A DNA stretch of 64,000 nt from Candidatus Aenigmatarchaeota archaeon (GTDB lineage: Archaea; Aenigmatarchaeota; Aenigmatarchaeia; QMZS01). The position numbers were made by a program, and so were the translations under genes. The stretch spans positions 157,409 through 221,408 of the forward strand of contig JAFGCN010000009.1 of NCBI GenBank assembly GCA_016932615.1, written 5' to 3'. The notes below the pieces were generated by a model. It was given only the letters and a program-made list of their open reading frames with translations, did no database searches and had not been told where the DNA came from. This document shows positions 1 to 64,000 of the stretch, piece by piece; the first letter of the stretch is position 1; each line of letters begins with the position of its first letter.

Positions 1-3000
1 ACCTCAGTAGTATCTGCAATAAACAGCTACCTTCAGAACAACTGCTCGCCCGATGCTTCCGGAAACTGCCTTGTCCCAATGGTTTTTCACTCGGACTTTA
101 AGGGCAAGCTTAACCTGTCGGCTCTTAACGTGGTGTACTTCTACAATACCTCCTCTCTTTTTTCAAAGCCATTCGCAAATGTCTGGTCAAGGACCAGCGG
201 AGTTTCTTCCGGAGAGCAGGTTGGAAACAGGACATACAACCTTTCATTTTCAGGAGTCCCTGCTGAAAATGTTTCCATAAGCTACCTGGCCGTTGACCCG
301 AACGCGACAAGGTGCGATTTTAACAGAACGGCAAGGGCAGTTACAACCGTTTCTGGAACTAAGGTGTGCGATATATCCTCGACGCCGCTTTTTTTCGCTG
401 CAAACCAGTCGATAGACACTCCGGCAAGCACCTACTTTTTCTGGTATGAAGGTATGGGATATGGAATCCCAATAGATATCCAAAACTCGACGGGATATTA
501 TTCTACCGGAGGGGCTCCCGAAAACTATAATTGGGCAGTCAACCTCAGCGTTAACGGGACCAGCGAAGAATTTACAAACATTATACTCAACTGGACGGTA
601 AACTATACGGGAATCAAGGGAGAAGAATTTCTGAAGGTAATGGACGCTTCCGCCTGCGACCTGACACCAAACTTCACACAGGATGACTGCGACTCGGCAA
701 GCCCGGCATACAACTTTACGAAAAACTGCACGAATTTCAACTACACTGTTTGCAAGAAGTACCTTGGCACGGCAATGTTTTTCAAGTGGGTACAGAGTGC
801 GCTTCCCGCCTCCAGCCAGTCAATTTATGTTGCCGGCGGCTCGTATAACCTGAGGCCAAACCTGACCAATATGTCTGTTACCCCCAACTCAACCCTGTGG
901 GGAGGAAACCTCACCTTCTCGGTTTATGTAAACGATACAGAGTCTGATTTTGTCAATGTAACTCTATGGGTAAAGAACCTGACCAACTGGTCAAGGGTCG
1001 CATCACTTATCACTACTGGCGGGCTTTTGGAATTCAATGTTTCCTCGAACAAGAGCTGGGTTGGAAATGCGGAATACCTGTTTGAGTACTACGACTATAA
1101 TTCCACAGCCCCGGAGGGAATCCACTTTCCTGCAAACTCCACTTCAGGAAACCTTACTGTTGAAAGGCATCTTGCAGAGCTGGTCTATGATTCTTTTTCG
1201 CAGGGGAACGGCACGACTCTTTTTCGAAACAGCTCCACAGAGCTAGTATTGTTTGTAAATGACACCAACCTTTCCGAAGGTGTGCCTTTCGCTTCCTGCG
1301 CACTCTGGGTGGGCGGGATGCTTTCAGGCACAAACCTTACAAACTCCAGCGGCTACTGCAGGATAGCTCTTCACCCCAATCAAAGCTTTAGCCCTGGACA
1401 GAAGAATTGGATAATGGGGATTTTAAGTGACCCTTCCTATGAGGATGCCAATTCGACAGGCCTTGACATTACGCTTCGTGGATGGATTCGGCCGAATGTA
1501 ACAAACTCAGAAAACTTTTCCTATTATCGCGGGATTGCTTCGGTTTTCAGGGCCGAGTTGCTGGATGAGTTCGGCGGGATTGTTTCAACCGACCAGTACA
1601 GTTGTGCCTTTGACCTTAATGCTACAGGAATTGGGTCAAATAATACTCTGCTGGGAAACTGCTCTGTTTACTATTCTGCGGGCTGCCTTGGAATAGATTC
1701 TGCAGTTGGCCAAAAACAACTTGGCGTGCAGATTGCCCGAACCGGGGGCGAGGATTATTACAATATTTCTTCTGCAAGCGCAGGGCGAACGGTTATTCTC
1801 AGGGACCGCCTGAATCTCTCAATTGTCAGCCCAGAGGACCAGAATTATTATGTGGGGGAATTTGTTAACCTTACTGCTGTTGTGAATGACTCCTGTACAG
1901 TGCTTAGCGGGGTGTCGCTCAACTGGACGCTTGTGAGAAAGAGCGTTTTGAACGTAACCTTCTCAGACCTTAGCGGGCAGGAACGGCAGAATTACACAGT
2001 GGTCCTTCCAGGGTCGCTTTTTTCTTCAGGGGGCTACAACCTCTCGGACTGGCGGGTAAACAATACGCATCTTTTGTTTGACGGAAGCGAAGTTCCGTTT
2101 TCCATTTACCAGTGGACAACTGCTTTCAAGACAACCGAGAACAAGAGCAAGATTTACATGGATGATTACTCGGAGATTGTTTTTCGCGTGAACCTGTCTG
2201 CATGGCAGAGCAAGACTTATACTCTTAACCTGACCTGGCAGGAGCCGGTTCAGTATGGGAATCTAACTTACAATCTATTTAATGCAGATTTTGGCACAGG
2301 AAACTTTTCGGACTGGAGCCCTTCGATTTGCAACCGGATTGTTGGATGCAATGGAGAAGTTTCTTTTGACGGGAACGTAAGTTACGCGAATATTTCTGCA
2401 AATGACGGCTATACGGTGCTCAGCCAGAACCTGCCCGGATTCAACTTTTCTGAGCAGTTTTACATAAGGTACAAGGCCTGGGGGGACTTTAATTCCACGA
2501 TGTACCCTGGGCAATTCTACATCCTTTTGGGGAACTATTCCTGCAACCTTACTTCGGAAATAAGGGCTCTGGCAGACGGGACTGGATATGTCTCCCTGCC
2601 TGAAAACTGGACGCTTTCCAACTGCACTGGTGCTTCAATTTCCTCTGCAAATAATGTTTCGATAGTGCTTCTCGACTTAGGCGACGGAGGTGGCGACCCG
2701 TCGAACGTCAATGCGCTTATCGACTATGTCTGCTTTGGAAACTCAAGCGGATCCTGCATCGACTTTGATGAGGGGCAGTCACTTGCTCGGTCGCTTAACA
2801 CAAAGAAGGAATTGGGCCTGGCAAGCAATTACACCTTTAGTGGAATGGATGAGGTCGGAAGGAGGAAGATTCTGGCGGAAGCGACTAGGGAATATTACTT
2901 GTCTGCAACATTAGGCACGCTTTTCAACCTCACGGGATTTTCAAAGCTCCAGGCCTTTAATGTAAGCTCGATTTATTGCACTTCAGATCCCCTCAATGGC

Positions 3001-6000
3001 TCAAGCTTTGTGTGCATGAGCAATGCCACTGTGGACCTTGTGGCGAAGGTTGGAAACAATTTCACGGAAGAACCGATATACAACCACACAATTGTTTTTT
3101 CAAATAATTCCTCGTCCATTGGAAGCAACGCTTCCAATTTTGCCGGGCGGGCATACTTTGGCATGACACTTGGAAACGCGTCGAACTACACATTTTACGC
3201 AAACATTTCCTCACAGCCGGAAATTTTTTATAACTCAAGCAACTTGTCGGGCATGGAGATATTCATACTTATCGACAGCGGGGTGACTACTGGAAACATT
3301 ACGTTGAATTCAACAAGCGCAGTTGTCCAGAGTGTGGCACTCGACAGCAACTACACGCTCCCCCTTCTCTGGGAGCTCAACAATACAGGTCTCAGCGGCA
3401 TGTATGACATTCGCGTAAGCACGAATAATATTTCCGGGATAGCTGTCTCCCCGGTAGTCTGCCTTCCACTGGCATCAGGGATGAACTGCACAAGGAACGT
3501 CAATGTAACCGTAACTTACCTGACGGCTCCGGGAAATTATACCTTGGTTTTCAATGCCAGCTGGCAGAATGGGGACGCAAGCAGGTCGAACACCACGAAA
3601 GGCCTTACGCTGGCTGTTGAAACTAGCAAGAAGGTCCGCTTTGAGGAAGAAAACGCGACGCTTAACGTTCCAGTGACGACAACTGGCGCAATAAACCTTA
3701 CTCTTTTGAACTATGGAAATATAAACCTCAGCAGCGTCTATTTCAACCTTTCCGGCACGGATACAGAAGCAGTTATCAACTGGAGCAGCTTTTCAGCCAA
3801 CTACACTAACCTGTCGCTTGGCGGCTCGTACAACCTGACTCTTCAGTTCCAGATTCCTGCAAATGCGACTACCCGGGAATACTGGCTTAATGTTACCGCC
3901 ACGATACCGGGGTGCACAGGGAACTGCTCGGCGACTCTTCCTTTCATTTTGAACGTGACGCCCCTTGACTGGAACATTGCGCCGGAAACAAACCTGTCAA
4001 AGGTAGTCGGGCTTAAGCAGGAGCTTAACAAATTTGGCGAGCTTGAGATTACAAATACCCTTAACAGCACACTTGACTTCAACCTGACAATCACGCCAAA
4101 TAACGGCACTTCTATAGAATTCCTGACGCTTAACAGAAGCATTTTCCAGACTACCTCTCAGGTAACCGTTGGGCCTGTTTCTTCCAGAGTAGTGGAAATT
4201 TTTTACAACACCAGCATTTCGCCAAACACTACCGGCACATACAACTACACGCTTCTTTTGGAGAGTAATGTGGCTAACATTACTCCTGCTTCAAGGTCGC
4301 TTGGGCTTTATTTTGAGGTCATAAACTTTACCGTAGACATTTACTCTCCGACAGAGTTAAGCCCCGCGGGCCAGCCAGACCCAGTCGAAGCAAATGAAAC
4401 CCTGGTGATAGATGTCGAGGCAAAGCTGGGGGCGACTCCGCTTTCGAACAATATTTCCTGGAATGTTTCCGTGGGCGGGCAGGTGTGCCAGAACACGAGT
4501 GCCCCAGAGTACAATACTTCCACAAGCAGGTGGATTCTCCGCTGCGCTTACCCAGACATCCCCCTAAATCCCATATACAATGACCTTGAGGTCACGGGAA
4601 CTTATGAACTTCTTGGAGTTGACCTGTCGGACGTGGAGGAAAATGCCGTAATCTACAAGGATGTTCTTGAGCCATGGTTTTCGAATGTCAGCGCTTCTTT
4701 TGTCAATATGCTTTCTAACTTAAGCGAGGTTTCCTTTGAGGTGAACGTGACAGACAACAAAAACATTTCCTCTGTCTGGGCGGTAGTCACCCGGCCGGAT
4801 GGCGTGAATATCTCGCTTGGGGCAGGAAATTATTCTGCAACCCCAAGGTCATTTGGGGATTTCGACAGCTACAAATATACATTTACAATGCACAACCCGA
4901 ACCTGAACGGAGACTACGACATAACTGTCTATGCAATAGACACCGAAGCCCACCAGAACAGCACAACCGGCTGGTTTGATGTATTTATCCCTGTGCAGGT
5001 CTGGGGAAACTTTACCAATTCGAAAGGAGAAGCCATAAGCGCGAACATGAGCTTTTACAGGAGCGGATACAACCAGACACTGCCCTACCGAATGGAAAAC
5101 AAAACCCTTGCAGGCGCTCCTTACAACTGGACGCTTCACAAGCGGCTTTATGACGTCAAGCTTAACATGTTTGGGCATGAGATGGTGGTGGCTGGCGCCG
5201 ACTTCAACATAACGCAGAATGATACCCAAAATCCGTTTTTGTTCGACTATTTTGCAAACAAGTCCTCGGAAGACATCTCGAATATCCTTCTGCCTGACAC
5301 CGCAAACCGCCAGAGCATCCTTCTTGCCTTTGCACTTGAAAGTGACCTTAACCTTACGGGCGCAAACTTCTCGGTGCGCTACGGAGATGCCCTGAATGCA
5401 GGAAGCTTCTCGGAGGACCTTCTTGAGGTTTTCGTCTGCGAGGACTGGAATTACACTGCCAGGACGTGCAACTCCGGGGAATTCTCATATCTTGCCGGGA
5501 CGTCTGCACTGTCTTCCTCGAACCCGGACATTTCCGCAAATGTGTTTAACTTCTCTTCAAGCCACCTTTCGGCATACGCAATCGCAGAAAGCTCATACCC
5601 ATACAAGTGGGGAGTTGCTCCGGACTCGCCATCAACCCCTCCTGCGGCATCTGGTTCCAGTAGCAGCAGCGATTCCGGGGAGGATAGCGGCCCTGTAGTC
5701 GTGTGCGGAAACGGCGTCTGTGAGCTAGGGGAAAACTCCGACAACTGCCCAGAGGACTGCTCAAAGGATTTCCCTCTTGAGGTTGACACAAACCTTGGCG
5801 ATGTCCGCCTTTTCCCGGGAGAAGGAAGGCAGTATTGGATATCACTGAAAAATAATTTCGGAAAAAACCTTTCAGTTTCTCTATCCTTAAGCGAAAACCT
5901 GCTGGAGTTTGTTTCGCTGGATGTGGATTCGCTTAACGTGACCGCTCACGAAAAGAAAATACTTAACCTTTCGCTGAATGCCCCGCAAAACATAAGTGTT

Positions 6001-7593
6001 GGAACTTATGGAGGTTACGTAGTTCTCATGTCTGGAGAGTCGAAGCTAAGCCTTCCGGTCACCATAAGGATACTTGAGCTTCCGGCGGCTACTTTCACGG
6101 TGAACGTCAACATGAGGTCTGCCCAGATTGCTCCTGACGGAAAGCTAGAGTTCAATGTGCAGCTTACAAACCTTGGAGAGAAGGAGCTTTACCCAATAAC
6201 GCTCACCTACTATGTAAAAGACCCGCAAAACAACGAAGTTTTCAGGTCCAACCGGACAAATATCACGCTTCAGACAACTGTCCTCGTGTCCGAAAGCTTT
6301 CCGATGAACCTGAGCGAAGAAGGAACTTACACGCTTGAGGTGTGGGCTAATTATTATGGAAAGAATATAGATATGGGTGTGGTGACTTTTGATGTCTTAA
6401 GGCCCCTTTTCCAGTCCCCTCTTACAGTGGGGCTTATTGTACTCGTTTTGGCGCTTATCTGCCTTGTCCTTGGAACTTACCTGTACAGATACTACCGCAT
6501 GTGGAGAAAGGAGAAGGAAAAGCAGCAGAGGTACCTTTACCCTCTTGACTATAATACTATCCCAAAGGAGGGCTTCAACGTCGGAAAGTTTGCCGCAAGG
6601 GACAATGTGTTTTATTATGATCCTAGAGACCTTTCAACCCACCTGATAGCTGCAGGAGCAACGGGCTCGGGAAAGTCAGTTGCCGCTTCCCTTTTTGCCG
6701 AGGAAGCGCTTGACAAGAAGATTCCGGTAATCGTCTTTGACCCGACCAGCCAGTGGACAGGGTTTGTAAAGCCGTGCAAGGACAATAACCTTCTCAGCAG
6801 GTACCCTCGATTTGGGATGACCGAGTTTGACATAAAGTCCTATCCGGGCCTTATCTATGATGTCGAAACTCCGACTTTCAATCTGGATATAAAGAAGTTC
6901 ATAAACCCGGGGGAGATTACCGTCTTCTGCCTGGGACGGCTTAAGCCTGGTGAATATGATGTTGCCGTAAACAACATAATAGCCACTCTTTTCAAGGAGA
7001 GCTGGGAGGAGAGCACTGAGCTTAAGGTCATCCTTGTCTTTGATGAGGTGCACCGGCTTTTGGAAAAGTACGGCGGCTCTGGCGGCTACGTTGCTCTTGA
7101 AAAGGCTGCAAGGGAGTTCAGGAAGTGGGGAATCGGCGTAATCATGTGTTCCCAGGTCCTGGCAGATTTCAAGGAGGCAATAGCCGGTAACGTACTCACA
7201 GAAATTCAGCTTAACACCAAATCCCTTACAGATATCGACAAGGTTAAGACAAAGTACGGTGAGAAGTATGCTGAGAGGATTGCAAGAATGGGCGTCGGGG
7301 CCGGGCTTGTGCAGCACCCGAAGTACAATAACGGAAAGCCCTTCTTTATCGAGTTCAGGCCGACAAAGCATAACCCCCACAAGATTACCGATGAGGAGCT
7401 CGCATTATACAAGAATTACACGGAGCGGCTTGACAAGCTGTCAGCGAAGATAGAGGAGATGAAGAAAAATGGAGTCTATACGGAGAACTATGAGATAGAC
7501 TACAAGCTTGCCGTGGACAAGCTAAAAAGAGGAAACTTCAGGATGTCTGAAATATATATTTCGTCCCTTGAAAGGGCCCTTGAAAAAGTATGA
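1..7593 (+). CDS. Giant surface protein: sequon-rich ectodomain, one membrane span, cytosolic HerA/DUF87-type ATPase (5' partial)
   Basis: The reading frame is open from the first base, so the true start lies upstream. About 2100 visible residues form an extracellular part with very many N-x-S/T sequons and beta-rich, CARDB/Ig-like stretches. A cysteine cluster at 5704-5760 has the CGNGVC...CPEDC pattern seen in archaeal surface proteins. One hydrophobic segment (about 6421-6483) is followed by a basic stretch. The rest is a HerA/FtsK-superfamily ATPase with a Walker A motif GATGSGKS (6655-6678) and a Walker B motif VILVFDEVH (about 7027-7053). Known HerA-type proteins are hexameric DNA or protein pumps. 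A single polypeptide with a glycosylated ectodomain joined to such a motor suggests a membrane-anchored translocation or adhesion machine; that role is inferred. The coiled-coil gene 64 nt downstream is likely co-transcribed. Confidence 0.9.
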   Translation, partial: TSVVSAINSYLQNNCSPDASGNCLVPMVFHSDFKGKLNLSALNVVYFYNTSSLFSKPFANVWSRTSGVSSGEQVGNRTYNLSFSGVPAENVSISYLAVDPNATRCDFNRTARAVTTVSGTKVCDISSTPLFFAANQSIDTPASTYFFWYEGMGYGIPIDIQNSTGYYSTGGAPENYNWAVNLSVNGTSEEFTNIILNWTVNYTGIKGEEFLKVMDASACDLTPNFTQDDCDSASPAYNFTKNCTNFNYTVCKKYLGTAMFFKWVQSALPASSQSIYVAGGSYNLRPNLTNMSVTPNSTLWGGNLTFSVYVNDTESDFVNVTLWVKNLTNWSRVASLITTGGLLEFNVSSNKSWVGNAEYLFEYYDYNSTAPEGIHFPANSTSGNLTVERHLAELVYDSFSQGNGTTLFRNSSTELVLFVNDTNLSEGVPFASCALWVGGMLSGTNLTNSSGYCRIALHPNQSFSPGQKNWIMGILSDPSYEDANSTGLDITLRGWIRPNVTNSENFSYYRGIASVFRAELLDEFGGIVSTDQYSCAFDLNATGIGSNNTLLGNCSVYYSAGCLGIDSAVGQKQLGVQIARTGGEDYYNISSASAGRTVILRDRLNLSIVSPEDQNYYVGEFVNLTAVVNDSCTVLSGVSLNWTLVRKSVLNVTFSDLSGQERQNYTVVLPGSLFSSGGYNLSDWRVNNTHLLFDGSEVPFSIYQWTTAFKTTENKSKIYMDDYSEIVFRVNLSAWQSKTYTLNLTWQEPVQYGNLTYNLFNADFGTGNFSDWSPSICNRIVGCNGEVSFDGNVSYANISANDGYTVLSQNLPGFNFSEQFYIRYKAWGDFNSTMYPGQFYILLGNYSCNLTSEIRALADGTGYVSLPENWTLSNCTGASISSANNVSIVLLDLGDGGGDPSNVNALIDYVCFGNSSGSCIDFDEGQSLARSLNTKKELGLASNYTFSGMDEVGRRKILAEATREYYLSATLGTLFNLTGFSKLQAFNVSSIYCTSDPLNGSSFVCMSNATVDLVAKVGNNFTEEPIYNHTIVFSNNSSSIGSNASNFAGRAYFGMTLGNASNYTFYANISSQPEIFYNSSNLSGMEIFILIDSGVTTGNITLNSTSAVVQSVALDSNYTLPLLWELNNTGLSGMYDIRVSTNNISGIAVSPVVCLPLASGMNCTRNVNVTVTYLTAPGNYTLVFNASWQNGDASRSNTTKGLTLAVETSKKVRFEEENATLNVPVTTTGAINLTLLNYGNINLSSVYFNLSGTDTEAVINWSSFSANYTNLSLGGSYNLTLQFQIPANATTREYWLNVTATIPGCTGNCSATLPFILNVTPLDWNIAPETNLSKVVGLKQELNKFGELEITNTLNSTLDFNLTITPNNGTSIEFLTLNRSIFQTTSQVTVGPVSSRVVEIFYNTSISPNTTGTYNYTLLLESNVANITPASRSLGLYFEVINFTVDIYSPTELSPAGQPDPVEANETLVIDVEAKLGATPLSNNISWNVSVGGQVCQNTSAPEYNTSTSRWILRCAYPDIPLNPIYNDLEVTGTYELLGVDLSDVEENAVIYKDVLEPWFSNVSASFVNMLSNLSEVSFEVNVTDNKNISSVWAVVTRPDGVNISLGAGNYSATPRSFGDFDSYKYTFTMHNPNLNGDYDITVYAIDTEAHQNSTTGWFDVFIPVQVWGNFTNSKGEAISANMSFYRSGYNQTLPYRMENKTLAGAPYNWTLHKRLYDVKLNMFGHEMVVAGADFNITQNDTQNPFLFDYFANKSSEDISNILLPDTANRQSILLAFALESDLNLTGANFSVRYGDALNAGSFSEDLLEVFVCEDWNYTARTCNSGEFSYLAGTSALSSSNPDISANVFNFSSSHLSAYAIAESSYPYKWGVAPDSPSTPPAASGSSSSSDSGEDSGPVVVCGNGVCELGENSDNCPEDCSKDFPLEVDTNLGDVRLFPGEGRQYWISLKNNFGKNLSVSLSLSENLLEFVSLDVDSLNVTAHEKKILNLSLNAPQNISVGTYGGYVVLMSGESKLSLPVTIRILELPAATFTVNVNMRSAQIAPDGKLEFNVQLTNLGEKELYPITLTYYVKDPQNNEVFRSNRTNITLQTTVLVSESFPMNLSEEGTYTLEVWANYYGKNIDMGVVTFDVLRPLFQSPLTVGLIVLVLALICLVLGTYLYRYYRMWRKEKEKQQRYLYPLDYNTIPKEGFNVGKFAARDNVFYYDPRDLSTHLIAAGATGSGKSVAASLFAEEALDKKIPVIVFDPTSQWTGFVKPCKDNNLLSRYPRFGMTEFDIKSYPGLIYDVETPTFNLDIKKFINPGEITVFCLGRLKPGEYDVAVNNIIATLFKESWEESTELKVILVFDEVHRLLEKYGGSGGYVALEKAAREFRKWGIGVIMCSQVLADFKEAIAGNVLTEIQLNTKSLTDIDKVKTKYGEKYAERIARMGVGAGLVQHPKYNNGKPFFIEFRPTKHNPHKITDEELALYKNYTERLDKLSAKIEEMKKNGVYTENYEIDYKLAVDKLKRGNFRMSEIYISSLERALEKV

Positions 7594-7657
7594 TGCCGAA
7601 ATGCCGAAATAACCGCGACAACTCCTATCTTGAGTGGGTTGTTGGCGGATTTTGATT

Positions 7658-9199
7658 ATGTCTGGAGAAGAATCTTCCGGGGGAAGCGGCGGAGACGATA
7701 ACGTTATCTCCGCAGAAGAGTTCAGGGACCTTGAGTCTGATGAAAAGAAAAGCGAAAGCCAAAAGGGAGGGCTCTTTGGCATGTTTAAAAAGACCCCCCC
7801 GCCTTCAGCTTCCGTGCCTCACGTCGGAGGCGGAGATTCGGAAAAAGACCCTTTGGTTGAAGTGAGCATGAAAGTCGAGCGCCTCTCAAGTCGGTTTGAG
7901 ATGCTTGAGGAGGCAAGAAAGCATACTGACGAGCGCCTGTTTGAAATGGCTGAGAAGATTGGCGAGCTTCGCTCAACAGTTGTCGAGCGAGACAGGGCGT
8001 TCAATGATATCGCCTCCAAGTTCGAAAGGATTTCTGACATTACCGAGGGCCTTGAGCCGGACAAAATCAGAAAGGACCTTGCAAAAAAAGACCAGCAGAT
8101 TGAGCAGGTCAAAGCCCAGGTCGAGTCGGACTCGGAGAAAATTGCTGTTTCTCTCAAGAAAATCAAGGACATGAATGACATAATTGACCAGATAAAGGGC
8201 TTTAAGGACCTGGTGTCTGTTGCCGACGAGCTTGGAAAGAAGATAAAAATCGTGGAAGGCCTCAAGGCGGAAACCGAAAAGACCGCAGGGAAGTTTGAGA
8301 GCCGGCTTTACCAGTTTAATGAGTCCCTCAGCCGCTTACAGGGAAGCATCACTAAGGTTGAGGCAAACGACGAAACCTTGAAGGAGCTTTTGAGAACTGT
8401 CGATGCCCTTTCGCTTCGCGTCGAAAAGGCGCTTAGCAAAACAGACTTTGATTCAAGCGAGAAAGCGCTTGACAGCAAGTTTTCTGAGCTAAGGTTTGAC
8501 ACTGAGTCTAAGCTCCAGAAGGTCCTGGATGCTTTTAAGAAGGTGGATGAAGTGACGGGCGAAGCCGCTTACAAGGCGCTTAACAAAAAAATCGATGACT
8601 TTCAGAGGGATTACTCCCAGTACAAAAAAGACCTCGAGGCGCGGCTTTTGAAAATGCCTGCTTCCTCAAAATCCTCTGCCCAGATTGCTGCTTCCCCGGA
8701 TGGCGGTTATGAAGAGGACATTCCTGACAAGAAGCTGGGCGAGGGTGGGGTTTTTGGAGACACTGAATTAATGCTTGTCGAGAAAATGAAGAAGATGATA
8801 GAGGATAACAACGAAAAACACAGCCAGCACATGGCGGACCTTGAGCTGAGGATTCTGGAGCTTTCGAAAAGCGTTTACCATAGGATAGAAAGGCGCGTGG
8901 TTAAGGAATCTAAGACTACGAGAGATGCAGTCAGAAACCTGGTAGCTTCCGGGTCTGAAGAATCTGGATTTTTTTCAAAGCGCGCTTCTATCCCGGTTCA
9001 GGCCCGCCCGGATGAGCCGATCCTGGATATGTCCTCCCTGGTAAAGGATATTTATTTCTACCTTGACTCAGGCAACTATTCCGAAGCCAAGGCAGGGTTC
9101 ATAAAACTGCTCTCGATCTACGAGCGCCAAGAGTCCAGCAACCCATTTATCCTTGCAAAAATAACCGACCTTCACAAAAGGATAAAGCAGATTAGCTAA
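7658..9199 (+). CDS. Long coiled-coil protein, probable partner of the upstream HerA-type ATPase
   Basis: I do not recognise a named family. The protein (513 aa from this start) has a low-complexity Ser/Gly/Asp N-terminus, then several hundred residues of charged heptad-like sequence rich in Lys, Glu, Asp and Leu, typical of long coiled coils. A small globular helical C-terminal domain (about the last 60 residues, around YFYLDSGNYSEAKAGF) resembles a TPR-like pair of helices. No signal peptide or membrane span is seen, so it is probably cytosolic. I chose the ATG at 7658, preceded by TTGATT, over a GTG eight codons upstream, because TTATG-type leaderless starts are the rule here. Its place 64 nt after the ATPase gene suggests an accessory role in the same machine. 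Confidence 0.8.
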   Translation: MSGEESSGGSGGDDNVISAEEFRDLESDEKKSESQKGGLFGMFKKTPPPSASVPHVGGGDSEKDPLVEVSMKVERLSSRFEMLEEARKHTDERLFEMAEKIGELRSTVVERDRAFNDIASKFERISDITEGLEPDKIRKDLAKKDQQIEQVKAQVESDSEKIAVSLKKIKDMNDIIDQIKGFKDLVSVADELGKKIKIVEGLKAETEKTAGKFESRLYQFNESLSRLQGSITKVEANDETLKELLRTVDALSLRVEKALSKTDFDSSEKALDSKFSELRFDTESKLQKVLDAFKKVDEVTGEAAYKALNKKIDDFQRDYSQYKKDLEARLLKMPASSKSSAQIAASPDGGYEEDIPDKKLGEGGVFGDTELMLVEKMKKMIEDNNEKHSQHMADLELRILELSKSVYHRIERRVVKESKTTRDAVRNLVASGSEESGFFSKRASIPVQARPDEPILDMSSLVKDIYFYLDSGNYSEAKAGFIKLLSIYERQESSNPFILAKITDLHKRIKQIS

Positions 9200-9250
9200 A
9201 CCCGGGGGGTTTCCCTGCTTTTCTTACCCTTTTTAAACAATTCCATATCG

Positions 9251-12200
9251 CTATTTCCGGGATATCTTTTTTATCTCTTCATCCAGCGTTTTTCTGCGGT
9301 AAATTTTTTTGCAGGCGATTACAAGAGCGATGACAAGCAGCATCAGGAAAATTAACCAGGGCAACTCCATATTTTCCGAGCAGTTTATTTCGATTTTTTC
9401 CTCTGAGGCAAGTATTGTCTTAAAGCCGGACCTGTAGAATGCGTAAAGAGTGTAGTTTCCGGTTTCACACTTGAAGAGAGGTATCTTAAGCTCTGTTCGG
9501 GTTGGAATATTTTCAAGAGCCATAATATCTGCGTAGATGAGCCCTTTTGACTCGCCCGGGCCAACTAATTCAATCTCAAGGTAGCCGTGCGTATCCTGCG
9601 GGACAACTATCATGTTTCCGGAAATATCTTCCCTGCATTGGTAGCTTTTCCGGTCAAGATTGATTATTATCTTTGGAGGCCTTTCCCAGGTGGTGAGGTT
9701 TACGGTTACGTTCTCGCCTGCTTTGATGAGTGGTATCTGGACGGTTATCTCCCCGTTTCTGAAGGTATAGTTATAGTTACAAGCTATCACATCATCGGCA
9801 TAGCTGATAAAGGTCACATTTTCGTAATCAAGCTTTGCAAAGTTTTCGAGCGTGATAAGTGTGTTGAACTTTATGCTTCCGTTTGTTATGCTTATCATCT
9901 CTGAGTCTCTTTTCACTTCGAGCACCGGGGCAGTTACTGCCTCCACGAAGTAGGTCTGCGTTTCGTTTTTTCCAATTTCGACAAGGAAGTCTATGCGCCC
10001 TTTTTCGTAGAGGTGGGCGATTTCATGAGTGCTCTGGCCTTCCGAGAGCTTTATGTGAGAGCTAAGTATTTCCGGAAGCACTTTTGTGGAGTATCCCTGC
10101 TTTACGCTTCTCTCGTTTGGGTTTTTGACTTCAATTGACTTGAGCCACTTTACCGGAACCCCCACCTGGACTCCAAACTTCTCCCAGGAACTTTCCTTTA
10201 CTATCAGGTTTTTAAGTGTCCAGTGCTCGCGGCGCACGGTTGTTTGGACGTCTTCAAAGAAATAGCTGTCTTCGTAATAGTTGTAGCCATATGCCCGGGT
10301 TATGAGCGTGCTGGTTCCAAGAGGAAGTTCAGCAAAGTAGGTTATTGTGACCTTGTCGTCATGCTGCAGCGTGAATGTTTCTGTCGGAGGGGAAACAATT
10401 TCCGCAATGTACTCCCTGTAGCTTTGGTTTTCAATTCTTTTTATCCCTCCCTCACGTAGGCTTGCGTTCAGAAGGTAAAATATGTTGTTTCTTTCAAGGA
10501 CAATCTTTATTTTTCTCGTGTCCAGCTCGGAATTTTCCGGGGAGTAAATGAAAAAGACCGGGCTTCTTAGGCCTTTGCTTCCGGTGTCAACTACTTTGTA
10601 CGTTACATTGTTGAAAAGAAGAGATTCAGTGATGAACAAGTCCTGGGCGTCGAGCCGCATTATCTCTAGAATGGGTTTTAAGGGCATACCTGTCCCACCG
10701 CCTCCGCCTCCTGAAGAGGGCGGCTTTCCTGTACCGGGTACAAGGATTTCCCTAAGGAGTGTCTTTTTGACGGGAGTTCCGCTGAGCGTTTTTGCTGTGG
10801 CTTCTTCCGTGAAGAAGTATGTGGCTGTAGACTCCTGATTTCCTTTTGCAAGCGTATACTGCAAATAGACTACTGAGTTAAGGTCCAGGGATAGGTTTTT
10901 GACAGTTATTTCGTAATTCCCGGAGTTGATGTTGACGCTTGAGATGTTTAGTTCTGTTATGTTTGAGCCATCCCGTTTGAATGCAGCAAGGTCTGACAAA
11001 TCCCACTCGCTGCTATAGGTCGTGTTGAAAATGGCTTCCCCGAGCTTTAGGTTTGCGTGTCCAATGTGCCGTATTTCGTCAGTTACACCCAACAAAACGC
11101 CGTCATCATTGTTCTGAATGAGGTTAATTCTTTTGTCGATAGCTATGTCCATCTGGTAGAGTGTTGGCATAGCCATGGCCTCTTCCACAATCCCCCGGTA
11201 AATCGAGCTGCCCCACATAACTTTCCAGTCAAAGAAGGCGGAGTAGTATATGTTTTTGCTTATGGACTCGTCGAATGCTCCTCCCGAAGGAACATCAGTG
11301 TAGTATTCGCTTGTGTACGCCGTGTCGCCAGGGACAAGGTTAGTGCTTGTCGCGCCTTCTGCTGCTGGGGTGTCCGAGCCGATCTCATAAAGGGACCAGC
11401 CGTCAACAATGTAGACTGTTCCGTATGCGATGTTTTTCATAAACCCCCTGACCGTCCAGTTCATTTTTGGCGTTATCTGCACGCCCTGCCTTATGTTTGC
11501 CCGGGAGTACCTGTTTGAAATGGTCGTTCCGCTAAAGGTCGTTCCCTGGGTATAATTTGTGCTGGTCTGGCTGGAGTCGGTATCCACGCTTAGAAGGTCT
11601 GCCTCGTAGTTATGCCCCCCGCTTATGTTTGCCACTATCGTGATGTTTGCGGACCGGTGCAGGTTTCCAAGCCACGCAGCTTTATCGTTGTAGCCGTCAA
11701 GGTCGCTGTCGGATATCTGCACGGCCCCGTTCGTGGCATTGGCTTCAAAAATGTGCATGGAGTCCGCCTGAAAATAGGTGTTTCTTCTGGCCTGAAAGGT
11801 CAGGGACACGTCGTTCATCGGGTCAGTTGCGTTCAGCATTATGAAGAAGGTAACTGTGTTCTCTCCGGGGCCAAGGTCACTTCCCCCAAGGAAGTTAGAA
11901 ATGTTCATTTGCAGGGAGATGTTTTTGCTTGAGTTGAACCAGTAGCTTGTCGTGGCGTTGCTTGCATTAGTGAATACATAAAGTTTCGTCCGGTCACCCG
12001 CTAGGGGAGAAGCTGCAACGGCTGCAAAAGAAGTAGTGTTCTGAAGATTTGTGCCGTTTGTCGAAGAAAGCGTTATGACAATGTTCTGCAGGACATCCCG
12101 GTTGTTTGCAAGCTCGACTTCAACACTTCCGATATTACTTTCCGAAATGGTTGTTCCGTCATAATTCACGCTTTTTGCCACTTTTTCTATCAAGTATGAG

Positions 12201-12280
12201 GTGGGGTTTGCGTAAACAGTGTTAAGGGCAAGCAGCCCGACAATAAGGATAAAAACGGCTCTTAAAGCGCCATTTGCCAT
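9251..12280 (-). CDS. Secreted, C-terminally anchored surface protein
   Basis: The 1009-aa product begins with a classical signal peptide (hydrophobic core FILIVGLLALNTVYA, likely cut after VYA near residue 25). It ends with a single membrane span (PWLIFLMLLVIALVIA) and a short basic tail, so nearly all of it is extracellular. Numerous N-x-S/T sequons lie in the first half. A Gly-rich linker (PPSSGGGGGGTG) around the middle divides two beta-rich parts. I recognise no catalytic motif. It is transcribed towards the coiled-coil gene, with only about 50 nt between the two convergent stops, and diverges from the 12338 gene. Topology points to an S-layer-associated or scaffold protein of the surface system encoded around it; that function is inferred. 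Confidence 0.85.
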   Translation of the reverse strand: MANGALRAVFILIVGLLALNTVYANPTSYLIEKVAKSVNYDGTTISESNIGSVEVELANNRDVLQNIVITLSSTNGTNLQNTTSFAAVAASPLAGDRTKLYVFTNASNATTSYWFNSSKNISLQMNISNFLGGSDLGPGENTVTFFIMLNATDPMNDVSLTFQARRNTYFQADSMHIFEANATNGAVQISDSDLDGYNDKAAWLGNLHRSANITIVANISGGHNYEADLLSVDTDSSQTSTNYTQGTTFSGTTISNRYSRANIRQGVQITPKMNWTVRGFMKNIAYGTVYIVDGWSLYEIGSDTPAAEGATSTNLVPGDTAYTSEYYTDVPSGGAFDESISKNIYYSAFFDWKVMWGSSIYRGIVEEAMAMPTLYQMDIAIDKRINLIQNNDDGVLLGVTDEIRHIGHANLKLGEAIFNTTYSSEWDLSDLAAFKRDGSNITELNISSVNINSGNYEITVKNLSLDLNSVVYLQYTLAKGNQESTATYFFTEEATAKTLSGTPVKKTLLREILVPGTGKPPSSGGGGGGTGMPLKPILEIMRLDAQDLFITESLLFNNVTYKVVDTGSKGLRSPVFFIYSPENSELDTRKIKIVLERNNIFYLLNASLREGGIKRIENQSYREYIAEIVSPPTETFTLQHDDKVTITYFAELPLGTSTLITRAYGYNYYEDSYFFEDVQTTVRREHWTLKNLIVKESSWEKFGVQVGVPVKWLKSIEVKNPNERSVKQGYSTKVLPEILSSHIKLSEGQSTHEIAHLYEKGRIDFLVEIGKNETQTYFVEAVTAPVLEVKRDSEMISITNGSIKFNTLITLENFAKLDYENVTFISYADDVIACNYNYTFRNGEITVQIPLIKAGENVTVNLTTWERPPKIIINLDRKSYQCREDISGNMIVVPQDTHGYLEIELVGPGESKGLIYADIMALENIPTRTELKIPLFKCETGNYTLYAFYRSGFKTILASEEKIEINCSENMELPWLIFLMLLVIALVIACKKIYRRKTLDEEIKKISRK

Positions 12281-12337
12281 AATACATTTAAGTTTTTGAT
12301 TAATCTATATCCGCGCATATATGCTCTCTAAGCGGTT

Positions 12338-13435
12338 ATGTACTTTGTAAGGTTATTTATGGGCTCTATGAAGGGCGGCATGCTTGAATGGGTGATTGGC
12401 CCTCCTCTTCTGGTGTTTATAGGCATATTTATCCTCTCGATGATAGGCGCGGCGTATGTACGCACTCTGGCGGCGGGACCTCCAATAGAAGTACAGACTT
12501 ATGCAGAGTACAGGTGGATGAATATTTTACCCTCTTCTGCCCTTTCCGTGCTTACCGCTAATGAGTATTCCCAGGAGGCGCTTGAGGCGCTTGCTCTTTG
12601 CAAGGAGGTAACCACGCCGCTGATACTTCCCAGAGCGCGATTTATCGAATATTTTTCGGGAAATGATGAAATAAACGCCGCTTCTTTGGGGGCGCTGGAC
12701 AGGCAGCTTCAGGTTTTGGAGAGCTCTTATAACCGCGGCTCTGAGGTTAAGCGGGAATTCAAAATGATAAAGGATTCTCAGGGGCTTGTTTTGGTTTATG
12801 GCCTTGACCGGATGCTTTCTGACGCTGAATCGGGATATGGGTCGCTTGTGACAGTTTATCCGGAGGACTACCCCTACAAGTGCTCTCAGATGGGCCTTCC
12901 GGTTTTCTCGAACGAGGAGGAAAACGCAAGGGTTTCCGTGGTTGTCTGCTGCCTGGATATAAGGGGCTGCTCAGATTATTTTGCAACTCCCGGAAGGGAC
13001 GAGTGCAGCCCAAAAGACCCCTGCGGCGTTGGCCCCTGCAGAATCATCCAGCCGGTTGGAGAGGAGAGAGCGTGCGTCTTCAATGCCCCGCCCAAGGTGA
13101 CCTTTGCCATGCGGATTTTGGGAGATACCGCATGGAGGGAAGGGGAGAAATTTTCGCTTGAGTTTGCAAAAGGCACGGAGAAAACAGTTGAGTTTCAGGC
13201 AACAGCGCTTGAAGACTCATCCGTGAAATTTATCACTCTTGATTATGGGGATAGTGTTCCGGAATCCAGGACAGGAAACACTCCTCCGGCTGCAGGAACT
13301 CCCATAAGCCCGGAAACTTATAGCTTTTCGCACACCTACCAGAACCCCGGCACTTACACGGCAAAACTCAGGATTGAGGATGACGGCGGGAATGTAGTGG
13401 TTCGCGATATGGAGCTTGAGATTGATTCAATATGA
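12338..13435 (+). CDS. Membrane-anchored protein with N-terminal span and C-terminal PKD-like domain
   Basis: The 365-aa protein has one N-terminal hydrophobic segment (about residues 19-42, WVIGPPLLVFIGIFILSMIG) preceded by MKGG, which resembles a class III (prepilin-like) signal. A Cys-rich middle (about residues 200-245) could be disulphide-bonded outside the cell. The last 100 residues match the PKD fold pattern (DYGDS...YSFSHTYQNPGTYTAKLRIEDDGG). The ATG at 12338 follows AGCGGTT, with an AT-rich TATA-like stretch 25-40 nt upstream. Internal ATGs at residues 8 and 11 are alternative starts. Its stop overlaps the next start (ATGA), so it forms an operon with the two following genes. I infer a minor pilin or surface-scaffold role. 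Confidence 0.8.
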   Translation: MYFVRLFMGSMKGGMLEWVIGPPLLVFIGIFILSMIGAAYVRTLAAGPPIEVQTYAEYRWMNILPSSALSVLTANEYSQEALEALALCKEVTTPLILPRARFIEYFSGNDEINAASLGALDRQLQVLESSYNRGSEVKREFKMIKDSQGLVLVYGLDRMLSDAESGYGSLVTVYPEDYPYKCSQMGLPVFSNEEENARVSVVVCCLDIRGCSDYFATPGRDECSPKDPCGVGPCRIIQPVGEERACVFNAPPKVTFAMRILGDTAWREGEKFSLEFAKGTEKTVEFQATALEDSSVKFITLDYGDSVPESRTGNTPPAAGTPISPETYSFSHTYQNPGTYTAKLRIEDDGGNVVVRDMELEIDSI

Positions 13436-15174
13436 GGGAGAGTGCTGTTTTTGGAAAATCTGGGGCCAGTTGGGCGGACAGAACCGGGAGTGGGTGGTTT
13501 TCTGGAAAGGGATGCCGCATGAAAGGGGTTGCGGTTTCAGCCCAGCTTATGCTTATCCTGACGCTGGTCTTCCTGGGAACCATGATTCTTCTTGGAACCA
13601 GCACCAGCTCTACTCCAGTTTACTACAAAAATCTTGCAGAGAGCAAGTTTGCTGACCTTCTCATGAAGTATGAGCTCATAAAATCAAACATCAGGGATTC
13701 CCTTGAGGGAGAGTCGAGCCGGATGTTTTCTGCAATGGGCGATTATCCAATAGAGTGGTCCACAGTTGAAAGCGCTGCGCCTAGTGATGACGAGTGGTCC
13801 ATCCTCTATAAGGAGAAGCTTTCAAGTGCCGCTCAGGGCTACCTTAACTCAGCGTCAAACTCGGACTTCGAGTGGATAGAAATTTCGGAGAAGGAAAGCA
13901 CAGTTACCTATGACTCTTCTGGCCCCAAGGTCGAATGGCACTATAAGTACAACATTAATATTCAGAACGTGATTCCGGATGAGGATATAGCCAACAAGAT
14001 AAACTCCGAGGAGGAGGTTTCAATAACCTATGATGATTTTCTGAATCTTGATGGCGCGTGGCACTGCGCAAAGGATTACTTTGCCAAATCTGCCTCCAGC
14101 GAAGGGGCTTTTTACTTTACTGAAATGTCCGACTACTTTTTAAACCAGGGCCTCGGGCAAAAGCTTAACCAGATAAAGCCGGATTCCTGCAGCGGCTTTA
14201 AGACCACCATGTCTGTTTTTAATGGAATTTCCTGCCCCGGTGGAACCTGCAGGCAGAGCCAAATGAAGCCCGTAGGGATAATCCTTCTAATAGAGCCATC
14301 CGGAAGCGGCAGGGGCGCTGTTTCGTTTATTCACAGGTATTCCAATTTCGCGGCGGGAAGCCCAAGCGCTTCCGGCGCTACAGGGCAGCCGTGCTCTCTT
14401 GGCTCCGAGTGCGGTACCCTGGACTGCGTGGGAGAGGTTTGCGGCAAGTGTCTGGAGGCATTTGAAAATTCGCTTTGCTCTCCTTCGGGCACTGGCCACC
14501 CCCCGGCAACTCACCGTTGCTACCGTGTTCTTTCCGGCTCGGGCAGCTATGAATACCGCTGCCTTCAGAACAAAGCATCCATTGGGCTTACGGACGGAAC
14601 AAGGTGGTTTTTGAGCGGGCAGTCAATAAAGGTGAACTGCGCCCTGGAGGACGGGAGGTTTGAGGTCGGCGTCAGCGGCGCAACGTCAGACACAATTTCC
14701 GTTTCAAAAGTTTTGTTCAATGGAGTTGAGGTTAGCAGCGGAACGCAGAAAATAGAGCTTTGCGACACGGACGAAGTGCCTCCCGTGAACGGCCGGATTG
14801 AGGTTTACCTGGAGGAGGGAGGAGATGCCTACCGCGCTTTTGAGACGGGCGTGAGGTTTGCATTAAGTGAATGCGAAGATGAGGTTTCAAGCAAGCTTGG
14901 GGAGTATGTGTACAGCTTTGGCGAATCGGACTATGAAGAACTTCGCCGTGGAATAGAAACGGCGGTGCGGGATGTTGCAAGGGGGGCTTCCTGCGAGGGA
15001 TACAGGGTTTATGTGTCTGAAGTTATGTTTTCCTGCGGCTCTGATATAAGCGCCTGCTCCGGGACCACCACCTGGGACAGGGAGAAATATTCTCCTGTTA
15101 CTGTGGAGTTTGAGGATGAAAGCACAGGCAATGTGGCGTTTCGGTCAACTTATATTATCTCATATTCACCTTAG
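13432..15174 (+). CDS. Pilin-like or membrane-anchored extracellular protein with Cys-rich segment
   Basis: The ATG at 13432 overlaps the previous stop (ATGA), giving 580 aa. An internal ATG at 13519, preceded by GGAAAGGGATG, would remove 29 non-hydrophobic residues and start directly at MKGVAVSAQLMLILTLVF. That stretch looks like an archaeal class III signal peptide (basic residue, Gly, then a hydrophobic helix containing Gln). Either start is possible, and I slightly favour the internal one on biology. Beyond the helix, the ectodomain has a Cys cluster (about residues 320-365, with CSLGSECGTLDC) and no recognised enzyme motif. Its position between two other single-span proteins and near a secretion ATPase suggests a pilus or secretion-apparatus component. 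Confidence 0.75.
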   Translation: MRESAVFGKSGASWADRTGSGWFSGKGCRMKGVAVSAQLMLILTLVFLGTMILLGTSTSSTPVYYKNLAESKFADLLMKYELIKSNIRDSLEGESSRMFSAMGDYPIEWSTVESAAPSDDEWSILYKEKLSSAAQGYLNSASNSDFEWIEISEKESTVTYDSSGPKVEWHYKYNINIQNVIPDEDIANKINSEEEVSITYDDFLNLDGAWHCAKDYFAKSASSEGAFYFTEMSDYFLNQGLGQKLNQIKPDSCSGFKTTMSVFNGISCPGGTCRQSQMKPVGIILLIEPSGSGRGAVSFIHRYSNFAAGSPSASGATGQPCSLGSECGTLDCVGEVCGKCLEAFENSLCSPSGTGHPPATHRCYRVLSGSGSYEYRCLQNKASIGLTDGTRWFLSGQSIKVNCALEDGRFEVGVSGATSDTISVSKVLFNGVEVSSGTQKIELCDTDEVPPVNGRIEVYLEEGGDAYRAFETGVRFALSECEDEVSSKLGEYVYSFGESDYEELRRGIETAVRDVARGASCEGYRVYVSEVMFSCGSDISACSGTTTWDREKYSPVTVEFEDESTGNVAFRSTYIISYSP

Positions 15175-15177
15175 ATT

Positions 15178-15333
15178 ATGGAAATGTCTGCAAAGCTTGT
15201 GGTCGAAATCGTGCTTTTCCTGATTGTGATTTCAGTAGTCCTGTATGTTTTCATAGATAAGATGATTCTTGGGGGCACGAACTCCATATTCGGCATTGGC
15301 GCGGACTGGCTCAAAAAGGTTTTTAACGTTTAG
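15178..15333 (+). CDS. 51-aa single-span membrane protein
   Basis: A 51-residue frame starts three nt after the preceding stop with the usual GATTATG context. It begins MEMSAKLVVEIVLFLIVISV, a nearly perfect hydrophobic helix of about 20 residues flanked by Lys and Asp. It ends with a short amphipathic tail, GADWLKKVFNV. The tight spacing after the 13432 gene and the conserved start context make translation likely. Small one-helix proteins of this type often accompany archaeal pilin or secretion operons. I infer a structural or assembly role without direct evidence. Confidence 0.6.
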   Translation: MEMSAKLVVEIVLFLIVISVVLYVFIDKMILGGTNSIFGIGADWLKKVFNV

Positions 15334-15396
15334 CTTGCTTAGTGAAATTTATAAGAAGGGCTGTTGGATGTTGGCTGCAGGTGCCTCTACAAGCAA

Positions 15397-17679
15397 CTAT
15401 TCAAAGGGGTTTTCAGTAAGGGGATTTACGCCATGCCCTTCAGTTTTTATATACTCCTTGAACCAGGCAAGCCACCTTTGGTAAATCTCCTTTGTGTCAA
15501 GCGTTCCGGTCTCTTTCTTTACATTCTCGCTCATGATGTGAAACATGTTGTTGGAGAGCACTACCGTGTTTGCCTCCATAAGCTCCGGGTTGTTTGTCTG
15601 GATTGCCATATCGGCAACGGTTTTCATCACGTTTGCCCTCAAGGTAATGTTTCCCCAGACAGAATCCCACTCGTTTCTCCACTCCTTTACGTTTCGGGCG
15701 ATTGAGTTTATAAGCTCGCTTTCGCCTGCAAGAAGGGTCGGCGTCGGCTCAAGCTCGTCGGTCTTTGCATTGTACTCCATCAGGTTTATGAACCCTTTTT
15801 CCTTTGCGGGGTCGGACTGCCAGTGCTTTCGGACCTCGGTTATCTCGACAGTCCTCCTGAATGACCTCATCCCGTCAGCGGATTTCAGCGAGTTGTTGAT
15901 TACCACCAGGTCAGTTGCCTTAAATGAAGTGGGCGGGACTTTTAGGTCGTTAACGACCCTGTCGAAGAGCCCGAATGCGCTGTCGCCGTGGATGGTTCCT
16001 GCAACGACGTTAGCCATAGCGCCGATACGCATTGCCTCGTAAAGGGCCAGGGCCTCCTTGCTTCTTACCTCACCGATAATAAGGCAGGAGTCTCCAAGAC
16101 GAAGCGATACTCGAAGGGCTTCTTCTGCAGGGAGCTCTGTTTCAACCATAGTAATTACTGACCTTGATTTGAGCCGGGTGACATTGTAGCCAAGCTCCCT
16201 GAATTTGGTGAGGGGAAGCTCAAGCGTGTCCTCGACAGAGATTATCCTTTTGTTTTTCATTATCTGCGTGATGATAGCCGCCAAAAGAGAGGTTTTTCCG
16301 GCGCTTCTGGTTCCACCAACAAGTAGAGTCCTTCCGCCGTCGACAATAAACCATAATAGGCCTGCGGCAAGGGGAGTCATCATCTTCTGCGTAAGGAAAA
16401 GCGGCATTGTCCAGGGCCTTTCACGGTGCCGCCTTAGCGCAAAGCCAAGGCCCCCCGGGGATAGCGACTGCATTATCGCGCAAATCCTTGCCCGGCCGCC
16501 GGGGATGGAAAGCTCAGTGTCGAGAACAGGGTTTGCCTCATCAAGCGGCCGGCCGGAGGAAAGGCGAAGGCGGGTGGCGAGAAGCTCTGCGTCTTCGGGA
16601 GTGAGAACGATGTTTGTCCTGCATTCGCCGAACTTTCCGTGCAGAAGGTAGATTGGAGAAGTGCCTGGCGGGGCGTTTACGTAAACATCCTGCACGTTGT
16701 CGTCAGAAAGTATAAGCTCCAGTATCCCGATTCCTGCAGTGTACCTGACAAGAACCCTTGCAATAATCTTGAGGCGGTCATCTTCCAAAGTCATGTTGTC
16801 CTGTGACGCGATTTCCCTGAGCATGTCAAGCCCGATGTTGTAGAAGCTTTGCCTTACCTCTTCGGAAGCAAGCTCTTCACGCTCCATTGGGCGGTGGTTT
16901 GCCATGTACCTCCTTGCCTTGTCGAGAAGATTGTATTCGTCCTCCTCAAGCCGGAATTCTATTGGCACGAGCTGGTAAAGGCACCTCACTTCCCGGGGTA
17001 TTCTATATATCTCGACTTTTGCGTCAGTTACCTTGTAGCTGTCAATAAGCTCCGACTGGTCGGGAGGCGTTGCCATGTATTTCGTGTAGGTGAACCTCGG
17101 CCTTACTGAAGGTATGAATAGCTGCCGGTAGATAGTCCTCTCGCCTACCTTGTAGCCAGGAAGAAGGTCCTGGGCTTTTCTTATGAGCTTTGTCTCCTCG
17201 AGGAGGTCTCTTAGAGGAATGAGCGCATTATTAAGGTAGTGGGCATAGCAATCTTTGCATATTCCTTTTGTCCTTTCAGAGAGGACTTTCAGATGGCGTA
17301 TTTTTCGTATTAGCTTTACATAAGCGCCTACCGGGTCGGACTTCAGCTTTATCAGCACGAGGTTTCGGAGAAAATCCAGCCGCTCGGAAACGCACCTGTC
17401 GCACTTGGTTGTCACAAGGTTTCCATAAGAAGTAGTCTTGAGGTCGCGGGTCGACCTTTCGATTGCCCTTGCGATTTCGACAAGCATCTGGGTCTGCTCA
17501 AAGTCGTACTCGTATTCCCTGTCCTTTACAAGTATGATTGCATTTGCATCCTTTACTGCCATTAGGTGGTTTATTACGGCGGACATGCATTGGGGGAAGT
17601 CCTCTATGGAAGAGCTGTAGATGCACTTCATGCAGTCGATTTTAAGAATATTGTTTTTGAAAGTGTACTCGCAGGGCAT
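15397..17679 (-). CDS. Type II/IV secretion (VirB11/GspE/TadA-like) ATPase
   Basis: This 760-aa cytosolic ATPase has the secretion-NTPase core. Walker A is GGTRSAGKTS (about residues 455-464), an acidic box ISVEDTLELPL lies near 480-490, and the Walker B region CLIIGEVRS lies near 532-540. A His-box-like GTIHGDSAF follows near 561-569. The N-terminal 250 residues are unusual: CxxC pairs at about 16/19, 93/96 and 141/144 suggest zinc binding. Proteins of this family drive assembly of type IV pili, archaella or secretion pseudopili. The gene is convergent with the 12338-15333 operon and has no TadC/GspF platform gene beside it in this window. A TATA-like stretch (AGATAGATATAATTTATG, 17683-17700) lies just upstream. 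Confidence 0.9.
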   Translation of the reverse strand: MPCEYTFKNNILKIDCMKCIYSSSIEDFPQCMSAVINHLMAVKDANAIILVKDREYEYDFEQTQMLVEIARAIERSTRDLKTTSYGNLVTTKCDRCVSERLDFLRNLVLIKLKSDPVGAYVKLIRKIRHLKVLSERTKGICKDCYAHYLNNALIPLRDLLEETKLIRKAQDLLPGYKVGERTIYRQLFIPSVRPRFTYTKYMATPPDQSELIDSYKVTDAKVEIYRIPREVRCLYQLVPIEFRLEEDEYNLLDKARRYMANHRPMEREELASEEVRQSFYNIGLDMLREIASQDNMTLEDDRLKIIARVLVRYTAGIGILELILSDDNVQDVYVNAPPGTSPIYLLHGKFGECRTNIVLTPEDAELLATRLRLSSGRPLDEANPVLDTELSIPGGRARICAIMQSLSPGGLGFALRRHRERPWTMPLFLTQKMMTPLAAGLLWFIVDGGRTLLVGGTRSAGKTSLLAAIITQIMKNKRIISVEDTLELPLTKFRELGYNVTRLKSRSVITMVETELPAEEALRVSLRLGDSCLIIGEVRSKEALALYEAMRIGAMANVVAGTIHGDSAFGLFDRVVNDLKVPPTSFKATDLVVINNSLKSADGMRSFRRTVEITEVRKHWQSDPAKEKGFINLMEYNAKTDELEPTPTLLAGESELINSIARNVKEWRNEWDSVWGNITLRANVMKTVADMAIQTNNPELMEANTVVLSNNMFHIMSENVKKETGTLDTKEIYQRWLAWFKEYIKTEGHGVNPLTENPFE

Positions 17680-17805
17680 AACTAGATAGATATAATTTAT
17701 GATTTAGTGAACTTTATGCCTCTGCCCCACTTCAGGGGTTTTCCCGAAGGGCACACTTGTTTTGCATCTGGATAATGGATAATATATAAATGGCTAAAAC
17801 ATATT

Positions 17806-18210
17806 ATGGGTGATAATGCTCAGGATGCTTTAGTTCTTCAAGAGCTTGTCCGGCGGGCCAACAGCCACACTCAGCGGCTCAGGACTCTTGACGAGCAATT
17901 CAGGACATTCAACACGAAATTCGAGACAATCGACCAGCAAAAGCTAAAGACAGAGTCTCTTGTTTCGGAGAGGTTTTCAAAGGTGGAAAAGCAACTTTCA
18001 GAAATCGAGCAAACGCTTGCCGAGTTAAAAAATGACCTCCTTAAAGTCCACGAAAAGGAAAAGCTGTTCGCAAAGAAAACTGAAGTAGAGGAGCTTTCTG
18101 AGCTGATAAATCTTTTGTCCCCGATTAAGCACGAGTTCGTGACATGGAATGAATTCAATCGGGAGATGAAAAAACTTAAAGCTGACGATGCACTTACCGT
18201 TCGGTCATAA
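17806..18210 (+). CDS. Small coiled-coil protein
   Basis: The 134-aa product is almost entirely charged helix with heptad-like spacing (for example SERFSKVEKQLSEIEQTLAELKNDLL at about residues 50-75) and no signal peptide or membrane span. The ATG at 17806 follows TATT and a TATA-like AATATATAA about 25 nt upstream, consistent with a leaderless transcript. Its 3' end overlaps the next gene by 23 nt, so the two are co-translated. It starts a run of four genes with coiled-coil or membrane features next to the secretion ATPase. I infer a scaffold role in that machinery; no family is recognised. Confidence 0.75.
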   Translation: MGDNAQDALVLQELVRRANSHTQRLRTLDEQFRTFNTKFETIDQQKLKTESLVSERFSKVEKQLSEIEQTLAELKNDLLKVHEKEKLFAKKTEVEELSELINLLSPIKHEFVTWNEFNREMKKLKADDALTVRS

Positions 18211-19057
18211 GGGTGAAGAAACCGGGACTATCCCGATAGAGGATGTAAAGCGTCTCAAGTCCCAGGGAAAGGCAGACAGAGAGATAATAGTAGAGTTGAA
18301 AAAGCAGGGCCACTCTTTCGAGTCGATAGAAAAGGCGATGCTTCAGGTTTTAAGAAACAGCCCCGGCCAGCAGCCGCTTCAGGGCGGCATGAACCCCGGG
18401 ATGAACCCGGGAATGGCTCCCCGGCCAGGAATGGGCCCTGGAGGTCCGCCTCAGCAGAGGGGGCCAATGGGGCCTCCAATGGGCGGCCAGCAGGGATTCC
18501 AGGGAGGGGGCGGACCCGGAATGGCTGGCGCAAGGCTGCCTTACCCTCAGCAGGGTATGCAGGGGGGACCGCCTCAGGGAATGGTGCAGCGTCCAATGGG
18601 CATGGCTCCCCAGCAGATGCCGCCCCAGGCGCCAAACCTTGCGACAAGGGAAACGCTGATGCCTCAGCCGAATATGAATATCCAGGTTGGTGGCGGCGTT
18701 GTCCCTTTGGAGGCAGAGGCAGGGAACCCGACAGACATAATAGAGGAGGTTGTCGAAGGAGTCGTCGAGGAAAAGTTCGAGAAGGCCGACCAGAAGTTTG
18801 AGTTTTTGAATAAGGAGCTTGGCAAGATTCGCGAGGAAAACGAGTCCCTGAAAAACCTGATGCTTTCTTCCCTTCAGAAGAGGGACAAGAATCTGGACGA
18901 GCTTAAGCAGAGCTTATCCGCAACCAAGGAGGAGCTTGAAGATATGGTCATAAAATGCAACGCGCTTGAAAAGGCATTCAAGCAGTTCCTGCCGGAGCTT
19001 GCGGAAAAGGTGCGAACGCAAAATACTGAGAAGAAGGTTGAAACGACTCCGCAATAG
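18188..19057 (+). CDS. Protein with N-terminal helical motif, Gly/Pro/Met-rich linker and C-terminal coiled coil
   Basis: The 289-aa protein starts inside the previous gene. Residues 10-60 form a compact helical motif (VKRLKSQGKADREIIVELKKQG) that looks like a small protein-binding domain. Residues 60-165 are a low-complexity Gly/Pro/Met/Gln linker (repeated PGMNPGM, PPQ and PMG units). The remaining 120 residues are a strong coiled coil (FEKADQKFEFLNKELGKIREE). No membrane span is visible. The layout resembles a flexible adaptor linking two complexes. It is probably in an operon with the 17806 gene and followed, after 46 nt, by the 19104 gene. Confidence 0.75.
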   Translation: MHLPFGHKGEETGTIPIEDVKRLKSQGKADREIIVELKKQGHSFESIEKAMLQVLRNSPGQQPLQGGMNPGMNPGMAPRPGMGPGGPPQQRGPMGPPMGGQQGFQGGGGPGMAGARLPYPQQGMQGGPPQGMVQRPMGMAPQQMPPQAPNLATRETLMPQPNMNIQVGGGVVPLEAEAGNPTDIIEEVVEGVVEEKFEKADQKFEFLNKELGKIREENESLKNLMLSSLQKRDKNLDELKQSLSATKEELEDMVIKCNALEKAFKQFLPELAEKVRTQNTEKKVETTPQ

Positions 19058-19103
19058 TTATCCCTATAGAAAGAATCAAATACAATACTTTTGAGGATAT
19101 ATT

Positions 19104-20687
19104 ATGGTTGATTTTGGACGTCCTGAACTTGGCTTTAGGTTTCACCATGCTGTGGAAATACTAAATGACGCAATCAGAAACGAGCCCGCCCTTAGGAAAT
19201 TCAGGGAAAAGAATTTTATCGTGAAAGACGAAACTATCCTGAATCATGACCATCAACTAAATGAGATGTGCAAGGTCTTGGGTTATTCTTATCTGCCCCA
19301 TAATGCTAATAAGGTAGTTTCTGAGATATGGAATATTTACGGTGCCGTATTTGAGTTTGTAGATCACTTCGAGCGGGATGGCTACTCCAAGGCAGGGGGA
19401 CCTTCAGACGTTTTATGGAAAACCGACTCGGTTAATGTACTTTCCGAACTGCGCCAGCGCCTTGCTGGAGAGGGAATTACAGAGCAGCACCTCACTGCCG
19501 CCCTTTCCGGTTTTGGGGGGCATGGCGGCGGAGGTGGAGGGGGCGCCGCTCCGGCTGGCTCGAACCCGGCAGAAGGCGCGGCGCATGAAGCAAAAAACGC
19601 AGCGGAAAAAGCTGAGGAAGCTGCGGAAAAGGTAGAGGAAGAAGAAAAGAAGCTCGAGCTTGATGAGAAGAAAATTAAGGAAGAGGAAGAAGAGCTTAAG
19701 AAAACATTTGACAGCATAGAAAAGCACAAGCTGCACAACCTCGAGCAAAAGGAGATAAAGGAAATCGAATCGGGGGGCAAGAGGTCCTTTAGGAGGTTTT
19801 CTCTAGGTACTGTCCGTTTGATGAGCAAGATTCACTTCGACGCGTTTTTGACTCTTGGAGGAATGCTTTTTGGAGGATACCTGACTGTCGGGGGCTACTT
19901 TGTGATGGGTCTTCCCGTCTTTATTGCCTCTGCGCTTATCGGGTGGAGGAACGGATACTTCCGCAACATTGTAAACTCATTTTTGAGGCCTGCAGGGGAC
20001 TTTGCGATGAGCAGCATTCCGCTTTCGATACTTGTGTTTATTGCTGGCTGGTACTTCGTGAGGTTTTTCACAATGGCGGCAAATATCGAGATGTTTGACA
20101 CCTTCCAGTTTTCCCTCATTGCTTTTGCTAATACCTTATTTTTGATTTACCTTTGGGTTGGAGCGACTCCCAAGGACACATTGCCAGTAATGTTGCCAAG
20201 AAAAGAGCCAGCGCCGTCGGGTTCCGGTGGAGGAACTCCTGCTTCGGCAAGCCCGGCAGATAAGAGGGGCGCCGAAGAGAAGACTGAGGATGGAGTGAAT
20301 GGGGGTTCTGAAGGAGGGTCTAAGGAGGGTGGACCTCCAGTGGTCAGGAGACTTGGTGGAACCTCCAAGAGTGTGGGTTCAGATGCTTATTTGGACCAGC
20401 AGGACATATCCCCCGAAGAAAGGGCGCTTAGGGAACAGGAAATAGAGAACAAAATGCAGAGGGAGATGCGTGATTTCAATAATGAGCAGGAGAAGCGTAC
20501 AGAGCAGAAAATGGAGTCTGCCTTTGCGGGTCTTGAAATGATGGAAAAACAGGCAGAGGAAGAGAAAAAGCTTGAGGAAGAGCGGCTCAAGAAGGAGCGA
20601 GAGGCATTTAGGGAAGAAAAGGAAATGGTAGACAAAACAGTTTCGGAGGCAAGGAGAGCGCAAAGGTCTCCTAACTCCGGGTGGTGA
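19104..20687 (+). CDS. Polytopic membrane protein with long cytosolic coiled coils at both sides
   Basis: The 527-aa product has an N-terminal helical domain of about 130 residues, a Gly-rich hinge, and a charged coiled coil (about residues 165-225, Glu/Lys-dominated). About four hydrophobic segments follow between roughly 245 and 355 (for example LTLGGMLFGGYLTVGGYFVMG and IPLSILVFIAGWYFV). A disordered Gly/Ser/Glu stretch comes next, and the last 100 residues are another highly charged coiled coil. I recognise no family. The GATATATT before the ATG fits a leaderless start. Its stop lies 2 nt before the next chosen start. Its design, helices in the membrane with coiled-coil arms, would suit a platform component for the neighbouring ATPases; this is inference. 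Confidence 0.75.
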   Translation: MVDFGRPELGFRFHHAVEILNDAIRNEPALRKFREKNFIVKDETILNHDHQLNEMCKVLGYSYLPHNANKVVSEIWNIYGAVFEFVDHFERDGYSKAGGPSDVLWKTDSVNVLSELRQRLAGEGITEQHLTAALSGFGGHGGGGGGGAAPAGSNPAEGAAHEAKNAAEKAEEAAEKVEEEEKKLELDEKKIKEEEEELKKTFDSIEKHKLHNLEQKEIKEIESGGKRSFRRFSLGTVRLMSKIHFDAFLTLGGMLFGGYLTVGGYFVMGLPVFIASALIGWRNGYFRNIVNSFLRPAGDFAMSSIPLSILVFIAGWYFVRFFTMAANIEMFDTFQFSLIAFANTLFLIYLWVGATPKDTLPVMLPRKEPAPSGSGGGTPASASPADKRGAEEKTEDGVNGGSEGGSKEGGPPVVRRLGGTSKSVGSDAYLDQQDISPEERALREQEIENKMQREMRDFNNEQEKRTEQKMESAFAGLEMMEKQAEEEKKLEEERLKKEREAFREEKEMVDKTVSEARRAQRSPNSGW

Positions 20688-20689
20688 CT

Positions 20690-22486
20690 ATGGTAGACCA
20701 AACCGTTTTCATTGTGGGGGGCGTAGTTTTTGTCGTAATCTTAGTTTACCTTATTTCCATACGGGACCGGCTATATTTCAAAAAGACCGATGCTGATTCC
20801 TACTGGAGAGGCGCGGGAAGAGAGCCATATAACCGGTCGCTTCCGAACGCAACAATCTGCGGCATTATAATTTCGCTTTGCACGATGCTTTTTTTGAACT
20901 ACTTCCATGACTGGAACGGGCTTGGGGGGATGGTTGTAATTGACGCAGTCCTTGTTTTGCTTGTCGCTTACCCCGCGAGAAATCCCCTTCTTGCTGTTGG
21001 CGTCTTGGCTGCTTTTGTCCTTCCTGTCGGCTACTTTGGCTACGGTACTTATGCTGAATATATAATCACGCCCCTGACAGAAGCGACGGGAGTCGAAAAT
21101 TTCGATGAGCTGAAAACAATGACCTCGCACACGCTTCACTGCACACTTCTCATAATGACCGACCAGCAGGCATACGATGAGGAGTGCGTGATGAATGACC
21201 AGCAAAAGGAGGTCGAGCAGCAGCCCGAAGACCTGGGGCTTGAAGTTACCGGCAAAAGAATCTTCCCTGAAAAGGAAATCGCTGCCGGCGACCCGATTGA
21301 GATTTCCCTTGAGTTTGAAAACCAGGGCGGCTATGAGGCAAAAAACGTGGAGATTTCGGTAGACACGACTGAAGACGTGAAATTCAGGGTCTGCGAGGAA
21401 GAGGTATTCAAGGAAGTCCTAAGTAAGCCGAGCCAGAAACACGAGCTTGTAAGGCCGACCGAGAACGGCCAATACCGGCTTATTGGCAAGGTTTCTGACC
21501 CCTGGATGATTGACAACTGCACATACGCAAAAAACAAGCCGTTTATAACCGCGAAAATGAGGACCCTTTTCTCGTATGACTATGAGACTGAGGCAAAGCT
21601 GCCTCTTGAGATAATAAAGAGTTTGAATGAAACCCACCAGTATAATGTTGTTACTGCAAAGGAAGCGGCAGCTCCGATGGCAATTCTCATGCACACTACA
21701 ACTCCTCTTTCCGCGGAAGACACCGACTACAATTACCGTATAATACAGGTGCGGCTCCAGAAGGACTATGACGGCGGAACGATAACTTTCAGGGGCAAGT
21801 ATGACACTATGGACAGCATCTACCGGGTTGGCGATGGGGCTTTGGATACACTTTACAAAGCATATGAGGATTACCCCGAAAACCCCATTTCATCTGAGTG
21901 GAAATGGATTAAGGGTTCTGAGTATTATGACTTCTGCGTTGACAAGGCAGACCCCACAAAGAGGATTTCCGCAAAAGACGCGCTTGACTGCGCAAGTGAG
22001 CATTATCAGTCATGTCAGGATGGTGAAGACCCTGCAAAAACAATTGCCGCAACCGATGCAGAGGACTGCCACAATAAGCGGGGAACGCCGGTGATAATTA
22101 CCGGAGAGCCGATTTACAAGGCAAGGGCGCAAATGGAAAGGTCCGGGACGGTTATGGATGAAGTGACAATTACTTGCGCGGGCGGCGACAACTGCCAATA
22201 CCTTGCGCTAAGCTGCAATGGCCAGGCAAGCGAAGAAGAAGGAACCGGCGGCTGCATCTGCCAGGACGGGGTATGCACGATCAAGTATGTTGGCGGCAAA
22301 GGAGACCTCAGGCTGGAAAAGAAGGGCGACCCGGAAATATTATACGGGCGGCTGAAGGTTGAGGTCACTGGGTTCCCTGACGATGGCCTGTCCAATACAA
22401 TCACAGTAGATCTCCGGGCAAAGGCGACGTATAATGTGCTTTACGATGACGCAACCACTATGACTATTATAAGCCCCCACCAGTAA
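20690..22486 (+). CDS. Membrane protein: four N-terminal spans and large ectodomain with CARDB-like region
   Basis: From the ATG at 20690 (an in-frame GTG six nt upstream is less likely) the product has 598 aa. Four hydrophobic helices occupy about residues 3-115 (TVFIVGGVVFVVILVYLI is the first). The remainder is predicted outside the membrane. Around residues 180-240 a CARDB/COG1361-like beta domain occurs (AGDPIEISLEFENQGGYEAKNVEIS). Further on are a Cys-rich segment (around CICQDGVCTIKY) and no catalytic signature. It follows the 19104 gene with essentially no gap and ends 7 nt before pth2, so it closes the surface-apparatus operon. Function is unknown. Confidence 0.75.
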   Translation: MVDQTVFIVGGVVFVVILVYLISIRDRLYFKKTDADSYWRGAGREPYNRSLPNATICGIIISLCTMLFLNYFHDWNGLGGMVVIDAVLVLLVAYPARNPLLAVGVLAAFVLPVGYFGYGTYAEYIITPLTEATGVENFDELKTMTSHTLHCTLLIMTDQQAYDEECVMNDQQKEVEQQPEDLGLEVTGKRIFPEKEIAAGDPIEISLEFENQGGYEAKNVEISVDTTEDVKFRVCEEEVFKEVLSKPSQKHELVRPTENGQYRLIGKVSDPWMIDNCTYAKNKPFITAKMRTLFSYDYETEAKLPLEIIKSLNETHQYNVVTAKEAAAPMAILMHTTTPLSAEDTDYNYRIIQVRLQKDYDGGTITFRGKYDTMDSIYRVGDGALDTLYKAYEDYPENPISSEWKWIKGSEYYDFCVDKADPTKRISAKDALDCASEHYQSCQDGEDPAKTIAATDAEDCHNKRGTPVIITGEPIYKARAQMERSGTVMDEVTITCAGGDNCQYLALSCNGQASEEEGTGGCICQDGVCTIKYVGGKGDLRLEKKGDPEILYGRLKVEVTGFPDDGLSNTITVDLRAKATYNVLYDDATTMTIISPHQ

Positions 22487-22493
22487 GTATAAT

Positions 22494-22856
22494 ATGGCTG
22501 AAGATTCCGTCGAGGGCTACAAGCAGGCAATACTTGTGAGGACTGACCTGAAGATGGGAAAGGGAAAGATTGCCGCCCAGGCGTCGCACGCAAGTCTGGC
22601 TGCCTATGAAAAGGTGGATTCCAGAATAAAGCGCAAATGGAAGGCGCAGGGCTGCAAGAAGATTGTTCTTAAGGTGAATGGCGAAAAAGAGCTTTTGGCT
22701 TTTCGGCGCATGGCGGGAGAGAGGGGCCTGCCAAATGAGCTGATAATGGACGCGGGCCTGACTCAGATACCTTCTTCAACAATAACCTGCCTTGGGATAG
22801 GGCCTGCCGAGGAGGAAAGAGTTGATAAACTGGTCGGCAATTTGAAGCTATTGTAG
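22494..22856 (+). CDS. pth2: Peptidyl-tRNA hydrolase, archaeal/eukaryotic type (PTH2)
   Basis: The 120-aa protein cleaves peptidyl-tRNA released from stalled ribosomes, recycling tRNA. It matches PTH2 along its length: the signature MGKGKIAAQASHAS (residues 21-34) contains the conserved Lys, Gln and His of the active-site region. Later stretches (residues 80-100, DAGLTQIPSSTITCLGIGP) are also typical. The length is normal for the family. The ATG at 22494 lies 7 nt after the preceding stop, and dphB follows after 9 nt, so it probably belongs to a small translation operon with dphB. Confidence 0.95.
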   Translation: MAEDSVEGYKQAILVRTDLKMGKGKIAAQASHASLAAYEKVDSRIKRKWKAQGCKKIVLKVNGEKELLAFRRMAGERGLPNELIMDAGLTQIPSSTITCLGIGPAEEERVDKLVGNLKLL

Positions 22857-22865
22857 GATAATTTT

Positions 22866-23582
22866 ATGCTATACCTGATTGGAGCGGGGCTGTGGGATGA
22901 GGGAGACATAGCCCTCAAAGGTCTTGAAGCTGCCCGGAAGTGCAGCAGGGTTTATTTTGAGAGGTACACAAGCTTGTGGAAGGGAGACCTTGAAAAGATT
23001 GGGCTGAAGGCAGAGGATTTTGCCAGGCCTGACATGGAGGATAATATGTCAAAACTCATTGGCGAGGCAAAGGAAAAAGATGTATGTGTTCTCGTGCCGG
23101 GTGACCCCCTGATTGCCACGACGCACTCGTCAATCATTACTGAAGCCAGAAAGGAGGGCGTTAAGGTGGAAGTAATCCACTCAAGCTCCATATTTTCAGC
23201 CCTTGGCGAGACGGGCCTGCAGGTCTACAAGTTTGGCAGGACTGCCACGATTCCCCACTACGAGACCGATGCGCCATATAAGATTTTGGAGCAGAACCTG
23301 TGGATAGGGGCGCACTCTCTCTTTTTGCTGGATATTCAGGGCCAGGAGCTTATGAAGTGCTCGGAAGGGCTAAAGAAGCTTCTTGAGATGGAGGGGCGGG
23401 GCAAAAAGGGCATAATCTCCGAGGACACGGAAGTGCTTGTCTTTTGCAGGGCAGGAAGCCCCGAAAAAGCGCTGAAGTGGGGCAAAGTCCGGGATTTTCT
23501 TGATTTTGACTGCACATTATGCGTGATTATTGTCCCGGGGCCGCTTCATTTTGCTGAGAGGGAGTACTTAGAGCAGCTTTAA
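22866..23582 (+). CDS. dphB: Diphthine synthase (diphthamide methyltransferase)
   Basis: This 238-aa SAM-dependent methyltransferase builds diphthine on the conserved histidine of aEF-2, whose gene lies about 29 kb downstream in this window. The start MLYLIGAGLWDEGDI, the motif VPGDPLIATTH (about residues 77-87) and the region TATIPHYETD (about residues 125-140) are characteristic of the DphB/Dph5 branch of the tetrapyrrole-methylase fold. The length is slightly short of the usual 250-270 but covers the whole fold. It follows pth2 by 9 nt; tRNA-Glu starts 37 nt after its stop. Confidence 0.95.
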   Translation: MLYLIGAGLWDEGDIALKGLEAARKCSRVYFERYTSLWKGDLEKIGLKAEDFARPDMEDNMSKLIGEAKEKDVCVLVPGDPLIATTHSSIITEARKEGVKVEVIHSSSIFSALGETGLQVYKFGRTATIPHYETDAPYKILEQNLWIGAHSLFLLDIQGQELMKCSEGLKKLLEMEGRGKKGIISEDTEVLVFCRAGSPEKALKWGKVRDFLDFDCTLCVIIVPGPLHFAEREYLEQL

Positions 23583-23619
23583 AGATGGGGTTTTAAGTTT
23601 ATTTCCTAACCTACTTTAT

Positions 23620-23884
23620 GCCCCTGTAGTCTAGCTCGGTCCAGGATATCGCCCTTTCGAGCAGGCCCTTCTTTGAAAAGGAGGCCTGGCGCACCCAAGA
23701 AAACATATTTCAAGGGATGGGAAAGGTTTGAGGCCGAACAGGCCGATGACAAGGAGACAGGCGGAGACCCGGGGTCATTCCTTCTTTTAGAAAAAGAAGG
23801 TCTGACAACTCCAAGAAAAGGAGGTTACCGCTTCGCGAAATTCAGACGTGAAGTGGGTAGGGAATTCAAATCCCGGCAGGGGCA
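23620..23884 (+). tRNA. tRNA-Glu(UUC) interrupted by two introns (37/38 and T-arm 53/54)
   Basis: The acceptor stem GCCCCTG (23620-23626) pairs with CAGGGGC (23877-23883), followed by A73. The D stem is GTCT/GGAT. The anticodon stem TCGCC (23649-23653) pairs with GGCGG (23760-23764), and the loop reads C-T-TTC-G. The T stem CCGGG (23769-23773) pairs with CCCGG (23872-23876), with loop TTCAAAT. Restoring this cloverleaf requires removal of 23660-23758 (99 nt, canonical position) and 23774-23864 (91 nt, within the T arm). The spliced product is 75 nt and no CCA is encoded. Intron edges may shift by 1-2 nt. At the 37/38 site a four-pair helix next to 3-nt bulges can be drawn with G-U pairs. The T-arm site gives only a weak bulge-helix-bulge by eye. 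Confidence 0.88.
23774..23864 (+). other. T-arm intron of tRNA-Glu (91 nt)
   Basis: This is the segment whose removal restores the T stem-loop of tRNA-Glu. It contains a long hairpin (CCTTCTTTT pairing with AAAGAAGG, 23780-23800). It shares the 17-mer TTCTTTTAGAAAAAGAA, and similarity on into AAGAAAA, with the T-arm intron of tRNA-Ser, which has the same length. Confidence 0.75.
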
Positions 23885-23925
23885 AATTTCAAATTCAGTC
23901 TTTTAAACTAAATAGTGATTTATAG

Positions 23926-24117
23926 ATGGAAGGAACAGTAAAATTCTTCAATGTAATGAAGAACTTTGGGTTCATAAGCGGTGAAGACGGAAAGGACTAC
24001 TTTGTTCACTCAAGCGCGTTGAAAGAAGGCACTATGCTTGGCGAGGGAGACAAGGTTTCTTTTGAGCCGGTACGAGGCGACAAAGGAATGAAGGCAGAAA
24101 AAGTTCAGAAATTATAG
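23926..24117 (+). CDS. Cold-shock-domain nucleic-acid-binding protein
   Basis: This 63-aa protein is a single cold-shock domain, an OB-fold that binds single-stranded RNA or DNA and melts RNA structure. The RNP1-like motif KNFGFI (residues 12-17) and RNP2-like motif DYFVHSS (residues 24-30) are clear, as is the opening MEGTVKFFN. Length and motifs match bacterial CspA-type proteins, which occur in some archaea, often through transfer. It is a stand-alone gene starting 41 nt after tRNA-Glu. A GC-rich hairpin followed by T residues lies about 80 nt downstream. Confidence 0.95.
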   Translation: MEGTVKFFNVMKNFGFISGEDGKDYFVHSSALKEGTMLGEGDKVSFEPVRGDKGMKAEKVQKL

Positions 24118-24198
24118 TTCTAGTGCGGAAATATAGTTTTGAGACAAATGAGTTTAGTTTTGGTTTTTGCAGGTTTTTTGAAGTATTGGGTTTTGGCT

Positions 24199-24220
24199 CG
24201 TCCCTGAAGGACGGGGTTTT
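24199..24220 (+). terminator. Hairpin plus short T run downstream of the cold-shock gene
   Basis: CGTCC (24199-24203) and GGACG (24209-24213) form a 5-bp stem around loop CTGAA, followed by GGGTTTTG. A second small palindrome, GCCC-GT-GGGC, follows at 24225-24234. The rest of the 210-nt gap between the cold-shock gene and the 24329 gene holds nothing else I can support. It could be a terminator or a decayed mobile-element end. Confidence 0.35.
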
Positions 24221-24328
24221 GTCAGCCCGTGGGCAAATGGTTGCCTGTCCAGTTTGCATTATCTGCCTTGAATTTTCGACAAAAAACGACATAATGCGCG
24301 TTTAAATACCCTCGGGCACGGTCTGATT

Positions 24329-24823
24329 ATGGAAGAAAAAACTTCTGGAGGGGATTTTCCGGTTCCGGCAGCTGAAAGGCCAGAGAGCCCGAAGTACGCC
24401 TCCCAGAGTTCGGATGCTGAAGAACTTATGAAACAGATTATCGCTCTGAAGAATGAAATGGTTGACTACTGGGCTGACCGGAGGGGGGACGCTTCGGACG
24501 TAATCGGGAAGTTTTTTGGTGAAAGAGAGTACGGGTATGTTTTTACGGACAGAAGGGGATCACCTTTGGGCTATTACACCATAAAGGTCGATTCAACAGG
24601 CAGGATCGTGGGCTACCGGGACGGGATTTCCGAAAATTCGGTCATGGTAGTTGAGGTTCCTTACGACCTTACGCGGGATATTGTCGAGGACATTTATGAG
24701 GATTCCAGATTCCCGAGGGATTGGATTTCGGCGACGATGAAGAAGGCTCCAAAGGTCGTTTCGGGGCTCAGGAAGGGCAAGGTAAAGGTTCGATCCGCTT
24801 CCCACTACAAGGGCAGAATCTAG
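24329..24823 (+). CDS. Hypothetical cytosolic protein
   Basis: I do not recognise the 164-aa product. The first 30 residues are Pro/Ser/Glu-rich and probably disordered. Residues 33-165 look globular, with alternating helix and strand (YGYVFTDRRGSPLGYYTIKVD) and a basic C-terminal tail (RKGKVKVRSASHYKGR) that could bind nucleic acid. There is no signal peptide or membrane span. The start context GATTATG and the TTTAAATA box about 27 nt upstream support a leaderless, independently transcribed gene. Confidence 0.7.
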   Translation: MEEKTSGGDFPVPAAERPESPKYASQSSDAEELMKQIIALKNEMVDYWADRRGDASDVIGKFFGEREYGYVFTDRRGSPLGYYTIKVDSTGRIVGYRDGISENSVMVVEVPYDLTRDIVEDIYEDSRFPRDWISATMKKAPKVVSGLRKGKVKVRSASHYKGRI

Positions 24824-24862
24824 GTTGGGGGTCTGGTTTGTTAAATAGCAGCGAGTATTATT

Positions 24863-25546
24863 ATGGCTAGGAGAATTCCGGCAATTTCTGCTAAAACGGC
24901 ATTTCCTGCAATACTTGCCCTTGTTTTTATCCTGGCGGCATCCTTTTGCATCCAGATGTACAACGAAAATGCGCCTTTTCCAGGCATTTCGAAAACCCCT
25001 TCGGGCACAGATGACCTGAAAAATGGCCTTGGCAATGGAGAAACTTCTTCCAGCGGCCAGAATTCTGGAGAATCGGGTGAAGAAGGCGATGAAGATGATG
25101 AAGAGGAAGAAGAAGGAGATGATAGTAGAGGCACTGGGGGAGCTCCCGGCGGAGGCGGAGGAGCTTCGGGTGATGGCGGCGGAGGTGGCGGCGCACCTTC
25201 AGCAATAATAAACTTTACTAATATCGAAGACCCGGACCCGAAAATCAGGGTAATTTCCTCCTACAAGTGCGGCTCTGACATATGTTTTCAGGTAAAGGCC
25301 GCAGACGACAACCTTGTGGATATTTCCATGTCGGGGCTTGAAACCTATATAAACAGCGAACCGGTGTCCCCTATCGACTGGGAGGGTGGTGTAAGCGGCT
25401 CTTCGTGCATTTCAACGGAATTTCTTGAGCCGGGGCAGAGCTGTTTTGGCAAGATACTTTCCGCAGAGTGCCTTTCAACGGACATCTTCAGGGTTATTAT
25501 TCCACTGGGCTTCGAGGCCTGGTCATATATATCCGAATGCGGCTGA
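24863..25546 (+). CDS. Secreted or membrane-anchored protein with acidic and Gly-rich linker
   Basis: The 227-aa product begins with basic residues and a hydrophobic helix (about residues 8-28, FPAILALVFILAASFCIQMY), a signal anchor. A low-complexity linker follows (residues 50-112: Gly, Ser, Glu and Asp runs, then Gly-rich blocks). The C-terminal 110 residues form a small domain with five or six cysteines (for example YKCGSDICFQVKA), probably disulphide-bonded outside the cell. No family is recognised. The ATG at 24863 follows TATT. tRNA-Ser begins 46 nt after the stop. Confidence 0.7.
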   Translation: MARRIPAISAKTAFPAILALVFILAASFCIQMYNENAPFPGISKTPSGTDDLKNGLGNGETSSSGQNSGESGEEGDEDDEEEEEGDDSRGTGGAPGGGGGASGDGGGGGGAPSAIINFTNIEDPDPKIRVISSYKCGSDICFQVKAADDNLVDISMSGLETYINSEPVSPIDWEGGVSGSSCISTEFLEPGQSCFGKILSAECLSTDIFRVIIPLGFEAWSYISECG

Positions 25547-25591
25547 TTTTGCCCAAAAAACTAGAATTAAGAACTTTTCAATTTAAGTTAT

Positions 25592-25866
25592 GCCGAGGTG
25601 GCGGAGCGGTTAACGCGCCTGGCTTGAGTGAAGCTTTTCTTTCCAAAGAAAAGCCCCATGCGCAAAAGAAAGGATTATTCGAAAAAGCCCCGGGCTTTTT
25701 CATAAATCCGGCGCACTTAAAGCCTAGGAAACCAGGTTCCCACAAGGAGCGCAGGTAAAGACTTTCTTTTAGAAAAAGAAAGTCCTTAACGTCAAAGAAA
25801 ACCAAATTCGCATATCACCGCGAAGTTGGCTGATTGGCGGTCTGCAATCGAATCCTGCCCTCGGCG
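25592..25866 (+). tRNA. tRNA-Ser(UGA) interrupted by two introns (37/38 and T-loop)
   Basis: The acceptor GCCGAGG (25592-25598) pairs with CCTCGGC (25859-25865); G73 is the discriminator, normal for serine. The D stem is GCG/CGC. The anticodon stem CCTGG (25618-25622) pairs with CCAGG (25732-25736), with loop C-T-TGA-G. A 14-nt variable arm follows (25737-25750), as expected for a class II tRNA. The T stem GCAGG (25751-25755) pairs with CCTGC (25854-25858), with loop T-TCGAAT split after the first T. Introns are 25629-25730 (102 nt) and about 25757-25847 (91 nt). No CCA is encoded. Edges may shift by 1-2 nt. Confidence 0.88.
25757..25847 (+). other. T-loop intron of tRNA-Ser (91 nt)
   Basis: Removing this segment rebuilds the sequence GCAGG-TTCGAAT-CCTGC. 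It opens with a near-perfect hairpin, GACTTTCTTTT against AAAAGAAAGTC (25760-25783). The hairpin core TTCTTTTAGAAAAAGAA is identical to that in the tRNA-Glu T-arm intron, and the two introns are the same length. Confidence 0.75.
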
Positions 25867-25886
25867 ATTATATTTCTCTCTAAATT

Positions 25887-26456
25887 ATGGACGACACAGA
25901 AAGAGCCATTGGCGTGCTAAAGCTGGGGGGAGTTATCGCTTACCCAACGGACACAGTCTACGGCCTTGGTGCAAACATCTTTGATGAGAATGCCATCAGG
26001 CGCGTTTTTGAAGTTAAAAGAAGGCCGCTTGGTAAGCCCATTTCGGTCATGGTTTCAGGCATTGAGATGCTTGAGCGGGTCGCTTACCTGTCGCCTGAAA
26101 ACCGCAGTATTGCCAAAGAGCTTCTTCCGGGGCCGGTAACACTCATACTTCCTGCGACAGAATTTGTCTCGACCCTTCTGACGGGCGGCACGGGGACAAT
26201 CGGGGTGCGCTGGATTGAAAGCGATACAGTAAACAAAATTATCCTTGGCGCGGGCTTTCCGATAACAGCAACTTCGGCAAACTTGGCTGGAGGGTCGGAC
26301 GCAAAGACGCCTGAAGAGCTGGCCGTGGAGCCGGATTTTGTTTTAACCGGAAACTGCGGGCTTGGGCAGCCCTCGACAGTGGTTGACCTGGTCGGAAAAA
26401 GAATCCTGAGGGAAGGCGCAGGGCTTGAAAAGGTAAAGCAGGCCTTAGAAGAATAG
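25887..26456 (+). CDS. sua5: Threonylcarbamoyl-AMP synthase (YrdC/Sua5 family)
   Basis: This 189-aa enzyme makes threonylcarbamoyl-adenylate from threonine, bicarbonate and ATP for the t6A37 modification of ANN-decoding tRNAs. The YrdC signature YPTDTVYGLG (residues 19-28) and the basic motif KRRPLGKPI (44-52) are present, as is the later TATSANLAGG. It has only the YrdC domain and lacks the C-terminal Sua5 domain of longer homologues, so it is nearer TsaC in architecture. It starts 20 nt after tRNA-Ser. The cyclophilin gene follows after 30 nt. Confidence 0.93.
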   Translation: MDDTERAIGVLKLGGVIAYPTDTVYGLGANIFDENAIRRVFEVKRRPLGKPISVMVSGIEMLERVAYLSPENRSIAKELLPGPVTLILPATEFVSTLLTGGTGTIGVRWIESDTVNKIILGAGFPITATSANLAGGSDAKTPEELAVEPDFVLTGNCGLGQPSTVVDLVGKRILREGAGLEKVKQALEE

Positions 26457-26486
26457 AAGGTCTATTTTTAAATTGCAGATTAACTT

Positions 26487-27140
26487 ATGGCGAAAAGGCG
26501 CGTTCATGCAAAGGCAGAAACAGGTACTTTGAAAGAGCAGGAGGAAAAGCCAAAAAAACCAAACAACCTGAAAATTGCCTTGTTGGGCCTGCTTGTGTTT
26601 ATAATTATTTTTGGAGCATTTTTTATGGCAGGAAAAACCGCGCCTGGAAACGAAAATGCAGCCAAAAGAGTGCTTCTTGAGACTAATATGGGAAACATCA
26701 CGATAGAGCTTTATTCCAATATGCCGATAACTGCCGGAAACTTCGAGAACCTTGTCAAAAATGGCACTTATGATGGGACAGTATTTCACAGGGTCATAGC
26801 CGACTTTATGATTCAGGGCGGCGACCCTACAGGAACCGGCTACGGCGACCCGAAGATTCCAAAAATCCAGGATGAGTTCGTGAACGGAAGCACAAATGTC
26901 AGGGGAACCATTTCAATGGCAAACACAGGCCAGCCGAATTCCGGCTCAAGCCAGTTTTTCATAAACCTTGTTGACAATACCTTTCTAGACTGGGACAAGC
27001 CCCCTGCATCGAGCAGGCACCCGGTTTTCGGAAAAGTCGTCGAGGGTATGGACGTCGTGGACAAAATTGGAAAAGTCCAGACCGGTCCTGGCGACAGGCC
27101 GGCAAATGAAGTCAAAATCATCCGCGCTACCGTAATTTAG
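26487..27140 (+). CDS. Membrane-anchored cyclophilin-type peptidyl-prolyl isomerase
   Basis: The 217-aa product has a basic N-terminus, one membrane span (about residues 29-48, KIALLGLLVFIIIFGAFF) and a cyclophilin domain. It carries the conserved blocks VFHRVIADFMIQGGDP (Arg of the active site), GTISMANTGQPNSGSSQFF and the late HPVFGKVVEGMDVV. The anchor and short cytosolic tail place the isomerase domain outside the membrane, so it probably helps fold secreted proteins, of which this region encodes many. It likely shares a transcript with sua5. Confidence 0.92.
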   Translation: MAKRRVHAKAETGTLKEQEEKPKKPNNLKIALLGLLVFIIIFGAFFMAGKTAPGNENAAKRVLLETNMGNITIELYSNMPITAGNFENLVKNGTYDGTVFHRVIADFMIQGGDPTGTGYGDPKIPKIQDEFVNGSTNVRGTISMANTGQPNSGSSQFFINLVDNTFLDWDKPPASSRHPVFGKVVEGMDVVDKIGKVQTGPGDRPANEVKIIRATVI

Positions 27141-27261
27141 CTTATTTTGGGCTTAAACGACCTCAATTGGAAAGGATGAGTGCTGGGTCTGCCAAAACTG
27201 CGCCCAATTGTAAGGGAGAAGCTAAAGGAGATAAATTTGAAGATTTAACAGGTCTGCCAGT

Positions 27262-27972
27262 TTAGCGAAGTACTGCTCTTAGTGGCTCTCTGTGGGAATA
27301 TGTTTGGTCAAGGAGAGCTATGCCACCATTAAATTTGGAAGCTGTTTCTGGAGCGTAAATGAATGACAGTTCCTCCCCGTAAGGCCCCGGCTTTTTAACC
27401 ACCTGTTCTGATAGATCTGCCAATGTACCGAAGAGGCATAAGGTCTGCAAGGCAGTTTTTCCTTTTGAATGACCGCATCTTTTTGAACTTTCTTCAGGCC
27501 TGCTTAAGGCCACCTGGTCTTTTGAGAAGTTGGAATACCCCCTACCCCCAAAACTATGCAGCATATCTAATGGAGGGGCGTATTCCTCGCTACTATTCAA
27601 GGCACCCACCAGATAGGTATTTGTACCCTTTGCAAGGAGTATGCCTTCAAGGCCAGGATAGTCTTTGTTTCTTAGGGCATCAATGCTAGGTTTCACTAGG
27701 TCCAAAACCTGTTTTTTTAGCATATCTGTGCTTCCTTCTAGCAATTCCAATACGGGCTTTCCCTCAAAGGCACTAAGGTTAACGAGTTCTCTGGGAGTAA
27801 GAAATGCTTCACAACCATAATCTTCCCAAGTAAAGGTATCGGTCAGATGTCCTCCTCCCCACTCCAGTTGTGGCTTGGAAGAATCTTTGCAAGAGAACAT
27901 GCGCTCGTAAGATTCCGTCTTGGGGAAGGCGATACCAACAAACTCGTACTGAACACCCTTTGATTTCATCAT
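27262..27972 (-). CDS. Hypothetical protein, AT-richer orphan
   Basis: I do not recognise this 236-aa cytosolic-looking protein. It has no signal peptide or span. A stretch around residues 105-125 (GLEGILLAKGTNTYLVGALN) looks like a strand-turn-strand core. Base composition and codon use look more AT-rich than most neighbours, and it sits alone between the cyclophilin gene and tRNA-Thr, a position typical of acquired genes next to tRNAs. Two adjacent Met codons offer alternative starts. Confidence 0.65.
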   Translation of the reverse strand: MMKSKGVQYEFVGIAFPKTESYERMFSCKDSSKPQLEWGGGHLTDTFTWEDYGCEAFLTPRELVNLSAFEGKPVLELLEGSTDMLKKQVLDLVKPSIDALRNKDYPGLEGILLAKGTNTYLVGALNSSEEYAPPLDMLHSFGGRGYSNFSKDQVALSRPEESSKRCGHSKGKTALQTLCLFGTLADLSEQVVKKPGPYGEELSFIYAPETASKFNGGIALLDQTYSHREPLRAVLR

Positions 27973-28105
27973 AACTTAATCCTGAATGCAGGTATAAATG
28001 GTGTCTTGGATTTGTGTTTCTGGCGTAACTTTTTTGTATTTGACTTATCGTGTCGCGGGATTGGAAGGCGAACCTGTTAAATTTGAATATTCTGACTAAT
28101 GTTAT

Positions 28106-28205
28106 GCCCTAGTAGCTCAGCTGGTTGAAGCTTGCCTTCAGGCTTCCGGCAAAGAGCGCGGGTTTCGTAAACCCGAGGTCGGGGGTTCGATCCCCCCCTA
28201 GGGCT
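28106..28205 (+). tRNA. tRNA-Thr(CGU) with a 27-nt D-loop intron
   Basis: The acceptor GCCCTAG (28106-28112) pairs with CTAGGGC (28198-28204), with discriminator T73 as usual for archaeal tRNA-Thr. The anticodon stem CGGGT/ACCCG encloses TTCGTAA, anticodon CGT. The T stem is GGGGG/CCCCC. The D arm is too long: GCTC (28115-28118) pairs with GAGC (28154-28157) only across an insertion. A bulge-helix-bulge is visible: helix GCTG (28120-28123)/CGGC (28147-28150), 3-nt bulges GTT and AAA, and inner helix GAAGC/GCTTC. Cutting after the second bulge base removes 28126-28152 and leaves the standard loop AGCTGGTA. No CCA is encoded. Confidence 0.92.
28126..28152 (+). other. D-loop intron of tRNA-Thr (27 nt) with bulge-helix-bulge
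   Basis: The intron is almost wholly a hairpin (GAAGC/GCTTC, 28127-28131 and 28142-28146). The flanking four-base-pair helix with two 3-nt bulges matches the substrate form of the archaeal splicing endonuclease. The position between nucleotides 20 and 21 is non-canonical. Confidence 0.8.
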
Positions 28206-28314
28206 ATAATGTTTATCATGAGGACATTTCACCCGTAATGCTCCCGTTATGCAATCATCTTCGAAAGTCCGAAATGATATATAACGTTTGAGGCAGTTAT
28301 GATTATAGGATAAA

Positions 28315-31300
28315 ATGTCCAAAATATTTTTCGATGGGGGCAGTATTTCAAAAATTTTCCTTGCCTTCCTATTTGCGTTTTCACTTAATATTGCCTCGGT
28401 ATCTGCGGCTTCTATATCAGGCCAATTTGAAGTGTCTGACACTATTACAAACCTAGGCACTGTGGACTCAAGCAGGATTTCAAATATAATTTTGGACCGG
28501 GGGAGCGATGTGGTCTGGAGGGTATACCCTACGGGATACTGGAACTTGGGAGAATATCACTTCTATGCAAAACTGGACAAGGTTTCAGGTAAGATTTACC
28601 TCCTTGCAAATTCTTCAAGCGAAGGCTCAGCCCTGGGTGTCATGATGCCTTCCATAAATCTGCAGGATCGTTTTGGCCTTAGCCAGACCCCAGACTACAC
28701 GCATTTTTGCGCTCAATATGATTCCACAAAGACTCTTTCTTATGATGTGCTTGCTCAGACGGTTACAAGCCTAGCCTCCAGTGGTGCAATAGGGTCCGGA
28801 GCAACTCTATCAAAGGCACCGGTTTACAAAAGCAACTTCACGGACGGAGTTTATGTGCTCGGGTACTACATTTCTGCTTCTGAATTCGATGCTACCTCAA
28901 ACAGCTTCCACAACTGGCCTTGGGGCACTGGAAGTGACGCATGCAAGTACTCAATTCTCTTTCCGATATGCGAATATAGCGAGGGTTCTGTAAGTGTGAC
29001 CTTCAATATCGATAGCAGCCCAAGAAACTACCTGGTGTATGGTAGCCTATACAATGACAACAATGAGAATACTTATTACCGGTATAATGGCGTCACATGG
29101 TTGCAGCGAAGCTACTGGGGACTGACCAATCAGGTAAGGTATGGCTCTTCTTCGGGCTATCCCCAGCAAATAGAATTGTATGCAAGCAAGACCTGGTCAA
29201 CAGTACACCCTTCAACTTGGATAGTGCTCGATACTGATTCAGTCAGTGTAACTGGAACTCTGGCTGGGCAGGGCCCAACCAGTGTCAATGAAGCTGAAGC
29301 CCCAGACGTGCTTTACAAATTTAGCGTCACGAAAGCACCTCTTGATTGGCTTGAGGGCTCGGTGAGGAGAACAATAATAATAAACAACAGCGAGAGTTCC
29401 GAGGATCTTGCAAATTATCCTGTGTTGCTGCAGGTTCCTTATGATTTTTTCATGAGGCAGGATTATGGCGACCTTAGGTTTACTGACCTTGGCGAAAGCC
29501 CGTTAAATTACTGGATAGAGTCTTACAACGTAAGCTCTGCCGTTGTGTGGGTAAAGATTCCATCAATTCCTGCTGGTGGAGAGACATCCATTTATATGTA
29601 TTATGGTAACTCGACTCTCACGAACATTGGCAATGGCAACTTGGTTTTCCCTTTCTTTGAGGATTTCAATGACGGAAGTCTGGATCCATACTGGACCAAA
29701 GTCAATTCAGAGGCCAATATTTTTGAGAATAATGGGTATCTGGAGACTCCGGAATGCGGGGTTCCGGGAGAGGCAGACTGCAAATATGGATATGCTTTTG
29801 TTTACATGAACGCCGCTTCCAATGGAATCAGTATTAATCAGCCATTCAGGATAAAGCTGAAGACCTGGAACAAGGAGGACAGCGCTGGCGGTGAAGGGGC
29901 AGGAACTTTCATGTTCCGGGAAGTGCCTTACGTTGGAATTAACCCTAATGCAGTCTATTTTTTGCATGGTGACCGGAATAATTATCCGGGGTTCTATGAA
30001 GGCCATGATGGGCCACTGAGTTTTGGAATTTACTCGCCGATGCAGGATAGGTGGATTTCTGAAGAATTCCTATATGACGGGAGTGGAATGGGTCTTTGGT
30101 TTGACGGGACAAAAAGAAGCACCACTGCATGGGCTTCTGCTGAGGGGTACGTTTCTCTTGGAAATTCAATAGGCAGCGATTCCTATTCGACAGACAACAA
30201 TAAATGGGACGACCTATTCATGATGCAGGTGGCATCAAAAGAGCCAGTCGTGAAGCTTGGAGATATTGAAACTGGCGATGGAACAGAGGAACCCATTCAG
30301 AACATAATTTCCGCAAATATTTTGCTTTTTGATGAGGAATATAACCCACTATATTCCAGTATTGGTCAAGAAGAATCCACCGCATATTTGACTTTGAAAA
30401 AACCGCATTACTTAGATATCTTAGTCAATGGTACCGTTTCTACAGATTCGCAGATTAGTGTAGAACTTTATCAGGGGAGCACGCTTAAATTTTCGGAAGA
30501 CTTGGACACAATAATACAGCAGGAGGGTTCATATGCCTATATAAAATCGGGTGAGATTTTCTCTGTTCCGGAAAGCGCAGGCATTGGCTCTGGATATAAA
30601 TTAGTGGTTAAGCTGGGAGATTATGTATTGAATCAGGAGGTTTATCTTACTCCTTTTGAGGCTGTGCCGATTGATGTTTTTGGCCAGGAATATCCTGTGG
30701 CTGGAGAGGTCAGGTATTATGATATAAAGCCCTATGAGTTGAGCCATAACGGGAATGAAGTGGTGATTGCCTACCCGATTTTTGAGCAGCAATATTTCGA
30801 AAGCCTTAGTGATGAAGGATTTGGTGTTTCCGACCCGGAAAGAGTTAAAGCCTTGGTGCAAAAGCTGTCCGTGCTTGAGTTAGTGGGTTTGACGGAAGTT
30901 GCGGCAAAATATCCAAATGCCCGGTTTGTGGTTTTTAACGGGTTGAAAGGAGATGCTGAAGTAATCTCTCAGGTAGAAGGAAACATAAAGTCCGCAAGAG
31001 CATCAAACAAAAAGCCGCTCATAGTTGGTGCGATACCCCATGCAACCCAAACCTACAGCAATATAGTCACTACTAAGGCATACCGATCTTCATATATGAG
31101 TTATGCTTTGGCTTCTTCCATTAATGTTCTCAGAACCTGGGGAGGCGAAGACAGAGAAACTTTTGTTTCAAGGCATTATCGGGGTGAAGAATACTTCCTT
31201 GCTTTAAATTCGACTGGAAAGTATTCAAAAGAAAGCTTTGGTGACCGGACCGAATCTCAGCCGGCGATGCTTGTGGCAATAGACGAAAATCCACTGCTTC

Positions 31301-34300
31301 AGGTGTCTCCTGCGATTGGCAATGACGCTAGAGATGAGGCTGGAAAGGATAATTATGACTATTACCGAATTGGGACCTTAATTCCTCTAGGACATACCTA
31401 TTACTTAGGTCTTGAAGCAGGAAAGTTCCCCCTTGCAGAGTTTAGCCTGAATCCTTCGATGGCAGGATTAAAGTTTGGAAGAACCATTTTTAACTTCGGT
31501 CTTGAATTTGGAATAAATGCCGAGAGGACAGAAGACCGTGGGAAGATTTATGCCTATTTGGATATTGGTGCCATAATTACGGGTTTCCATGAAGAGTGGG
31601 ACCTTTGGAAGGGAGCTATTAATGTGAATACGATTGACCAGGATGTCCAGCAGGGGGTTGACGATATTTGCGATATAGATACAGTTGTTCTTGGAAAAGT
31701 TGGAGATATTGAAATTGAAAATACCAACCTTAGAGGCATAATGACTTCTTTCAAGGACATTGTACTCTTCCTGTTTGTCCCAGAACCTGTGATTGCCAGG
31801 AATGAATTCCTGAGGTATGGATTTGAGCCTAGCAGTGTTCATACCTTGCTGGCAGATACAACAAAGACGATGGCAACGCATAATCAGCCTGTTTCAGACA
31901 CGGTTGTCTATGAGGCAGACAATTATCCTTCCAAGATGAGCCTGAATAATGCTGCAATGAATCTTGCTGCCTTTGTCATAGACCTTGTGGAGTTTGGTGA
32001 GGGTGTGCTTCCGGTTGAGATTGAGCCAAGCCTCGAGGGTAAGATGCATATGGAGAACTATCTCGGGTCTTCAGATAGCATCAATTCAATAATAGTTTCT
32101 GAAGACGTTGCTCTCACCTTGAGAGGTCTTGCCGTAGATGTTATTGAAGATCCTTGGGCAGATGTTCCTAGTGACATTAAAGATGTCGCTGGATACCTTA
32201 AAGATGAAACTTTTAAGTCCGTTGATGTCTTTGAGGAGATAACTCTTTCCGGATACGAGTATATCTCGGTAAGTATGGAGTATTTGGAATATAGCAGGTA
32301 TGAAGATTTCGCAAGTGGGTTAGTGGAAGAATACCTCTACTATGAGTCCCTTGAGATGGAGTATATGGAGGTCTGGACCTCAAAAGTCAAGGTCAAGACA
32401 GGAACCATAGATTACGAGAAAATCAAGAAATACCTGAAATGGGTTAAGATTATTGCTGCAGGACTCGATGCATGGCTTCAGTACGAAGAGGCACAGAAGG
32501 TTGCAGGGTTCAATTCCAACCAGCTTTACTATATGGGTGACCCATACCTTACCGGTTATGATGACCCGGTTTACAGCTTTTCGGTGGACGCTTTGCCTGA
32601 GCAGGTGCAAATACACATAAGGTCTGAGCCAAGGTTGATGGAGGTTATGGACACAAGTATGATTTATCCAAGCGTGACCGAACTCGAGATACCAGATATG
32701 ACTGCAAAAGTGCTGGTAGAAGATTATACTCCCTACACAGGAGCCCCTCAGACGCCAAGTTTCATAATCTCAATATTTCACCCCAGAAATCAGGAGATCT
32801 ACAATATTTCCTATGGGCTCTTAAGTCCCCAGAATTTTGAAAATGTAGACCTTGCAATGGGGGCTCTGGTTGTCGGTGAGGAGAGCCTTCCGGGCTTGAT
32901 ACCAGAATATGAATACTATCCGAAAGAAAGCCTGGTTTCCAGCACGGAAGATGTTGCAAATTATGCCCATACTGTGATCATGCTGTTCCCAACTAAGTAT
33001 TACTCAGACAAGCACTTGGACTACTACAAGGATGTCTGGCTTAACTTCAGTGTTATGACTCGTTCTACAGAGCTAAATACTGAGCTTCAAGTGTATCCAA
33101 ATGTAGTGGTCACAGAAAGAGGTTCTGAGACTAAGGTTACTCTGCGTCTAGTCAATGATATACTTTCCGGTGAAAATACCGCAGTAAATGTTACCTTTAG
33201 GGTGCCCGAAGGGATACTGCTTGGGGGAGGCGACCTAGAGAATGTGGTGCTTGGCAATACCCCCTCTGATTACAGCAGGGACTTTTTGTATGAAGTAAGC
33301 ATTCCCGCAAGCACGGAGCTAGGGGCGTATTATATAAATATGAACCTTTCTGGATATGAAGGTTCGGAAAGGATTTACAGGGACTATGCGCTTCCAGTTA
33401 TTGTTACTCGCAGGGACTTGGTGGACAATAATCTGCTTGAGTGGACAGTTCCTCCCAGGATGCAGATGGGAGTCGAGAATAAAGTTTCAGTGAAGGTAAG
33501 AAACGACGGAGAAATTAAAAATGTAGCCCTTCCAGTGAGACTTTTTCTAAACGATGAGCTAATTGATACACAAACAATAGGCATTATTGGTCCTGGCGAA
33601 GTTGTTGAACTGAACTTTACCGTTGTTCCTGAGCTAACTGGTCTAAGCAACCTTACCATTGCAGTGGTTTCAGCGCCCAACGAGTTTGAGCTTGAAAACA
33701 ACATTAAGTCGGCATTGGTTGAAGTGTCTGAGGATATATGCCCTCCAATGATAACTCTCGCCACACCTTCAGATGGAGCCGTTTACTTCCTCAACCAGCA
33801 GGTCCTTGCCGATTACGAATGCACCGACGCTCTCAGCGGAGTCACCTCATGCACGGGAGCGGTTGAACTCGGAAGCCTAATTGACACTGCAAGCCTTGGC
33901 ATTAAGTCCTTTACGGTTGCTTCAGCAGATAATGCGGGTAACACTGCAGAAAAAACTGTCTCCTACAGCGTCCAGTATTCTTACAGCGGAATCCTCAGGC
34001 CAATTGACCCCGATGGCACAAGTGTCTTCAAGCTCGGAAGCACGGTTCCGGTAAAGTTTAAGCTAACTGACGCTAGTGGGAACTTTGTTAAGACTGCGGT
34101 TGCAAAAATTTACCTGTCTAAAATAAGCAATGGCGTTATGGGAACAGAGGTTGATGCTGTGTCTACAAGCCAGGCTTCGACGGGAAACCTGTTTAGGTAT
34201 GATGAAACTGCTAACCAATACGTGTTTAATCTTGCTACAAAATCTATGACGGTTGGAACCTGGAAGATAAGAATTTTGCTGGATGATGGCACTTCCCGGT

Positions 34301-34323
34301 ATGTAACCCTGGGCCTCAGGTAA
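28315..34323 (+). CDS. Giant secreted multidomain surface protein (DUF2341, CARDB, PxKF-like C-terminus)
   Basis: The 2002-aa protein has a signal peptide (residues 1-31, cut after SVSA). A DUF2341 domain (about residues 352-442, with LRFTDLGESPLNYWIESYNV and MYYGNST) precedes a LamG-like beta region (FEDFNDGSLDPYW). A long unassigned middle follows, then CARDB-like segments near 1720-1800. An Ig-like domain comes next, and the C-terminal module (about 1890-2001, GSTVPVKFKLTDASG) matches the PxKF domain known from bacterial secreted proteins. There is no C-terminal anchor, so it is secreted or held by other surface proteins. The gene looks slightly more AT-rich than its neighbours, apart from the last 600 bases. 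A GATATATAAC box lies about 40 nt upstream. I infer adhesion or host-contact roles. Confidence 0.85.
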   Translation: MSKIFFDGGSISKIFLAFLFAFSLNIASVSAASISGQFEVSDTITNLGTVDSSRISNIILDRGSDVVWRVYPTGYWNLGEYHFYAKLDKVSGKIYLLANSSSEGSALGVMMPSINLQDRFGLSQTPDYTHFCAQYDSTKTLSYDVLAQTVTSLASSGAIGSGATLSKAPVYKSNFTDGVYVLGYYISASEFDATSNSFHNWPWGTGSDACKYSILFPICEYSEGSVSVTFNIDSSPRNYLVYGSLYNDNNENTYYRYNGVTWLQRSYWGLTNQVRYGSSSGYPQQIELYASKTWSTVHPSTWIVLDTDSVSVTGTLAGQGPTSVNEAEAPDVLYKFSVTKAPLDWLEGSVRRTIIINNSESSEDLANYPVLLQVPYDFFMRQDYGDLRFTDLGESPLNYWIESYNVSSAVVWVKIPSIPAGGETSIYMYYGNSTLTNIGNGNLVFPFFEDFNDGSLDPYWTKVNSEANIFENNGYLETPECGVPGEADCKYGYAFVYMNAASNGISINQPFRIKLKTWNKEDSAGGEGAGTFMFREVPYVGINPNAVYFLHGDRNNYPGFYEGHDGPLSFGIYSPMQDRWISEEFLYDGSGMGLWFDGTKRSTTAWASAEGYVSLGNSIGSDSYSTDNNKWDDLFMMQVASKEPVVKLGDIETGDGTEEPIQNIISANILLFDEEYNPLYSSIGQEESTAYLTLKKPHYLDILVNGTVSTDSQISVELYQGSTLKFSEDLDTIIQQEGSYAYIKSGEIFSVPESAGIGSGYKLVVKLGDYVLNQEVYLTPFEAVPIDVFGQEYPVAGEVRYYDIKPYELSHNGNEVVIAYPIFEQQYFESLSDEGFGVSDPERVKALVQKLSVLELVGLTEVAAKYPNARFVVFNGLKGDAEVISQVEGNIKSARASNKKPLIVGAIPHATQTYSNIVTTKAYRSSYMSYALASSINVLRTWGGEDRETFVSRHYRGEEYFLALNSTGKYSKESFGDRTESQPAMLVAIDENPLLQVSPAIGNDARDEAGKDNYDYYRIGTLIPLGHTYYLGLEAGKFPLAEFSLNPSMAGLKFGRTIFNFGLEFGINAERTEDRGKIYAYLDIGAIITGFHEEWDLWKGAINVNTIDQDVQQGVDDICDIDTVVLGKVGDIEIENTNLRGIMTSFKDIVLFLFVPEPVIARNEFLRYGFEPSSVHTLLADTTKTMATHNQPVSDTVVYEADNYPSKMSLNNAAMNLAAFVIDLVEFGEGVLPVEIEPSLEGKMHMENYLGSSDSINSIIVSEDVALTLRGLAVDVIEDPWADVPSDIKDVAGYLKDETFKSVDVFEEITLSGYEYISVSMEYLEYSRYEDFASGLVEEYLYYESLEMEYMEVWTSKVKVKTGTIDYEKIKKYLKWVKIIAAGLDAWLQYEEAQKVAGFNSNQLYYMGDPYLTGYDDPVYSFSVDALPEQVQIHIRSEPRLMEVMDTSMIYPSVTELEIPDMTAKVLVEDYTPYTGAPQTPSFIISIFHPRNQEIYNISYGLLSPQNFENVDLAMGALVVGEESLPGLIPEYEYYPKESLVSSTEDVANYAHTVIMLFPTKYYSDKHLDYYKDVWLNFSVMTRSTELNTELQVYPNVVVTERGSETKVTLRLVNDILSGENTAVNVTFRVPEGILLGGGDLENVVLGNTPSDYSRDFLYEVSIPASTELGAYYINMNLSGYEGSERIYRDYALPVIVTRRDLVDNNLLEWTVPPRMQMGVENKVSVKVRNDGEIKNVALPVRLFLNDELIDTQTIGIIGPGEVVELNFTVVPELTGLSNLTIAVVSAPNEFELENNIKSALVEVSEDICPPMITLATPSDGAVYFLNQQVLADYECTDALSGVTSCTGAVELGSLIDTASLGIKSFTVASADNAGNTAEKTVSYSVQYSYSGILRPIDPDGTSVFKLGSTVPVKFKLTDASGNFVKTAVAKIYLSKISNGVMGTEVDAVSTSQASTGNLFRYDETANQYVFNLATKSMTVGTWKIRILLDDGTSRYVTLGLR

Positions 34324-34409
34324 GCATTGCGTTTTGAGTTTGTTTGGGACCATGCAGTATGTTTGATGAACCTGAAATGTCTCTCCGGGTTTTCTTTTGG
34401 GCAATATCC

Positions 34410-35063
34410 CTATTGCTTGAGCTCTGCCCGCCTCTGATTTTTTCTTGCAGGAAGAAAGCGCCTGAAAAAATTACGGATGTAACCGATTATAATTACCAGC
34501 GCAAGTATTCCCCAGAGGTTTGAAAGCAAAATTTCAGAAATTGCTGACAGTGCTTCGGTCTTTGGCACTGCGTTTATGACTTCGACAACTTTTGCAAATA
34601 TCCAGGCGACAATTATCGTGCTTATCCCTGCCGCAATAGGTGACACCATCCACCAGCTTTTTTCATACCTTCTTGAAAGGTAATCCGTGTAGCCAAAAAA
34701 CAGGGAAAATGCGAAAAACCAGTTTAAGTTTGCAGCCAGAAAGTCAGCCATTGACATCACAAAGCTGCTCTGGAGGAGCGTGTTCATTATCCGCATGATA
34801 AATATCCCGAATGCCAGGAGGACTATCCCGATTATGCTTGCAAGAAACGGCCCGATTATGCTGAGATCTCCAAACCAGTAGCACGTACCGGAAATCCCGC
34901 AATTTCTGATCCGTTTCTTTGCTCTCGCGCCGATGTCTTCGGCCTCTTCGCCAAGTTCCTTTGCCCGCCTTTCCATGACATTGCCAAACTCATCGCCCCA
35001 TTCGTTCCATTCCCTTTCGGTTTTGCCAAAAACTTTTTTCGGCCGGGGAGATTTATTTTCCAT
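34410..35063 (-). CDS. Polytopic membrane protein, unknown
   Basis: The 217-aa product has a charged N-terminal 50 residues followed by about five hydrophobic segments (for example IIGPFLASIIGIVLLAFGIF, MVSPIAAGISTIIVAWIF and LLSNLWGILALVIIIGYI). It ends in a basic tail with Arg and Lys. No transporter signature is recognised. It lies 22 nt downstream of znuB on the same strand and may be the last gene of the zinc operon. However, TATA-like TATATAC just before its start suggests its own promoter. Confidence 0.75.
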   Translation of the reverse strand: MENKSPRPKKVFGKTEREWNEWGDEFGNVMERRAKELGEEAEDIGARAKKRIRNCGISGTCYWFGDLSIIGPFLASIIGIVLLAFGIFIMRIMNTLLQSSFVMSMADFLAANLNWFFAFSLFFGYTDYLSRRYEKSWWMVSPIAAGISTIIVAWIFAKVVEVINAVPKTEALSAISEILLSNLWGILALVIIIGYIRNFFRRFLPARKNQRRAELKQ

Positions 35064-35085
35064 CGTCCTATAATAGTATATATAC

Positions 35086-35895
35086 TTATCTAGAGAATAC
35101 CCTCCTGAGAAGGATTATGGCCAGAAATATGGAGAGGTTAACGAGGACAATGGTTCCGGATACCGCAAAGTCAAAGTAGTATGCGGCCACAAGCCCCAAA
35201 ACAACGGAAAGCACGGCGATTGCAGCAGATGAGATGAGGGTATTTCTGAAGCTGAGCTTTAGCTGCAGTGCAGAGGTGGCGGGCATAATTATCAGGGCTG
35301 AAGCGAGAAGAAGTCCAACAACCCTCATTGAGCTTACGACGGTTACTGCGGTAAGAGCGATAAGGGCAGTGTTCAGGGCATCAACTTTCACGCCAGAGGT
35401 TCTTGCCGAATCTTCGTCAAAAGTAAGGTAGACAAGCTCGCGGTAGAAAAGCGCGATAACTCCGATTACGCAGGCGGAAAGAAACACTGAGAGCAGGACC
35501 TCCTCGCTTCTTATAGACAGGATGCTTCCGAAAAGGTAGCTTAGAATGTCCACGTTGAACCCGCCTGCAATGCTTGCAATGAATACGCCTATTCCAAGGC
35601 CCGCATGGCTTACCATGCCTATTGCAGCGTCCCCGTACAGCCGGGCTTTTTCCCTAAGCTTCAGGATTCCAAGTGAACCGATTACCCCGAAAATCAGGGC
35701 ACCAAAAAAAGGCATTATGTTGAAAAGAAGCCCGGTTGCAATGCCTCCAAATGATATGTGAGCAATCCCGTCACCCATAAGGGCGTACCTCCTGAGGACC
35801 AGGAAAACGCCAAGAAGAGAGCAGGCAATGGCGATAACTATCCCGGTTAAAAATGCCTTTTGCATAAACCCATATCCGATAATTTCGAAAACCAT
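35086..35895 (-). CDS. znuB: Zinc/manganese-type ABC transporter permease (ZnuB family)
   Basis: This 269-aa integral membrane protein is the channel of a zinc-type ABC importer (ABC-3 family). About eight hydrophobic helices are visible. The family pattern MGDGIAHISFGGIATG (about residues 40-55) and the later RTSGVKVDALN loop are typical of ZnuB/TroC. I start it at the ATG at 35895, three nt after the znuC stop, rather than at an upstream TTG overlapping znuC. It forms an operon with znuC and znuA. Confidence 0.93.
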   Translation of the reverse strand: MVFEIIGYGFMQKAFLTGIVIAIACSLLGVFLVLRRYALMGDGIAHISFGGIATGLLFNIMPFFGALIFGVIGSLGILKLREKARLYGDAAIGMVSHAGLGIGVFIASIAGGFNVDILSYLFGSILSIRSEEVLLSVFLSACVIGVIALFYRELVYLTFDEDSARTSGVKVDALNTALIALTAVTVVSSMRVVGLLLASALIIMPATSALQLKLSFRNTLISSAAIAVLSVVLGLVAAYYFDFAVSGTIVLVNLSIFLAIILLRRVFSR

Positions 35896-35897
35896 AT

Positions 35898-36647
35898 TCA
35901 GCCCCTGTGAAGGCAAAGCATATGCTCGCCTTCCGAAAGCTTGTGCCCGTGCTTTTTGTCATAGACGCAGAAGTCCTTGTGGCTTCCGTAGAACTCGAGC
36001 GTCTGGTTCAAGCTTGCAACCTTTGTGACGTGGCGTGTGATTCTTCCAATGTCATGCGATACCAGGACGATTGTTATGCCCTTGGAATTAAGTTTTCCCA
36101 AAAGCCGGTAGAAGTTTTCCTGCGACTTTATGTCAACGCCGGTCGTCGGCTCGTCGAGAAAAAGTATTTCCGGCTTCGAAACAATGGCCCTTGCGATGAA
36201 CACCCTCTGCTGCTGCCCTCCTGAAAGCTCCCCTATTCTTCTTTTCGAGTAGCCGTCCATGTCGACGGTTTTAAGCGCAGCCATCAGCGTCTCTTTTTCC
36301 TGTTTGCCAAGAACCTTTGGAAAGCGCATTTTTGACAGGAGCCCCATGGCGGCAACTTCTATTACGGTTGCGGGAAAGTTAGGGTCTATGCTCGTCGCTT
36401 TCTGCGGGACGTACCCGATTTTGCTCCATCCGGAGAAGTTTGAGATGCTATCGCCAAAGAGCTTTATTGAGCCCTTTTGGAGCTTGTAGAGCCCGAGCAT
36501 TAGCTTCAGGAGGGTTGTTTTTCCGGAGCCGTTCGGGCCGATAAGCCCCACAAAATCGCCCTTGTAAATCTCCAGGGAAATGTCTGACAAGACTTTAAGT
36601 TTTCCAAATTTAAAATCCACCCCCTTCACCTCAACTAATGGCCCCAT
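35898..36647 (-). CDS. znuC: Zinc-type ABC transporter ATPase (ZnuC family)
   Basis: This 249-aa nucleotide-binding subunit energises the importer. Walker A is GPNGSGKTT (residues 37-45), the ABC signature LSGGQQQR and Walker B ILFLDEPTTGVD are intact, and the switch His lies in VSHDIG. Family resemblance to ZnuC/MntB is supported by the adjacent ABC-3 permease and the His-rich binding protein. It begins 6 nt after znuA and ends 2 nt before znuB. Confidence 0.95.
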   Translation of the reverse strand: MGPLVEVKGVDFKFGKLKVLSDISLEIYKGDFVGLIGPNGSGKTTLLKLMLGLYKLQKGSIKLFGDSISNFSGWSKIGYVPQKATSIDPNFPATVIEVAAMGLLSKMRFPKVLGKQEKETLMAALKTVDMDGYSKRRIGELSGGQQQRVFIARAIVSKPEILFLDEPTTGVDIKSQENFYRLLGKLNSKGITIVLVSHDIGRITRHVTKVASLNQTLEFYGSHKDFCVYDKKHGHKLSEGEHMLCLHRG

Positions 36648-36653
36648 ATTGAT

Positions 36654-37634
36654 TTAGCTGCACTCAAGAGCAATCCTTAGCGACTCAAGGTTTTTTTCCA
36701 TAATTGATAGGAAGGTTTCTCCATTAGCCAGCTCTTCCTTGCTGATGGTCTGGCCAGGGCTTAGCACAAGGGTACTTGCGCCCATTTCCTTTGCAAGAGT
36801 CTCCGACAGCCGTGGGTCGGTGTTCTTCTCGAAAAGGACATATTCAAGCCCATTTTCCTCTGCAAGCTTTGCAATTTCCTCGATTCTTTTGGGGCTTGGC
36901 TCACTGTCCGGAGATATGCCGTAAACAGAAAATATGGTGAAGTTATACCGTTTTGCAAGGTAGGAGTATGCGTTATGCCCCCCGGTTATGATTGCCTTTT
37001 TCCGGCAGTTCCCTAGCGTAGCGGAATAATTCTGGTCAAGTGAGAGCAGCTTTTTCTTGTACTCTGCGGCATTTTCAAGGTAATATTTTGACCTTTCCGG
37101 GTTTTTTTCTGACAACTTGGCGGCTATCTCATCCACAATCCGGGCGTCGTTTTCAAAGTCCAGCCATATGTGGGGATCATACTCTCCGTGCTCGTGGTCG
37201 CTGTGTTTTTCTCCCCCCTCTTCCACGGAAGGCTCTTCTTCATGCCCGCTGGCTTCTTCAGAGGATATCAGGACTGAAACTTTGCTTGCCTCTATGGCAG
37301 TCAGGTTTGGGTTTTCAAGGCCTCCAAGAATATCTTCTGCCCAGGGTTCCATGCCAGGCCCAATGTAGATAAACAGGTCCGAATTTTCTATTTTTGCAAT
37401 GTCTCCCGGGCGGGGGTCGAAGTGGTGCACGTCGGTTCCAGGAGGAAGTATAAGAGTCACCTCCAGGTCTTTCCCGCCAACCACTTTTGCAAACTCGTAC
37501 AGGGGAAAAATGGTGGAGCTTGCCCTGATTTTTCCGCTTTCTTCTCCAGCGGTTTGGTAAACGCACCCCGAAAGCAGAATGGTAGCCAGCAATACTGCCA
37601 GTATATTCAGCTTTCCAAGGCGATTCATAAACAT
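36654..37634 (-). CDS. znuA: Zinc-binding solute-binding lipoprotein of an ABC importer (ZnuA family)
   Basis: The 326-aa receptor captures zinc outside the cell. An N-terminal signal ends in the lipobox-like LLSGC (Cys24), so it is probably lipid-anchored. Metal-site histidines are seen in DVHHFDPRPGD and in ITGGHNAY. The loop between them is His/Glu/Asp-rich (HSDHEHGEYDPHIW), the usual zinc-specific hallmark. Met3 (37628), preceded by GAAGG, may be the real start. The 42-nt gap to the divergent 37677 gene must hold both promoters. I see no clear zinc-repressor palindrome there. Confidence 0.93.
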   Translation of the reverse strand: MFMNRLGKLNILAVLLATILLSGCVYQTAGEESGKIRASSTIFPLYEFAKVVGGKDLEVTLILPPGTDVHHFDPRPGDIAKIENSDLFIYIGPGMEPWAEDILGGLENPNLTAIEASKVSVLISSEEASGHEEEPSVEEGGEKHSDHEHGEYDPHIWLDFENDARIVDEIAAKLSEKNPERSKYYLENAAEYKKKLLSLDQNYSATLGNCRKKAIITGGHNAYSYLAKRYNFTIFSVYGISPDSEPSPKRIEEIAKLAEENGLEYVLFEKNTDPRLSETLAKEMGASTLVLSPGQTISKEELANGETFLSIMEKNLESLRIALECS

Positions 37635-37676
37635 CCTTCAAAATAAGATATTAGTGATTATCGGGCGAATATTTAC

Positions 37677-38402
37677 ATGCGTAAGCCCCTTTTGCTTGCC
37701 TTTTTGCTTATTGCTGCGGCTTTTCCGGCAATGGCGGAGGACTACTATGCGGACGTCCAGATTAAGGTCTGGCATGCTGGAGAGGTCGAAATATCGGGCA
37801 CGACAAACCATCCGACCCTTGCTCCCGGAGTTTACCAGAACTTCACAAGCAAGTCCGGCAGCATGTGGGTTTTGAACATAACCCTCCCGGAGACTTTTTC
37901 CGAGTATGTTTATGATGTTGAGCTTCCGCAAAAATCTCAGGTAAATTACCTGTCGGTACCCAAAAATATCCGGATGGAGACGCGTGACGGTGCGCTTCAT
38001 CTTATCGGCTCGGGCATGGACCAGAAGTTTTTCGTGGTTGTGCAGTACAGCTATGATGGCACCCCTCCACCCCAACCTCCAAGCCCAGTAGTGCCTCTGG
38101 CTATTTTTGCGCTTGTAATTGCGGGAATCGTGGTGCACTACAGGTTCAAGATAAAGAAAATAAAATTGGTGCCTCCGAAAATCAGGAAGGGCTATAACCC
38201 TCTCGCGCTTACTGAGCGGCAAAAGGAAATTCTTGACTTTATCGAAAAGGCAGGAAACGCCACGACACAGGCAAAGCTTCAGGCGGGGACAAATATTCCC
38301 AAGGCATCGCTTTCCCGAAATATAGATGCGCTCGTAAAGAAGGGAATTCTGAAGCGGGAACGGAAGGGGATGACAATGGTTGTTTATTTTAGTGAGGAAT
38401 AA
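37677..38402 (+). CDS. Membrane-anchored winged-helix regulator with extracellular sensor domain
   Basis: The 241-aa protein has a signal peptide (residues 1-20, ending AMA) and a beta-rich ectodomain of about 115 residues with sequons. One membrane span lies near residues 138-158 (VPLAIFALVIAGIVVHYRF). A cytosolic C-terminal wHTH follows (about 178-241: LTERQKEILDFIEKAGN, then recognition-helix region IPKASLSRNIDALVKKG). This layout matches archaeal DUF7345/DUF7343-type one-component sensors. It diverges from znuA and stands just upstream of three co-regulated transcription units with shared promoter architecture, so it is the best candidate for their regulator; that link is inference. Confidence 0.85.
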   Translation: MRKPLLLAFLLIAAAFPAMAEDYYADVQIKVWHAGEVEISGTTNHPTLAPGVYQNFTSKSGSMWVLNITLPETFSEYVYDVELPQKSQVNYLSVPKNIRMETRDGALHLIGSGMDQKFFVVVQYSYDGTPPPQPPSPVVPLAIFALVIAGIVVHYRFKIKKIKLVPPKIRKGYNPLALTERQKEILDFIEKAGNATTQAKLQAGTNIPKASLSRNIDALVKKGILKRERKGMTMVVYFSEE

Positions 38403-38413
38403 GCATTAACCTT

Positions 38414-38470
38414 TTCCGGCATATTTCGCACTATTCCGCATTTTTTCAGGGAACTTATATGGGCTGTTCC
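38414..38470 (+). promoter_or_regulatory. Phased TTCCG-box promoter, copy 1
   Basis: Boxes TTCCG (38414), TTTCG (38424), TTCCG (38434) and TTTCA (38444) are spaced exactly 10 bp. Then GAAC (38451-38454) and GTTC (38466-38469) flank an 11-nt TATA element, TTATATGGGCT. The same register recurs at 40197 and 43718. An ATG lies exactly 30 nt after the first TATA-element base. Confidence 0.75.
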
Positions 38471-38484
38471 GCCGAAGTGGGCTT

Positions 38485-38535
38485 ATGCCTGCCGCCCGAT
38501 GCCGGAAGCGAAAAGAAATGGGCCATAGCAAATAG
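38485..38535 (+). CDS. Putative 16-aa basic leader peptide
   Basis: An ATG placed 30 nt after the TATA element opens a 16-codon frame, MPAARCRKRKEMGHSK, with six basic residues and a TAG stop 41 nt before the secreted protein's ATG. Its position matches the ABC ATPase start and a second leader frame behind the sister promoters. Translation is inferred. Confidence 0.4.
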   Translation: MPAARCRKRKEMGHSK

Positions 38536-38576
38536 CGCATATCAGGCAAGTGGGCGGAAAGGCATGTAAGAAAAAT

Positions 38577-39173
38577 ATGAAAGGAATAAGTATGTTGGGC
38601 GCAGTAGCCCTGTTGGTGGTAGGTTCAGTGCTGGTAATGGGCGTGTCGATGGCTGACGGAACTGAAAACTCTGTCGGAAACACCTGGAGAGCAGAGGCAG
38701 TGCAGGCAGTAGAAGACAATAACTTTGACGCCTGGAAAGCCGCTATGCTTGGCGGCCTGACTGTTGAGAGATTCAACGGTATTGTGCAGAGGTTCCAGGG
38801 TAGGTCTGAGATGAAGGCACAGATGCAGGAAAGGGAAACCGCTGTTCGTGAAGCCCTTGAGCAAGAAGACTACGAGGCCTGGAAGGCGGCAGTTGATTCC
38901 TTTGGAAAAGGAAGAAACGTCTCTGAAATGGTGTCCGAGGAAGAGTTTGCAACAATAGTCGAGATATACAAGGCAAGGGAAGCGGGAGACTACACGACTG
39001 CAAGAACCCTCATGGAGGAAAGCGGCCTTGGCCTGCTCCCCGGAATCGGCTCTGTTATGGGCATGAGCAGAGAGATGGGAGCTAAGGGCCAGGGAATCGG
39101 AATGGGCGGCAAGGGCGAGCGCGAAATGAAGCGAGACCGTGACTGCACTGGCCTTGGAAGGGACTTTGAGTAA
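38577..39173 (+). CDS. Secreted helical protein with repeated WKAA motifs and Met/Gly-rich tail
   Basis: From the ATG at 38577 the product has 198 aa with a signal peptide (MKGISMLGAVALLVVGSVLVMG...). The mature part is helical and contains two related repeats (NNFDAWKAAMLGG and EDYEAWKAAVDSF) and a third weaker one, a pattern seen in small secreted proteins of uncultured prokaryotes. The C-terminus is Met/Gly-rich (MGMSREMGAKGQGIGMGG). A GTG nine codons upstream is a less likely start. It is driven by the phased promoter at 38414 and may act outside the cell in the same response as the ABC operon and the 43839 gene. A T-rich terminator follows. Confidence 0.75.
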   Translation: MKGISMLGAVALLVVGSVLVMGVSMADGTENSVGNTWRAEAVQAVEDNNFDAWKAAMLGGLTVERFNGIVQRFQGRSEMKAQMQERETAVREALEQEDYEAWKAAVDSFGKGRNVSEMVSEEEFATIVEIYKAREAGDYTTARTLMEESGLGLLPGIGSVMGMSREMGAKGQGIGMGGKGEREMKRDRDCTGLGRDFE

Positions 39174-39200
39174 GAAGCAGCTTTTCTCTAGACCGAAGCG

Positions 39201-39227
39201 ATTTTGTTTTCTTTTTTGTTTTTATTG
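39201..39227 (+). terminator. T-rich archaeal terminator
   Basis: The stretch is almost entirely T with runs of four, four, six and five, starting 28 nt after the stop of the 38577 gene, as expected for archaeal intrinsic termination. Confidence 0.55.
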
Positions 39228-39272
39228 CAGACCTTATCTGGAGCTGATTTGTATATTTGCAATAATTAGAGG

Positions 39273-40100
39273 TTAACTAGTTATTACTTTGAGAGCCCAT
39301 TTCGCTAATGCAAATAGAATCAATAAAACTGTGAGAATCGCGGTGATTGTTATGGCAATAAGATACACGATGGGTGTTGCGAAGGGATTATTTCCTAATT
39401 GTATTCCCCAAAAATTATTCGCAAAGTAATTGACGTATCTGCACAAGTGAGGGGATTGTGCTGATACAATTAGACCTAGAGAAGCAAAGAAGATTATTGC
39501 AGAAATAAAAGCAGAAAGAAACAATAGGATGAATGTGTGCTTGGTGATAATTTCTTCCAGGCTGCAATTATAGCGAAGATAGAGGATGATACATGCAAGG
39601 ATAAGGCCCATTATGAAGGTTGGTATGGAATAAAAGATGGACAGTACCACCAATTGTGGGAAATCTAACTCAAAAAATACCTTTTTGCACATAGGCGAAA
39701 CGAAGTGAGATGCATTTTGGGGGTTAATTAAATCCTCATAGATATCTGAGGCGTAAGGGGTATTTAAATGATAAATTGCAGTAAAACTTTCTGGGGTTTC
39801 ATTGAAGCTACATTGAGAATAGGTTTTGTTATGTCCAAGGTACACTAAACTGAAGCACTCATAGCCATCATACTGGGTGAAGTAGATATAACCTGAACCA
39901 ATACAGGTTAGGGAAAGTATGATGAATAGGTACGCAATTATACGTTCCCCGGATATGTTTGACCAGTGATTATTGGCAGAATTTTTATCTGAGGCCCTCT
40001 TGTGGCTTACCGTAAGTTCATCAGAAATACCGGTCAGAGATAAATTCAGACGATTTGGCGAGGGCTTTTTTATTCCAACATGTTTAGTTTCCTTAACCAT
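39273..40100 (-). CDS. Hypothetical polytopic membrane protein, AT-richer orphan
   Basis: The 275-aa product has a polar N-terminal 50 residues and about four membrane spans (IIAYLFIILSLTCIGSGYIYF, then about 150-170, 195-215 and 245-268). A Cys-containing extracellular loop lies between the first two. No family is recognised. It is markedly AT-rich in bases and codons, and lies antisense within the otherwise co-regulated 37.7-45 kb block, so it looks inserted. An AT-rich start region without a clear ribosome site precedes it. Confidence 0.65.
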   Translation of the reverse strand: MVKETKHVGIKKPSPNRLNLSLTGISDELTVSHKRASDKNSANNHWSNISGERIIAYLFIILSLTCIGSGYIYFTQYDGYECFSLVYLGHNKTYSQCSFNETPESFTAIYHLNTPYASDIYEDLINPQNASHFVSPMCKKVFFELDFPQLVVLSIFYSIPTFIMGLILACIILYLRYNCSLEEIITKHTFILLFLSAFISAIIFFASLGLIVSAQSPHLCRYVNYFANNFWGIQLGNNPFATPIVYLIAITITAILTVLLILFALAKWALKVITS

Positions 40101-40196
40101 AATTAACTTCTGCTATGAGATATACTTTCCAAAATCTGTAGGGCTCTAGGGATACAGGAAAATCGTTTCTGTAGTGTAAACTGCCCAAAATACCCG

Positions 40197-40233
40197 TTCC
40201 ACCTTGTTCCGCCTAACCTATTTATATTGTTCC
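40197..40233 (+). promoter_or_regulatory. Phased TTCCG-box promoter, copy 2 (ABC operon)
   Basis: TTCCA (40197) and TTCCG (40207) are 10 bp apart. TAAC (40214-40217) and GTTC (40229-40232) flank the 11-nt TATA element CTATTTATATT. All distances equal those in the 38414 and 43718 promoters. The ATPase ATG lies exactly 30 nt after the first TATA-element base, so the transcript is probably leaderless. Confidence 0.75.
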
Positions 40234-40247
40234 GGCCCATTTTTGGA

Positions 40248-41000
40248 ATGGAAAAGACGGAAAAAGGGACGAGAAAATGCTTCTCCGGCGACAAAATCAT
40301 TTCGCTTAAGAATGTCTGGAAGGTTTATAAGATGGGTGAAGTCCTCGTGCCTGCATTAAAGGACGTTACCGTGGATATACATGAAGGCGACTTTGTCGCA
40401 ATAGTCGGCGCTTCTGGTTCCGGGAAATCGACTATGATGAATATGGTCGGCTGCCTTGACACGCCAACAAAGGGGGAAGTTTATTTAAAGTCAAAGAACA
40501 TAAGCAAGATGCCTGAGTCTGAGCTTGCCTCGCTTCGGGGACGGGCAATTGGGTTTATATTTCAGCAATATAACTTAATGCCCCACATGACCGCTTACGA
40601 AAATGTAATTCTCCCACTTGAGTTTCACGGTTATGATGATGAAACTGCCCACAAAAGGGTTGTTGGGGTCTTGAACCTGGTCGGGCTTGCAGGCAAGATG
40701 TATAATCGCCCTTCGCAGATGTCGGGCGGAGAGCAGCAGAGAGTGTCGATTGCTCGCTGCCTTGTAACAGACCCTGATATAATACTTGCAGATGAGCCGA
40801 CAGGAGCTCTTGACAGTGTGAGGGGAAAAGAAGTCCTTACCCTTTTGCAGAAGCTTTGGAAAGAAAAAGGAAAGACGGTTATTATGGTTACGCATGACTT
40901 GAATCTTGCGCGCATGGCTTGTTCGGTTATAGAGCTGAAAGACGGTGAGATAGTTTCGTCAGGGCCGCTCAAGGAGGCCTTGCGGAGGACTGCAGCATGA
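40248..41000 (+). CDS. MacB/LolD-type ABC transporter ATPase
   Basis: The 250-aa subunit has Walker A GASGSGKST (residues 54-62), the signature MSGGEQQRVSIAR, Walker B IILADEPTGALD and the His in VTHDLN. This is the MacB/LolD/FtsE branch, whose members drive mechanotransmission or export rather than import. The start is the ATG at 40248; a TTG seven codons upstream lies inside the TATA region. Homologues usually begin near IISLKNVWKVYK, so the first 16 residues (MEKTEKGTRKCFSGDK) are a basic extension. Its length matches the leader peptides of the sister promoters. It overlaps the next gene by 4 nt. Confidence 0.93.
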   Translation: MEKTEKGTRKCFSGDKIISLKNVWKVYKMGEVLVPALKDVTVDIHEGDFVAIVGASGSGKSTMMNMVGCLDTPTKGEVYLKSKNISKMPESELASLRGRAIGFIFQQYNLMPHMTAYENVILPLEFHGYDDETAHKRVVGVLNLVGLAGKMYNRPSQMSGGEQQRVSIARCLVTDPDIILADEPTGALDSVRGKEVLTLLQKLWKEKGKTVIMVTHDLNLARMACSVIELKDGEIVSSGPLKEALRRTAA

Positions 41001-42427
41001 AAACTCATCCTATTTTGTTTGGCTTAATAATTGTCTTTTTGCAGTTTTGCGCGGTTTTTGCAGCCCCGACTTCGGGGGCAAGCATTGTAGATTATAATGA
41101 GAGAAGCATAATTTCAGTTAGTCTAGTCAACCAGGACCCGGACCCTGCAATATCGGGAGACATAATTGAAGTGCGTATAGGCATTGAAAATAAGGGCGGG
41201 GAAGCAGTAAATGACCTTATGGTGGAGGTAGTTCCAACTTATCCGTTTGAGCTTGTTTCAGGCGAAACCGGCCTGCTGAACGCAGGGACGATCAATGGCT
41301 ACCAGCAGAATTCCGAGATGAAAATTCTCAAATACCGCCTGAGGGTTAACCGGGAGGCATCAGCCGGCTCTTATGAGCTTAAAGTAAGGTTCTATGAAGA
41401 GGGCTCTGGGCAAGTTTCGGAAAGGACCTTTTCGATTGACATTCAGAGCAGAGAAAGCGCAGAAGTAATCTATATAGATAAGACCGTCCTTATCCCGGGA
41501 AAGATGAGCACCATGACGTTTACGATAAACAATGTGGGGAGTTCGCCGCTTCGCGACCTGAACTTCAAGTGGTCGAACCCTGATAAAATAATACTTCCTG
41601 TTGGAAGCGATAATGCAAAGTATGTCCGGTACATTGATGTAGGCGAAAGCGCAGAGCTTGAGTATCAGGTCATAGCCGACACGAATGCAGATGTCGGGCT
41701 TTACGAGCTTGACTTGTGCCTTTCATATACCGACCCGCTCACAGGCAGTGAAAAGACCATCTCGACACTTGCGGGAGTGTATGTTGGTGGGGAAACCGAT
41801 TTTGATGTGGCTTTTTCTGAAAGCTCAAGCGGAACAACTTCATTTAGTATTGCAAACATAGGAAATAATCCTGCATATTCGGTTTCTGTCATAGTCCCAA
41901 GCCAAAGGTCCTGGAGTGTTCAGGGCCCAAACTCGGTAATAATAGGAAACCTCAACAAGGGGGATTATACCGTTGCAAGCTTTACGCTCCAGCAGAGCGG
42001 CTCAACAATGCAGATGCCTAATGGAACAAGGGGGGTTGGAATGGCGAACGCAACGACTGACGGAATCGCTGCACAGGATAGGGACCGCAACATGACGGCT
42101 TTCCAGAACCGGACAATGCAGGCACAGTCCAGCACGATTCTCCTTCAGGTTGCCTACACAGATACTCTGGGAGAGAGGAGGATTCTTGACAAAGAGGTCC
42201 AGATGGCTTCACAAAGTAGCGGCAACACGACCTTTGCAATGGCCCGCACAGCAGGCAGGAATGGCACATACCCACAATCGCAAGGGGGTCTTGGAAACTA
42301 TGTCTGGCTGATATCTGGCTTTATCGTTCTGGCAGGGGGCTTTTTTCTTTACAGGAGGCACAAGAAGAAAAAACAGGCGTCCATTGAGTTTAAGGAGGGT
42401 AATTTTCTTTCCAAAAAGAAGAAATAG
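40997..42427 (+). CDS. Extracellular COG1361/CARDB-type protein of the ABC operon
   Basis: The 476-aa product has a signal peptide (first 23 residues, ending VFAAPTS). Three or so repeated CARDB/NEW3-like beta domains follow (for example DIIEVRIGIENKGGEAVNDLMVEV). A Met/Asn/Gly-containing stretch is found around residues 335-375. One C-terminal span (YVWLISGFIVLAGGFFLY) is followed by a strongly basic tail. It is translationally coupled to the ATPase gene (ATGA) and followed after 15 nt by the permease. In archaea this type of gene often sits between a MacB-like ATPase and permease; I infer a periplasm-like adaptor or substrate receptor replacing MacA. Confidence 0.88.
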   Translation: MKTHPILFGLIIVFLQFCAVFAAPTSGASIVDYNERSIISVSLVNQDPDPAISGDIIEVRIGIENKGGEAVNDLMVEVVPTYPFELVSGETGLLNAGTINGYQQNSEMKILKYRLRVNREASAGSYELKVRFYEEGSGQVSERTFSIDIQSRESAEVIYIDKTVLIPGKMSTMTFTINNVGSSPLRDLNFKWSNPDKIILPVGSDNAKYVRYIDVGESAELEYQVIADTNADVGLYELDLCLSYTDPLTGSEKTISTLAGVYVGGETDFDVAFSESSSGTTSFSIANIGNNPAYSVSVIVPSQRSWSVQGPNSVIIGNLNKGDYTVASFTLQQSGSTMQMPNGTRGVGMANATTDGIAAQDRDRNMTAFQNRTMQAQSSTILLQVAYTDTLGERRILDKEVQMASQSSGNTTFAMARTAGRNGTYPQSQGGLGNYVWLISGFIVLAGGFFLYRRHKKKKQASIEFKEGNFLSKKKK

Positions 42428-42442
42428 CCCTTTCAAAATAAG

Positions 42443-43690
42443 ATGAAATTCAGGAAGTGTTTCAAGCACGCTTTTAATATGGTAGTGCACAGCAAGCTTA
42501 GAAGCTGGCTAACCATAATAGGAATTGTAATTGGCGTTGGGTCTGTTGTCGCGATTCTTGCATTAAGCGAAGGAATGCAGGAGTCGATGAATGACCGGCT
42601 CGGGGCGCTTGGAGGCGACATACTTACGCTTTCTGCCGGCTACTCGAGAGGAAGCAGCATGATGGGCGGCAGGGAAGGGCCTGATGGCAGCTTTGGCGGA
42701 AGCGGAGGCGCAACGGCAACTGACGATGAGCCGGTAATCGACCGCTCGGACGTTCAGGCGCTTAAGTCAATACCGGACATCGCAATAATCAGCCCAACTA
42801 TCAGGGGAAATGTCAAGGTATCCTATTTAGGAAAATCCGGGTCTGTTTCCCTTACGGGCGTTGACCAGGCAGTCTGGTCGAAGATAACCACCGCTGAGAT
42901 AAGGGATGGCAGAATGCTTGACTCGGCAGACCAAAACGTCATCGTAATCGGCTCCCGGCTTGCGGACTCTTACTTCAGCCAGCCGCTTGGGATAAGCAAG
43001 TCCATAACTATCGAGGGAAGCTCTTTTAGGATTGTCGGGATTCTTGATGACGAGAGTAACAGCATCTATATGCCAATGCAGATGGCATACCAGGTTCTTG
43101 AGGACAAGGATTACGGAGTTTACGATTCGGTTACTATTAAGATAAAGGACGAGGAAACCTTGAACGAAACAATGGAGAAAATCACCAGCAAGCTTATGCT
43201 GGTCCGGCATGTTAATGAACGGACCAAGGACTTCACGCTTTCTTCAAGCAAGCAGATGCAGGCAACTCGCGCTGAGATGATGAGTTCCATGACAATTTTC
43301 CTGACAGCCATTGCGGCAGTTTCACTGATTGTCGGCGCGGTAGGGATAGCAAATACGATGTTTACCTCAGTTCTCGAAAAGACAAAGGAGATTGGGATAA
43401 TGAAGGCCATAGGGGCAAGAAACTCGGACATAATGATGATTTTCGTGCTGGACTCTGCAATTATCGGCTTTGTCGGCGGGGCGCTTGGCCTGCTTCTTGG
43501 AATGGCGGCTTCGATGGCCTTTCCGACACTGATGGGCGAGACAATGATGTTTCGCTCAGGCGGCGTGGTTTCCATGAGGATAATTATTCTTGCCTTGGGG
43601 GTTTCTGTTCTTATTGGTGTTTTGTCAGGGCTTATTCCAGCTTACCAGGCGTCCAAATTAAAGCCGGTGGATGCACTGAGGTATGAGTAG
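42443..43690 (+). CDS. MacB/FtsX-type ABC transporter permease
   Basis: The 415-aa protein has the four-span MacB layout. One N-terminal span (about residues 20-40, WLTIIGIVIGVGSVVAILAL) precedes a large extracellular MacB_PCD domain (about 45-275). Three C-terminal spans carry the FtsX motifs IGIMKAIGARNSDIM and the terminal PVDALRYE. A Gly/Ser-rich insertion lies near residues 70-95. It completes an ATPase-adaptor-permease operon likely exporting peptides or lipophilic compounds, or acting as a mechanotransmitter for envelope proteins. Confidence 0.93.
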   Translation: MKFRKCFKHAFNMVVHSKLRSWLTIIGIVIGVGSVVAILALSEGMQESMNDRLGALGGDILTLSAGYSRGSSMMGGREGPDGSFGGSGGATATDDEPVIDRSDVQALKSIPDIAIISPTIRGNVKVSYLGKSGSVSLTGVDQAVWSKITTAEIRDGRMLDSADQNVIVIGSRLADSYFSQPLGISKSITIEGSSFRIVGILDDESNSIYMPMQMAYQVLEDKDYGVYDSVTIKIKDEETLNETMEKITSKLMLVRHVNERTKDFTLSSSKQMQATRAEMMSSMTIFLTAIAAVSLIVGAVGIANTMFTSVLEKTKEIGIMKAIGARNSDIMMIFVLDSAIIGFVGGALGLLLGMAASMAFPTLMGETMMFRSGGVVSMRIIILALGVSVLIGVLSGLIPAYQASKLKPVDALRYE

Positions 43691-43717
43691 CAGGGCAGGA
43701 AAATTTTTGGGCTGTTT

Positions 43718-43774
43718 TTCCGAATTGTTCCGGACCTTTCCGTGATATTTCAAAGAACCTATATATGCCGTTCC
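43718..43774 (+). promoter_or_regulatory. Phased TTCCG-box promoter, copy 3
   Basis: TTCCG occurs at 43718, 43728 and 43738, and TTTCA at 43748, all exactly 10 bp apart. GAAC (43755-43758) and GTTC (43770-43773) flank the 11-nt TATA element CTATATATGCC. A GTG lies 30 nt after the first TATA-element base. Every distance equals that in copy 1. Confidence 0.78.
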
Positions 43775-43788
43775 AGACAAGTAATTTT

Positions 43789-43842
43789 GTGCCTGGGTCC
43801 AAGAAAGATTTTTTGGGCAAAGGCGCAGGAAAAGAAAAATGA
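43789..43842 (+). CDS. Putative 17-aa basic leader peptide overlapping the 43839 start
   Basis: A GTG at the expected leaderless position opens MPGSKKDFLGKGAGKEK. Its TGA (43840-43842) overlaps the ATG of the following secreted-protein gene, the classical arrangement for translational coupling. Six of 17 residues are lysine. It parallels the 38485 leader in position and character. Translation is inferred. Confidence 0.42.
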   Translation: MPGSKKDFLGKGAGKEK

Positions 43843-45038
43843 TGCGAAGTGATAGTATGGGTACAGTGCTGTTGCTGCTGACGGGCTTATGCCTTATGCA
43901 GCTTGCAATAGCAGACGAAACACTAAACCAGACGTTGGAAAACGAAACAGATGCCAACCTCACTAATGAGGCCGGCAACGAAACAAACGAGACCGTTGAC
44001 AACACGACGGTCATCACGAACGAGACTAATGAAACCAACGAGACCGCAGGCGAGTTGACGAACGAGACAAATGAAAATTCAGGCGACCTCACAAATGAAA
44101 CCGAAAACCAGACCGGCGAAATGACAGACCTGAACCAGACAGATCAAAACGATACTGCTTCTAACTTGACCGAAGCTGACATTAATGAGGCAAAGTCAAT
44201 ATCCTGCCCATATGGTGCGGAGGTAAGGTTCCTTGAGCTTGAAAAAAGAATTGAAAGAAACCTTCTTGTCGGCTCTGTAGTAGTAGCGGCGATAACTGAA
44301 AATGACCCCGATGCGGACGTAAGCGAACTGGTTGCAATCCTGGGCGAGATGGAAGACCTTCTTGAGGTTGTAAGAAATACCGACCGCGATGGAAACAAGC
44401 TGGAGCTTGCAAAGACCTTTGTCGACCTGAAAAAGGATGCCATAATTCTTACTATGGAGTTCAGGAAGCTTGCGCATGAGTTTATGACTCCGAAAAACCG
44501 GGAGCGCGTGATGGTTCAGGCAAGAATCGCAAATGCCACGAACTTCACTGAGATTGACCAGCGGCTTAACCAGGCAAGGAAAAACTTTAATGCACACAAG
44601 ACCGAAGAATTCCTTGGAGTGATGAATTCGAAAGACCAGGAGTTAATAAAGAGAATAAGAGAGGGATCAGTGAATATGTCCGAGATAAGAAACCAGATTA
44701 TGGAGCGCTTCCAAAACCTTACCAGTGAGGAGCAGCAGGGCTTTGTTGGCAGGGCAAGGGAGATGTCTATAAAAAACAATATCGCAAAGAAGAACCTTGC
44801 TCTTGAGATGAAGCAGGACCGCCTTGAGCAACGGCTTGAGAGGACAGAGCAGTTGCAGGAGCGGGTTCGCGAAAAGATGCGGGAGTTTAATGCAACAGGC
44901 GTTAACCACACGGCACTGATGGAGCAGCTTCAGGAAAGGGTCAGGCAGAGTGACAACCTTGGGCATGGCATGGGAAAGCAGCAGCAAGTGATGGGCGAGA
45001 TGGGCGATATGCGCGGAAACGGGGTACCTGGAAGATGA
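43839..45038 (+). CDS. Secreted protein: Asn/Glu/Thr sequon-rich spacer and coiled-coil domain
   Basis: The 399-aa product (starts at Met1 or Met2) has a signal peptide ending near LAIA (about residue 25). Residues 30-110 are a tandem of N-E-T-like units (NETNETAGELTNETNE), almost every one an N-glycosylation sequon. The remainder is long amphipathic helix, with coiled coil in the last 120 residues (DRLEQRLERTEQLQERV), and a Met/Gly-rich tail. It could resemble Spy/CpxP-like envelope chaperones in fold, but no signature is firm. It is driven by the phased promoter at 43718 and coupled to the next lipoprotein gene by a 4-nt overlap. Confidence 0.8.
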   Translation: MMRSDSMGTVLLLLTGLCLMQLAIADETLNQTLENETDANLTNEAGNETNETVDNTTVITNETNETNETAGELTNETNENSGDLTNETENQTGEMTDLNQTDQNDTASNLTEADINEAKSISCPYGAEVRFLELEKRIERNLLVGSVVVAAITENDPDADVSELVAILGEMEDLLEVVRNTDRDGNKLELAKTFVDLKKDAIILTMEFRKLAHEFMTPKNRERVMVQARIANATNFTEIDQRLNQARKNFNAHKTEEFLGVMNSKDQELIKRIREGSVNMSEIRNQIMERFQNLTSEEQQGFVGRAREMSIKNNIAKKNLALEMKQDRLEQRLERTEQLQERVREKMREFNATGVNHTALMEQLQERVRQSDNLGHGMGKQQQVMGEMGDMRGNGVPGR

Positions 45039-45265
45039 AAACAAAGCTTTTTTTGGCCCTGTTTTTGCTGGTTGCTACTGTTGCCTTTTCCGGCTGCATA
45101 GGAAGCGACACGCAGGACAATTCTGAGGTTCCTATGGAGAACAACTCCCAGCAGGTAACTATCCAGGAAGAGCCGGCCGTAGAGCAGAATGCCGAGGTCA
45201 TAGAGCAGGTGGATGCAGAATTGATGGATGACATCGATGACGTGGAAATCGGCGAAATGGTTTAG
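45035..45265 (+). CDS. Small acidic lipoprotein
   Basis: The 76-aa product has a lipoprotein signal (KTKLFLALFLLVATVAFSGC, Cys21). A mature part of 55 residues follows that is dominated by Glu, Asp, Asn and Gln and probably unstructured (ending DDIDDVEIGEMV). Its start overlaps the stop of the 43839 gene, so it is the last member of that transcript. I recognise no family. An acidic, anchored tail suggests metal or peptide binding at the membrane surface. Confidence 0.72.
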   Translation: MKTKLFLALFLLVATVAFSGCIGSDTQDNSEVPMENNSQQVTIQEEPAVEQNAEVIEQVDAELMDDIDDVEIGEMV

Positions 45266-45272
45266 TTTCGTT

Positions 45273-45866
45273 TTAATTTAATTTCAATTTTGTTATTTTT
45301 TCTTTTGCCAGCTTTAGCTTTCCGAATTTTTTTTCGATAAAGCCCTTTAGGTCTTCAACCCGGGAACTGGTGATTACCTCGATGCACAGGAGAGGGTTTT
45401 TGGGGTTTGGGTCAAACGTTTCTTTTTGGTTTACTGACTCAACAGTCCTCAGGAATATCTCTGAAGCATTCATGGTCTTGAGGAGCTTTTTGGTCGTGTT
45501 TATGACGAATTCAATGTCGTAAGGTGGAATCAATCTCAGGTCAAGGTAATTCCCTTTCAGTTTTCCTGAGGTTATGCTCTTCAGGAATGCGTGCTCGGTT
45601 TCGACGGTTATGTCGACTTTCACGTCTTTTGAGCCGGCATATTTCTGCAGGAGATCACTTGCGTCCTTTGAGGAGTATTTTTCGTCAATTGAGCCGGTGA
45701 TTAGCACTCCGGGGGTTTTTAAGGTTTTTCCAAACCGTGTAAGTTCGCTGAAGTACCCGAAGCGGCAGTTTTTGAATTCCTTCGGCTTTGGGGAAAATGC
45801 CTTCTTTATCTCTTCGGGCTTTTTGTCCGGAAACCAGGCAAGCCCCCTGATAAGCTGCTGAACCAT
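45273..45866 (-). CDS. Hypothetical cytosolic protein
   Basis: The 197-aa protein has no signal peptide or span and is rich in Lys. Strand-rich stretches (VDITVETEHAFLKSI, LCIEVITSSRVEDLKGFIEKKFG) suggest an alpha/beta fold of ferredoxin-like or THUMP-like type, but I cannot assign a family. Its stop is 7 nt from the lipoprotein stop (convergent). A CCATATATATAG box about 20 nt upstream fits a leaderless start. Confidence 0.7.
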   Translation of the reverse strand: MVQQLIRGLAWFPDKKPEEIKKAFSPKPKEFKNCRFGYFSELTRFGKTLKTPGVLITGSIDEKYSSKDASDLLQKYAGSKDVKVDITVETEHAFLKSITSGKLKGNYLDLRLIPPYDIEFVINTTKKLLKTMNASEIFLRTVESVNQKETFDPNPKNPLLCIEVITSSRVEDLKGFIEKKFGKLKLAKEKITKLKLN

Positions 45867-45934
45867 AATAAACCCCCTCCATATATATAGCGTTTGGCTT
45901 GTTTTGGGTATTATCTAATATATCTCACTATATT

Positions 45935-46165
45935 ATGCCTTTGGACTGTAAGGACGGCTATGTTGGCATAGCAAAGGTAATTGGCGCAGTAGTGGTTTGC
46001 ATGGTTATTTTGACCCTGCTTTTCGCTTCTGAAAACCTTGTCGTCGTCGAGAGAATCAGCGGCTACCTGGTGGTTCTTGGCATAGTTCTGGGTGTTTTCC
46101 AGTACTTTGCCCAGAAAGAAGCTTCAGAAAAGCCACAATTGCCGGGAGTTAAGAAAAGAAGATAA
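45935..46165 (+). CDS. Small two-span membrane protein
   Basis: The 76-aa protein starts at the ATG in TATTATGCC, with a TATA-like TAATATATC about 22 nt upstream; a longer frame from 45899 is unlikely. Two hydrophobic helices (VIGAVVVCMVILTLLFA and ISGYLVVLGIVLGVFQYF) are joined by a short polar turn, and the tail is basic. It is divergent from the 45866 gene. Function is unknown. Confidence 0.6.
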   Translation: MPLDCKDGYVGIAKVIGAVVVCMVILTLLFASENLVVVERISGYLVVLGIVLGVFQYFAQKEASEKPQLPGVKKRR

Positions 46166-46215
46166 TTTTTGCTTTTTTCGTATTTTGGCTTTTTGCTGTA
46201 GGTGTGGCGGGTTTC

Positions 46216-46722
46216 TTAAGCGGTGGCTTTTTGGGTGGCAAGTGAATGGAAGTAGTGGTTTGCCCTTTCAAGGTATTCCAGGACGGGGCACTTGGAGCCG
46301 TTTTTGGAGGCGTAATCTGCCGCCAGGTAAGAAGCGCCGGCGTCAACTGCAAGGTCCTGGGCAGTGTTTGAGGTAAGGCCTGTTTCTGCCACGCTCAGAA
46401 TCCCGCCTGAGGCAAGGTAGTGCTCGAGGATTTCCCAGCCGATTCCAAGCGCCAGGACCCCCGCCGCCACTTCCGCCTTGCTTACGGGAACTTCAAGGTT
46501 TTCGGCGGCCTTTACTCCAGTGTAGCCGAGGGCAGCGGCTGTTGTTCCGTGCATAAGCACATCGTAATGTGGAACTTCCTGAAAGTATCCGCCAAGCCCG
46601 TCCAGCTCGAAAAGCCCCAGGTAGTTTGCAAGCACTGCTGCAGCCCCAAGGCCCAGAACATATTTGTCGCTAAGCGTCTTTTCTGCCGCCCCCCTTATCT
46701 TTTGCCAGTCCATATTCAGCAC
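46216..46722 (-). CDS. Membrane protein resembling the DUF2238/VanZ-like group
   Basis: The 168-aa product has about four hydrophobic segments. Conserved-looking polar signatures occur inside them: HYDVLMHGTTAAALGY (residues 52-67), GIGWEILEHYL and NTAQDLAVDAGASYLA. This spacing (H-x2-HG, WE-x2-E, DL-x2-D) recalls DUF2238/YjdF-type membrane proteins of unknown role. The assignment is tentative. Alternative starts are Met1 and Met4. It stands alone between two short intergenic gaps. Confidence 0.68.
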   Translation of the reverse strand: MLNMDWQKIRGAAEKTLSDKYVLGLGAAAVLANYLGLFELDGLGGYFQEVPHYDVLMHGTTAAALGYTGVKAAENLEVPVSKAEVAAGVLALGIGWEILEHYLASGGILSVAETGLTSNTAQDLAVDAGASYLAADYASKNGSKCPVLEYLERANHYFHSLATQKATA

Positions 46723-46812
46723 TACTAGTTAGTTAAATATGTTTTTATGTCCGATTTTAAACAAAATTTGGCTTACCTTACGGGTTCTTAACTGCTTCCA
46801 TCAGTTTCATTT

Positions 46813-47118
46813 ATGAGACGAGCGGTTTTCGCCATTGTTTCAAAAATTCCGCCCGGAAAAGTCGCCACCTACGGCCAGATTGCAGACGCTCTTGGGACAA
46901 GTCCAAGAGCAGTTGGCCGAATTTTGAACAGTAATGAAAAGCTGGTCGAGATTCCCTGCCACAGGGTCGTGATGTCTGATGGGCGAATCGGCGGGTACAA
47001 GTGTGGAGTCGAGAGGAAGATTGAATTGCTTGAAAGTGAGGGCGTTGAGGTCAAAAACGGGAGGGTGGATTTGGAGCGGTTTTTGCTGGCGCTGGAAGTA
47101 AACCCGAAATACGACTAG
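46813..47118 (+). CDS. ogt: Methylated-DNA--protein-cysteine methyltransferase domain protein
   Basis: The 101-aa protein is just the DNA-binding/active-site domain of MGMT. The catalytic motif IPCHRVV carries Cys49 (so it is not an alkyltransferase-like protein, in which this Cys is Trp). The Arg-containing recognition helix (SPRAVGRILNSN) and the GGYKCG loop are present. It would remove O6-methylguanine lesions by suicide transfer. It lacks the N-terminal domain of longer family members, which is common in archaea. Its own AT-rich promoter region lies in the 90-nt gap upstream. Confidence 0.92.
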   Translation: MRRAVFAIVSKIPPGKVATYGQIADALGTSPRAVGRILNSNEKLVEIPCHRVVMSDGRIGGYKCGVERKIELLESEGVEVKNGRVDLERFLLALEVNPKYD

Positions 47119-47120
47119 GA

Positions 47121-47672
47121 TTAAAGATTCCAATATAATGCTCTTTCTTCAGTGGTTCTATCTCCCGGAAGCTTGGCCTGCACCGAAAGAGGTGGCTCTA
47201 TGCAGTGAGCAGGATCGGCGCGGGCTGTCATTCTTAAAAGTTCAGTTAGGCCTTCAGAACTTAATGTTCCGCGGCTTATAGTTCTTTTTCCATCCTCGAT
47301 GGTCTCGATTGTCACGGGACCCGAATAACTCTTGAAGAGATTTTTGAAATTTCTGGAGTCACCCTTTTCGATTATTTGAGACCTACTCTCAAATTTTGCA
47401 ATGGCTGAATCTGGACCTGAAAGACCTACACAAGAGATACCTCCATCTCCATCATAAAGTGCTTCAGTTTCCCGGATTATTACTCTAGGTCCTCCACCAT
47501 AAACGCCTGAAGGCAATTCAATTCCAAGCGTATGTTCTTGTTTTTTTGTATCAAAGCTTGTTTCGACAGTTAGTCCATTATTTCTTGCATAATGGATAAG
47601 CTCTTCAGCACCCTCAAAATACTCTTTTTGGCTGTCTGGGACTTTTATTCCTTCTGGTAATCCTGCTAACAT
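47121..47672 (-). CDS. Hypothetical protein, AT-richer orphan
   Basis: I do not recognise this 183-aa protein. It is cytosolic by appearance, with strand-rich stretches (TLGIELPSGVYGGGPRVIIRE) and no membrane span. Base and codon use look AT-richer than its neighbours, similar to the 27262, 39273 and 50001 genes. Its stop is 2 nt from the MGMT stop. The AT-rich 67-nt region before its start, with TATAATATAATAATTACTATAA, contains TATA-like sequence. Confidence 0.6.
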   Translation of the reverse strand: MLAGLPEGIKVPDSQKEYFEGAEELIHYARNNGLTVETSFDTKKQEHTLGIELPSGVYGGGPRVIIRETEALYDGDGGISCVGLSGPDSAIAKFESRSQIIEKGDSRNFKNLFKSYSGPVTIETIEDGKRTISRGTLSSEGLTELLRMTARADPAHCIEPPLSVQAKLPGDRTTEERALYWNL

Positions 47673-47739
47673 AGTTACTATAATATAATAATTACTATAA
47701 CTTTAAATACTTATTGAAGATATTGAACTTAGCTTACTT

Positions 47740-48843
47740 TCACCGTTCCCTCTCCCCCGCAATAAACTCCTCTACTCTGTCTCTCGCCTCTGAATCCGAA
47801 TACTGCTCAATTGGGTGCTTCATGGTGTAAGAGGAGATTGACTTTAATGGCCCTGCAATTTTCCGGTCAAGCCCCAGCTTGCAGCACCTAATCGCATCAA
47901 TTGCAACTCCTGCGCTGTTTGGCGAGTCCTCGACTGCGAGCCGTAGCTCCACTGTTGTCGGGACATCTCCGAATTTTCTTCCCTCCATCCGGAGGTAGCA
48001 GATTTTCTCGTCTTTCTGGAAAGGCACATAATCTGACGGCCCGATGTGGATGTTTCCTTCAGGCATTGGAGTTGGAAGCTGGGACTGCACTGCTTCAGTC
48101 TTGCTCACCTTCTTACTTACAAGCCGAGCTCTTTCAAGCATGTTCAAAAAGTCAGTATTCCCCCCAAAGTTTAATTGGTAAGTCCGGTCTAATTTTACGC
48201 CCCGGTCAGCCCAGAGCTTTGCGAGAACCCGGTGGGTAATGGTTGCTCCAACTTGCGCCTTTATGTCGTCCCCCACACAAGGTATTTTTTTCTCCTCAAA
48301 CCTTTTCGCCCAAATTGGGTTTGAGGCGATAAAGACCGGCATGCAGTTAACAAAGCCGATTCCCGCTTCAAGAGCGCAATTGGCGTAAAACTCAACGGCT
48401 TTTTGAGAGCCGACTGGAAGGTAATTTACAAGAATCTCAGCGCCCGAATCCTGAAGGGCTTTTACTACATTACAGGGCTCGGCGTCCGCCACACGGAATG
48501 CCTCGTCTTCAGGGTAGTTCATCATGTGCGGGGCAACCCCATCCAAAACAGGCCCCATTCTGACAGGCACCTTCAGATTGGGCACATTTTTGCAAAATGT
48601 CTTGGTGTTGTTTGGCTTTGAAAAAATCGCTTCAGACAAGTCAAGCCCAACTTTTCTTTTGTCAATGTCAAAAGCTGCAACTGGCCTGACATCAGAAATT
48701 CTGTAGCCGCCAAGAACATTATGCATTAGCCCCGGCACAAGCTCGGAGTTCGAGTCGACATTTTTGTAGTAGTAGAGCCCCTGTATTAAGCTCGAGCAGC
48801 AGTTCCCGATTCCGGAAATAGCGATTTTGATTTCCTTGCCCAT
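47740..48843 (-). CDS. ino1: myo-Inositol-1-phosphate synthase
   Basis: The 367-aa NAD-dependent enzyme converts glucose-6-phosphate to inositol-1-phosphate, the first step towards archaeal inositol phospholipids and compatible solutes. The NAD-binding motif GIGNCCSSLIQG (residues 11-22) and the family block GGNTDFLNML (about residues 228-237) are clear, as is the late DAIRCCKLGLDRKIAG. The length matches archaeal and actinobacterial MIPS. A TATATAAATA box lies about 25 nt upstream, beside a palindrome shared with the divergent padR gene. Confidence 0.95.
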   Translation of the reverse strand: MGKEIKIAISGIGNCCSSLIQGLYYYKNVDSNSELVPGLMHNVLGGYRISDVRPVAAFDIDKRKVGLDLSEAIFSKPNNTKTFCKNVPNLKVPVRMGPVLDGVAPHMMNYPEDEAFRVADAEPCNVVKALQDSGAEILVNYLPVGSQKAVEFYANCALEAGIGFVNCMPVFIASNPIWAKRFEEKKIPCVGDDIKAQVGATITHRVLAKLWADRGVKLDRTYQLNFGGNTDFLNMLERARLVSKKVSKTEAVQSQLPTPMPEGNIHIGPSDYVPFQKDEKICYLRMEGRKFGDVPTTVELRLAVEDSPNSAGVAIDAIRCCKLGLDRKIAGPLKSISSYTMKHPIEQYSDSEARDRVEEFIAGERER

Positions 48844-48870
48844 ATAATAACTAGCGGAAGTATTTATATA

Positions 48871-48886
48871 TTTTACCAGCGTAAAA
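48871..48886. promoter_or_regulatory. Palindromic operator candidate between ino1 and padR
   Basis: TTTTAC-CAGC-GTAAAA is a perfect 6-bp inverted repeat lying next to the ino1 TATA box and between the two divergent starts. A second GGTAA at 48896-48900 mirrors the TTACC inside it. It is a likely binding site for the adjacent PadR-family regulator. Confidence 0.5.
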
Positions 48887-48927
48887 CTTTATCCCGGTAA
48901 GCCAATATATTCTGCGCCCTACTAATT

Positions 48928-49236
48928 ATGGAAAAGCCCCTTAAGCGCCTGGCAGACCTTAACACAAAAGACTGCCTGTGGATTTACCTCCTGAGGATCC
49001 TGAAGGACGGCCCACGCCACGGCTACATATTAAGGGAAGAGGTAAACAAGCGCTTTGGCTTTATGCCGGGCACAGTCACTTCCTACAGGGTTCTGTATTC
49101 CCTGAAAGCTGATGGCTTTGTCCAGAAAAAGCCGGACGGGAGAAAAGAGATATACACTATCACTCCAAAAGGTCTTGAAATCCTTAAAAAAGCGGTCAAC
49201 TTTTACGAAAACCTCGGAAAGCTCCTGAAGAGCTAA
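48928..49236 (+). CDS. PadR-family transcriptional regulator
   Basis: The 102-aa protein is a PadR winged helix with the typical opening (LRILKDGPRHGYILREEV), the recognition region (FMPGTVTSYRVLYSLKADGFV) and the wing (KPDGRKEIYTITPKG). It lacks the long C-terminal dimerisation arm of larger members, with only one helix after the wing. It diverges from ino1 across an 84-nt gap containing a palindrome, so autoregulation and control of ino1 are plausible. SOD follows after 41 nt. Confidence 0.9.
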   Translation: MEKPLKRLADLNTKDCLWIYLLRILKDGPRHGYILREEVNKRFGFMPGTVTSYRVLYSLKADGFVQKKPDGRKEIYTITPKGLEILKKAVNFYENLGKLLKS

Positions 49237-49277
49237 CCCCCAAATTCGGAATATATATCAAAAATCAAGCTTAGTGT

Positions 49278-49910
49278 ATGGAGGATAAGTTCTACAAGCT
49301 GCCCGTTCTTCATTACGAGTATGGTGCCCTTGAGCCGCACATTTCAAAAGACCAGCTAAAGCTTCACCACACAAAGCACCACCAGGCGTACGTCGATAAC
49401 GCCAATGCGATTTTGAGGAAGATTGATTTGGCAAGGTCAGAAGACCAAAAGCTCGATATGAAGCATGTTTGCCGGGACTTGTCGTTCAATGTCGGGGGGC
49501 ACATCCTGCACAAGCTTTTCTGGGATAACCTTGCCCCGCCAAATCACCGGGCCGAAAATCCGGTCGGGCTTATCAAGACCCTGATTGACCTTGAGTTTGG
49601 GGGTCTTGAGAGGTTCAGGAAGGAGTTTACCCAGGCAGCGCTTTCAGTGGAAGGTTCCGGCTGGGCGGTTCTCGCTTATTGCAGGGCTACAAAAAGGCCT
49701 GTGATACTCCAGGCCGAAAAGCACAACGTAAACCTTATTGCGGGCTTTCCCATTTTGTTGGTGCTCGATGTCTGGGAGCACGCGTACTACCTGGATTATG
49801 AAAATGAGAGGGGCAAGTATGTGGAGTCTTTTTGGAACCTGGTCAACTGGGATGAGGTCGCAAAACGGCTTGACGTGGTTTTGGAGGGCCAAAATGCGTG
49901 GCAGAATTAG
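49278..49910 (+). CDS. sod: Iron/manganese superoxide dismutase
   Basis: The 210-aa enzyme converts superoxide to hydrogen peroxide and oxygen in the cytosol. All four metal ligands are visible: His30 in LHHTKHHQAYV, His in GGHILHKLFWDN, and Asp and His in LDVWEHAYYLDYEN. Length and motifs match archaeal Fe/Mn-SODs; I cannot decide the metal. A TATATATC box about 25 nt upstream suggests its own leaderless promoter. Its presence implies exposure to oxygen. Confidence 0.96.
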   Translation: MEDKFYKLPVLHYEYGALEPHISKDQLKLHHTKHHQAYVDNANAILRKIDLARSEDQKLDMKHVCRDLSFNVGGHILHKLFWDNLAPPNHRAENPVGLIKTLIDLEFGGLERFRKEFTQAALSVEGSGWAVLAYCRATKRPVILQAEKHNVNLIAGFPILLVLDVWEHAYYLDYENERGKYVESFWNLVNWDEVAKRLDVVLEGQNAWQN

Positions 49911-50000
49911 GTTTTTGATTCTTGTTTTATCCCTCGTAATCGCCGCTCTGATTTCATGATGCCTAAAGGGGCGGTCGGGAGAAATTACTGGCAGAATGAT

Positions 50001-50777
50001 TTAGTTTTTGAGTCCCAGATGCTCTGATATCCTATTGGGGAATTCACTAAAATATATCTTTTCGAGGCATATTTTTGCCTTATTGGGAATTACCTGTTGA
50101 GTATTTGCCACCAAGGTTCCTCTATAGATTCTCTTGGTGTCCTGTTCAACCAAATGCGGTATCCCCAAGCCCAAACTAATCTCGTAAAGTTTGGCTGCGG
50201 GAGCATATTTTCCCTCTGTGAGAATCTCTCTACCAAGTACTAATTTTTGGGTTTTCTGGTCTATGGAAAAATCGGTCCAATGGGCATGGTATCGCCTATG
50301 AGTGCTTGTTAAGCACCCGTCTGGATTTGCCTCAACATAGCCCAATTCAACTCCCCAAGGGATTCGGACCTTGGGCTGGGAGGATTTCTTCCTAAAAGGC
50401 AATCTTGATTCTGAGTTTCTGTCTAAGTAGACGTCGATACCATCAGGTTTGCTTAAAAGAACGCCCATACTGATGCTTTTGCCTTCTTTCATTGCAGCTT
50501 CAACTGCAGAAAATTCTTTATATGACCCAGAATCTGGTGTCAGCATTAACCCTCCAATAGTTTCCATATCGGGCATTATAAGATATTCTGGTATAACTTC
50601 TCCAATTGTGCCCTCTAGCCAAATGCCTCTGCCTTCCTCAAAAGAGTGAGTTATCTTTCTTCCCTTAGGCGAATAGTCACTAGGGCATTTAGACTTCAGC
50701 GGGCTACTTTGGCTAAATACTTGGGCAGAATTTCCCTTCCCAAGATCTAACTCCACCAGTTCAAAGTCAGGTTCCAT
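50001..50777 (-). CDS. Hypothetical protein, AT-richer orphan
   Basis: I do not recognise this 258-aa protein. It is soluble-looking, with many short strands (for example GVELGYVEANPDGCLTS) and two histidine-containing segments (STHRRYHAHWTDFS), but no known catalytic motif. Its base composition is AT-rich compared with SOD upstream and aEF-2 further on. It has an AT-rich promoter region (ATATACGATATAGGTATTTAAATAAA) and no operon partner, as expected for an acquired gene. Confidence 0.6.
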   Translation of the reverse strand: MEPDFELVELDLGKGNSAQVFSQSSPLKSKCPSDYSPKGRKITHSFEEGRGIWLEGTIGEVIPEYLIMPDMETIGGLMLTPDSGSYKEFSAVEAAMKEGKSISMGVLLSKPDGIDVYLDRNSESRLPFRKKSSQPKVRIPWGVELGYVEANPDGCLTSTHRRYHAHWTDFSIDQKTQKLVLGREILTEGKYAPAAKLYEISLGLGIPHLVEQDTKRIYRGTLVANTQQVIPNKAKICLEKIYFSEFPNRISEHLGLKN

Positions 50778-50844
50778 ATTTTACCTCATAGATATACGAT
50801 ATAGGTATTTAAATAAATACTACTTCTAGGTTGTCTCACTATTT

Positions 50845-51066
50845 TTAGGATATCACCTGAATTACCTTCTCCCTCCCCTTCTCCCCCCGAACAATCTCTA
50901 TCCTGCTTTTACGAACCCCAAAGTGCTTTGCCAAAATTTCAATTACTGCCTTGTTTGCCTTCCCGTCAATGGCTTTTGCCCGGGTTCTTACCTTCAAAAA
51001 ACCTACCTCTTCAAGAACTTCATCATTTGAGCTGTTTGGGACTACGCGGATAGTGATGCGCTTCAT
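50845..51066 (-). CDS. DUF167 / YggU-family protein
   Basis: The 73-aa protein matches the DUF167 (UPF0235) fold through VVPNSSNDEV, KVRTRAKAIDGKANKAVIEILAKHF and SRIEIVRGEKGREK. The family is small, cytosolic, widely conserved and of unknown molecular role. The length is normal. Confidence 0.9.
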   Translation of the reverse strand: MKRITIRVVPNSSNDEVLEEVGFLKVRTRAKAIDGKANKAVIEILAKHFGVRKSRIEIVRGEKGREKVIQVIS

Positions 51067-51123
51067 AAATAGTGCCTAGATTATACGGCTATTAGATTTA
51101 CGTAAATCAAAAAATCTGTTAAA

Positions 51124-51411
51124 CTATTCAGGCCTCTGCTCTATTTTCGCGTTGACGCCCCTGAAAATGTTTCTGATAAGCACGATGTCCTCTATTCCCT
51201 CTACAGCCGAGTATGGAATCACTACGCCCTTCTTTTCGCCTCCAAGAATCTCTGAAAGGAAGGTTCCCCTCAAAGCTTCGACAATTATTGAGGTCACCCT
51301 GAATTTTCCCAGTTCGACCCGGAAATCCTTTACTTTGCCGCAATATTTTCCGTCAGTGGTGAAAACATCTTTTCCTACTACTTCAGAGAAAGATTTTACA
51401 TTAACTGCCAT
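51124..51411 (-). CDS. PRC-barrel domain protein
   Basis: The 95-aa protein is a single PRC-barrel (FSEVVGKDVFTTDGKYCGKVKDF; VIPYSAVEGIEDIVLI), a small beta-barrel used as an adaptor domain in RNA processing (RimM) and cell-division proteins such as CdpB of archaea. Stand-alone archaeal members are linked to FtsZ-ring assembly. Whether this one is a CdpB is not decided here. A TATATTACTAACACAGTATTTATATATT stretch lies between it and the divergent 51545 gene. Confidence 0.85.
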   Translation of the reverse strand: MAVNVKSFSEVVGKDVFTTDGKYCGKVKDFRVELGKFRVTSIIVEALRGTFLSEILGGEKKGVVIPYSAVEGIEDIVLIRNIFRGVNAKIEQRPE

Positions 51412-51544
51412 ATATTACTAACACAGTATTTATATATTTGGTCCCTGTAACCGGAAAACACTACGCAATGGCTTAAAATCAGGTTTTAGGCAGTTTTAGC
51501 CCTATTCCTGCAAGGAAACTAAATCTAGTTTTAAGAGGGAAATT

Positions 51545-52156
51545 ATGTGTGCGGATGATGGGCTTGGGATTATAAGGGCTTCTAGAAAATCGGGGACGGA
51601 AAGATTCACTTTTAAAGGCCAGGAACTTGGGTTTGGGTTGCTTGAGTTTTGGCAGTGGAACTCTTCAGACCTGGTGAGCAATGCGCTGAGGGGTCAGATT
51701 GCAGAGTTTATAGTTGCAAGCGCCCTGGGCGTGTCCGGAGGAGTAAGGGGTATTTGGGACTCTTATGACCTTGATTTTGGCCCCCTGAAGATAGAGGTAA
51801 AGTCTGCCGCATATATTCAGTCCTGGAGCCAGAAAAGGCATTCAGATATAAGGTTTGTAATAAGCCCTACTAAGGCATGGTCTGCTGAAACAAACGAGTC
51901 CGAAAAAGACTCGAGACGGCAGGCGGACTTATACATTTTTTGCCTGTTAAAGCATAAGGACAAGGAAACAATAGACCCTCTGAACCTGGACCAGTGGGAT
52001 TTTTATATAGTGCCTACAAAAGCGCTAAACAGATGTTTTCCTCTTCAAAAGAGCATCTCCCTGCAGTCGCTTCTGAAGTGCAAACCCATTAAGTCCGGCT
52101 TTTCGGGCCTGAGAAATGCTGTTGAGGATTTTTCCAAAGCAAGTGGCCTAGCATGA
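51545..52156 (+). CDS. Putative PD-(D/E)XK nuclease-fold protein
   Basis: The 203-aa protein contains a pattern typical of restriction-endonuclease-like folds. A helix with Glu (NALRGQIAEFIVASALG, about residues 50-66) is followed by D-x8-EVKSAAY (about residues 80-95, DFGPLKIEVKSAAY). The Glu and Lys of E-x-K would be catalytic. No specificity domain or methyltransferase partner is nearby, so it may be an orphan nuclease or an inactive relative. It starts with ATTATG after an AT-rich stretch. Confidence 0.65.
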   Translation: MCADDGLGIIRASRKSGTERFTFKGQELGFGLLEFWQWNSSDLVSNALRGQIAEFIVASALGVSGGVRGIWDSYDLDFGPLKIEVKSAAYIQSWSQKRHSDIRFVISPTKAWSAETNESEKDSRRQADLYIFCLLKHKDKETIDPLNLDQWDFYIVPTKALNRCFPLQKSISLQSLLKCKPIKSGFSGLRNAVEDFSKASGLA

Positions 52157-52257
52157 AGCAAAAGCCAGGCAATCCGCATCTAATTGCCGCTTAAGCGCAG
52201 GTTTGCTTTTAAGCCCCTCTGGCCTGCCATTTAAATTCTTTTTCTCGAAAAAGACTT

Positions 52258-54429
52258 ATGACACTGGACGAGGATGTTGTGAAGCTGATGAGGCATCAGG
52301 ACCATATTCGAAATATCGGCATTATTGCCCATATTGACCATGGAAAAACCACCACTACAGACAACCTTCTTGCGGGAGCCGGGATGATCAGCGAGGAATT
52401 GGCGGGGAAGCAGGTTTTCATGGACTTTGACAAGCAGGAGCAGGAGAGGGGAATCACTATTTTTGCAGCTAACGCTTCCATGATTCACACCTTCAATAAT
52501 GAGCAATATCTTGTCAACCTTATAGACACCCCCGGCCATGTTGACTTTGGGGCAGACGTAACAAGGGCAATGAGGGCGGTCGACGGGGCGGTTGTTGTCG
52601 TTTGCGCAGTTGAGGGGCCAATGCCCCAAACCGAGACCGTTCTCCGGCAGGCGCTTCGGGAAAGAGTAAGGCCCACACTTTTTATAAACAAGACCGATCG
52701 GCTCATACGGGAGCTTAAGCTAGGCCCTGAGGAAATGATGAAGCGGCTCCAAAGCCACATAAACAATGTCAATTCTCTTATAATGAAATATGCCGAGCCG
52801 CAGTACAGGGATAAGTGGCTGGTGAACGTTATGGACGGAACTGTTGCTTTTGGCTCTGCTTATAAGAACTGGGCGATGTCAGTTCCTTACATGAAAAAGA
52901 CGGGGGTTTCATTCAAGGAAATCATAGACATGACAAATGCTGACCAGGATAAAGAGCTTGCAAAGAAGTGCCCGCTGTCCCAGGTTCTTTTGGATATGAT
53001 TGTTACTCACTTGCCAGACCCTAACCAGGCGCAGAAATACCGTGTTGAGAAGATCTGGAGCGGGGATGTAACTACTCCAATTGGCGCCGATATGACGGGG
53101 TGCAATGCAAAAGGAAAGCTTGGCGCAATCGTAACCAAGGTTGTGCCAGACCCGCACGCGGGAGTCATCTGCACCGCACGGCTTTTTTCAGGCACATTAA
53201 AGGCAGGAGAGGAGGTTTACCTTGTAGGCCAGAGGAAGAGGCAGAGAGTGCAGCAGGTTTCAATTTACAGGGGCCCCAGAAGGGTTACCATTGAAGAGGC
53301 ACTGGCTGGAAACATAATTGGCATTGTTGGTTTGGGAGAAGCATTTTCCGGTGAAACCATATGCGGCCCTGAGGAGCCAATCCCACCGTTTGAATCGATC
53401 AAGCACATCTTTGAGCCGGTTGTAACAAAATCAGTTGAGCCAAAGGATGTCAGGGACCTTCCAAAGCTAATAGATTACTTAAAGCAGGTAAACAGGGAAG
53501 ACCCTTCAATTGAGATTAAGATTAACGAGGAAACCGGAGAGTATTTGGTTTCAGGCCTTGGTGAGCTTCACATTGACGCAAAGATTGAAAGGCCACTCAG
53601 GGAAAGGGGAATTGACATAAAGAGCTCAACACCGATAGTCGTTTACAGGGAAACCATCGAGGGAGTTACACCTCGGCCGGTAGAAGGAAAGAGCCCAAAC
53701 AAGCATAACAAGTTCTATGTCATCGTTGAGCCGTTGGAGGAGGGAGTTTTTGAGCTTCTAAGCTCCGGCGCAATACCAGAAGACCGGCTCAAGAAGCTAA
53801 AGCAGGAGGATATAGAGCTCTTCGTAAAGGCAGGAATGGACAGGGAAGACATAAAGAAGTACCTTGACATTTACAACAAGAACATTTTGATTAACGCAAC
53901 AAAGGGAATACAGTACCTTAACGAGACTTTCGAGCACATGAAAAACGCGTTCAGGGATGTGTGCAACGAAGGCCCTCTTGCAAGGGAGCCATGCCTTAAA
54001 GTAAAGGTAAAGGTGGTTGATGCTGACCTTCACGAAGACGCCATCCACAGGGGCCCTGCACAGGTTATTCCTGCAGTAAGGCAGGCGATAAAAGAGGCAA
54101 TGCTTCAGTCCAAGCCAAGGGTCCTGGAGCCGCTTCAGGACATCAGGATTGACTCACCTGAGGAAACCACAGGCCCTGCAATGAATGAAATCCAGAACAG
54201 GCGCGGCCAGGTCGATGACGTTTCAACTGAGCTTGGGGCTTCAATAATCAGGACAAGGGTTCCTGTAGCTGAAATGTTCGGCTTTGAAGGGGCTCTAAAA
54301 TCGGCAACTCAGGGCAAGGGCTTTTACTCTCTTATCAATGTTTACTTCGAGAAGCTTCCAATGTCCCTTCAGGAGGGAGTAATTTCAAAGATACGTCAGA
54401 GGAAGGGACTGTCTCCTGAACAGGCCTAG
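52258..54429 (+). CDS. fusA: Translation elongation factor 2 (aEF-2)
   Basis: This 723-aa GTPase drives ribosomal translocation. The GTP-binding motifs are AHIDHGKT (residues 24-31), DTPGH (90-94) and NKTD (144-147). The effector RGIT and domains II-V follow in full length. The diphthamide loop is AIHRGPAQ, with the modifiable histidine at about residue 597, matching the presence of dphB in this window. It starts at ATG in CTTATG after a long gap-free 5' region and is probably monocistronic. Confidence 0.98.
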   Translation: MTLDEDVVKLMRHQDHIRNIGIIAHIDHGKTTTTDNLLAGAGMISEELAGKQVFMDFDKQEQERGITIFAANASMIHTFNNEQYLVNLIDTPGHVDFGADVTRAMRAVDGAVVVVCAVEGPMPQTETVLRQALRERVRPTLFINKTDRLIRELKLGPEEMMKRLQSHINNVNSLIMKYAEPQYRDKWLVNVMDGTVAFGSAYKNWAMSVPYMKKTGVSFKEIIDMTNADQDKELAKKCPLSQVLLDMIVTHLPDPNQAQKYRVEKIWSGDVTTPIGADMTGCNAKGKLGAIVTKVVPDPHAGVICTARLFSGTLKAGEEVYLVGQRKRQRVQQVSIYRGPRRVTIEEALAGNIIGIVGLGEAFSGETICGPEEPIPPFESIKHIFEPVVTKSVEPKDVRDLPKLIDYLKQVNREDPSIEIKINEETGEYLVSGLGELHIDAKIERPLRERGIDIKSSTPIVVYRETIEGVTPRPVEGKSPNKHNKFYVIVEPLEEGVFELLSSGAIPEDRLKKLKQEDIELFVKAGMDREDIKKYLDIYNKNILINATKGIQYLNETFEHMKNAFRDVCNEGPLAREPCLKVKVKVVDADLHEDAIHRGPAQVIPAVRQAIKEAMLQSKPRVLEPLQDIRIDSPEETTGPAMNEIQNRRGQVDDVSTELGASIIRTRVPVAEMFGFEGALKSATQGKGFYSLINVYFEKLPMSLQEGVISKIRQRKGLSPEQA

Positions 54430-54482
54430 GAGAAGATATTTCTAGCTGAAAGTTATTGTTTTTTGCTTAGCAAGGGTCATTT

Positions 54483-55514
54483 ATGTTAGGGGAAATTTCT
54501 GAGGTGGGCATCCTGGGTGCGGGGCTTGGCGGACTTGCAGCGGCCATTAAGCTTGCTGATGGAGGCGTTAAGGTCAATGTTTTTGAACGAAAGGCTTCCG
54601 TGGGCTCTGGCTTTGGCTATCATGTCAATGCGCTTAGGGATTACGGAATGGGAGCGCTTTATGAATTGCATGAGTTAGGCCTGGATCTGGAGCCCTGCTC
54701 CAGGATTCAGAAAGTTTTCAGACTTGCTCCGGGGGTTCGTTCCGAAACGCAAGGGTCTTCCTACGTTCTTTTTGAAAGGGGAAATGGGGAAAACTCGCTT
54801 GAGAACCAACTCTACAGGCTATGCCTTGAGAAAGGAGTGAACTTTAAGTTTAATGCAAAGATTCCATTTGATGCTGATGAGGTAAAAGTGGTTGCTACCG
54901 GAGCACCAAGAGATAAGCGAAACATTCTTGGGGTGGGCTATGCCTACCCCATGGAAGAAATCTCTCTGTTGGGGGATGAACTTGCTATGGTTTATGATAA
55001 TGGCTTGGCTCCTCAGGGGTACGTCTGCCTTTTGCCGGGGTCTAAGGAGGCCATGCTTCTCTCTGTTTCTTTTACTGAATTGAACCGCTCTGAACTGAAG
55101 AAAAAACTTGACCTGGGGCTTGAGGGTGGTTTGCTTGGCCCTTTCTTGGGAAGCGCTTCTCCCAGGAAAAGTATATTCGGCTACGGCTACGTTCAGGAAG
55201 ACCCGATTTCTTCTGCTGAGCAATATGGAAAGCTTTTTGTGGGGGAGTCCTGCGGTTTTCAGGATGCCCGAAGGGGATTTGGAATAAGCTACGCCCTGGA
55301 TACAGGAATCACTGCGGCGCAAAGCATACTCTTGGAAGTTCCTTACAATCAGCTCTTGAGAGACAGATTTGGCACTGAATTTCAGAATCTGTGGGCAGCC
55401 AGGCAAAGGCAGAATGGCTTTACAAATGAAGATTATGTCCATATGCTAACTGGGCTTGGTGAAGTTATTAAAGTGAATTCATATGTTGACTGGAAAAGTG
55501 AGGCGGGCAGGTAA
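54483..55514 (+). CDS. FAD-dependent oxidoreductase of the geranylgeranyl-reductase type
   Basis: The 343-aa protein begins with a Rossmann FAD-binding motif GAGLGG (residues 12-17) and an acidic end of the second strand (NVFERK). A second FAD-contact block (about residues 250-275, FVGESCGFQDARRGFGISYAL) matches the GD/E-A region of GGR-like monooxygenase-fold enzymes. It is shorter than the second GGR in this window (391 aa) and diverges from it, so substrate is uncertain; prenyl-lipid saturation is the likeliest. The stop is inside a 35-bp repeat that recurs at 57126. Confidence 0.8.
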   Translation: MLGEISEVGILGAGLGGLAAAIKLADGGVKVNVFERKASVGSGFGYHVNALRDYGMGALYELHELGLDLEPCSRIQKVFRLAPGVRSETQGSSYVLFERGNGENSLENQLYRLCLEKGVNFKFNAKIPFDADEVKVVATGAPRDKRNILGVGYAYPMEEISLLGDELAMVYDNGLAPQGYVCLLPGSKEAMLLSVSFTELNRSELKKKLDLGLEGGLLGPFLGSASPRKSIFGYGYVQEDPISSAEQYGKLFVGESCGFQDARRGFGISYALDTGITAAQSILLEVPYNQLLRDRFGTEFQNLWAARQRQNGFTNEDYVHMLTGLGEVIKVNSYVDWKSEAGR

Positions 55515-55544
55515 GTTTTTGATTTTTCATCTTTTGTTTGTTTT
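55510..55544 (+). repeat. 35-bp direct repeat, copy 1 (T-rich, overlaps stop codon)
   Basis: The sequence begins with GGTAAG, containing the stop of the 54483 gene, and continues T-rich (GATTTTTCAT CTTTTGTTTG). It is identical at 34 of 35 positions to 57126-57160. It may serve as an archaeal T-rich terminator. Confidence 0.8.
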
Positions 55545-55667
55545 TACCGTTCAATGCCCTGAAAAATTAAGACTCTATTTTCGTTCCAATCCTATCTGTT
55601 CGGCTTCTGGCTACAAATTTCTCCAGAAAAACTTCTTGAAACAATATATACCTATCTGTATAATATT

Positions 55668-56672
55668 ATGAAGCAACAAGCATATAATAATGCTACTAGC
55701 GGTGATTCAAAGATTGGTTATGTGAAGGATGCGGGGGTGACTGCAATCAGTTATGCAAGCAGCCTTGCAAACAGGGTTGGCGGAGCTACAAAGTCAGGTG
55801 CATCAAGAGCAACTGGCTACGCAAAGTCAAAGCCAAAAACAACGGCAGCTTTGGTTGGAGCAGCAGGCCTTGCAGCAACTTACACTGCAATAGCGCTTGG
55901 CCACTTGGACGCAAGCGCGGCAGACGAGGCAATAAGAAACCTTGACAATGCAACGATACACAAGATTCCCGAGGCGATTGGCGGCGGGGAAGGTGGAGTG
56001 CTTGATAACTCAGCCCACAGGGTTTACGATGCCCTTGCCCGTCTTGACGATGCTCTCAAGGGATACATAACTGCAGTTACTGCAAATGTGTCCAAGGAGC
56101 AGGCACTCGTCGACTACTGGGTGGACCAAGGATACTCTCGTGAGGAGGCAATGGATCATATAGAGCGGCTGAAGGGCGTTTCGAACACCCAAGATGCTGT
56201 TCAGAGCGTATACGATAAACATGTTGAAGCAGGGAATATAAATGGCACGGTTCAGGATCGGGTTTCTGACGGCATTCGTGACCTTCTGGGCAGGTCCCAA
56301 GACAAGATGTCTTCTACAGTTGATGCTGTGAAGGATAAGGTGTCTTATGGTGATTCAGATGTTCAGACAACTGCAGTTCAGGAGAAATTCTTCTCAAATA
56401 CATCACCTCATCCTTCTGTTGATGTATCCGATATGACTCCTGAGAAAGTGCTGGTCTTTAATGAAGGTTCATTCACAAATGCTCCATTTGGCACATCCCC
56501 TTCACCTGCTTCGGTGGAACAGGCAATAAGTCAGACTGACGCAAGCCCTGGAATAAAGCAGCAGCTTAGCGATGCCCTGGCAGGATTCCCTGGAGGGCAG
56601 ACCGGTGCAGCAGTTGCAGGAGCAGGACTCGTTGGAGGAGGCGCTTACGCAAAGAAGAAAGGTGTAATATGA
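55668..56672 (+). CDS. Ala/Gly/Ser-rich protein with one hydrophobic segment (cassette 1, gene A)
   Basis: The 334-aa product has an N-terminal polar, Ser/Lys/Ala-rich 60 residues and a hydrophobic helix (about 62-80, AALVGAAGLAATYTAIALG). It then has a long soluble region with helical segments and a C-terminal Gly/Ala-rich stretch ending in KKKGV. I recognise no domain. A promoter-like TATATACCTATCTGTATAATATT precedes the ATG. It overlaps gene B by 4 nt. Layout and composition match the 60138 gene, so these are members of one unrecognised family. Confidence 0.72.
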   Translation: MKQQAYNNATSGDSKIGYVKDAGVTAISYASSLANRVGGATKSGASRATGYAKSKPKTTAALVGAAGLAATYTAIALGHLDASAADEAIRNLDNATIHKIPEAIGGGEGGVLDNSAHRVYDALARLDDALKGYITAVTANVSKEQALVDYWVDQGYSREEAMDHIERLKGVSNTQDAVQSVYDKHVEAGNINGTVQDRVSDGIRDLLGRSQDKMSSTVDAVKDKVSYGDSDVQTTAVQEKFFSNTSPHPSVDVSDMTPEKVLVFNEGSFTNAPFGTSPSPASVEQAISQTDASPGIKQQLSDALAGFPGGQTGAAVAGAGLVGGGAYAKKKGVI

Positions 56673-57130
56673 CAGCAAAAAAGAAATCTTCGGTAAAGGT
56701 AGCTAAAAAAGCAGTGAAAAGAGTGGCAAAGCCGGCTAAGACTGTAAAGAAGACCATAAAGAAAACCGTAGTGAAGCCAATCGCAACCAAAGGCGCAAAG
56801 GCAAGAACTGACTTCAGCAAAATACTTCAGCAGGCCGAGAGGAAATATGACCGTGAGGTCACAGTCCTCTTGAGGTCGATTGACACAGCTGAAAGAATAG
56901 GAAACACAAAGACGCTGATGGTCGCAAGGCAGATAGCCAAGAACTGGATAGAGTACTTCATAGCGCTAAGGCAGGTAATACAGAAAACCTGCAGCCCAAA
57001 GGACCAAAGCACAAAGGCCTCAGTCGCATTCATAGACGACCAGATCAAGTTCTTCCAGATATTGGTCAAGGAGCTTGAACGAAAGCTTGGCGAGATGAGG
57101 GTAAAAACCCTTCGGCAATCCCTAAGGTAA
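56669..57130 (+). CDS. Basic helical protein (cassette 1, gene B)
   Basis: The 153-aa product opens with about 50 residues of Lys/Ala/Val-rich, histone-tail-like sequence (KKSSVKVAKKAVKRVAKPAK), then a helical domain (about 55-153). The helical part aligns with the 60827 protein: KYDREVTVLLRSIDTAE versus EYDHKVTVLLKAIDLAE, and RQAIK/LRSVALSW-like segments with a shared IQ/IRFF block. The basic tail suggests DNA or RNA binding. It is co-translated with gene A and ends inside a copy of the 35-bp repeat. Confidence 0.75.
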   Translation: MTAKKKSSVKVAKKAVKRVAKPAKTVKKTIKKTVVKPIATKGAKARTDFSKILQQAERKYDREVTVLLRSIDTAERIGNTKTLMVARQIAKNWIEYFIALRQVIQKTCSPKDQSTKASVAFIDDQIKFFQILVKELERKLGEMRVKTLRQSLR

Positions 57131-57160
57131 ATTTTTGATTTTTCATCTTTTGTTTGTTTT
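57126..57160 (+). repeat. 35-bp direct repeat, copy 2
   Basis: Same as 55510-55544 with one mismatch (A instead of G after the stop TAA). The two copies bracket cassette 1, and both contain an AGG-TAA gene end. Confidence 0.8.
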
Positions 57161-57794
57161 ATTTGTTAGTCTCTGGGCTCTTTCCTTCAGTTTCCGTTTT
57201 TCCATTGGGGTCGTTAAGAAACACTACGTTGCACCCGGACATTTTTTTGTAGAAATCCCTGTCGCTTCTTATTTTCTTTGGCTCGAATATCGCCTGCTCG
57301 AGGCCTTCCCAGAAGAAAAACCAGCCGCCGGGCTCAAGGAGAATTATGAGAAAGTTTGTGATGAAATTCCTCTCGTCGTGGGTAAGTATTATGTAAGTTG
57401 CGGCAAGCATCATTACCACTCCCGCCACTATCATCAGGGCGCTCTTTTTGATTATGGAATTGTATTCTTGGGTCATTCGTTTGTTTCTTCTGCAGAAATA
57501 TTCGCATAGCCGCTTTTTGATAATACCTTCCTCCGTTTCGTTTCTTTCGCTTTCTGGCACATAGACTTTTACTTCAAGAGGGTCGGGGGACTTTGCAAGG
57601 CAGGCCTTTTTGAGTTCGGAGATGAAATCTTCAGATAGCCCCCTCTTTGAGTTTGGCCGGGGGTCGAAATCGGAAAATATGTCTTCGTAGCTGTCAAGCC
57701 AGATTGCAATCTCGTGCAGGTGGTTGTCGCAGCAACTGCCTTCTTCGGGCTGCTTTTCCGGCTCTACAGGAACAGGCAAATTTGCTTCTGCCAC
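57159..57794 (-). CDS. Two-span membrane protein, unknown conserved family
   Basis: The 211-aa product has a Cys/Glu-containing N-terminal region of about 115 residues and two membrane spans (SALMIVAGVVMMLAATYIIL and NFLIILLEPGGWFFFWEGL). A C-terminal 50-residue tail carries the pattern EPKKIRSDRDFYKKMS. That combination recurs in uncharacterised prokaryotic membrane proteins; I give it no function. It is convergent with the 56669 gene, with stops 30 nt apart. Confidence 0.7.
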   Translation of the reverse strand: MAEANLPVPVEPEKQPEEGSCCDNHLHEIAIWLDSYEDIFSDFDPRPNSKRGLSEDFISELKKACLAKSPDPLEVKVYVPESERNETEEGIIKKRLCEYFCRRNKRMTQEYNSIIKKSALMIVAGVVMMLAATYIILTHDERNFITNFLIILLEPGGWFFFWEGLEQAIFEPKKIRSDRDFYKKMSGCNVVFLNDPNGKTETEGKSPETNK

Positions 57795-57866
57795 AAATAA
57801 ATATATTTTGAATAACTATATTGTTTTATCTGCTTTCCATATAATAGGGGGCCATATTGCGCTTAA

Positions 57867-58337
57867 TCATAGCGGCTTTCTCTTTCTCATGCTTGTGGTT
57901 TTAAATCCCTGGCTGTCCCAGAATGCAAGGCCTTCCTTATTGTGGGCAGATACGCTTATTTCAGCATTGGGGGCTTTATTTTCTTTCATCCACTGGCAGG
58001 CCACATCAAGAAGCTTTTTTGCAAGACCTTGTCCTCTGCTTTTTCTCTCAACGTATATGCTGAAGATTTTTCCGGCAAGATTTTCCTGGAAGATTTTAGG
58101 ACGGCACTCCAGGCATGCAGTAAGATAACCTACAACAGTGCTTTCTTCTTCTGCAACAAGCACTAAGCAGTTTTTGTCTGCAAGCAGCATTTCAAGGTAA
58201 TGTTTGGTCTCCTTTTCGACAACGTCATTTTCTGCAAGGGTGTAAGCACTGTCCAGGGTTTCGTGCGTTCTGCTTAGCTTATTCTCAATTACAGACAAGG
58301 TTTCGATATCTCTGGATTCTGCCTTCCTGATTTTCAT
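57867..58337 (-). CDS. GNAT-family N-acetyltransferase (RimI-like)
   Basis: The 156-aa enzyme would transfer acetyl from acetyl-CoA to an amine, perhaps a protein N-terminus. The acetyl-CoA motif VERKSRGQGLAKKLL (about residues 95-110) with R-x2-G-x-G/A is clear, as is the preceding beta bulge (NLAGKIFSIYV) and the late AFWDSQGF. It overlaps the PDCD5 gene by 4 nt, a pairing that makes translation coupling likely. Confidence 0.9.
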   Translation of the reverse strand: MKIRKAESRDIETLSVIENKLSRTHETLDSAYTLAENDVVEKETKHYLEMLLADKNCLVLVAEEESTVVGYLTACLECRPKIFQENLAGKIFSIYVERKSRGQGLAKKLLDVACQWMKENKAPNAEISVSAHNKEGLAFWDSQGFKTTSMRKRKPL

Positions 58338-58624
58338 CTTCTCGTAATTTTTGTCTCCCTCTTCACGGTCAGCGCCTTAAGAAGCTCCTTTAGCTTTTCA
58401 TCGGGGATGGGGCTGGTTATCTGGCCCTGCTGGTATGCCTGAAGCAGGTACATTTCCACCTGCTCTGCCAGGACGGGATTTCCAATCCTGACATTGGCCA
58501 GCCGTTCCCTTGCCTCTTTAGTCAGGCATTCCATAAGAAGGCGCCTTTTGAGTTCTTCAAGCTGCTCTTTTTGCTGCTGGAGTTTCATCTGTTCGAGGTA
58601 CCGCGGGTCTATATTTTCATCCAT
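58334..58624 (-). CDS. PDCD5 (TFAR19)-family DNA-binding protein
   Basis: From the ATG at 58624 the product has 96 aa and matches the PDCD5 family: an N-terminal charged helix (YLEQMKLQQQKEQLEELKRRLL) and the three-helix core (EARERLANVRIGNPVLAEQVEMYLLQAYQQGQI). Archaeal members bind dsDNA. The long N-terminal extension that could be read upstream of the ATG is not supported. It is divergent from the ferredoxin gene by 26 nt and overlaps the GNAT gene. Confidence 0.9.
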   Translation of the reverse strand: MDENIDPRYLEQMKLQQQKEQLEELKRRLLMECLTKEARERLANVRIGNPVLAEQVEMYLLQAYQQGQITSPIPDEKLKELLKALTVKRETKITRR

Positions 58625-58650
58625 AAATTTGTTTATAGGGTACTTTAATA

Positions 58651-58821
58651 ATGGTTGTTTGGAATAAGGAGAAATGCCTTCGATGCGGCGGGTGTGTTGG
58701 CGTCTGCCCAAAGGCGGCTTTGGGCCTTAAGGAGAGCGGTCTTCTGGTGGATGTACAGAAATGCGTGAATTGCGGCATCTGCGCTTCATTTTGCCCCGTT
58801 AGAGCGCTTAAATTGGAATGA
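58651..58821 (+). CDS. 2[4Fe-4S] ferredoxin, 56 aa
   Basis: The frame codes for two classical clusters: C9-x2-C12-x2-C15-x3-C19-P and C38-x2-C41-x2-C44-x3-C48-P. The ATG at 58651 follows TTTAATA. The gene ends 40 nt before the geranylgeranyl reductase. In Methanosarcina a ferredoxin next to the GGR is known to supply electrons for saturation of archaeal lipids, so this is very probably its partner. Confidence 0.9.
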   Translation: MVVWNKEKCLRCGGCVGVCPKAALGLKESGLLVDVQKCVNCGICASFCPVRALKLE

Positions 58822-58861
58822 GGAAGTATTATTCTTTTTTTAAGGAATACCTTTATAGAGG

Positions 58862-60037
58862 ATGGCAGATGTAATCGTCGTTGGAGGCGGCCCTGGAGGG
58901 GCAACTGTTGCAAAGGAAATTGCAAAGAATGGCTTTAGCGTGGCCCTTTACGAGAAGCGCCAGGAGATAGGCGCGCCCAAGAGGTGTGCTGAAGGGGTTG
59001 CACTTATTGACTTAAAAAACCTTGGTTTGGAAGTTCCCCAAAACTGCATTCGCCAGGGCATAAATGGCTCGGTTGCTTACGCCCCAAATGGAAATTCAAT
59101 TGAGATGGCTTTTGATGAGATTGGAGGATACATCCTTGAAAGAAAAGTTTTTGACAAGTGGCTTTGCGAGGAGGCAGCAAGAGCGGGGGCGAAAATCCAG
59201 GCAAAAACAGACATAACCGAAGTAATTAAGGAAAATGGAAAGGTGTGTGGAGTAAAAGGCACATTTATGGGAGAGCCTTTTGAGGAGAGGTGCAAGGTAC
59301 TAGTTGCAGCCGATGGGATTGAAAGCAGGGTTTCGAGAATGGCTGGACTTGACACTACCTGCAGCCCTCTTTTGACTGATTCCGGAGTCCAATTTGAGAT
59401 GGCGGGTATAAAGATTAGCGACCCAAATAAGCTTCACCTGTTTTTTGGCACAAAAGTTGCCCCGAGAGGGTATGTGTGGATTTTCCCTAAAGGCAAAGAT
59501 GTTGCAAATGTTGGTATTGGCATAATTGGCAGAAGCGATGTTCCTGCAATTGATTACCTGAAGCGGTTTATCGAGCAAAATGAGGGCCTGAAAAACGGGT
59601 CCATCCTTGAGGTAAATGCTGGCGGAATTCCAGTTGGGGGCCTACTGAAGAAGATGAACCTTGACAATTTTCTTGTTGTTGGCGACGCCGCCCATCAGGT
59701 AAGCCCTATTCATGGGGGAGGGATAGTTGAGGCCCAATATGCAGGAAGGATTGCGGGGGAAGTAATAATCGAAGCCCTGAAGAAAAATGACACCTCTGAA
59801 GAATCTCTTGAGTCCTATAACGCCCGATGGTGGGCTGAGCGGGGAAATGACCTGAAAAATATGGAAAAGATAAGGGAGCTTCTTGAAGTAATGTCTGATT
59901 GTGATCTGGACTTTTTGGCAGATAATCTCACACCAGAACACCTGCTGGAAATATCTATGGGAAAGGGGCTTGGCTTTCTTGCAAAAATTGTCATAAAGAG
60001 GCCTCAGCTTATGAAGTATATAGGCAAGCTGATTTAA
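58862..60037 (+). CDS. Geranylgeranyl reductase family protein (archaeal lipid saturation)
   Basis: The 391-aa FAD enzyme hydrogenates the double bonds of digeranylgeranyl-glycerophospholipids at the membrane. The Rossmann motif VVGGGPGGATVA (residues 6-17), the family signature RCAEGV (about residues 41-46) and the FAD block VVGDAAHQVSPIHGGG (about 273-288) are all present. Length is normal. It follows the ferredoxin gene directly. Confidence 0.95.
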   Translation: MADVIVVGGGPGGATVAKEIAKNGFSVALYEKRQEIGAPKRCAEGVALIDLKNLGLEVPQNCIRQGINGSVAYAPNGNSIEMAFDEIGGYILERKVFDKWLCEEAARAGAKIQAKTDITEVIKENGKVCGVKGTFMGEPFEERCKVLVAADGIESRVSRMAGLDTTCSPLLTDSGVQFEMAGIKISDPNKLHLFFGTKVAPRGYVWIFPKGKDVANVGIGIIGRSDVPAIDYLKRFIEQNEGLKNGSILEVNAGGIPVGGLLKKMNLDNFLVVGDAAHQVSPIHGGGIVEAQYAGRIAGEVIIEALKKNDTSEESLESYNARWWAERGNDLKNMEKIRELLEVMSDCDLDFLADNLTPEHLLEISMGKGLGFLAKIVIKRPQLMKYIGKLI

Positions 60038-60047
60038 TCGTTATGCC

Positions 60048-60063
60048 CCGATGCTTGCATCGG
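60048..60063 (+). terminator. Perfect 6-bp hairpin after the reductase gene
   Basis: CCGATG and CATCGG enclose a CTTG tetraloop, 11 nt after the reductase stop. It is not followed by a strong T run, so it may be a transcript-stabilising hairpin rather than a terminator. The rest of this 100-nt gap holds only the TATA box CTATATATAG (60121-60130) before the next gene. Confidence 0.4.
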
Positions 60064-60137
60064 TTGGATATTTCATTTAGTGGCTATAGCTGGTAACCGA
60101 AGAGTTAGTCTTGCTAATTACTATATATAGATATATT

Positions 60138-60830
60138 ATGGCAGATCAGATTGCTTATGGCAATGAATCGAGCTCAATTTTGAAGAACACCTACAGCAAT
60201 GCGGGAAAGGGATTTAGCGGCGCAGCGGCTTATGCAAGCCGGCTAGGAACAAAAAAGAAGATTGCTCTTGGAATCGGGGCGGCTGGAGCGGGCCTTGTGC
60301 TTGCTTATGCTATCCATAACCTTACGGGCTGGGACCCTACAGGTGCAATTGAAGGTCTTCCGGGAGGAGAAACGGTGGCCGAAGGAATGAGGACAGTTCA
60401 CGACAAGATGGACCAGGCATACCTTGGAATAAAATCGGCGATTCCTGGCGGCCCGGAAGAAGCGGCAGCCCAGTCAGTTTCTGGAGTTGCAGACGCACCT
60501 TTGTCGCCAGAGGAGCATGAAAGGGTATTAAGGGCGCTTTCCGTTTCTTCAGGTAATGTGCCTGGTGCGGGGAAACTAGACACTGGCTTATACCAGGGGC
60601 TTTCCGGTTCGGAAAAGGTCTTGGATGGAATGTCTGATGAGATGCTGACTGCACACATTCAGGACACCTATGTAGGAGGGCATTCCATAACGGGGCTTGG
60701 AAACTATATGGTGCTTCACCCTGAAAGAGCGGATTTGATTATGGACAGCATGTTCCCTGAAGACCGTGAAGGCTTGATGAAGGCATATGAACTTAGCCTT
60801 GCCAAGGCAGGAGCAGAGAGCGCACTATGA
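60138..60830 (+). CDS. Ala/Gly/Ser-rich protein with one hydrophobic segment (cassette 2, gene A)
   Basis: From the ATG at 60138 (TATTATGGC, TATA box 60121-60130) the product has 230 aa. It has a polar N-terminus with the YGNESSS/AYASRLG motifs resembling cassette 1, a hydrophobic helix (about residues 39-58, IALGIGAAGAGLVLAYAI), then a soluble helical region with Ser/Glu/Gly-rich links. No family is recognised. It overlaps gene B by 4 nt, as in cassette 1. Confidence 0.72.
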   Translation: MADQIAYGNESSSILKNTYSNAGKGFSGAAAYASRLGTKKKIALGIGAAGAGLVLAYAIHNLTGWDPTGAIEGLPGGETVAEGMRTVHDKMDQAYLGIKSAIPGGPEEAAAQSVSGVADAPLSPEEHERVLRALSVSSGNVPGAGKLDTGLYQGLSGSEKVLDGMSDEMLTAHIQDTYVGGHSITGLGNYMVLHPERADLIMDSMFPEDREGLMKAYELSLAKAGAESAL

Positions 60831-61162
60831 AACGGCAGAACTTTAATGGGGCGGAATTTCTAAGGCAGGTTGGAATGGAGTACGACCACAAGGTCACGGT
60901 TTTGCTCAAGGCAATAGACCTTGCAGAAGAAACAAAAGATGTCCAGCGGCTTGTGGGCCTGAGAAGCGTAGCACTGTCCTGGGTCAGCTACTTCGAGTAC
61001 CTTAGGGAAAAAATAGACAGGAACCGCACAGCCAAGGACCCTTCCACAAAAGAGACGCTTGAGTTCATCGGAGAGCAGATAAGATTTTTTAGCCTGCTTG
61101 CCCAGGAAGTCAAAAAGAAAATATATGAGCTCAATATAAAGAATAATCTCCGCCTTGCGTGA
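60827..61162 (+). CDS. Helical protein, paralogue of the 56669 product (cassette 2, gene B)
   Basis: The 111-aa protein corresponds to the helical domain of the 56669 protein without its basic tail (MEYDHKVTVLLKAIDLAEE; FIGEQIRFFSLLAQEVKKKI). It begins MKRQNFNGAEFLRQ and ends in RLA after KNNL, matching the RVKTLRQSL end of the paralogue. No signal peptide or span is seen. It is co-translated with gene A; the T-rich 21-nt gap after the stop leads to the convergent NFACT gene. Confidence 0.75.
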   Translation: MKRQNFNGAEFLRQVGMEYDHKVTVLLKAIDLAEETKDVQRLVGLRSVALSWVSYFEYLREKIDRNRTAKDPSTKETLEFIGEQIRFFSLLAQEVKKKIYELNIKNNLRLA

Positions 61163-61183
61163 ATTCTTATTTTGTCTGTATTT

Positions 61184-62881
61184 TTAATTTGTTTTTTTGG
61201 CCAGTTGGCCCTTTCCATAGGGAACAATCTTTAGGAATTCTTCTGGATTTATGGTCTTTATTGCTTCCTTGTCGCCTTTTGCTGCCTGATTGATCAATTC
61301 TTCTTTTATCGCTTCTCCAAGCTCTTTTCCTTCAAGGGATCCGGGTACAATCTCCACGAAATATTTTGCATTTCTTTCAACAGATTTTTTGACCCCCCTC
61401 AGCACATTGAGGTTTTCATCTAAGCCAAGCGCAATACCCAGGTCAACTCTCAGGAAGTTTCTCTTTCCGTAAATCATGAACGAGCCCTTTGTGAGGTACT
61501 CTCCTGGCCGGGGAGTTTTTGAGACTTGGTCAGGCGTAACCCAGTATATGTCTGCGACGCCGAGCCGCGAAATCCAGAACCGGGAATTGCTTGCAGTAAA
61601 CTGTGCCGCTTCAGCGATTGCCTCTTTGCTCACAGTTCTGCCTTCACTTCGGATTACCCCGAATGGCGAGCCGGGAATATGTGCGTGAAGGACAATGTCT
61701 GACTTCTTGCAGTATTTTTTTATCAAAAGCTCGTTGGTTGTTGCATCCTTTCCGATGATTACGAGAAAGCCGTCAGAAGTCGTGAAGTTCTTGAACTGGT
61801 CGAACCATTCCTGCTTTTTTGCCTGCTTAAATCGTGCGGGGGCTTTTGCACTTTGGGTTTTTTCCATCCAGTCGCGCGTCTTTGATATCTTTTCTCTGGC
61901 TTTTTTTGACTTCTGGAAATATTCGTCCATTGTTTTTTTCGCGCCCTTTGAGACATTTATCCGAAATGAGACACCTTCTGTCTGGAATTCCGCTTCTCCG
62001 GATTTTTCGTTTACCCTGACAAGCGGCACAGTTATCTTTTTTTCACTCTTCCACACAGACAGGGCTTTTTCAATTTCAGAGATGTTTTCGAATATGGCTT
62101 TCGCGCTTTTTGCGTATTCTTCAGTTTCTCTTTCGTGTTTTTTCAGGGATTTATCCCTGCCGGATTTTATGACTTCCTCTTTTGTAAGGTTCTTCTCGCG
62201 GTAAGCTTCTTCGATTGCTCTTGACAGCGTGGGATATTTTGAGCAGTTTTCGCCATCCGCCCGGAGCTCTATTGGCGACACCAAGGGCTCTTTTCCAAGG
62301 TATATCCTGGGCGAGAGCTTTCTTTCAAGCAGGGCCCTGATGCAGGTTTTGGTTTCAGAGAGTTCCCTTGCGTAATCTTTTCCGATATGAAGGCCTGAGG
62401 CGAGCGTTTTCTCGTCGAAAATTCCTTCAAAATCCTCGAGGTTCGGGGACGGCGGAAAAATGTATTTTTCTTTTGGCAGAACCTTACGGTCACGAAACTC
62501 CCTTGTATTTAGCGCAGTTATTATCGTGAAGACCTTGTCGCAGAGAATTATGTTTCCTTTTCCAATGAATTCCAGAACAAGCTCGTAGCCGGGAAGCGAG
62601 AGAATTAGGATTTTGTTGAATCGGTCCTGCCGGACTCCAAGGAGAGTGAGGTTTTTTATTTTTTGCATCAGGAAATTGCAGAAGCCATCCGGCTCTCCCA
62701 GGCAGGCATGTTGCGTAAGGTAGCAAAATGATTTTCCTACCACCAGATTTTCCTGCGCTTTGCCTTTGGACTTAAACTCTATGCAGATGTTCTCACTTCT
62801 TTTTATGTCCTTGATGCTTGAGCCCTCCAAAACCTTAAGCTCGAGCGCCAGGTAATGGAAATCAATTGGAGTAAGTCCCAT
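61184..62881 (-). CDS. rqcH: NFACT protein, archaeal RqcH/Rqc2 homologue
   Basis: The 565-aa protein belongs to the NEMF/FbpA/Rqc2 group, which binds stalled 50S subunits with peptidyl-tRNA and promotes C-terminal tailing. The N-terminal NFACT-N domain, a central charged coiled coil (about residues 235-365) and the C-terminal NFACT-R domain (FTTSDGFLVIIGKDATTNELL; VLHAHIPGSPFGVI) are all visible. The N-terminal start MGLTPIDFHYLALELKVLEG is normal. Archaeal members are usually about 600-700 aa, so it is slightly short. Confidence 0.9.
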   Translation of the reverse strand: MGLTPIDFHYLALELKVLEGSSIKDIKRSENICIEFKSKGKAQENLVVGKSFCYLTQHACLGEPDGFCNFLMQKIKNLTLLGVRQDRFNKILILSLPGYELVLEFIGKGNIILCDKVFTIITALNTREFRDRKVLPKEKYIFPPSPNLEDFEGIFDEKTLASGLHIGKDYARELSETKTCIRALLERKLSPRIYLGKEPLVSPIELRADGENCSKYPTLSRAIEEAYREKNLTKEEVIKSGRDKSLKKHERETEEYAKSAKAIFENISEIEKALSVWKSEKKITVPLVRVNEKSGEAEFQTEGVSFRINVSKGAKKTMDEYFQKSKKAREKISKTRDWMEKTQSAKAPARFKQAKKQEWFDQFKNFTTSDGFLVIIGKDATTNELLIKKYCKKSDIVLHAHIPGSPFGVIRSEGRTVSKEAIAEAAQFTASNSRFWISRLGVADIYWVTPDQVSKTPRPGEYLTKGSFMIYGKRNFLRVDLGIALGLDENLNVLRGVKKSVERNAKYFVEIVPGSLEGKELGEAIKEELINQAAKGDKEAIKTINPEEFLKIVPYGKGQLAKKTN

Positions 62882-62959
62882 AATTCATTCTACCGGTATT
62901 TTATTGCTCAGCCCTCCAGGCAATTATAGTATATCCTATATTTTCTAAGCGATTTAATT

Positions 62960-63943
62960 ATGGTTTCTCCAGAATCTGGCTCAAGCTCTTCGGGAAGGCA
63001 CCGGCTTTATTCGGCAGACATTCTTGAAAAGGCGCCTACAGTGAGGGCAAGGACATTTGAGCTCGCAGGGCTCTACACTCTCAAGGAAACTTACCTTAAT
63101 GCTGGAATACAGGATTCCACTCTTGACAGGACTCTCTCGGACCTCGAAAAGCAGCTTAGGGGCTACTCGGTTCCGGGTGGGCCTGACCTTGTTGCAATAG
63201 CCAAAGATATGCACTTTTACGGAATTATTGAGCCAGAAAAGCCAAAAGTGGTTTCGGGCAATTTTTCGGAAGCTGAAGCTTCAGTTCCCGAAGAAAAAAA
63301 GCTCTGGGAGAATTACCAGTCCCGGTACAAGGGCGCGATGCTGCCTAAGGAAGAGCGGCTTATTGCAAGGCAGGAAGAGCTTCTGGCAAGAGCTAGGAGT
63401 AGCCCCGACATACAGGCATACATACTTCTCGAGACGCAGCTAAATGCGCTTCAAAGCCAGGGCAAGGGCTTTGGCGCTGACAACCTGCCCCTAAGCGAGG
63501 AGGCAAAGATTGTTGCTTCAAGATTTGGAGAATTTATAAGAAATATCGAAAGCTCTGACCCTGAAGGAAAGCGTTCAGGAGCGCTAAAGCAGTTCCTGTA
63601 CGAAAAGGATGCGCTTGCAAAGGACTGGGAAACGTACGGCCAGGCAAAGGTTGAGCTTGCAAAGCATTATGGCTTTGACAGCATTGGAAAGCTCGCTGAA
63701 ATGGAGGCAAGGTATGGAAATGACTCAGAGATGCTCCAGAAGATGGGCGCGCTAAGGGGGCGCTTGCAGGCGATGGTAGAAGGGCCCAATCCGGCTCCAG
63801 AATCCGTCCCCACACCCCCTCAGCCACCAGCACCAATTCAGCAGATGCCTGCCGCCAGCGCGCCAAGAGAAGCCCCACCTGCCCAGCAGTTGGCTTACCA
63901 GAGCAATTTCCAGAAGAGGATGGAGGGGGGCTTGCAAAAATAG
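62960..63943 (+). CDS. Helical protein with Pro-rich C-terminus
   Basis: The 327-aa product has a Ser/Gly-rich first 15 residues, then a mostly helical body with alternating acidic and basic residues (for example AKIVASRFGEFIRNIESSDPEGK). The last 55 residues are a Pro/Ala/Gln-rich tail (PAPESVPTPPQPPAPIQQ). No signal peptide, span or family is recognised. The start TTAATTATG fits a leaderless transcript. It may be cytosolic and functionally linked to the cassette proteins, but this is guesswork. Confidence 0.7.
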   Translation: MVSPESGSSSSGRHRLYSADILEKAPTVRARTFELAGLYTLKETYLNAGIQDSTLDRTLSDLEKQLRGYSVPGGPDLVAIAKDMHFYGIIEPEKPKVVSGNFSEAEASVPEEKKLWENYQSRYKGAMLPKEERLIARQEELLARARSSPDIQAYILLETQLNALQSQGKGFGADNLPLSEEAKIVASRFGEFIRNIESSDPEGKRSGALKQFLYEKDALAKDWETYGQAKVELAKHYGFDSIGKLAEMEARYGNDSEMLQKMGALRGRLQAMVEGPNPAPESVPTPPQPPAPIQQMPAASAPREAPPAQQLAYQSNFQKRMEGGLQK

Positions 63944-63968
63944 CCTAACTGAAGAAGTGGGTGGAGAG

Positions 63969-64000
63969 ATGAAGATAATCCTTCAGAAGCGAAAATGGAG
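63969..64000 (+). CDS. Possible start of a further gene (3' partial)
   Basis: An ATG preceded by GGTGGAGAG opens a frame MKIILQKRKW that runs to the window edge. The ribosome-binding-like sequence makes it plausible, but only 10 codons are visible. Confidence 0.3.
   Translation, partial: MKIILQKRKW

Follow-up and report, generated by a model that had tools for sequence, protein, structure and literature searches.

A 64,000-nt stretch of a Candidatus Aenigmatarchaeota archaeon genome (contig JAFGCN010000009.1; hereafter the window) exhibits three promoter regions, P1 to P3, in which short TTCCG-like boxes recur at 10-bp steps ahead of a TATA element (Table 1). A preliminary description of the sequence proposed that a protein bound to one face of the helix controls the three downstream transcription units as a single regulon, and named the winged-helix protein encoded at position 37677 (hereafter 37677) as the candidate binder. 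Which protein reads these boxes, and with what effect on the promoter? Comparison of archaeal genomes makes it highly probable that P1 to P3 are operators of 37677, a predicted membrane-tethered one-component regulator controlling a small envelope regulon.

Table 1. Coordinates of the regulator gene, promoter elements and target genes in the window
Feature	Position	Strand	Description	Evidence or occurrence
Regulator 37677	37677..38402	+	membrane-anchored winged-helix protein, 241 aa	Pfam, AF2 model, co-occurrence with boxes
P1 upstream array	38414..38448	+	TTCCG 38414, TTTCG 38424, TTCCG 38434, TTTCA 38444	sequence; kept in relatives
P1 TATA element	38455..38462	+	TTATATGG	sequence; same position across relatives
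P1 box after TATA	38466..38471	+	GTTCCG	23 nt from last upstream box
Target gene 1	38577..39173	+	secreted protein, 198 aa	relatives behind module in G004/G005/G008/G010
P2 upstream array	40197..40211	+	two boxes: TTCCA 40197, TTCCG 40207	
P2 TATA element	40219..40228	+	TATTTATATT	sequence
P2 box after TATA	40229..40234	+	GTTCCG	
Target operon 2	40248..43690	+	MacB/LolDCE-like ABC system	orthologous operon with module in G004/G005
ABC operon, ATPase	40248-41000	+		
ABC operon, exported protein	40997-42427	+	CARDB/NEW3-type	
ABC operon, permease	42443-43690	+	MacB/FtsX	
P3 upstream array	43718..43752	+	four boxes at 10-bp steps: TTCCG 43718/43728/43738, TTTCA 43748	
P3 TATA element	43760..43767	+	TATATATG	sequence
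P3 box after TATA	43770..43775	+	GTTCCA	
Target gene 3	43839..45038	+	secreted, mostly helical, 'GAEVRLLQLE' family (cross-phylum)	
Small lipoprotein gene	45035..45265	+	overlaps end of 43839 gene	

All box coordinates and spacings of the preliminary description were recovered when the sequence was re-read. The boxes in the window follow the form TTYC (TTCCG, TTTCG, TTCCA, TTTCA), with TTCCG favoured. By direct reading, P1 and P3 exhibit GAAC (at 38451 and 43755, respectively), followed after 11 nt by GTTC (38466 and 43770); P2 exhibits TAAC at 40214 and, again after 11 nt, GTTC at 40229. The pattern TTYCN6TTYCN11WWN5GTTCC matches the window three times, against 0.01 matches expected from 100 dinucleotide shuffles. 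The organism's own genome (1.26 Mb) was examined by pattern search. With 0 mismatches, TTYCN4AACN11GTTC retrieves P1 to P3 and two matches lacking a TATA element, and a second relaxed pattern retrieves P1 to P3 and one unrelated match; with one mismatch allowed, the latter yields 24 matches, close to the 17 of a backward control. The other matches at 0 mismatches lack either the TATA element or GTTCC. The full arrangement, which would speak against a dedicated regulon if it were common at unrelated promoters, is confined to P1 to P3 in this genome. The ATG of the ABC ATPase (40248) lies near the expected start site of P2, the transcript of which is possibly leaderless.

The arrangement is found well beyond this genome. 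G004, G005, G008 and G010, four genomes from the family of this archaeon, each carry an orthologue of 37677 followed by a 38577-like gene. G004 and G005 also carry the complete ABC operon on the contig of the regulator, whose gene stands directly behind it. In two other families the regulator is present with different neighbours. The module lies directly after the regulator gene in all these related genomes, and a three-box version precedes the ABC operon in G004, G005 and G008 (contig C31). A scan of 84,980 genomes for orthologues of 37677 identified 32 loci, distributed over Aenigmatarchaeota, Woesearchaeota/Nanoarchaeota, Altiarchaeota, Diapherotrites and one Thermoplasmatales bin. The module is detected by automatic score in 27 of them, a score at which reversed sequences give no match. 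Variant modules were read by eye in L110, L121, L125 and L126, the last of which keeps the upstream array and lacks the box after TATA; overall, about 30 of the 32 loci carry the module just 3' of the gene for the orthologue, and L122 ends at the regulator gene. All but one of the modules scored automatically either follow the regulator gene immediately or precede the ABC operon.

Alignment of these sites defines a unit in which two to four GTTCC boxes, spaced by 10 bp, are followed by a TATA element and, 23 nt past the last upstream box, by a further GTTCC. The consensus aligned on the last box is TTGTTCCG-nn-TTGTTCCG-c-n-ttt-TTCCGGc-n-AA-nn-TTTATAT-g-CTGTTCCA, and information content along the aligned sites exhibits a period of about 10-11 bp. 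Of 33 sites, 29 have a distance of 23 nt from the last upstream box to the final box, three have 22 nt and one has 24 nt. The GTTCC after TATA is nearly invariant among the sites compared, and in nearly all main-family sites it lies 3-4 nt after the TATA element. The preliminary description had the TATA element framed by GAAC and GTTC. Both halves are present at P1 to P3 (as TAAC in P2), but among the sites with 23-nt spacing GAAC or TAAC before TATA occurs only at P1 to P3 and in L106, and the GAAC half is therefore not a conserved feature. The GTTC half is a further copy of the TTGTTCC box and matches the upstream boxes in both sequence and orientation. Accordingly, the "frame" is a direct repeat flanking the TATA element on both sides. 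A GAAC/GTTC inverted repeat as operator was considered and rejected, as it is not conserved among the aligned sites.

The 37677 protein (AF2 model, pLDDT 92) comprises a signal peptide, a beta ectodomain (residues ~22-126), a transmembrane helix (138-161) and a winged helix-turn-helix domain (176-240) with the recognition helix IPKASLSRNI. Pfam searches with 37677 return MarR_2 (1.5e-7, 31.9 bits, cut-off 27) and MarR (25.1 bits, cut-off 24.6), with HTH_24 above its cut-off too; DUF7343 (PF24034), an uncharacterised Pfam family, scores 21.3 bits against a cut-off of 27.6. In their winged-helix part, all 30 aligned regulators match DUF7343 at E<=0.01 (best 3.4e-11). A structure search retrieves many MarR structures at Z above 10, with alignments that cover the winged helix only. 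37677 thus carries a MarR winged-helix domain and, having a transmembrane helix and a DNA-binding domain in one chain according to the AF2 model and Pfam, exhibits the architecture of a transmembrane transcription regulator (TTR). The ectodomains of the regulators share no common Pfam match. For the ectodomain of 37677 (residues 22-126), Ost1/ribophorin I chains head the Foldseek list, at low TM-score. A ZnuABC-like metal uptake operon (35086-37634, minus strand) is divergent to the regulator gene, and the intergenic stretch between the two contains no box array.

This protein and the boxes share a joint distribution across genomes. Among 156 Aenigmatarchaeota genomes, TATA-bearing sites occur in 7 of 7 with a full-length regulator and in 0 of 149 without it. 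Among 371 Nanoarchaeota-type genomes (the phylum of G162), searched with a position-weight matrix trained on other phyla only and with the pattern positions fixed by the search left out, sites were recovered from 24 of the 44 genomes that encode the regulator, against 1 of the 327 that do not (Fisher 1e-24); the genomes are related and such counts are not independent events. The sole regulator-free genome with a site, G210, exhibits a divergent regulator copy directly upstream. The 20 regulator-match genomes in which the strict pattern finds no site are explained partly by variant spacing, and the six strong-regulator genomes outside the 24 each show some site: variant modules by reading in G466, G473, G182 and G187, a lower-scoring site in G229, and in G181 a site that flanks the regulator gene on its opposite side (L120). 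A natural negative control is G153 (L262; genome 83% complete), in which a 43839-like gene is preceded by a TATA-like stretch with no boxes, and a full-length regulator was not detected. Several sites are unlinked to the regulator gene. In G231 the site lies before a 43839-like gene on contig C2 and the regulator on C1; sites on G172:C95 and G502:C8 precede other secreted proteins, and P2 and P3 of the window also count as unlinked. Because of the sites in G231, G172:C95 and G502:C8, the module is not simply part of the 3' end of the regulator gene.

A sister subfamily of regulators, compared by eye in a small sample, exhibits the recognition helix PKASFSRH or close variants, versus PKxSxSRN in the main family. 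At seven sister loci (L237, L238, L247, L251, L252, L253, L255), GTTCCA boxes 10-11 bp apart precede a TATA-like element, and no GTTCC follows it. The upstream array is thus shown to be the more constant part of the module. In L239, with the helix PKPSFYRH, the boxes are GTCTCA and lie 12 bp apart; L240, L241, L249 and L250 exhibit no array at the corresponding place. This parallel variation fits a direct contact between recognition helix and box, and a specificity code relating the two is possible.

Taken together, the comparative evidence strongly supports the three proposals of the preliminary description, i.e. a single regulon, boxes phased on one face of the helix next to TATA, and, on the basis of co-occurrence, the 37677 winged helix as the likely binder. 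In the mechanism that we propose, the beta-type ectodomain would sense something outside the cell, and the cytoplasmic MarR/DUF7343-type winged helix would bind the GTTCC row on one helix face, one domain per 10-bp turn, while also occupying the additional box just after TATA. The regulon would comprise the secreted 38577 protein, the ABC operon (40248-43690), and the secreted helical protein with its small lipoprotein (43839-45265). The sites, their fixed spacing across phyla and their joint occurrence with the regulator are observed; contact with DNA, the fitting of one domain to each turn, perception of a signal and the sign of control are inferred.

Explanations without 37677 as binder fare less well. 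Three copies within 5.3 kb, with P1 and P3 alike, might suggest a repeat spread through recent duplication inside the window, or chance; however, the flanks differ outside the boxes and TATA, the count expected by chance is far too low, and the module is present in other phyla, which leaves this idea next to no probability. The fixed TATA distance and the 10-bp phasing would equally suit a variant core promoter (extended BRE plus proximal element) or a DNA-bending signal. This reading is very improbable, since the genome contains three such sites only, regulator-free relatives contain none, and GTTCC is not an A-tract. Both the core-promoter variant and chance were rejected on the grounds of the cross-phylum module, the three genomic sites and the 0.01 expected matches. 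Another soluble regulator encoded elsewhere might instead bind the boxes, the membrane protein being its neighbour or partner. A point against 37677 as binder is indeed that MarR proteins usually bind palindromes as dimers and not head-to-tail repeats, whereas the conserved module sites are direct repeats; moreover, 37677 is linked to the DNA through sequence comparison. Nevertheless, 37677-type proteins and sites are gained and lost together across phyla, the module accompanies the protein even when unlinked (G231), and the L239 box differs where the recognition helix differs, so that we consider a separate soluble regulator unlikely.

With 37677 retained as the predicted binder, the direction of control is less clear-cut. 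Our first choice, held with modest confidence, is activation, the upstream array helping TBP/TFB; repression or dual control by the boxes flanking TATA comes second, at a little short of an even chance. An array abutting the place of the BRE, as in the activator EarA (PMC5512572), fits activation, as do the sister arrays without a downstream box. A box located after TATA, in contrast, speaks for repression, as it could obstruct TBP/TFB. In its strict form, with 37677 as a pure repressor whose binding to boxes on both sides of TATA excludes TBP/TFB until an outside signal releases it, this alternative is tentative and appears less probable. It is consistent with the near-constant box after TATA and with the location of the regulator gene directly behind the ABC operon in G004/G005, which would suit negative feedback. 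The TATA elements, of ordinary strength, also favour it: they are no weaker than the TATA elements of tRNA genes (p=0.75), and the weak core promoter expected under activation was not found in this comparison. Against pure repression stand the EarA-like layout and the retention of the upstream array, without the box after TATA, in the sister subfamily and in L126.

Regulators of the ToxR/CadC type carry an N-terminal helix-turn-helix of the OmpR-type fold and work with bacterial RNA polymerase. 37677 differs in having a C-terminal MarR/DUF7343-type fold, with no N-terminal OmpR/PhoB-type helix-turn-helix, and in belonging to archaeal TBP/TFB promoters. The likeness lies in a single-pass protein with the DNA-binding domain inside and the sensor outside (PMC10269533, PMC5430869). 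Archaea commonly possess membrane regulators (PMC10269533). The site is known for few of them. The ArnR/ArnR1 proteins of Sulfolobus acidocaldarius (PMC6396743) are likewise membrane-bound one-component regulators, with two boxes upstream of a surface-structure operon, but they exhibit an N-terminal HTH, two C-terminal transmembrane helices and inverted repeats (TCGAC-N5-GTCGA), without an outside sensor domain of the 37677 kind. EarA of Methanococcus and Thermococcales, as presented in the sections of PMC5512572 and PMC10665913 drawn on here, is an archaeal winged-helix regulator of a surface-structure operon; its boxes lie immediately upstream of BRE/TATA, as four 6-bp sites in M. maripaludis and as one to three adjacent motifs in Thermococcales. 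The multiple short direct boxes at this position are a trait shared with P1 to P3 (PMC5512572). In those same sections, however, the EarA box is TACATA-like with archaellum targets, versus GTTCC with secreted proteins and an ABC operon here, and they describe for EarA neither a post-TATA box nor a membrane anchor, both of which belong to the 37677 system. ArnR and EarA are thus the nearest studied cases, differing in box, layout, protein architecture and targets. The winged helix of AspA from plasmid pNOB8 (PDB 5k5q, 5k1y) is weakly like that of 37677 in sequence and fold; AspA is a plasmid centromere-binding protein with no membrane anchor and no TATA context.

Our literature search returned no paper on DUF7343, nothing matching a DPANN regulon or tandem phased archaeal sites, and no description of a regulator together with its operator in DPANN archaea. 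We give about even odds to the broader proposal of an undescribed cassette in several archaeal phyla, mostly DPANN, in which MarR/DUF7343-type winged helices would stack head-to-tail on phased GTTCC boxes around TATA, with the promoter inside the array, and drive secreted helical proteins and small lipoproteins. If true, archaea would possess a so far unreported way of controlling promoters. The placement of TATA among phased boxes is relevant to the action of archaeal regulators on TBP/TFB. Regulator, box, TATA spacing and targets are all readable from genomes alone.

As to the targets, the gene behind the module encodes a 43839-like secreted helical protein in most loci. The module also precedes genes of the 38577 family, genes for DUF5667-like proteins and the MacB/LolDCE-like ABC operon. 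In the window, the 38577 gene and the ABC operon intervene between the genes for the regulator and for 43839, and each has a module copy to itself. A similar, very short lipoprotein gene follows the 43839-type gene in several phyla, as in L095, L228 and L236. With few exceptions the targets are exported or reside in the membrane, so that the regulon is most naturally read as serving a response of the envelope or cell surface; such targets may be relevant to the surface life of DPANN archaea. A structure search with the 43839 model gave no match at E below 0.1. In three woesearchaeal loci (L112, L123, L244), a DUF5667-type secreted protein stands behind the module in place of the 43839 family. 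The C-terminus of many 43839-type proteins is a short tail rich in Gly-Gly, e.g. RGGNGR, VKGGN or GGGRR.
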